A stretch of DNA of 22,244 bases from positions 1 through 22,244 of the IMG/VR virus record IMGVR_UViG_3300032397_000092; one strand, given 5' to 3'. Both the position numbers and the translations under genes were made by a program. Below the pieces are notes generated by a model, which ran no database searches, was not told the DNA's origin, and saw only the letters and a list, made by a program, of their open reading frames with translations. Source of the stretch: a virus. Below are positions 1 to 22,244 of the stretch, piece by piece (the first letter of the stretch is position 1; every line of letters begins with the position of its first letter).

Positions 1-664
1 ATGATTGAGTAAACCCAAATGTTATATTAGGACTAGTATAATCTGGAAGATCAAACTCATGCTCATCAAACGCATGTGATTCAAACCCATAAGCAGCAAG
101 CTCCGGCCAGCAAATATTATCTACACCTATTGCATGTGTAGTTATTATTAATATTGTTCCAACAGGTAATGTTAATAACCCCGTGATTATATTAACATTA
201 TTAACATTATTAACAGCTTGTGGGCTTGTTATAGTATATCCTGATGTTTGTAGGATTCCATTAACATATACATATAATTTTTCAACTCCATATTGAAATG
301 TATATGGAAGTGTAATAATTGTGTTTGGCGTAACTTCTTCGGTGATAATTGTTTTATACCATCTATCACAACCAGTTAGTGTACAATCAAAATTATAAGC
401 ATTAGAGTGATTTATAGCATATCCGTAATCAGGAATGCTATATGAATTAAATCCATACGTATCTGTATCATATCCAAACAGGCAAGGTTCACGTGAATAA
501 TCTAGATTGAGTGTTACAGTGCTGTGTATCATATCAAGTACACTAACATTAATGCGTTCTTCATATGCATATGTAACCACAACGTCAATTAACTTAGTAT
601 GATATGGTTTAATATCTTTTACATATTGTACTAACGCCTCAACAGGGTTACGATATACAGACAT
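1..664 (-). CDS. Virion structural protein, probably baseplate/tail-fibre related (3' end beyond window)
   Basis: This reading frame is open from the ATG at 664 to the left edge of the window, so about 221 N-terminal residues are visible and the C-terminus is missing. The start follows the stop of the giant upstream gene by 34 bases and has a clear GGAG ribosome site 8 bases before the ATG. The protein begins MSVYRNPVEALVQYVKDIKP. Around residues 114-180 it carries a beta-rich module starting NTIITLPY, followed by YVYVNG and a GTILIIT-like strand. The same module occurs near residue 2303 of the giant protein. It has no signal peptide or membrane segment. Its place, last in a baseplate operon, suggests a peripheral baseplate or fibre-attachment component. 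The family was not recognised with certainty. Residues VNNVNNVN are encoded by a short 9-base tandem repeat. Confidence 0.82.
   Translation of the reverse strand, partial: MSVYRNPVEALVQYVKDIKPYHTKLIDVVVTYAYEERINVSVLDMIHSTVTLNLDYSREPCLFGYDTDTYGFNSYSIPDYGYAINHSNAYNFDCTLTGCDRWYKTIITEEVTPNTIITLPYTFQYGVEKLYVYVNGILQTSGYTITSPQAVNNVNNVNIITGLLTLPVGTILIITTHAIGVDNICWPELAAYGFESHAFDEHEFDLPDYTSPNITFGFTQS
191..215. repeat. 9-base tandem repeat, about 2.8 copies
   Basis: The unit attaacatt is repeated twice and followed by a partial third copy. It lies inside the partial structural gene and encodes the run VNNVNNVN. The unit length keeps the frame, so copy-number change would add or remove three residues without breaking the gene. 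Confidence 0.7.
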
Positions 665-698
665 TTATTGATCTCCAGGGTTGTTAGTTATTAAATTA

Positions 699-3600
699 TT
701 ATACATCTATTACTGATGATGCAGTTTCAAAAGTAAGTGTACAATCTAACGCCACCATAGAAGTTTTAAACAATCCCGTGAGTTCATGATTATACGTAAG
801 TGCATCGTTTAATATATTAAAAAATATTTTATTAATAACAGAACTTGGAAAACTCTGATAGATGTATGTCATACTGATATCTATATTTAGTGCTGTATTA
901 AAGTTATAATTCTCAAGGAAGTTTTCTTTATTTATTGTTTGTAAATCAGAATTAGAATCCTCAAGTTGATTAATCAATGAATCAAATATTATATTCTTTG
1001 GTCCAATTGCTTGATCGGTACCAAACCCATATTTTGTAGTTGTGTTATTTGTTTTATCAAATAATACTCTACTTAATGATGGTATTAAATAATTAACATC
1101 TTGTAACTTATTTCCTAATATAGTTTCGGTAATTTTATCCCACATAAACCGAGGAATTATAGAAATATCATTTTCTCTAAATACTTTCCATTCATTATGT
1201 TTATTTTTCAACATAGCATTTGAATTATCAAGTTGATCCCTAAGTGTACAATCTCTTGTAAATTGTAGCTTATATCTATTACCTTCATTAATATCATACG
1301 ATATATTATTAACGATACATTGATCATATCGATTTGGCAGTGTACTATTATCATATAATAAATGTTGATAAAAAACATAAGGAATTTGTGGAATGTTGAA
1401 CATGTGTTTAACATCTAAAACAGATAAATTATGTTTGTTTCTATTTGTTCTATTTTTAACCCAAAAATAATAGGTAAATACTCGACTATTTCCACTCTCA
1501 TCAAGTTTAAATGTAGATGTATACGGAAGTACTTCATTATAACGCAATAAAGCGGTATCATCTTCGGCCAATTGTGCTATTTCTGCAGATAATGGTACTT
1601 TTGCGTACTTAACAACTCGTAATATTGAACTTGAAGTTACTCCAGTTGATGTAATATGGGTAATCACATTATTAGAATCTTGTACAATAATAAAGTTTGT
1701 AGTTATCTGTTCATTTATAAAAACACTAAATTTATCTGATATTGTGTTAATATTCTGACTAGTAACATCAATAGTAATTGCATTATTAATAATTTCATAA
1801 TCATAACCCTTAAAAATTAAATGTGTATCAATAACTGGCAACCACTCATTCCATACATCATCTGTAGTTAATCTTGTAGTATAAAATAATTGTGAATACA
1901 CTTCACCTGTGTGTTTATCTTTTTCAGATATTATAGTGTTATTAACATCAGCTAATACAAGTTGATCCCACATTAATGGTATAACTGGAGATTCAACCCA
2001 CTCATACACTTCAATGCTACTCCACTCAGGTACGTCACCCCAAGCAAACAATCTATCATTAATAGTGGGATATAATCTAAAGTCTGTATATGGTACATAA
2101 CCTAACATAGATATGTTCATCCATACTTTACCAACTTCAGTAGAATTCCATGCACTATATGATATATCATTTGGTGTGGTTGCAATAATAGACTTATATT
2201 GTGCAGGATCTGATGTTGTGAAGTAATCTACCATAAGGTTAACATTTGTAGGGTAGTGACCTCGTATTGGATCCCAAATAGGTAATTCTTTAGTGACAAC
2301 ATTACTTTTAGCGTCTATTAATTTACAATCACTTATTTTTGATTTAGCTGGATTTAATAAAAATATTGTTAATACTGGTACTGTGTTTTCGTTTGTTATA
2401 TCTATTAACATTTCGATTAATGTTGTACTTAATTGTTTATATTGACCATTTTGAGTATCAGTATGTTCTTTTAATATCGCTCGTTGTTTAATAACAGTAA
2501 CAGAAGTATGAGGAATAGAGTTTAATAATATAGTACTGCTATTAACTTCTTGGTAATTGTTATATACATTACCATCAACATATAGTATCAAATTATTTAC
2601 CCCAAGTATATACACATAGGGTAGAGTTATAATAGTATTAATAGTAAATGATGTTATAATATTATTAATCTTGACTGTAATTACCCCATAGTCGAGCACG
2701 TAAGGTGTTGATAACACTATACTTGTTGATAATGTATTATTTGTAATAGTTGATAGTATGTTATTTGTATATACAGTTATAGTATCTGCACTTGTATACT
2801 TAGTTGGTATAGTTATCGTAGGGCCAGATACAGTAAAGGTAACACTGATTGTTATATTAGCAGCGTTGGTAACATATACTTCTAGATTTGTATATGTTTG
2901 TTGTAGTACAATTATTGTATTTGTTTCATTAAACGCAGAGTCTATAATTGTACACGGTGATTTAATCGACACCACAACATCATCAGTTATTTCAGGGGTA
3001 GGTATTATAATTGTTGATGTTGCATTTGCTATATCTGCAACTTGTGTAGTGTTATTATCAACAAATATTTGAACGCCATCACACACATCAACTTCAACAT
3101 ATTGATGTGAGTCGTTTATAGCATTAAATGCAGATGTTTTAATTCTCGTATTTAATGGATTTATTATATCTAAATGATTAAATGTTAGTGCACTTGATAT
3201 TTCAGCATCAAAGTATAGTGCATTATGTATTAAATAATCAGCATCTGGTAAATTATCCCACCTATCAACATCCGTATTTGTGATTTTGGTGAAGTATAAT
3301 TCAGGTGTAGTTACATCATACGTATTCATAAATTGATATCTTGCAGCACCTCTAACCATATCTGATAAAAATACATTAATAGCAGGTTTGATTTTAGTTC
3401 TACTATCTCCAAATTCAGACACTTTATATGCCCAATATTCGTCGATATTTGCATCTGTTAACAATCTTGAATTAGTAAGAGCAGAAATAGCTGTATTTGC
3501 ACCTTTGTGTTGAATCATACCTCTCCAAAATATAAATTTGGATTTTTTATTAATTCCTAATAAATCTAAATATGCTGGTTCTTTATATCCCAACAATTGT

Positions 3601-6600
3601 CTTGCGTATTCAATATGATCTGCAGTTTCATCAGACTTATACACATCATAATAATTTTGTAGATTAGTAGTAGCTGATTCTATATTTTCAATCATAGTAC
3701 CATCGATTAAAAAGTAACCACCCAGGTTTGGTCTTCCTGTTATTTCATAATGCTTATTAAATAATGTATGTATTTTACTTACATTTAATCCAATATATGG
3801 ATCATATATTAAATTGCCATCTATCGTATAATTATTAAATGTGATAATATGTTCATATAGGTCACTAAACAAATGCATTCCACCCAGGTGTAGTTCTTTT
3901 TCTTCAAATGGTATATCAGCTGGTTTTGGATACGTTATATACGTTGTAGTGTCTTCTCTAAAAATCTTTAAATTATCAATAGACAGTATAGGATCTCCAT
4001 ATTGATCATAAACAATAGGTTGAGCGGTAATATCTGCATACGGGCCTGATATAATATTTGATATTATGCCTTGTTTTGGGGAAATCCATACATCATATCT
4101 AAATGGGTTTAATTCATGTACATCATATACAGATATAAGTTGTTGAGTGTGTATATCAAATTTTGTATTAAACCCTCTCCACACTTTATCTATAAACTTT
4201 TCAAGTTCTGTTTGCCAGCTCACCAATAACCCAGACTCAATATCAACACTCGTTCTTGAATAATCATTAAACACAAATCCTTGACTTTGTAAGTACGCAG
4301 AGTATCCATCTATAAAATTAATAATGCTTTGTATACCAGTAATTATAGTTGGTGTTATTACTGGAATTATTCTCGTTGGGTTAATTGTGTAATGCATCCA
4401 TGTATTAGTACAATTAACTTTGTCGAGTGCATCAAATGTGGTATATTGCTCATACACTTGTACACCTGTAGATAATAATAATCTAATAGTTAATGATGGA
4501 TGAGCTGGATCAAAATTTAAACCATTGATAATTTGGACCCATCCATTTGCATAGATAACATAATCAGTATGTTCTATTAATAGTGTATTATTATAATACA
4601 TGCGCAAGTTAATGGCGTCGGTATTAGTAGGTAGTCTAAATACATGACTTGATGAGCTATATATTTGCCACGATTTTGTTAATTTATGATACTGCTTAAA
4701 TACAGGATTACCGATACCGTCATTATATGACCATATATCAAGATCCATAGGGGCTACCGGGGGTACAGTGTCATTTAGTGTGATTGTATGATTAATAGTA
4801 TCATACACGGTTATATCATTATTTCGTGCAATCCCATCAACATACGCCGACGCCAATTTAAACGTAGTTGGTGTTTCAGATATTAAGTAATATGGTGCAC
4901 TATTCTTAATTCCTTTTATATTAGACGTTAAAGCTATTTGAGTACCATCAGTCCAAGGTGATGATTTATTAATAGTAATCACGTTAGTAATATCATTTAC
5001 ATTTACAATAGAATAATTATTAACATCATATACATTGATGTTAGTATTTGGATTAACTGGTACATCTAATCTAAACTGCCAATCATCACCGTTCCCGATA
5101 GGTATTAGTACACCTGTGGTAGTGCGTTGTGATATGCCTGCTTGATATAGCGATACCATAATTGAATTTAACCAATTATCATACACACCAGGCGATTTCT
5201 TAAGATGTGTTGTATAATCTTGATTACTTATTTGGTAATAATCAGTACCTAATATTAAAGACTTTGCATTAACAATAGAATTCGTTTGATATGTAAGTTT
5301 AACATCCCAATCTCTCCACATTGTCGTAAAATCAGATATGTATATGTCGTACCCTTTAGATCGTATTGCATTAACATACCATTGATTTATACCATTAATA
5401 GATTGTGTTGTATTACCAATTACCATCCCATGAAATGAAGTATCTTTATGAGATATTACTTTTTTAGTTTGTTTTTCAATTTGTAATTTATTAATTTCAT
5501 AAAACTCTAATCCAAAAGCTTGTTGTATGAATTTTACTGGTTGTATAATAAACGCAGCAGACAATATACTATATCTAAAGCTAGACGAATCTCTCCACAG
5601 TCTTTCAGCTGGACCTTGTTGTCCAAATTCATAACTTGCTGATATTGCAGCTTGTATACCAGGGGTTAATGTTGTATATGATACAATCGTATATGGTTGT
5701 AAATTAACATTAGATACATAAGGTGGTAGCAAGTCATCCGGTGCGTACGTATCAATAGTAGTACCAGAAATATTAACACTAATATGATCATTATATGTTG
5801 GTATAATTGTTGTTAATTGTGGGTTAACGTTTATTATATTGCCTGATTGTATATTATCCCACATAATAGCCTTCCACCTACCACCATTTGATGTATCTGC
5901 GTATAATGTATCCCAGTTTATAGGCTTCTCAAGATACCCTTGCATTTTCCATGGTTCAAGATGCGGATATGATGTATTATATAATTCTTTATATATGGTA
6001 TACCATCTTGATCCCCAACCTGTACCTACATTTGGTCTATTAATGGTTACATCTGCAATTTCTGGCAGTGTTGTGTAATTCCAAGTCCACGAATCAGCTA
6101 TATTATAATCTGTATAGAAAATGTTAATGTTATGCACTTTTGTATAATTAATGTATTCTTTGTATAATAAATTAACATATGTGCTTGCAGTAGTTATATT
6201 ATATAAATTATCATAGTCAATTTTTAATATATCAACATTTTCACACTTATTATACAATTTAGTTTCGATAGCCAATATAGTTTTAGATATAACTTGATTT
6301 ATATCAACCAACTGCCAAGCAAGTGATTGATCGACAACAACATCCCACCCTATAATAGCGTGTGATCTAACATATAGTGTATTCGTTGTATCATCGTACC
6401 AATATACACCATATGGTGTAGTGTTAGCTGGATATGCATGTTGTATCGCTATTACATTATATTTCCATAATTGTTTAGTTGAAGTATTATACCAAAAAGT
6501 ACCATTATTTAATCCATGAATGCTTGGTTTATTTCCTGTACCAGATGTACCAGATGAATTTAACACACGCTTAATAATTTGACCAATTTCTACATCTGTA

Positions 6601-9545
6601 AATCTATTATCAGAAAAGTGCCCATCATGATGTAATATATGAAATAATTGTAGTTTATCATCTATCAACAATTGTGGTTCATGTTTTTGTGCAAATTGTA
6701 ATATTGGTAATGTTGCTATCCAATTAGCAACCCCAGCTTTAGTAATTGAATCATACGCAGTAGTATCACTAAATACATGAGTTAAATTATCGTTATTTTG
6801 TAACTTTAATAATATAGTATCAGTAACAGTTTGTTGCAAATCAATAATTGCTTCAATAGATATATTAGCAATGATTTCTGGAATAGTAGACAAAAACATT
6901 TCCTTTATCATCAATATATTATTTTCATATTGTTGTTGAGCGTATTTAATTAATGTAGGTGGTGTGATTATATTTTGATACATTGCAGATAAAAACATAT
7001 CATAACATCCGTTATGTTCTTTTATAGTACCACCCAAACCAAAGTTAACTCTATCTAATAATTTATATTGGTTTTGTTGAGGGATAAAATCAAAAGAAAC
7101 AGGATTGTTATTTATATCAAACACTGGTATATTTTGTGATTCAATAATAGTATTAAAGTGTTTATATAGATCAGTATATGAAATATTAGTTCTATTTTCA
7201 TGTTGTGCATTATAGTACAACTGATCAGGAATTTCCCAAGCCCCAGCTGGATCACCAAGTGGTAGTGAAGTGGTATGAGAATTACCTACTGCATCTAAAT
7301 AGGTTTCTCCGTCAGCCAATCTATATTCATTTACATACTTTGGTACATATTCTTCATTATTAGCACCTTTTTGCCAAATCGTGTGTAGTCCGTCTATATT
7401 ATCAATAGATGTGTTATCGTAGTCTTTATAGCAATACATCTCTCCAGTTGTGCTATTCGACAATAATTGTTGAAATATATAGTTTCTACCTTTATTTAAT
7501 ACAGAGATTCTTTTATTAACTCTACTATCAACAGCATTTGTTGATTTCTCTTCATACTGAAATATACTATTAGCTTGATATGCAGTGGTTTTATCTACAT
7601 TATAAATATCAAATAGCGGATATTGTGTGTGTTGTAATTTTACTTGTTCGTGTTTCTTGAATCGTACTAAACTTGTTCTAACCATTCCTGTTGGTGTATT
7701 TACCCATATTAATTCTCGACCAATATCTAATGAGCAAGGTACACCAGATCTCAATTGAATAATATCTCCAGTTTTTAATGTACTTAAAATTAATACAGTG
7801 TTTGAATATTCAGTATTAGTTTGAATTTCTTCATAGTTTCCATATTGTCGAATGCCATTTATGTATACTTGCAAATCATCTAATCCATACAAATAATTAA
7901 ATGGGTTAGATGTTCCTATTGCATTTTTAGGAACATCATTATATGATGTATAAAGCACTTCTCCATTAAAATAAGTAGACACTCCATTAACTGTTGTAAC
8001 ATAAGTAATAGGGTCAATTGTAGTTGGGTTTATTAGTATATTATTAGTTAAGCTCAATCCAGATCTATTCCACTCTGTATCTAACCCTTCGTCGTACGCA
8101 TCAACATCAAATCCATTAATTGACATTATTACAACATATCGTTGTTGTTTTAAATTTGGTATTTGATGGTTCACTGGGACAGCATCACTCGCCCCGCCCC
8201 ATCTCCAATGAAAATAGAATCCCTTCCACGTATCTCCTAAACTTGTGGTAGTAAGTGGAACAATCACACCAATATTAACATTATACCCCAAGTACTCATT
8301 GCTGCTATATGGTACAGTGTTGTTCATACCAGGTGCTTCAATAATAACTGCATCATTAACATATATAATCGTGTATAAACCATTTGCAGACAATTCTGAA
8401 TGTTGAGTAGTTTTAGCACCATTATTATCTATAGTATTAGCAACAGTAAACATATACCCGGTTATAAATAATGCAGTCACATCACCCGATACAACAAATA
8501 CTACATCTCCAGTTGGGGTTCCTACGTATGTAGTATCTTTAGATATATTGACAATATTATATCTAACACTGCATTCATTAAGTGTAGGTTCAGTATCTAC
8601 ACTATCCCAAGAATCAAATGTATCTTTTCGGTATAGCCAATTTTGTTTAGTATAAGTCCACTCATTCAATTCTAAATTAGCATGATATTCAAGTATTGGC
8701 ATTGTAGCTTGAATACCTATTGCTGTGTGTGGTAAGTCAGACTCGTGTACCCATTTATTCTCAAAGGCCCACTCACTTATAACATGTACATTATCTGTAT
8801 CCCATTCGTTTGTACCTTGTGGAGCTTCAACTGGTATAACATGATGTGTATCATCATACCCGACAGTTTCCCAAATGCTTAATGGATCCCAATCTCCACT
8901 ATTATCATCCCATAATGCTACATCAAATCCTACGTGTTTATTTCTAAGCTGCTGCTGCAACACAAAATATTGATTGATAGTATTCTTAATTGCTTGTAAT
9001 TCAGAACTTAAAGCATTTGCGATTGTTCTATCACTAAGATACCTTTGTAATTCTAATAATTTAGAATTAACGGTATTAAATTGATTTTCAATTGTAATAT
9101 ATTGAGGAGTGGTTTTTCCTGTTGTATCATACCAATAATAATTATTATAATTAACTAATTTATCTATGTTAACAGGTGGTGCGTAATTAAATTGAAGTGC
9201 ATTTCCCCAACTGGGCAAATGATCAATATTAACCCCAAGTTGTTCTAACTTATTTAATATATCATAATATGATGTAATATGATCAATTGTAGCAATTTTA
9301 GAATACAATAATGGTTGTAATTGCCATGCTTGTCTATGAGCATCAGTTTCTGTTATTCTATTGGTGTTCGGAATATTTGGTTTCTTTAATCCTATAGCAT
9401 TATCAACATAAACGGTATCTGGTTTTGTCAATAACCTATTTTCAGCATTATTTAAAACAGATACATTAATATCTGTTTTAAATATGTCGGGAAATAATTC
9501 TTCAATTTGTATTCTGGGTTTGCGATAATCAAAATTATCCGTCAT
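699..9545 (-). CDS. Giant baseplate/tail virion protein (2948 aa)
   Basis: A single uninterrupted frame encodes about 2948 residues, far larger than any T4 baseplate protein. The ATG at 9545 is preferred over a GTG three codons upstream (9554), because a GAG-type ribosome site lies 8 bases before the ATG. It follows gp6, where T4 places gp7-gp12, so it may combine wedge-periphery roles; this is inference from position. Visible elements are a conserved N-terminal part (about 1-140), the motif YYWYDTTGK near 138, paired WYNTSTKQLW and WYDDTTNTLY motifs near 1017 and 1047, a beta module LQVYINGIRQYGNY near 558, and five tandem repeats of about 32 residues between about 2209 and 2350. The C-terminal part contains EVYEWVES and YYFWVKNRTN, which I associate from memory with large structural proteins of marine T4-like phages. 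There is no signal peptide, membrane segment or recognised enzyme domain. A late-box variant lies 30 bases upstream. Confidence 0.9.
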   Translation of the reverse strand: MTDNFDYRKPRIQIEELFPDIFKTDINVSVLNNAENRLLTKPDTVYVDNAIGLKKPNIPNTNRITETDAHRQAWQLQPLLYSKIATIDHITSYYDILNKLEQLGVNIDHLPSWGNALQFNYAPPVNIDKLVNYNNYYWYDTTGKTTPQYITIENQFNTVNSKLLELQRYLSDRTIANALSSELQAIKNTINQYFVLQQQLRNKHVGFDVALWDDNSGDWDPLSIWETVGYDDTHHVIPVEAPQGTNEWDTDNVHVISEWAFENKWVHESDLPHTAIGIQATMPILEYHANLELNEWTYTKQNWLYRKDTFDSWDSVDTEPTLNECSVRYNIVNISKDTTYVGTPTGDVVFVVSGDVTALFITGYMFTVANTIDNNGAKTTQHSELSANGLYTIIYVNDAVIIEAPGMNNTVPYSSNEYLGYNVNIGVIVPLTTTSLGDTWKGFYFHWRWGGASDAVPVNHQIPNLKQQRYVVIMSINGFDVDAYDEGLDTEWNRSGLSLTNNILINPTTIDPITYVTTVNGVSTYFNGEVLYTSYNDVPKNAIGTSNPFNYLYGLDDLQVYINGIRQYGNYEEIQTNTEYSNTVLILSTLKTGDIIQLRSGVPCSLDIGRELIWVNTPTGMVRTSLVRFKKHEQVKLQHTQYPLFDIYNVDKTTAYQANSIFQYEEKSTNAVDSRVNKRISVLNKGRNYIFQQLLSNSTTGEMYCYKDYDNTSIDNIDGLHTIWQKGANNEEYVPKYVNEYRLADGETYLDAVGNSHTTSLPLGDPAGAWEIPDQLYYNAQHENRTNISYTDLYKHFNTIIESQNIPVFDINNNPVSFDFIPQQNQYKLLDRVNFGLGGTIKEHNGCYDMFLSAMYQNIITPPTLIKYAQQQYENNILMIKEMFLSTIPEIIANISIEAIIDLQQTVTDTILLKLQNNDNLTHVFSDTTAYDSITKAGVANWIATLPILQFAQKHEPQLLIDDKLQLFHILHHDGHFSDNRFTDVEIGQIIKRVLNSSGTSGTGNKPSIHGLNNGTFWYNTSTKQLWKYNVIAIQHAYPANTTPYGVYWYDDTTNTLYVRSHAIIGWDVVVDQSLAWQLVDINQVISKTILAIETKLYNKCENVDILKIDYDNLYNITTASTYVNLLYKEYINYTKVHNINIFYTDYNIADSWTWNYTTLPEIADVTINRPNVGTGWGSRWYTIYKELYNTSYPHLEPWKMQGYLEKPINWDTLYADTSNGGRWKAIMWDNIQSGNIINVNPQLTTIIPTYNDHISVNISGTTIDTYAPDDLLPPYVSNVNLQPYTIVSYTTLTPGIQAAISASYEFGQQGPAERLWRDSSSFRYSILSAAFIIQPVKFIQQAFGLEFYEINKLQIEKQTKKVISHKDTSFHGMVIGNTTQSINGINQWYVNAIRSKGYDIYISDFTTMWRDWDVKLTYQTNSIVNAKSLILGTDYYQISNQDYTTHLKKSPGVYDNWLNSIMVSLYQAGISQRTTTGVLIPIGNGDDWQFRLDVPVNPNTNINVYDVNNYSIVNVNDITNVITINKSSPWTDGTQIALTSNIKGIKNSAPYYLISETPTTFKLASAYVDGIARNNDITVYDTINHTITLNDTVPPVAPMDLDIWSYNDGIGNPVFKQYHKLTKSWQIYSSSSHVFRLPTNTDAINLRMYYNNTLLIEHTDYVIYANGWVQIINGLNFDPAHPSLTIRLLLSTGVQVYEQYTTFDALDKVNCTNTWMHYTINPTRIIPVITPTIITGIQSIINFIDGYSAYLQSQGFVFNDYSRTSVDIESGLLVSWQTELEKFIDKVWRGFNTKFDIHTQQLISVYDVHELNPFRYDVWISPKQGIISNIISGPYADITAQPIVYDQYGDPILSIDNLKIFREDTTTYITYPKPADIPFEEKELHLGGMHLFSDLYEHIITFNNYTIDGNLIYDPYIGLNVSKIHTLFNKHYEITGRPNLGGYFLIDGTMIENIESATTNLQNYYDVYKSDETADHIEYARQLLGYKEPAYLDLLGINKKSKFIFWRGMIQHKGANTAISALTNSRLLTDANIDEYWAYKVSEFGDSRTKIKPAINVFLSDMVRGAARYQFMNTYDVTTPELYFTKITNTDVDRWDNLPDADYLIHNALYFDAEISSALTFNHLDIINPLNTRIKTSAFNAINDSHQYVEVDVCDGVQIFVDNNTTQVADIANATSTIIIPTPEITDDVVVSIKSPCTIIDSAFNETNTIIVLQQTYTNLEVYVTNAANITISVTFTVSGPTITIPTKYTSADTITVYTNNILSTITNNTLSTSIVLSTPYVLDYGVITVKINNIITSFTINTIITLPYVYILGVNNLILYVDGNVYNNYQEVNSSTILLNSIPHTSVTVIKQRAILKEHTDTQNGQYKQLSTTLIEMLIDITNENTVPVLTIFLLNPAKSKISDCKLIDAKSNVVTKELPIWDPIRGHYPTNVNLMVDYFTTSDPAQYKSIIATTPNDISYSAWNSTEVGKVWMNISMLGYVPYTDFRLYPTINDRLFAWGDVPEWSSIEVYEWVESPVIPLMWDQLVLADVNNTIISEKDKHTGEVYSQLFYTTRLTTDDVWNEWLPVIDTHLIFKGYDYEIINNAITIDVTSQNINTISDKFSVFINEQITTNFIIVQDSNNVITHITSTGVTSSSILRVVKYAKVPLSAEIAQLAEDDTALLRYNEVLPYTSTFKLDESGNSRVFTYYFWVKNRTNRNKHNLSVLDVKHMFNIPQIPYVFYQHLLYDNSTLPNRYDQCIVNNISYDINEGNRYKLQFTRDCTLRDQLDNSNAMLKNKHNEWKVFRENDISIIPRFMWDKITETILGNKLQDVNYLIPSLSRVLFDKTNNTTTKYGFGTDQAIGPKNIIFDSLINQLEDSNSDLQTINKENFLENYNFNTALNIDISMTYIYQSFPSSVINKIFFNILNDALTYNHELTGLFKTSMVALDCTLTFETASSVIDV
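2490..2925 (-). repeat. Five degenerate ~32-residue tandem repeats inside the giant protein
   Basis: Five successive units begin near residues 2209 (TIIVLQQTY), 2242 (TITIPTKYT), 2275 (IVLSTPYVLDYG), 2305 (ITLPYVYILG) and 2337 (ILLNSIPHTS), a spacing of 33, 33, 30 and 32 residues. Most units then carry an alternating strand such as LEVYVTN, ITVYTNN, ITVKINN or LILYVDG. The repeat is visible in the protein and not obvious in the DNA, so it is old. A stacked beta-sandwich or fibre-like arm is the likely structure (inference). Confidence 0.6.
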
Positions 9546-9575
9546 AGTGTACACTCACAAATTTAGCTATAATGT

Positions 9576-9583
9576 TATTTATT
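9576..9583 (-). promoter_or_regulatory. Candidate late promoter box AATAAATA for the giant gene
   Basis: On the minus strand the box reads AATAAATA, a 7/8 match to the T4 late consensus TATAAATA. It ends 30 bases before the ATG at 9545, the same spacing as the exact boxes elsewhere in this window. It lies in the longest gap (68 bases) of the baseplate operon, where an internal promoter would fit. In such AT-rich DNA a 7/8 match alone is weak; the spacing is the main support. Confidence 0.4.
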
Positions 9584-9613
9584 AAAAACAACACATTGCT
9601 AATTCACGAGTTG

Positions 9614-12600
9614 TTAACTTTGTCTAATATTAATATGATTTAATGATTGTACCACATCAATATCATCTATTGATATACTAGGTATTATAATTTCGTTTTC
9701 TTTAGTGTTAACTTGAAACAAATCACCAAATAAATTTTGTGAATATAATGGTACTAACACTGCAGTATCTATATTATAATTTAGGTCATAATGTATTTTT
9801 GCTGTCAATTCTGTAAAGTTAAAATTATATCCAAAATCCCACTCAGTAATATCAAAAAATGATTTAATAGAATCTACAACTGCTATTTTGATTTGATTTT
9901 CTGTCATTGTTGAATTTATTGACTTTACTAATACAAATTTAGCTTGTAGTTGAGGAATTGCGTGTTTACCGAATATTATTTTAAACACTCCTGGATGTAA
10001 CACCAGTGTATCTGATATCATTTTATTTGTAGTTAGTTGTTGATAAGATGTTTTTAATTCTTGTGGTGTAGGTGGAGTTGGAACTTGCAATGAAGTACCA
10101 TCTAACCATCTGCGCACGCTAAGATAATATCCACGAGTAATAATAAATGAGTCTATTATATTAGTGGTATTAGGATCAACTAAATAGTATCTGGGAGTTT
10201 TGTGTAACCATAAAAAGTTCAAACCATACCTACCTGGTAATCTTTTGTAATTAATATGTGTTACATCAGCTAACCAGTTATTTATTACATCAACATTTCC
10301 TTCAATTGCACTCCATGTTGAATTAATTGATGCTCTATAAAAATACACATAATCTTTTACAATAATAGTAACACTTGTGTTTAAGTGCATATCAGTAATT
10401 GATACACTATTTGCTAAAACACTACCGTTTGTGGTGTACGTTATGATATTATCATGATTTCCAGTAATTATAAGATCGTCAATATGAAAGTAGTAATCAT
10501 ACAACAACACCTTAGTTGTAGATATCGTTATTATGTTGTTAATCATTTCTGATAGTACTACGTTATCAGGCAGTCCATCATGATTTACATCAGGAGTGAC
10601 AACGTGTAACTTCCGCTCATCAGAAATACCATTAAGCTGAATATTACTATCAAACACAGGTTGACCAACAACAAGTAGTTCTAAATTTGCACTTAGTATA
10701 TTTGTATCACCAATAATTCGTTTATTACCTGTATTAGCTTTTAATAATGATATTGTATCATATTGTGTATTTAATGTTTCGTAATTTATTACTTTTATAT
10801 CATTATTGTACCAAAACTTAGTAGTAGGGCTTTCAATTTGTATAGTTGTTGTTTTATACTTTACAAACCATTGAGTGTACGCTCCAATTATTGTACGATC
10901 AATTAATATATCCCAATCAGCATCTGTATCAGAATCAGCAACAAATCTTGGAGTCCATGTTCCTGTATTTCCAACCGTAATATATTTTAATCCAACTGGA
11001 AATTGAGGATTAGGTGGATTAGGGATATCCCCGCGATACATTTCGCCCATATAATTGTAGATAATAGATTGTTTTTCAGCTTCTGTAAAGTATCGACGAC
11101 TTGAGTTTATGTATTGGTTTATAGTTCTGTTTATATATGTAACAACATCCGATAATAGTGGTTCAACATAATTATTAATCACAGTAACTGCTGCAATATT
11201 ATTAGGTATAGTTAGTAATTGTTGTACAGAATCAACATAGTATAAAGATAGATCATCTCCGAATATTTTAACATTTGTGTATGTTGAGCTTGCATCATAC
11301 CAATGCATATATTGCGATTCACCAGCAAAACTTCTATTCACTGATTTTAATTTTAAAATTGTTTGATCTTGTAGCATAAATGAATTATAATCTGCACCAT
11401 TAACCATTCTATCTTGAGAATAATACACAGATGGTGCCATTTTGCGAATATGTTCAATATCTTCAGAAGGAGCAGCATTTTGTATTGGTGATATTAACGA
11501 ATAAGAGAACAATAATGTTTGTACATTATTGTTATTGTCTATATACGAGAAGTTTGATTCATAGTTTAATATTGCAGTGGGAGATATTGTGAGATCACTA
11601 TTTGCAGATGTTCTATACCAAATATCAAAGTCACCACTTGGAGTAGATGCAAACTCACCATCTCCAAATATTACTCTAATATTATCATTTTGTAATGTTT
11701 CAATCTCAAATTTATTACGGGTGCTAGTAGTATTAAATATTACATTATGTGCATATGCAACATCCACCTCTTCCCACTCACCAGATCTAATGAGTCTAGT
11801 AGATCTATCATCAAGAATAATTCTCGTATTAGCGTCAACATTATTAACCCACACATCTGTATCATTAATATTATCAACTAAAATATCATAAGTTTGATTT
11901 GGAGTCACGCCATCAAATCTCGTTTGTTGTTTTTGTAGTTGTCCTTGTTTAGTTAAAATGAAAAAACCAGTTGTGTTTGAACTATCACTTAACCCATCCG
12001 CTCCATATAATATATTAAATACTGCATTAACTTCAGGTCTATGTTCATATGGACCATTCTCTCCAAGAGCTGATGATACGAGTTCCATAGGTACTGTAGT
12101 TCCATTAACAACTGTAGTATATTTAATAACTCCGTTTGTCAATGGAATATTTTTTAATGCATACAATTCAAATAGTTGATCTTGTACTTGAACACGATCA
12201 CTTGGCATAACGGTACCAAAACTTTGTTTTAGTGCTCTATTTAGTACTAAAATAAATTGCTCCTTCCAATCAGCATTATTGATATCGTTCCATTTTATTC
12301 TGGTATTACTAAGATCATTTCCATTAGAGTCAATTACAGATTCAGTAGTTGTTACTGATACAAGTTTAACTAGTCCTCTACCTGGTATGTTACGAGATGG
12401 TGCGTATGATATTAATTTAGCGAGTCTTAAAACAGAATCTTTGCGCTGAGCTGTTGATATAAAGTTTTCGTGAGCAACAACATCAAGTCTATATGCATAC
12501 AATTCAGAGATATATGCAAAAGCTTCAATCATCATAATAAATTCATCACTCTCAATGTAATTATTATATTCTTGATGATATAGTTTAAAATAATCTATTA

Positions 12601-12703
12601 ATGATTGCTTAACAGAATTATAATCGAACGCAGCAAAGTTAATACTTTGGAACGCTTTATATGTTTGTTCCCAACCTTCTGCTCGTGATATTTGTCTACT
12701 CAT
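9614..12703 (-). CDS. gp6: Baseplate wedge protein gp6 (baseplate J-like)
   Basis: This 1029-residue protein is a homologue of T4 gp6, which forms the ring of the baseplate wedge that opens when the tail contracts. The N-terminal 120 residues are typical of the family: a helical part (FKLYHQEYNNYIESDEF), then MIEAFAYISELYAYRLD and ISTAQRKDSVLRLAKLISYA, then a beta domain. It is clearly longer than T4 gp6 (about 660 aa), with the extra length in the middle and C-terminal beta-rich parts. The start at 12703 has a TTGAGAATATAAATG context with GAG as ribosome site, and lies 22 bases after the gp25 stop. gp25 and gp6 are also wedge partners in T4, so the order supports both calls. No frameshift or missing region was seen. 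Confidence 0.93.
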   Translation of the reverse strand: MSRQISRAEGWEQTYKAFQSINFAAFDYNSVKQSLIDYFKLYHQEYNNYIESDEFIMMIEAFAYISELYAYRLDVVAHENFISTAQRKDSVLRLAKLISYAPSRNIPGRGLVKLVSVTTTESVIDSNGNDLSNTRIKWNDINNADWKEQFILVLNRALKQSFGTVMPSDRVQVQDQLFELYALKNIPLTNGVIKYTTVVNGTTVPMELVSSALGENGPYEHRPEVNAVFNILYGADGLSDSSNTTGFFILTKQGQLQKQQTRFDGVTPNQTYDILVDNINDTDVWVNNVDANTRIILDDRSTRLIRSGEWEEVDVAYAHNVIFNTTSTRNKFEIETLQNDNIRVIFGDGEFASTPSGDFDIWYRTSANSDLTISPTAILNYESNFSYIDNNNNVQTLLFSYSLISPIQNAAPSEDIEHIRKMAPSVYYSQDRMVNGADYNSFMLQDQTILKLKSVNRSFAGESQYMHWYDASSTYTNVKIFGDDLSLYYVDSVQQLLTIPNNIAAVTVINNYVEPLLSDVVTYINRTINQYINSSRRYFTEAEKQSIIYNYMGEMYRGDIPNPPNPQFPVGLKYITVGNTGTWTPRFVADSDTDADWDILIDRTIIGAYTQWFVKYKTTTIQIESPTTKFWYNNDIKVINYETLNTQYDTISLLKANTGNKRIIGDTNILSANLELLVVGQPVFDSNIQLNGISDERKLHVVTPDVNHDGLPDNVVLSEMINNIITISTTKVLLYDYYFHIDDLIITGNHDNIITYTTNGSVLANSVSITDMHLNTSVTIIVKDYVYFYRASINSTWSAIEGNVDVINNWLADVTHINYKRLPGRYGLNFLWLHKTPRYYLVDPNTTNIIDSFIITRGYYLSVRRWLDGTSLQVPTPPTPQELKTSYQQLTTNKMISDTLVLHPGVFKIIFGKHAIPQLQAKFVLVKSINSTMTENQIKIAVVDSIKSFFDITEWDFGYNFNFTELTAKIHYDLNYNIDTAVLVPLYSQNLFGDLFQVNTKENEIIIPSISIDDIDVVQSLNHINIRQS

Positions 12704-12725
12704 TTATATTCTCAAGTTTTAATAA

Positions 12726-13184
12726 TTATTGTACAAAGTCAATATTGAAATTCATACCTTTAGTAACATTTAGCTCAACGTACTGTAACACTAATGATAT
12801 AGTTATGCTATTTTTATCATAATCAGGAGTAATATTTAATGTTGTTAGCCTTACTCTTGGATCAAATGATACTACAGTTGTAATATCTATTCTAATTGCT
12901 TCAATTGTTTCATCATCAAGAGGCTCAAACACTAAATTTGGTATATTAGTACCAAATTTAGGCATCATTACTCTACTACCTTTTTTTGTAAATATATGGT
13001 TTAGTATATTTCGCTCTACAAGCTTAACATCAGTTAATAATAGTGTATTACTACCAGTTATTGTTAGTTTTGGCGATTCAGGCAAAGGAGAACTATATCC
13101 CATATCATTAGTAGATGGGAATAGTCCAGATCTTGAAATTCCTTTTGAAAAATCAAGTGATGAAAATCCTGTATATAATGCCAT
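12726..13184 (-). CDS. gp25: Baseplate wedge protein gp25
   Basis: This 152-residue protein matches the gp25-like family of contractile tails (T4 gp25, P2 gpW, type VI secretion TssE), which joins the wedge to the inner baseplate and sheath start. The family core is visible at about residues 50-130: an N-terminal strand (LLLTDVKLVERNILNHIF), then RVMMPKFGTNIPNLVFEPLDD with the conserved E-P of the EPR-type loop, then a helix and DPRVRLTTLNI. It is slightly longer than T4 gp25 (132 aa) because of an N-terminal extension rich in S, G and P. The ATG is preceded by AAGGAATAAT, a good ribosome site. It lies between the spike gene and gp6 in one operon. Confidence 0.93.
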   Translation of the reverse strand: MALYTGFSSLDFSKGISRSGLFPSTNDMGYSSPLPESPKLTITGSNTLLLTDVKLVERNILNHIFTKKGSRVMMPKFGTNIPNLVFEPLDDETIEAIRIDITTVVSFDPRVRLTTLNITPDYDKNSITISLVLQYVELNVTKGMNFNIDFVQ

Positions 13185-13205
13185 ATTATTCCTTTTTGTT
13201 TTTAA

Positions 13206-13213
13206 TATTTATG
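13206..13213 (-). promoter_or_regulatory. Candidate late promoter box CATAAATA before gp25
   Basis: The minus strand reads CATAAATA, a 7/8 match to the T4 late box, 21 bases before the gp25 ATG. The spacing is shorter than at the other boxes (29-32 bases), leaving a leader of roughly 15 bases that still includes the ribosome site. The same CATAAATA variant occurs before the tape-measure gene. Confidence 0.35.
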
Positions 13214-13233
13214 GTATTATTGTAAGTTTGTAA

Positions 13234-14631
13234 TTACCTGGTCCAAAACTTACCTCTGATTTTATTTTCAGTACCAATCTTACTACTATCATATGGATAC
13301 TTAGGATTATGCGTGTATCCATGTTCAGTACCTACTCTCGCCCATGGTTCGTGACTAGGTACGCGATTAGATAATAAAGCTGGTGCGGCATTAGCATGCA
13401 ACGCTAAGTCTGCAGGAGCGGCATCAGGTCCATTAAGATCTATCCTACCTGCAGTTTGTTTAATAGCTCCTCCACCATTTAAATTTAACCCTTCGGCAGA
13501 TATTTTTGTTGCTGCTGTAGATAGTATATTAAGTATATTATTTGCAGTAATACTTGTATCAGTACCAGATAATAAATTAATAGTACTACCTGCTTCACCG
13601 AATATTCCAATTATTGATTGCATTCGTAAATTTGTACCAGATAATATATGCAATTCTGTACCACTGGTAATTCTTACATCATTACCAGCGACTGCATGAA
13701 TTGCAGTTCCAGCTGTTAATCTAATAGATCTATCTGCTGTTAAATTTATATTCCTTGCAGATCTGATTGAGATATTTTGTTCTGCAAACATATCAATAGT
13801 ACCATCTTGGTCAAACTCTATCCAATTAGATCCCTCTGCTGTTGATATATAAATTCTTTCATTTGTGTCATCCATAATAATTTGATGACCCGAAGTGGTT
13901 CTTATTTTTAATCTACAATTATCAATACTATCATCCATTGATATGGCGTGAAAACCTGGGGATACCCAACTATAAACTTGAGGATCAAAATTCTTCTTAG
14001 GGGCATTTGGTACTACGTATTCAGGATTTACTCGAGATTCTTTATATCCATGTTTTATATCTGGTTTTTTTGAAACCATTTGATTAGTATCAACTATTTC
14101 TTGTGATAGTCCAGTTACTGAAGCGTCAGTTGCTCTAGAGTTCCATTCAAAACTATCAGTTTTTCCACCAAATGCAGTTCTTAAGTTTTTATATAATGGT
14201 TGAATTGGTTCTTCTGTTGATGACACTGGCCCATCAATCCCCTTTTCCCCTATAAATCGACCGTGTGGCATAGTATGCTCAGTTGACATCACGTGCATAC
14301 ATCCAAGCCATATTCTATTTGCTGCATCACCATCAAGACATGTAACTACTGCAATTGCACCAACTTTAGGAATTCCCCACATACCATATGCAACTGGTCC
14401 TTTAGTTGTATTTTTATCACCAGATCCTCTACTCATTGTAGTATCAGAAGACACAATTCCTCCAAATGGTGTAACTTGACAACACCAAGGAATATCCTCT
14501 ATGGGAGTATTTACAATATCTCCAAGGGAATTAGAATATACTCGTATTCGCCCTCTACCTTGTGGATCATTTGTATCTACAACTATCCCAGTTGTTATTG
14601 TACTGGTATCATTACCAAGTGCATTAAACAT
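13234..14631 (-). CDS. gp5: Baseplate central spike protein, gp5-like, without lysozyme domain
   Basis: This 465-residue protein is a homologue of the T4 gp5/VgrG-type spike that tips the tail tube. Residues about 12-115 form the OB-fold (TGIVVDTNDPQGRGRIRVYS, then WGIPKVGAIAVVTCLDGD and IWLGCM). Residues about 220-400 hold short repeats of the form xINLTADRSIRLTAGTAIHA, typical of the intertwined beta-helix needle. T4 gp5 has a lysozyme between these parts; here the 115-220 linker shows no such domain, so cell-wall cutting must come from elsewhere. The C-terminal part contains PSHEPWARVGTEHG. The ATG is one base after the stop of the upstream oxygenase-like gene, and the strong ribosome site AAGGAGATG lies inside that gene, so the two are probably translationally coupled. 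Confidence 0.9.
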   Translation of the reverse strand: MFNALGNDTSTITTGIVVDTNDPQGRGRIRVYSNSLGDIVNTPIEDIPWCCQVTPFGGIVSSDTTMSRGSGDKNTTKGPVAYGMWGIPKVGAIAVVTCLDGDAANRIWLGCMHVMSTEHTMPHGRFIGEKGIDGPVSSTEEPIQPLYKNLRTAFGGKTDSFEWNSRATDASVTGLSQEIVDTNQMVSKKPDIKHGYKESRVNPEYVVPNAPKKNFDPQVYSWVSPGFHAISMDDSIDNCRLKIRTTSGHQIIMDDTNERIYISTAEGSNWIEFDQDGTIDMFAEQNISIRSARNINLTADRSIRLTAGTAIHAVAGNDVRITSGTELHILSGTNLRMQSIIGIFGEAGSTINLLSGTDTSITANNILNILSTAATKISAEGLNLNGGGAIKQTAGRIDLNGPDAAPADLALHANAAPALLSNRVPSHEPWARVGTEHGYTHNPKYPYDSSKIGTENKIRGKFWTR

Positions 14632-14632
14632 A

Positions 14633-15241
14633 TTAATTCATCTCCTTAAACCAAGTAGTATAATCTCCAGGAAAATTCTTTGGTGTGTATATGTACTGTA
14701 TGTCTGCTTTTATAAAGAATTGAATATAGTACAATTCACTGTATTCTATAATAGTATGTTGATGTATAAAATGTGGACCACTTGGATATAATATTAAAGT
14801 ACCTCGTTGTGGATTGAATCCAAATTGATGTTGGGGAAATTCTAACTTTCCACCATATACTTCAAATGCACTGTCAAATGGCGATTCGTCATTGTAATCT
14901 GATAATGCAATATATCCAGATATATCCCTTGGAAATATTTGTACCCATTTTCCATTCATGTGTTTGCTACTATCACTTTGAGGTGGGTTAGTAGCACCTT
15001 CGTGTAGTTTATATAGAGCCGGAGGTGTTAAATCTAATAAATTAATATCATAATGTGATGAAACCTCATGAATTATATCATTAACTTTTTCAGTTATTAA
15101 TGAAGTTAAGTCAACTTTTGGTTGTAACAAATATAATCCATCATCTTCATTTATTATTTGATGATTAGTAATCAAATCATTGCACATTAATGGTGATATG
15201 AAATTTGGAATAATATAAAACGGACTTTTAGTGTCACTCAT
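14633..15241 (-). CDS. 2-oxoglutarate/Fe(II) oxygenase-fold protein (prolyl-4-hydroxylase-like), possibly inactive
   Basis: The protein has 202 residues from the ATG at 15241, four bases after the upstream stop. A GTG at 15265 would overlap that gene and is less likely. The core is typical of phage prolyl-4-hydroxylase-like proteins: NGKWVQIFPRDISGYIALSD (about 96-115), GGKLEFP (130-136), NPQRGTLILYPSGPHFIH (143-160). Such enzymes bind iron through an HxD pair and a distal His. The position where HxD is expected reads PPQSDSS (86-92), so the first His seems replaced by Gln88. Distal His candidates H157, H160 and H162 are present, but no Arg is seen in YYIQFFI, where the 2-oxoglutarate-binding Arg often lies. 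It is probably a virion or morphogenesis protein given its coupling to gp5. Fold confidence is good; activity is doubtful. Confidence 0.82.
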   Translation of the reverse strand: MSDTKSPFYIIPNFISPLMCNDLITNHQIINEDDGLYLLQPKVDLTSLITEKVNDIIHEVSSHYDINLLDLTPPALYKLHEGATNPPQSDSSKHMNGKWVQIFPRDISGYIALSDYNDESPFDSAFEVYGGKLEFPQHQFGFNPQRGTLILYPSGPHFIHQHTIIEYSELYYIQFFIKADIQYIYTPKNFPGDYTTWFKEMN

Positions 15242-15245
15242 ATAG

Positions 15246-16124
15246 TTAACTCTGTAAACGTTCACATATAGCTATAGTATCAAGTTTAGTCATTGATAGT
15301 ATATCACGAAAAGACACATTTGGATATTTTAACATCACTTCTAATATCTCTCTCGTTTCATTTTCTTGTTCTTTACTATTATCAACTACCGTTTCTGATT
15401 CTAGAGCAATAGTTTCATTTAATATATTATGTACCAACTGAATACCATTTTCAGATATAGATGGATCAATAACAAGATCGCTTTTTGATAGTAAATTCAT
15501 ACCGATTAAGAATTTATATTCCATATGTGTTCTATCATTTAGATTAACCGCAACATCTGAAGTTAGATGTCCATTTATTTTTACATTAAATAATACTGTT
15601 GGCCTGTATTCTATACCACCATCTGCAGTTTGTACAGATACCATACTATCAACTTTCATAGTATAATTGCGTTCATTGTATGTAAATTTAACTTTTTGTG
15701 ACTCAGGATCAACATCACTTTTTGTAATGTGAATGTCAGATACACCTAAACTGCAACAATCCGCCCCAGTATCTATTTTACTTTCAATTGGTTCATTTTG
15801 ATTAATCCCCATAATAGTCGCATCAACATGTATACCCATTGCATTATATTGCCCGTGTTCTTCACTTTCTTGTAATGTAATAACATCAACCGGTGTGTAT
15901 CTATTATTTACTCGTTCTAATACAACAACATGTGAATTATCATTACATTCATATACAATAAATGGGGGAGAATGAATACCTTTTAATATATCTATAATAT
16001 TTGGATTATATTCATATATTAGCTTATAATGATTGTCTTCATCTTGTAATGTTGTTGGTAGGGTTTCATTATTTTCAGTTAGTGCTGCATTAATTGATAA
16101 TATTAAGAAATCTTTAGTTGTCAT
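15246..16124 (-). CDS. Retropepsin-like aspartic protease (PF05618-type)
   Basis: This 292-residue protein carries an aspartic-protease core: ESKIDTGADCCSL (114-126) with the DTGAD active-site loop, a beta segment ending IEYRPTVLFNVKIN (171-184), then NDRTHMEYKFLIGMNLL (196-212) and DLVIDPS (216-222). The order DTGA, RP, DRxxMxYxxLIGxxxL, IDPS is that of the family once called ATP-dependent zinc proteases, now described as retropepsin-like. These act as dimers with one Asp per chain, which fits the single DTG here. The N-terminal 100 and C-terminal 70 residues are extra and were not recognised. It is the first gene of the baseplate operon, with an AGGT ribosome site and a late box 29 bases upstream. 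Processing of a structural protein is the natural guess, but the substrate is unknown. Confidence 0.8.
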   Translation of the reverse strand: MTTKDFLILSINAALTENNETLPTTLQDEDNHYKLIYEYNPNIIDILKGIHSPPFIVYECNDNSHVVVLERVNNRYTPVDVITLQESEEHGQYNAMGIHVDATIMGINQNEPIESKIDTGADCCSLGVSDIHITKSDVDPESQKVKFTYNERNYTMKVDSMVSVQTADGGIEYRPTVLFNVKINGHLTSDVAVNLNDRTHMEYKFLIGMNLLSKSDLVIDPSISENGIQLVHNILNETIALESETVVDNSKEQENETREILEVMLKYPNVSFRDILSMTKLDTIAICERLQS

Positions 16125-16153
16125 GTTTGTACCTATGTAGTATTATATTGATA

Positions 16154-16161
16154 TATTTATA
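16154..16161 (-). promoter_or_regulatory. T4-type late promoter box (exact TATAAATA), leftward
   Basis: The minus strand reads TATAAATA, the exact T4 late consensus recognised by gp55-type sigma factors. It ends 29 bases before the ATG of the protease gene at 16124 and would drive the whole baseplate operon. It pairs with a divergent copy at 16220-16227. Confidence 0.65.
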
Positions 16162-16219
16162 ATATTCTTGCACTTGTGAATAAATACATAATAGAATATA
16201 TTTGCAATATCAATTGTTG

Positions 16220-16227
16220 TATAAATA
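16220..16227 (+). promoter_or_regulatory. T4-type late promoter box (exact TATAAATA), rightward
   Basis: The plus strand reads TATAAATA and ends 32 bases before the ATG at 16260. The predicted leader includes the GAGAGGA ribosome site. With the leftward box at 16154-16161 it makes this 135-base gap a divergent late-promoter region. Confidence 0.65.
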
Positions 16228-16237
16228 AACAATATAA

Positions 16238-16259
16238 TGTACTGAGAGGATAGCGTACA
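16238..16259 (+). promoter_or_regulatory. Small stem-loop presenting the ribosome site before 16260
   Basis: TGTAC (16238-16242) and GTACA (16255-16259) are perfect inverted copies directly before the ATG. The 12-base loop holds the ribosome site GAGAGGA (16244-16250). A five-pair stem is weak, so this may present rather than block the site. It could also be chance. Confidence 0.35.
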
Positions 16260-17165
16260 ATGAAATTTTCAGAATTTTTAAAAGAAAACGGTGGTGCCAC
16301 ATTTGCAGGTGATGTTGGTGGTACAAGAGGTTCACTGTTTAGTGGAACTATATCCAGAACTAAATTTCCAAAAACTCCTGTGACAGTTATTAAATATAAA
16401 AAGTTAGCTAATTGGAATGGGATGAAAAAGATACACGAATCAAGTGGTTCAGGTGCTTTTAGTTCTATTGATGTGATATCTAAGTTAAACGCTGCTCAAA
16501 AGCACAATGATATGCAAAAAGATGCCGTTGTTTATGGAATTGAAGGAGAACATGGTGAAGTTACTAAGGTTTATATTGCTCGCGATCAAGATGAAGAGTT
16601 TAAGCACGCATTAGATGATTGTTTAAAAGATGCAGATGATAAAAAAGATGTAGCTGAAATATTATTTAATTTACGTAACACATTTAATATACTGCATGTT
16701 GAATGGCCTCCTATGCCAGAAGATGAAGAAGTTAATACTAAACTTGATTCTAAAGAAGGCGAAGAAGCTAATATAGAAGGTGAACTACCTCCTGGAGCAG
16801 ACGATAAAGCTGGCGAAGCTGAAGGTGAGTTACCTCCTGCAGAAGAAGCTCCAACTAGCAATGCAGGTGACGAGCAAAGCATATTGTTTAAAGTTATTGA
16901 TATGTTAAAAGCAGATGCAGAAGCTAAACAGGCTGAAGCAAACGCTAGAGCAAAAGAAGCAGAAGCTAAAGAAGCGGGATTTGCTGCAAAAATAGCTAAT
17001 AAAAAGGTTCAATCAGAAGAAGAAATGGCAAATGCTGATAATTATTTTAAACAACAAAAAGAAAGTAAAAAGGCAGCAGAGCAACTTTCTAGATTAGCTA
17101 GGTATAGACAAGAAGTATCTCGCAATAATGATAGCAACCCCGGAGTGTACTCACATGATTCTTAA
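16260..17165 (+). CDS. Acidic coiled-coil protein of unknown role (301 aa)
   Basis: The family was not recognised. The protein starts MKFSEFLKENGG, with a basic N-terminal part (about 20-60), a probable globular part (about 65-150: VVYGIEGEHGEVTKVYIARD and IAEILF-like hydrophobic stretches), then an acidic, proline-containing linker (about 153-200) with EGELPP written twice, and a long Ala/Glu/Lys coiled coil (about 210-285). It lacks membrane segments and a signal peptide. Charge pattern and coiled coil would suit a scaffold, prohead-core or assembly chaperone, but that is only inference. The start has a strong GAGAGGA ribosome site and an exact late box upstream. Its end overlaps the next start by 11 bases. 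Confidence 0.85.
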   Translation: MKFSEFLKENGGATFAGDVGGTRGSLFSGTISRTKFPKTPVTVIKYKKLANWNGMKKIHESSGSGAFSSIDVISKLNAAQKHNDMQKDAVVYGIEGEHGEVTKVYIARDQDEEFKHALDDCLKDADDKKDVAEILFNLRNTFNILHVEWPPMPEDEEVNTKLDSKEGEEANIEGELPPGADDKAGEAEGELPPAEEAPTSNAGDEQSILFKVIDMLKADAEAKQAEANARAKEAEAKEAGFAAKIANKKVQSEEEMANADNYFKQQKESKKAAEQLSRLARYRQEVSRNNDSNPGVYSHDS

Positions 17166-17391
17166 GGAATTACTAAATTTTAATAAAACTGTAGTAGAAG
17201 ATGCTACCCAAGAGGTTGCAGCATTACAAGCACAATTGGCTATATTAAATGTTAAGCGAGTTAATGCAACTAAAGCGATTGATAATCAAATTAGAATGAT
17301 TCAACAACAAATAGCAGTTAAAACAAAACAAACAGCTAATCAACCACAACCAGCAGCTCAACCAGGTGTAATACAAAATACCCACATATAA
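17155..17391 (+). CDS. Small coiled-coil protein (78 aa)
   Basis: The ATG at 17155 lies inside the end of the preceding gene (11-base overlap), with CGGAG as ribosome site 9 bases upstream. An upstream in-frame ATG at 17128 has no such support. The protein starts MILKELLNFNK and is mostly one helix: ATQEVAALQAQLAILNVKRV and AIDNQIRMIQQQIAVKTKQ show heptad-like hydrophobic spacing, followed by a Gln/Pro/Ala tail. The function is unknown. The coiled coil could pair with that of the preceding gene product, with which it is translationally coupled. Its stop overlaps the next start as TAATG. Confidence 0.75.
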   Translation: MILKELLNFNKTVVEDATQEVAALQAQLAILNVKRVNATKAIDNQIRMIQQQIAVKTKQTANQPQPAAQPGVIQNTHI

Positions 17392-18053
17392 TGGTATATA
17401 ATCACACTCCTGTCAACTTGTCAGAGCTTGAATCAAAGCAAATTAAAAAACTTAGATGGTATATAACACCGTCTGGTGATCACTATCCATCAATTACTTC
17501 AATTCTTGGATATGGTCCAAAACCATGGCTTGATGATTGGAGACAAAGCTTAGGAGCATCAAAAGCTGATATTGAAACAAAAAGATGTGCTGATAGAGGG
17601 ACAGCAGTTCATGAAATATGTGAAAAAGTATTAAATAATCATCCAAATCCAACATTAGGGCATGAGCATGAGCATATCTTATTGTTTAATAAGATAAAGT
17701 TAGCACTACCAAAGATAAACAACATATTAGCACAAGAGATTGCATTATATAGTGATACACTAGGTATTGCAGGTAGAGTTGATTGTATTGCAGAATACAA
17801 AGGAATACCATCAATAATTGATTTTAAAACATCTAATAATTTGAAAACTGATGAAATGATTCAAGATTATTATATGCAAGAAACTTTTTACGCTCTTGCA
17901 TTTTACGAACTTACTGGCATAGAAATAACTCAAATAGTAACAATTATTGCAGTTGAAAAGGGTATGCTTCCTCAAATTATGATTAAGTCTATATACCCAT
18001 ATATTGTACCTCTATCTAAAAAAATAAAGTTGTTTTATGATAACTACAATTAA
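17391..18053 (+). CDS. RecB/Cas4-like PD-(D/E)XK exonuclease
   Basis: This 220-residue protein has the full set of PD-(D/E)XK motifs of RecB-type phage nucleases: RGTAVHEICE (69-78, His74), Glu116 in AQEIALYSDTLGIAGRVD, Asp131 in GRVDCI, DFKTS (144-148, Asp144 and Lys146), and QDYYMQETFYALAFYEL (158-174) with the conserved Gln and Tyr. All expected metal-binding residues are present, so it should be active on DNA. Homologues in T4-like phages are thought to act in recombination or DNA processing. Here it is coupled by a TAATG overlap to two coiled-coil genes under a late promoter, within a structural region, which points to a late role such as genome processing at packaging (inference). Its stop overlaps by four bases the stop of the convergent gp26 extension. 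Confidence 0.9.
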   Translation: MVYNHTPVNLSELESKQIKKLRWYITPSGDHYPSITSILGYGPKPWLDDWRQSLGASKADIETKRCADRGTAVHEICEKVLNNHPNPTLGHEHEHILLFNKIKLALPKINNILAQEIALYSDTLGIAGRVDCIAEYKGIPSIIDFKTSNNLKTDEMIQDYYMQETFYALAFYELTGIEITQIVTIIAVEKGMLPQIMIKSIYPYIVPLSKKIKLFYDNYN

Positions 18054-18286
18054 TAAACAGCATGACCTGCAGGTTTTTTAAGTTCTTCTTGAATTCGTTG
18101 TTCTAAAAATGACGCGATCATTTTCCGTTCTGGTACAGATATTTGCATAATTGTATGATATTGCATACTACCCCTCATAAAATAAGTTAACTCTATAACC
18201 TGTTGTATTATGCCTTCTGTCTCACTACCTAGTTGTGTTATGTACTCTTGTATTCTTTCTGATGATTCGTGTTTCAATAATCTAAA
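18050..18286 (-). CDS. C-terminal extension of gp26-like protein reached by -1 frameshift (78 codons)
   Basis: This frame continues from the T run at 18284-18292 for 78 codons (FRLLKHESSERIQEYITQ...). It has no usable start of its own. The next upstream ATG (18376) lies about 100 bases inside the gp26-like gene, and the first internal ATG would leave only about 42 residues. The end, ELTYFMRGSMQYHTIMQISV then PERKMIASFLEQRIQEELK, looks like a small helical domain of tail-assembly proteins. A -1 slip on TTT TTT joins it to gp26 as a product of about 336 residues. Alternatives are a sequencing loss of one T in the run (one long gene) or an independent short gene. Confidence 0.72.
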   Translation of the reverse strand, partial: FRLLKHESSERIQEYITQLGSETEGIIQQVIELTYFMRGSMQYHTIMQISVPERKMIASFLEQRIQEELKKPAGHAVY

Positions 18287-19059
18287 AAAAAAGTTAGAGG
18301 ATTTAATGGAATCTCTACTGTCATAATTTGTTGACAGTCTATACAAGTAATTGTATGATTTGAATCTGGTCCCCAATTATTCCCAACATCAAGTGCATTT
18401 GATATTTTTTTAAACCAAGGCGCTGGTATTTTTGCAGCCCATGCTTTAATTTTATCCTTATCTGTTGTACCATCAACTGCATGAATAATGTTTATGGTAG
18501 ATTCAACTAATTTTTGTTGAATTTCATATAATGGTGTATTACTAAAATCTTTAGAATTTTGCATTATTGTGACGATATCTTTAAATCTGATTGGACGAAG
18601 TTCAACTAATTGTCCGTTTTCTAATATAACTGAATATAATGCTGTTATTGTAGTTGGATCAATACTGCGAGTACTATTAATTACTTCGGTGATATCAATA
18701 CTATATTTGTGATCTTTAGCATCTTTACACGTGTGCTTATATATAACATCAATCATTGGACCATATGTGATTCGTCTTAAAATCAATAATAATTGATCAA
18801 CATCTTTTCCAAATAATTCTGCTGGTTTTAATATTTGAGGAATACATCTTGTAAATACATCTGTAATAGATGTACCGTTGATAATATTATCAATATTGCG
18901 CATGGCGATCTCATCAAACGCACTCATCGGATATACCATGACTTCACCATTTTGTACAGTATCATCAAGTTCACCATTATCGTAAAATAGTCCCAATGAC
19001 GGTAGTCTTACGATTTCTCCAGGTATTTTGATATTATCAATTAATGAGTTTTCTGACAT
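18274..19059 (-). CDS. gp26: T4 gp26-like baseplate hub/tail-assembly protein (PF12322 type)
   Basis: This 261-residue protein matches the T4 baseplate hub assembly family: IVRLPSLGLFYDNGE (16-30), then GEVMVYPMSAFDEIAMRNID (38-57), the conserved start of these proteins, followed by helices with VFTRCIPQIL. A cysteine pair CIDC (239-242) near the end and Cys111 may bind zinc. The start has GGAATTATAAC before the ATG, and an exact late box 30 bases upstream. In T4 gp26 acts in hub formation with gp51 and sits in the same cluster as the tape measure; here the tape measure is also next door but on the other strand. The last codons run through nine T and stop soon after, with a -1 frame extension available. 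Confidence 0.87.
   Translation of the reverse strand: MSENSLIDNIKIPGEIVRLPSLGLFYDNGELDDTVQNGEVMVYPMSAFDEIAMRNIDNIINGTSITDVFTRCIPQILKPAELFGKDVDQLLLILRRITYGPMIDVIYKHTCKDAKDHKYSIDITEVINSTRSIDPTTITALYSVILENGQLVELRPIRFKDIVTIMQNSKDFSNTPLYEIQQKLVESTINIIHAVDGTTDKDKIKAWAAKIPAPWFKKISNALDVGNNWGPDSNHTITCIDCQQIMTVEIPLNPLTFFLDY
18284..18292 (-). promoter_or_regulatory. Slippery T9 run, candidate -1 programmed frameshift site
   Basis: On the coding (minus) strand the sequence reads ACT TTT TTT TTA GAT TAT TGA in the gp26 frame. Slipping back one base on TTT TTT gives TTT AGA TTA TTG and opens 78 more codons. T TTT TTT fits the X XXY YYZ heptamer. TAGAG and CTCTA just upstream could form a short stem; no strong downstream structure was seen by eye. 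Confidence 0.65.
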
Positions 19060-19089
19060 GTTATAATTCCAGTTGTGTTGATGTTATCT

Positions 19090-19097
19090 TATTTATA
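19090..19097 (-). promoter_or_regulatory. T4-type late promoter box (exact TATAAATA) for gp26
   Basis: The minus strand reads TATAAATA, ending 30 bases before the gp26 ATG at 19059. It matches in sequence and spacing the boxes at 16154 and 16220. Confidence 0.65.
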
Positions 19098-19106
19098 TGT
19101 TTAATT

Positions 19107-19126
19107 ATTTGGGGGAATACCCAAAT
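19107..19126. promoter_or_regulatory. Perfect 7-bp inverted repeat between divergent promoters
   Basis: ATTTGGG (19107-19113) and CCCAAAT (19120-19126) flank the six bases GGAATA. The repeat lies between the leftward late box and the -35 of the rightward sigma70 promoter. It has no T run after it, so an operator or other protein-binding site is more likely than a terminator. The binding factor is unknown. Confidence 0.5.
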
Positions 19127-19131
19127 AGTTG

Positions 19132-19160
19132 TTGATGTTTGTAGTATTTTATTGTATAAT
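19132..19160 (+). promoter_or_regulatory. Sigma70-type promoter for 19189
   Basis: TTGATG (19132-19137, four of six matches to TTGACA) and a perfect TATAAT (19155-19160) are separated by 17 bases, the ideal spacing. Transcription should start near 19167, giving a leader of about 22 bases that contains the AGGAG ribosome site. It is the only clear host-type promoter noticed in the window. Confidence 0.7.
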
Positions 19161-19188
19161 ATGTACAACAACTTAGGAGATAATCAAA

Positions 19189-19587
19189 ATGACTATTTTA
19201 TTAACAATCGTATTACAATTATTTTTTGTTGGATTTATATCTACAATTAATGCAAAATCTCAAAAAACTAAAAGATATAATATGATAATGATGTGGACAT
19301 TCACCCTTATCACTATTATACCGACATATCAACTATCATGCTATCTTATATCTTGTCCATGGATTGGAGATGGTATTATAAGAGTAGGAGCTGCTGATGC
19401 TTACGATGCTATAGTTAGAAATATATGCTTACCATTGTTGCCTTTAACGTTTATGCTTATATATTGGATATTCTTATGTGATATTGGTACAAAAACAAAT
19501 CATATTAGTTTAACCTTATTGTATTTTGCATTTGTAGTAACAGTATTATTATGGGATTCTCAAATAATTCGTTCAATATTTGGTTGA
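19189..19587 (+). CDS. Small integral membrane protein, four predicted helices (132 aa)
   Basis: The ATG follows the ribosome site TTAGGAGATAATCAAA. Four hydrophobic segments lie at about 3-20, 32-55, 78-98 and 105-123. The loop between the first two is basic (NAKSQKTKRY), which by the positive-inside rule puts it in the cytoplasm and both ends outside. The stretch between helices 2 and 3 (about 56-77) holds CPWIGDGIIRVGAADAYDA. The family was not recognised. Holin, antiholin, superinfection exclusion or another inner-membrane role are all possible for a phage protein of this form, and nothing in the sequence decides. Its host-type promoter sets it apart from the late genes on both sides and suggests early or constitutive expression. 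Confidence 0.82.
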   Translation: MTILLTIVLQLFFVGFISTINAKSQKTKRYNMIMMWTFTLITIIPTYQLSCYLISCPWIGDGIIRVGAADAYDAIVRNICLPLLPLTFMLIYWIFLCDIGTKTNHISLTLLYFAFVVTVLLWDSQIIRSIFG

Positions 19588-19598
19588 ATGTAAACAAA

Positions 19599-19606
19599 CA
19601 TAAATA
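19599..19606 (+). promoter_or_regulatory. Candidate late promoter box CATAAATA for the tape-measure gene
   Basis: CATAAATA is a 7/8 match to the T4 late box and ends 32 bases before the ATG at 19639, the same spacing as the exact boxes. Transcription would start about six bases further, inside the 5' arm of the stem-loop at 19606-19638. Confidence 0.45.
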
Positions 19607-19638
19607 TAAGTAATTAACCTTATTATGGTAATGCTTAT
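19606..19638 (+). promoter_or_regulatory. Stem-loop abutting the tape-measure start codon
   Basis: ATAAG (19606-19610) pairs with CTTAT (19634-19638); further in, AAT/ATT-type pairs and ACC (19617-19619) with GGT (19627-19629) continue the stem around a seven-base loop, with one bulge and one mismatch. The 3' arm covers the whole ribosome-binding region and ends at the ATG. No good Shine-Dalgarno sequence is present. Longer transcripts would carry the full stem; late transcripts starting near 19612 would lose its base. Confidence 0.45.
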
Positions 19639-22244
19639 ATGGCTTCTGCAATTGATCAAAACTTATTAGAACTTCAACGTATTATACAACAAATAGCCAG
19701 AACCGGTGGAGGATTCTCTCACTCTCTTGGTGATTTAAATACAGCTGCTGCAAATTCGTCCGCCGCTCAAAATGCCGCTTCAGCGTCTGTTCGCAAAGCA
19801 GGCAAAGATTCTGCAAGTGACATTAACGCATTAAATAAAAAGCTAAGATTAGCAGGTAAGTCATTTAATGATTTACATGGTGCTGTTTCTGGTATGATAA
19901 CTGGTGCTCAGGCAACTGGCAAACTCAATTCTTCATTTATTAAAGATATCTCAACATCATATCAGCATGCTAAACAAATGCTTGACGATCAAGTTTCAAA
20001 AACATACACTACTTGGAGCGAACTTGACAAGGTATACCCAGCTGCTCTAAAATCTCAAATTGCCGCAGTTTCTAAAGTAACACTTGATATTAAAAACTAT
20101 GCTGATGTATTAAAGGTAGACGATTACATAAACGCACAGCAGGCTTTTATATCTAAATTTAAAGATAACAACAATAAAATGGGGAGTGAACAACTTAATT
20201 TGTTGGCAAACGTACACACATTAAGTAAAGAACTAGGTGACCCTGATTATTTTAAAGCATTTGCAAAAAATAAAACTCAAGCTAAGTTATTTAATACTGC
20301 GCTTAGTAAGCACTCTAAAGGTTTGGAACTATCTGCAGCACAAGTCAAAGTTGTTAATGAATATTTTAAAGGAATTCCTCAAAAAGGTATAACAAAGGCA
20401 CTTAAGGGTTCAGAGGAAAAATTAAAAGGGTTTGTTCAAGGGATTAACGGTACAACTAAAGCTACTAAAGAAGTTGGTGGTTCGTTGAAGCATGTTATGT
20501 TGGATCAACTTGAAAAATCATTTGGTGAAACTGGATCAACTATTAGAAATGCAATATCTGGTGGTATGACACCAGAGTCGTTTGGTACAGTACGAGCTGC
20601 AATCGGTGGTGCATTATTAACAGGAGTTGTAAATGCTGTAATATCAGGGCTAAGTAAGATAAGTCCAATGATGGTTAGCGAAGCTGAAGAATGGATGAGA
20701 TCAGGGACAGAGTTACATGATGGAGCTCTACGAGATATAGGAATATCACAAGATGCATATCTTAAAATCTCCGCTAATAGTAAGATGTTATATCGTAGTA
20801 TGACAGAAGGGCAAGATGGTCTTGATAAAGTAATGGCTGATAATGCTACTAATTTTGCAAAGGTGTTAGGTGGTAGTCAGGAGGCTGGAGCTGAAATGGC
20901 GGCGAATGTTGCTGCTGTTAATAGGGTTGCTGGTGGTAGTTCCCAAGGACTTGAAGAGTTTAGTAAAAGTGTAGGTGATGCTGCTAAGTGGTCTAAAACA
21001 CTAGGTGAATCAACAGGATGGACAGCTGATGCAGGGTTAAAGCTGTACACAACACTATTAAGTGATACAGCAATCAGTGGTAAGCTTAATCTATTGAAAA
21101 ATAAAGAACGACTTGCGATGCAGTCGTCTATAATAAAACAAATGGCGTTCGCTGCAACTCTTGGAATGGGTGAGGAGGCAGTGAAGACGTTTGTTGAGGC
21201 GACAACTACTGCAGGAACTGGTGGATTAACAGAAAGTGTTAATACTCGTGCTATATTGGGGTTAACGACCAGCTTGTTAAATGATTGGGATGATTCTGTG
21301 AAGGATATATCAGATGCTGAATTGGTACGCGGGCAAGAATTATTTGATCTTGGAGAGAATCGAAACGCTAAACAAAATGCTGAGTTTGGGCAGTTTCTTC
21401 TGGGGTTGGGAGGTAAGTATGCCGCTACCATTAGTACTGCGAATGCAGAAATAACCAAAAAACAGGCTGCAAGTGAAGATACAACAAAGAGTGATAGTGA
21501 GAGGGCATCACTTAGAGTAGCAGTAAGCGATTTTACTGCTCATAAAAAGCAAATGGTAGAGAGCTTCGATAAAGTACGGAATATGCCTGAGTATGATGCT
21601 GCTGTAAAAACAGGAATAAATACTGCGATAAACACCACTGCAGTAAGGGAGGCGAATCAGAATAAACCTAATCTAAATGGAAAAGAGGCTACTCCAGAAA
21701 ATTTAGCGATTGCTCAAGCTCTTAAAGAAAGACAAAGTGCAGAAGCTGCACTTAACCATGAGGTGCACGATTTATCACTTGAATACGGTAAAGCTATAGT
21801 TGAGTTGCGAAACTTTTACACGGCACTGAGCGGATCACAACAGGGTTCTATACTGGCAACGACGGGTAGTGCTGTTGCTAGTACTATTGGCGGGGTTGTG
21901 AATACTGCAGTAACAGTAGCAGCCGCTAAAACATTTGCACCAACAATGTTTGAAGGAGTCACTGCGTGGGTTACCAAAATGGGAGCAAAGGTATTACCGT
22001 CGTTAATGGCTGGTGCAGAAGTAGCAATCCCTATAGCAGAAACAACTGCTGTGACAGCTGAGTTAGGGGTTGCTGGAACTGCACTAGCGGGATTAGGTAC
22101 AGCGCTAACTGGCATAGCTACAGTTCTAGCTTTACCAGAGGTCGCTCTCGCTGCAGGGGTGGGTGTAGCAGGGTATAGTGCATATAAGTATTTGAATAAA
22201 GATACATCTAATACCACTCCAAGTCCAGATGACCTACAGCCTTC
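19639..22244 (+). CDS. Probable tape-measure protein (3' end beyond window)
   Basis: The frame is open from ATG 19639 to the right edge, 868 codons visible. The N-terminal 320 residues are rich in Ala, Ser, Lys and Gln with long helical stretches (IDQNLLELQRIIQQIAR; SVRKAGKDSASDINALNKKL), as in tape-measure proteins that run inside the tail tube and fix its length. A hydrophobic segment LLTGVVNAVISGLSKI lies near 325-341, and a long Ala/Gly/Val-rich hydrophobic region lies near 736-860 (ATTGSAVASTIGGVVNTAVT; GTALAGLGTALTGIATVLAL), both usual in this class, which helps DNA entry. T4 gp29 has about 590 residues, so this protein is already longer and predicts a longer tail. No peptidase or lysozyme motif is visible so far. 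Its call rests on composition and on the gp26 neighbour, not on a strict motif. Confidence 0.78.
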   Translation, partial: MASAIDQNLLELQRIIQQIARTGGGFSHSLGDLNTAAANSSAAQNAASASVRKAGKDSASDINALNKKLRLAGKSFNDLHGAVSGMITGAQATGKLNSSFIKDISTSYQHAKQMLDDQVSKTYTTWSELDKVYPAALKSQIAAVSKVTLDIKNYADVLKVDDYINAQQAFISKFKDNNNKMGSEQLNLLANVHTLSKELGDPDYFKAFAKNKTQAKLFNTALSKHSKGLELSAAQVKVVNEYFKGIPQKGITKALKGSEEKLKGFVQGINGTTKATKEVGGSLKHVMLDQLEKSFGETGSTIRNAISGGMTPESFGTVRAAIGGALLTGVVNAVISGLSKISPMMVSEAEEWMRSGTELHDGALRDIGISQDAYLKISANSKMLYRSMTEGQDGLDKVMADNATNFAKVLGGSQEAGAEMAANVAAVNRVAGGSSQGLEEFSKSVGDAAKWSKTLGESTGWTADAGLKLYTTLLSDTAISGKLNLLKNKERLAMQSSIIKQMAFAATLGMGEEAVKTFVEATTTAGTGGLTESVNTRAILGLTTSLLNDWDDSVKDISDAELVRGQELFDLGENRNAKQNAEFGQFLLGLGGKYAATISTANAEITKKQAASEDTTKSDSERASLRVAVSDFTAHKKQMVESFDKVRNMPEYDAAVKTGINTAINTTAVREANQNKPNLNGKEATPENLAIAQALKERQSAEAALNHEVHDLSLEYGKAIVELRNFYTALSGSQQGSILATTGSAVASTIGGVVNTAVTVAAAKTFAPTMFEGVTAWVTKMGAKVLPSLMAGAEVAIPIAETTAVTAELGVAGTALAGLGTALTGIATVLALPEVALAAGVGVAGYSAYKYLNKDTSNTTPSPDDLQP

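Follow-up and report, generated by a model that had tools for sequence, protein, structure and literature searches.

Introduction

The hub assembly chaperones of phage T4 include gp26 and gp51, and gp51 is required for assembly and absent from the particle (PMC3004832). A passage of PMC10885494 citing Vladimirov et al. 2022 (doi 10.1016/j.virol.2021.11.003) reports that frameshifting is replaced in some T4-like phages by a pair of genes, one short and one longer and fused, and a passage of PMC12846349 citing the same work places poly-T slip sites in the chaperone genes of T4-like phages. A GTTTTT slip site was also described in two other families, Vandenendeviridae and Andersonviridae (PMC12846349).

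The two-form chaperone of T4-like phages and the poly-T slip sites are already described, and the locus analysed here, which lies in a window of 22,244 nucleotides (the whole stretch of viral DNA under analysis), is, as far as the sequence goes, an added and well-supported case. We assign a probability of about 93% to the reading in which it encodes tail-assembly chaperones of the T4 gp26/gp51 type and a -1 ribosomal slip would yield a 336-aa long form beside a 261-aa short form. A short form and a minor -1 long form are likewise characteristic of lambda G/GT and of the chaperones of the Vandenendeviridae and Andersonviridae, and the latter two families share the poly-T slip site with the window (PMC12846349). 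The gene order of all these systems is unlike that of the window, and the likeness rests on the scheme and not on sequence homology.

The gp26-like gene and its slip site

Profile searches indicated that the gp26-like ORF matches PF12322 (9.9e-07; 29.1 bits against a curated cut-off of 24.5) and the baseplate hub family phrog_150 (9.1e-12). The positions of the ORF and of the associated features are given in Table 1. The AlphaFold model of the gp26-like protein reached a pLDDT of 86.6 and a pTM of 0.83. Foldseek comparison of this model and of the extension model with solved structures gave no significant match; the HK97 chaperone 2OB9 aligned to the gp26-like model with a TM of 0.49 on the 2OB9 length and a non-significant E of 3.9, a fold likeness that is a hint and not evidence.

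The final codons of the ORF are ACT TTT TTT TTA GAT TAT TGA, the stop TGA occupying positions 18274-18276. The original prediction had placed the end of this frame 11 bases after a run of nine T; the run was confirmed, but the stop ends 10 bases after it. The classic slippery heptamer expected in the gp26 frame, T_TTT_TTT (18292-18286), is indeed in phase and is overlapped by a second one, T_TTT_TTA (18289-18283), both being in slip phase 6-9 nt 5' of the 0-frame stop. The nine T and the open -1 frame are kept in L002 and L003, two IMG/VR contigs from other samples whose gp26 is 79% identical to that of the window. The T run near the 3' end of the gp26-like gene is very probably a real -1 frameshift site, from which a short and a long protein would be made from one gene; the fusion, foreseen at about 336 residues, was computed at 336 aa.

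Table 1. Features of the gp26-like locus, with positions in the window.
Feature	Positions	Strand	Basis
gp26-like short form, 261 aa, 0 frame	18274..19059	minus	PF12322, phrog_150, jumbo-phage relatives
Nine-T run with two overlapping slip-phase heptamers	18284..18292	minus	sequence; identical in L002 and L003
-1 frame extension, 78 codons after the slip (18286-18053) plus stop (18050-18052)	18050..18286	minus	dN/dS, homologues, profiles, AlphaFold
Predicted long form, 336 aa (gp26-like body plus -1 extension)	18050..19059	minus	in-frame counterpart T4 gp51

Relationship with T4 gp26 and gp51

The products of T4 genes 26 (208 aa) and 51 (249 aa) are both PF12322 proteins (8.8e-64 and 3.9e-52, respectively), gp51 being a full gp26 paralogue with an extra C-terminal tail, so that T4 has, as is predicted for the window, a PF12322 short form beside a long form that carries this tail. 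Comparison of extension profiles with the gp51 tail gave P 3e-9 for the cyanophage-type extension and P 8e-5 for the jumbo-type extension, to which that of the window belongs, and the two extension profiles matched each other at P 5e-5; none of the 20 shuffled-column controls was better than 0.07. The anticipated likeness to gp51 is thus found with the family profile, although it is weak with the window sequence alone. The small helical domain proposed for the extension was recovered by AlphaFold as an all-helical model (pLDDT 88.8), for which only small unnamed phage proteins were found in BFVD (best 6e-3). The extension is a helical domain and shares homology with the tail at the C terminus of T4 gp51.

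Because only the gp51 tail matches the extension, T4 gp26 is the counterpart of the short form and gp51 that of the long form, encoded as two genes, and the T4 proteins can be read simply as two forms of one chaperone. Because T4 gp51 is a gp26 paralogue of the PF12322 family with a short tail, the identification of the extension with the whole of gp51 was rejected. Of the frameshifted gp26-gp51-like pair in the original prediction, the G/GT-type frameshift stands, but the product would be gp26 with a gp51 tail and not gp26 fused to gp51. The link drawn there between T4 hub-assembly factors and the frameshifted chaperone scheme is upheld, and the T4 functions are, as stated there, encoded separately by genes 26 and 51, which have no slip site.

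Searches of whole records with phrog_150 and phrog_634 revealed one gp26 gene and an overlapping gp51-tail frame in S-PM2, P-SSM2, S-CRM01, HTVC008M, KVP40, phiM12, DLP6 and phiW-14, and two genes, with the long form in one frame, in T4, RB49 and RB43. The slip site is present in all those one-gene phages and absent from the short genes of T4, RB49 and RB43. Homologues with separate genes and no slippery run, which had been named beforehand as a possible counter-indication, do exist in these three phages, but the one-gene relatives carry the site. In contrast to the two-gene phages, the window has a single gene from which a -1 slip would give both forms. The cyanophages S-PM2 and P-SSM2 and phage KVP40 are like the window in having one gp26 gene, a slip site 5' of the stop (T_TTT_TTC in their case) and the tail in the -1 frame; phages of this type differ from it by a shorter extension and an upstream Shine-Dalgarno (SD)-like motif, while the window has the T9 run and no stimulator was found in it. 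In the jumbo-phage, S-PM2 and KVP40 records examined the long form is unannotated, and the extension is given as a separate gene or is absent.

Conservation of the junction in the gp26 family

Relatives of gp26 in jumbo phages were found by tblastn. The 10 jumbo-type phages inspected at the junction all carry T_TTT_TTT or T_TTT_TTC, with a -1 extension starting at FF, and a joined, frameshifted gene is annotated in none of their 10 records. A survey made of four IMG/VR scans and the named phages, with query patterns placed away from the junction, gave 203 readable gp26-family loci. The heptamer T_TTT_TT[CTA] was found in phase shortly 5' of the stop in 202 of them, which is the conserved slippery run with the same frame relation for which a check in related phages had been suggested. 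At least 40 open -1 codons follow the stop in 200 of these 202 loci, the other two being cut by contig ends.

The loci were reduced to 86 representatives less than 70% identical to each other (41 when less than 50%). Among the 85 representatives with the site, the codon preceding FF has T as its third base in every case (codon use would give 47), although it encodes eight different amino acids; TTT is the first F codon throughout (background 0.62), and TTC is the second in 71. These counts take related sequences as independent, and it is the size of the excess that matters and not the exact probability. Slippery FF pairs were 1 of 43 at internal positions versus 84 of 84 at the terminal one. 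Judged from these counts, the codon choice at the site far exceeds what an FF dipeptide requires. The slip site is near-invariant in gp26 proteins down to less than 20% identity with that of the window, and the scheme of a short and a long chaperone would be deeply kept across the family.

The sole exception in the survey is L167, where the gp26 frame reads C_CCT_TTA and T_TTT_TTC occurs in the -1 phase; an upstream indel and a relocated slip site would fit this equally. The 595-kb metagenomic phage LR756511 (L014/L042), which lies outside the survey, has GGC TTT TTC TTC, with no standard heptamer, and a TAATG start in its tail-like frame; its lineage may rely on reinitiation or on a different slip site.

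Stimulatory elements and the length of the T run

An SD-like motif 4-20 nt upstream of the slip site was found in 28 of 35 cyanophage-type loci (3.8 expected) versus 1 of 49 jumbo-type loci. The cyanophage-type motif (L027, L028, L030, L031 and others) is of the GAGG/GGAG type, is encoded by a conserved EGL(Q) and is a probable SD-like frameshift stimulator. Compared with control stretches taken from the same genes, the sequence 3' of the slip site folds more strongly (p 1e-5 and 0.002), and XacN1, L162 and L163 have strong downstream stems. In the window and L002, no SD-like stimulator was found and no downstream stem reached significance. Stimulators are usual, yet they are not obligatory for long U runs; we infer that the double slip site of the nine-T run compensates for the missing stimulators, or that transcriptional slippage contributes.

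Transcriptional slippage, in which a fraction of the mRNAs would encode the fusion through a base inserted by RNA polymerase at the T9 run, could act alone or together with ribosomal slippage. It is known in bacteria on runs of about nine, and it would suit the window, where the run of nine T is the longest of the set and ribosomal stimulators were not found. In 71 of 84 representatives, however, the run is only six T, on which the polymerase would not slip efficiently, and the heptamer has a fixed codon phase, which slippage by the polymerase does not need. We regard this explanation as improbable.

Coding capacity of the -1 extension

Estimation of dN/dS over the extension region gave 0.134 for the -1 frame against 0.82 and 2.87 for the other two, the value for gp26 itself being 0.127, and substitutions at -1 codon positions 1, 2 and 3 numbered 20, 8 and 32. 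By these estimates purifying selection acts on the extension in the -1 frame alone, at a strength like that of gp26. The 21 bases up into the stop codon are identical in the window and its relatives, while synonymous sites are near saturation. Homologues of the extension in the -1 relation were found by tblastn in XacN1, CM1/RAS14 and, weakly, Atu_ph07; profile search with the extension alone against families gave phrog_27001 at 0.011 and nothing else. The slip site, the frame relation and a selected, protein-coding extension are established at the level of sequence.

As annotated for gp51 of S-PM2, the extension could instead be a separate small protein made by reinitiation or from its own start after the gp26 stop, and many cyanophage-type loci have an ATG just past the stop. 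Against this, the first third of the extension lacks a start codon in 14 of 49 jumbo-type representatives, and SD matches occur at few starts. The 78-codon -1 frame of the window was predicted to lack a usable start, and its sole early start-like codon is in fact a TTG overlapping the TGA, without SD match and replaced by TTA in L002. A separate protein would moreover leave the conservation of the heptamer unexplained, and T4 gp51 has the tail fused in frame, which makes this alternative very unlikely.

The loss of one T from a continuous gene by sequencing or assembly error, the caveat attached to the original prediction since homopolymers are error-prone, has a negligible probability and is rejected for the family by independent relatives, because the nine T and the open -1 frame recur in L002 and L003, making three separate assemblies with the run, these relatives have a substituted 0-frame stop at the same position (TAA for TGA), and finished jumbo-phage genomes have the same break with six or seven T. 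A -1 stretch as open as that of the window occurred in 17 of 5000 dinucleotide shuffles, and a chance open frame is made untenable by conservation, seen in the nine T, the -1 frame dN/dS and the codon-position pattern; it is ruled out by the dN/dS together with the family survey.

Proposed mechanism and origin

Under ribosomal frameshifting the majority of ribosomes would halt at the TGA and release the gp26-like short form. A minority, with the P and A sites on UUU UUU or UUU UUA, would slip by one base in the 5' direction within the U run, read through the stop position in the -1 frame and append the 78-residue helical tail, giving the long form, and both forms would be produced in a set ratio. 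By analogy with lambda G/GT, the short form may coat the tape measure, and the long form may use its tail to recruit tail-tube or hub parts. The same two forms are supplied in T4 by separate genes, 26 (short) and 51 (long). Against this explanation we count the lack of a stimulator in the window and L002, a tape-measure candidate that is not downstream, the non-significant fold match and the deviations of L167 and LR756511.

A tentative extension of the ribosomal reading, to which we give somewhat less than even odds, is that the -1 frameshift is ancestral across the gp26 family, jumbo and metagenomic phages included, that the T4 pair arose by duplication with an in-frame long copy, and that the clade of the window swapped stimulators for the T9 double site, possibly with added transcriptional slippage. 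Part of this may already be contained in Vladimirov et al. 2022.

Gene order and neighbouring genes

The tape-measure candidate of the window (19639 onward) is a large, alanine-rich ORF with hydrophobic stretches and no cysteine, conserved in L002; family searches gave it no significant homology match. It is located upstream of the gp26-like gene on the opposite strand, in divergent orientation, and the next gene after the extension is a convergent exonuclease gene. The placing of the tape measure as the next gene, as in lambda, was wrong or imprecise, and because the candidate lies upstream on the opposite strand the lambda gene order does not occur in the window. The order in S-PM2 is tail tube, gp26 and gp51 tail, followed by an ORF of 1167 aa that has tape-measure and lysin-like matches, and that of KVP40 is similar, its large ORF having no assigned function. 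A chaperone gene between tail tube and tape measure on one strand is thus seen in S-PM2 and partly in KVP40 but not in the window, where the tape-measure candidate is divergent.

Between the gp26-like gene and the tape-measure candidate lies a 132-aa membrane-protein-like ORF (19189-19587, plus strand) with no family match. An ORF of 292 aa at 15246-16124 (minus strand) encodes a retropepsin-like aspartyl protease domain with the motif DTGA (PF05618, 1.8e-12; PF13975, 1.4e-05); it has no PHROGs match, and such a protein is unusual in a phage tail gene cluster. The adjacent ORF at 14633-15265 (minus strand, 210 aa) overlaps the starts of neighbouring genes and shows a weak match to 2OG-Fe(II) oxygenase (phrog_61, 0.0024). 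Positions 699-9554 (minus strand) encode, from a GTG start, a virion structural protein of 2951 aa (phrog_10938, 2.2e-66), which is very large for one structural gene.
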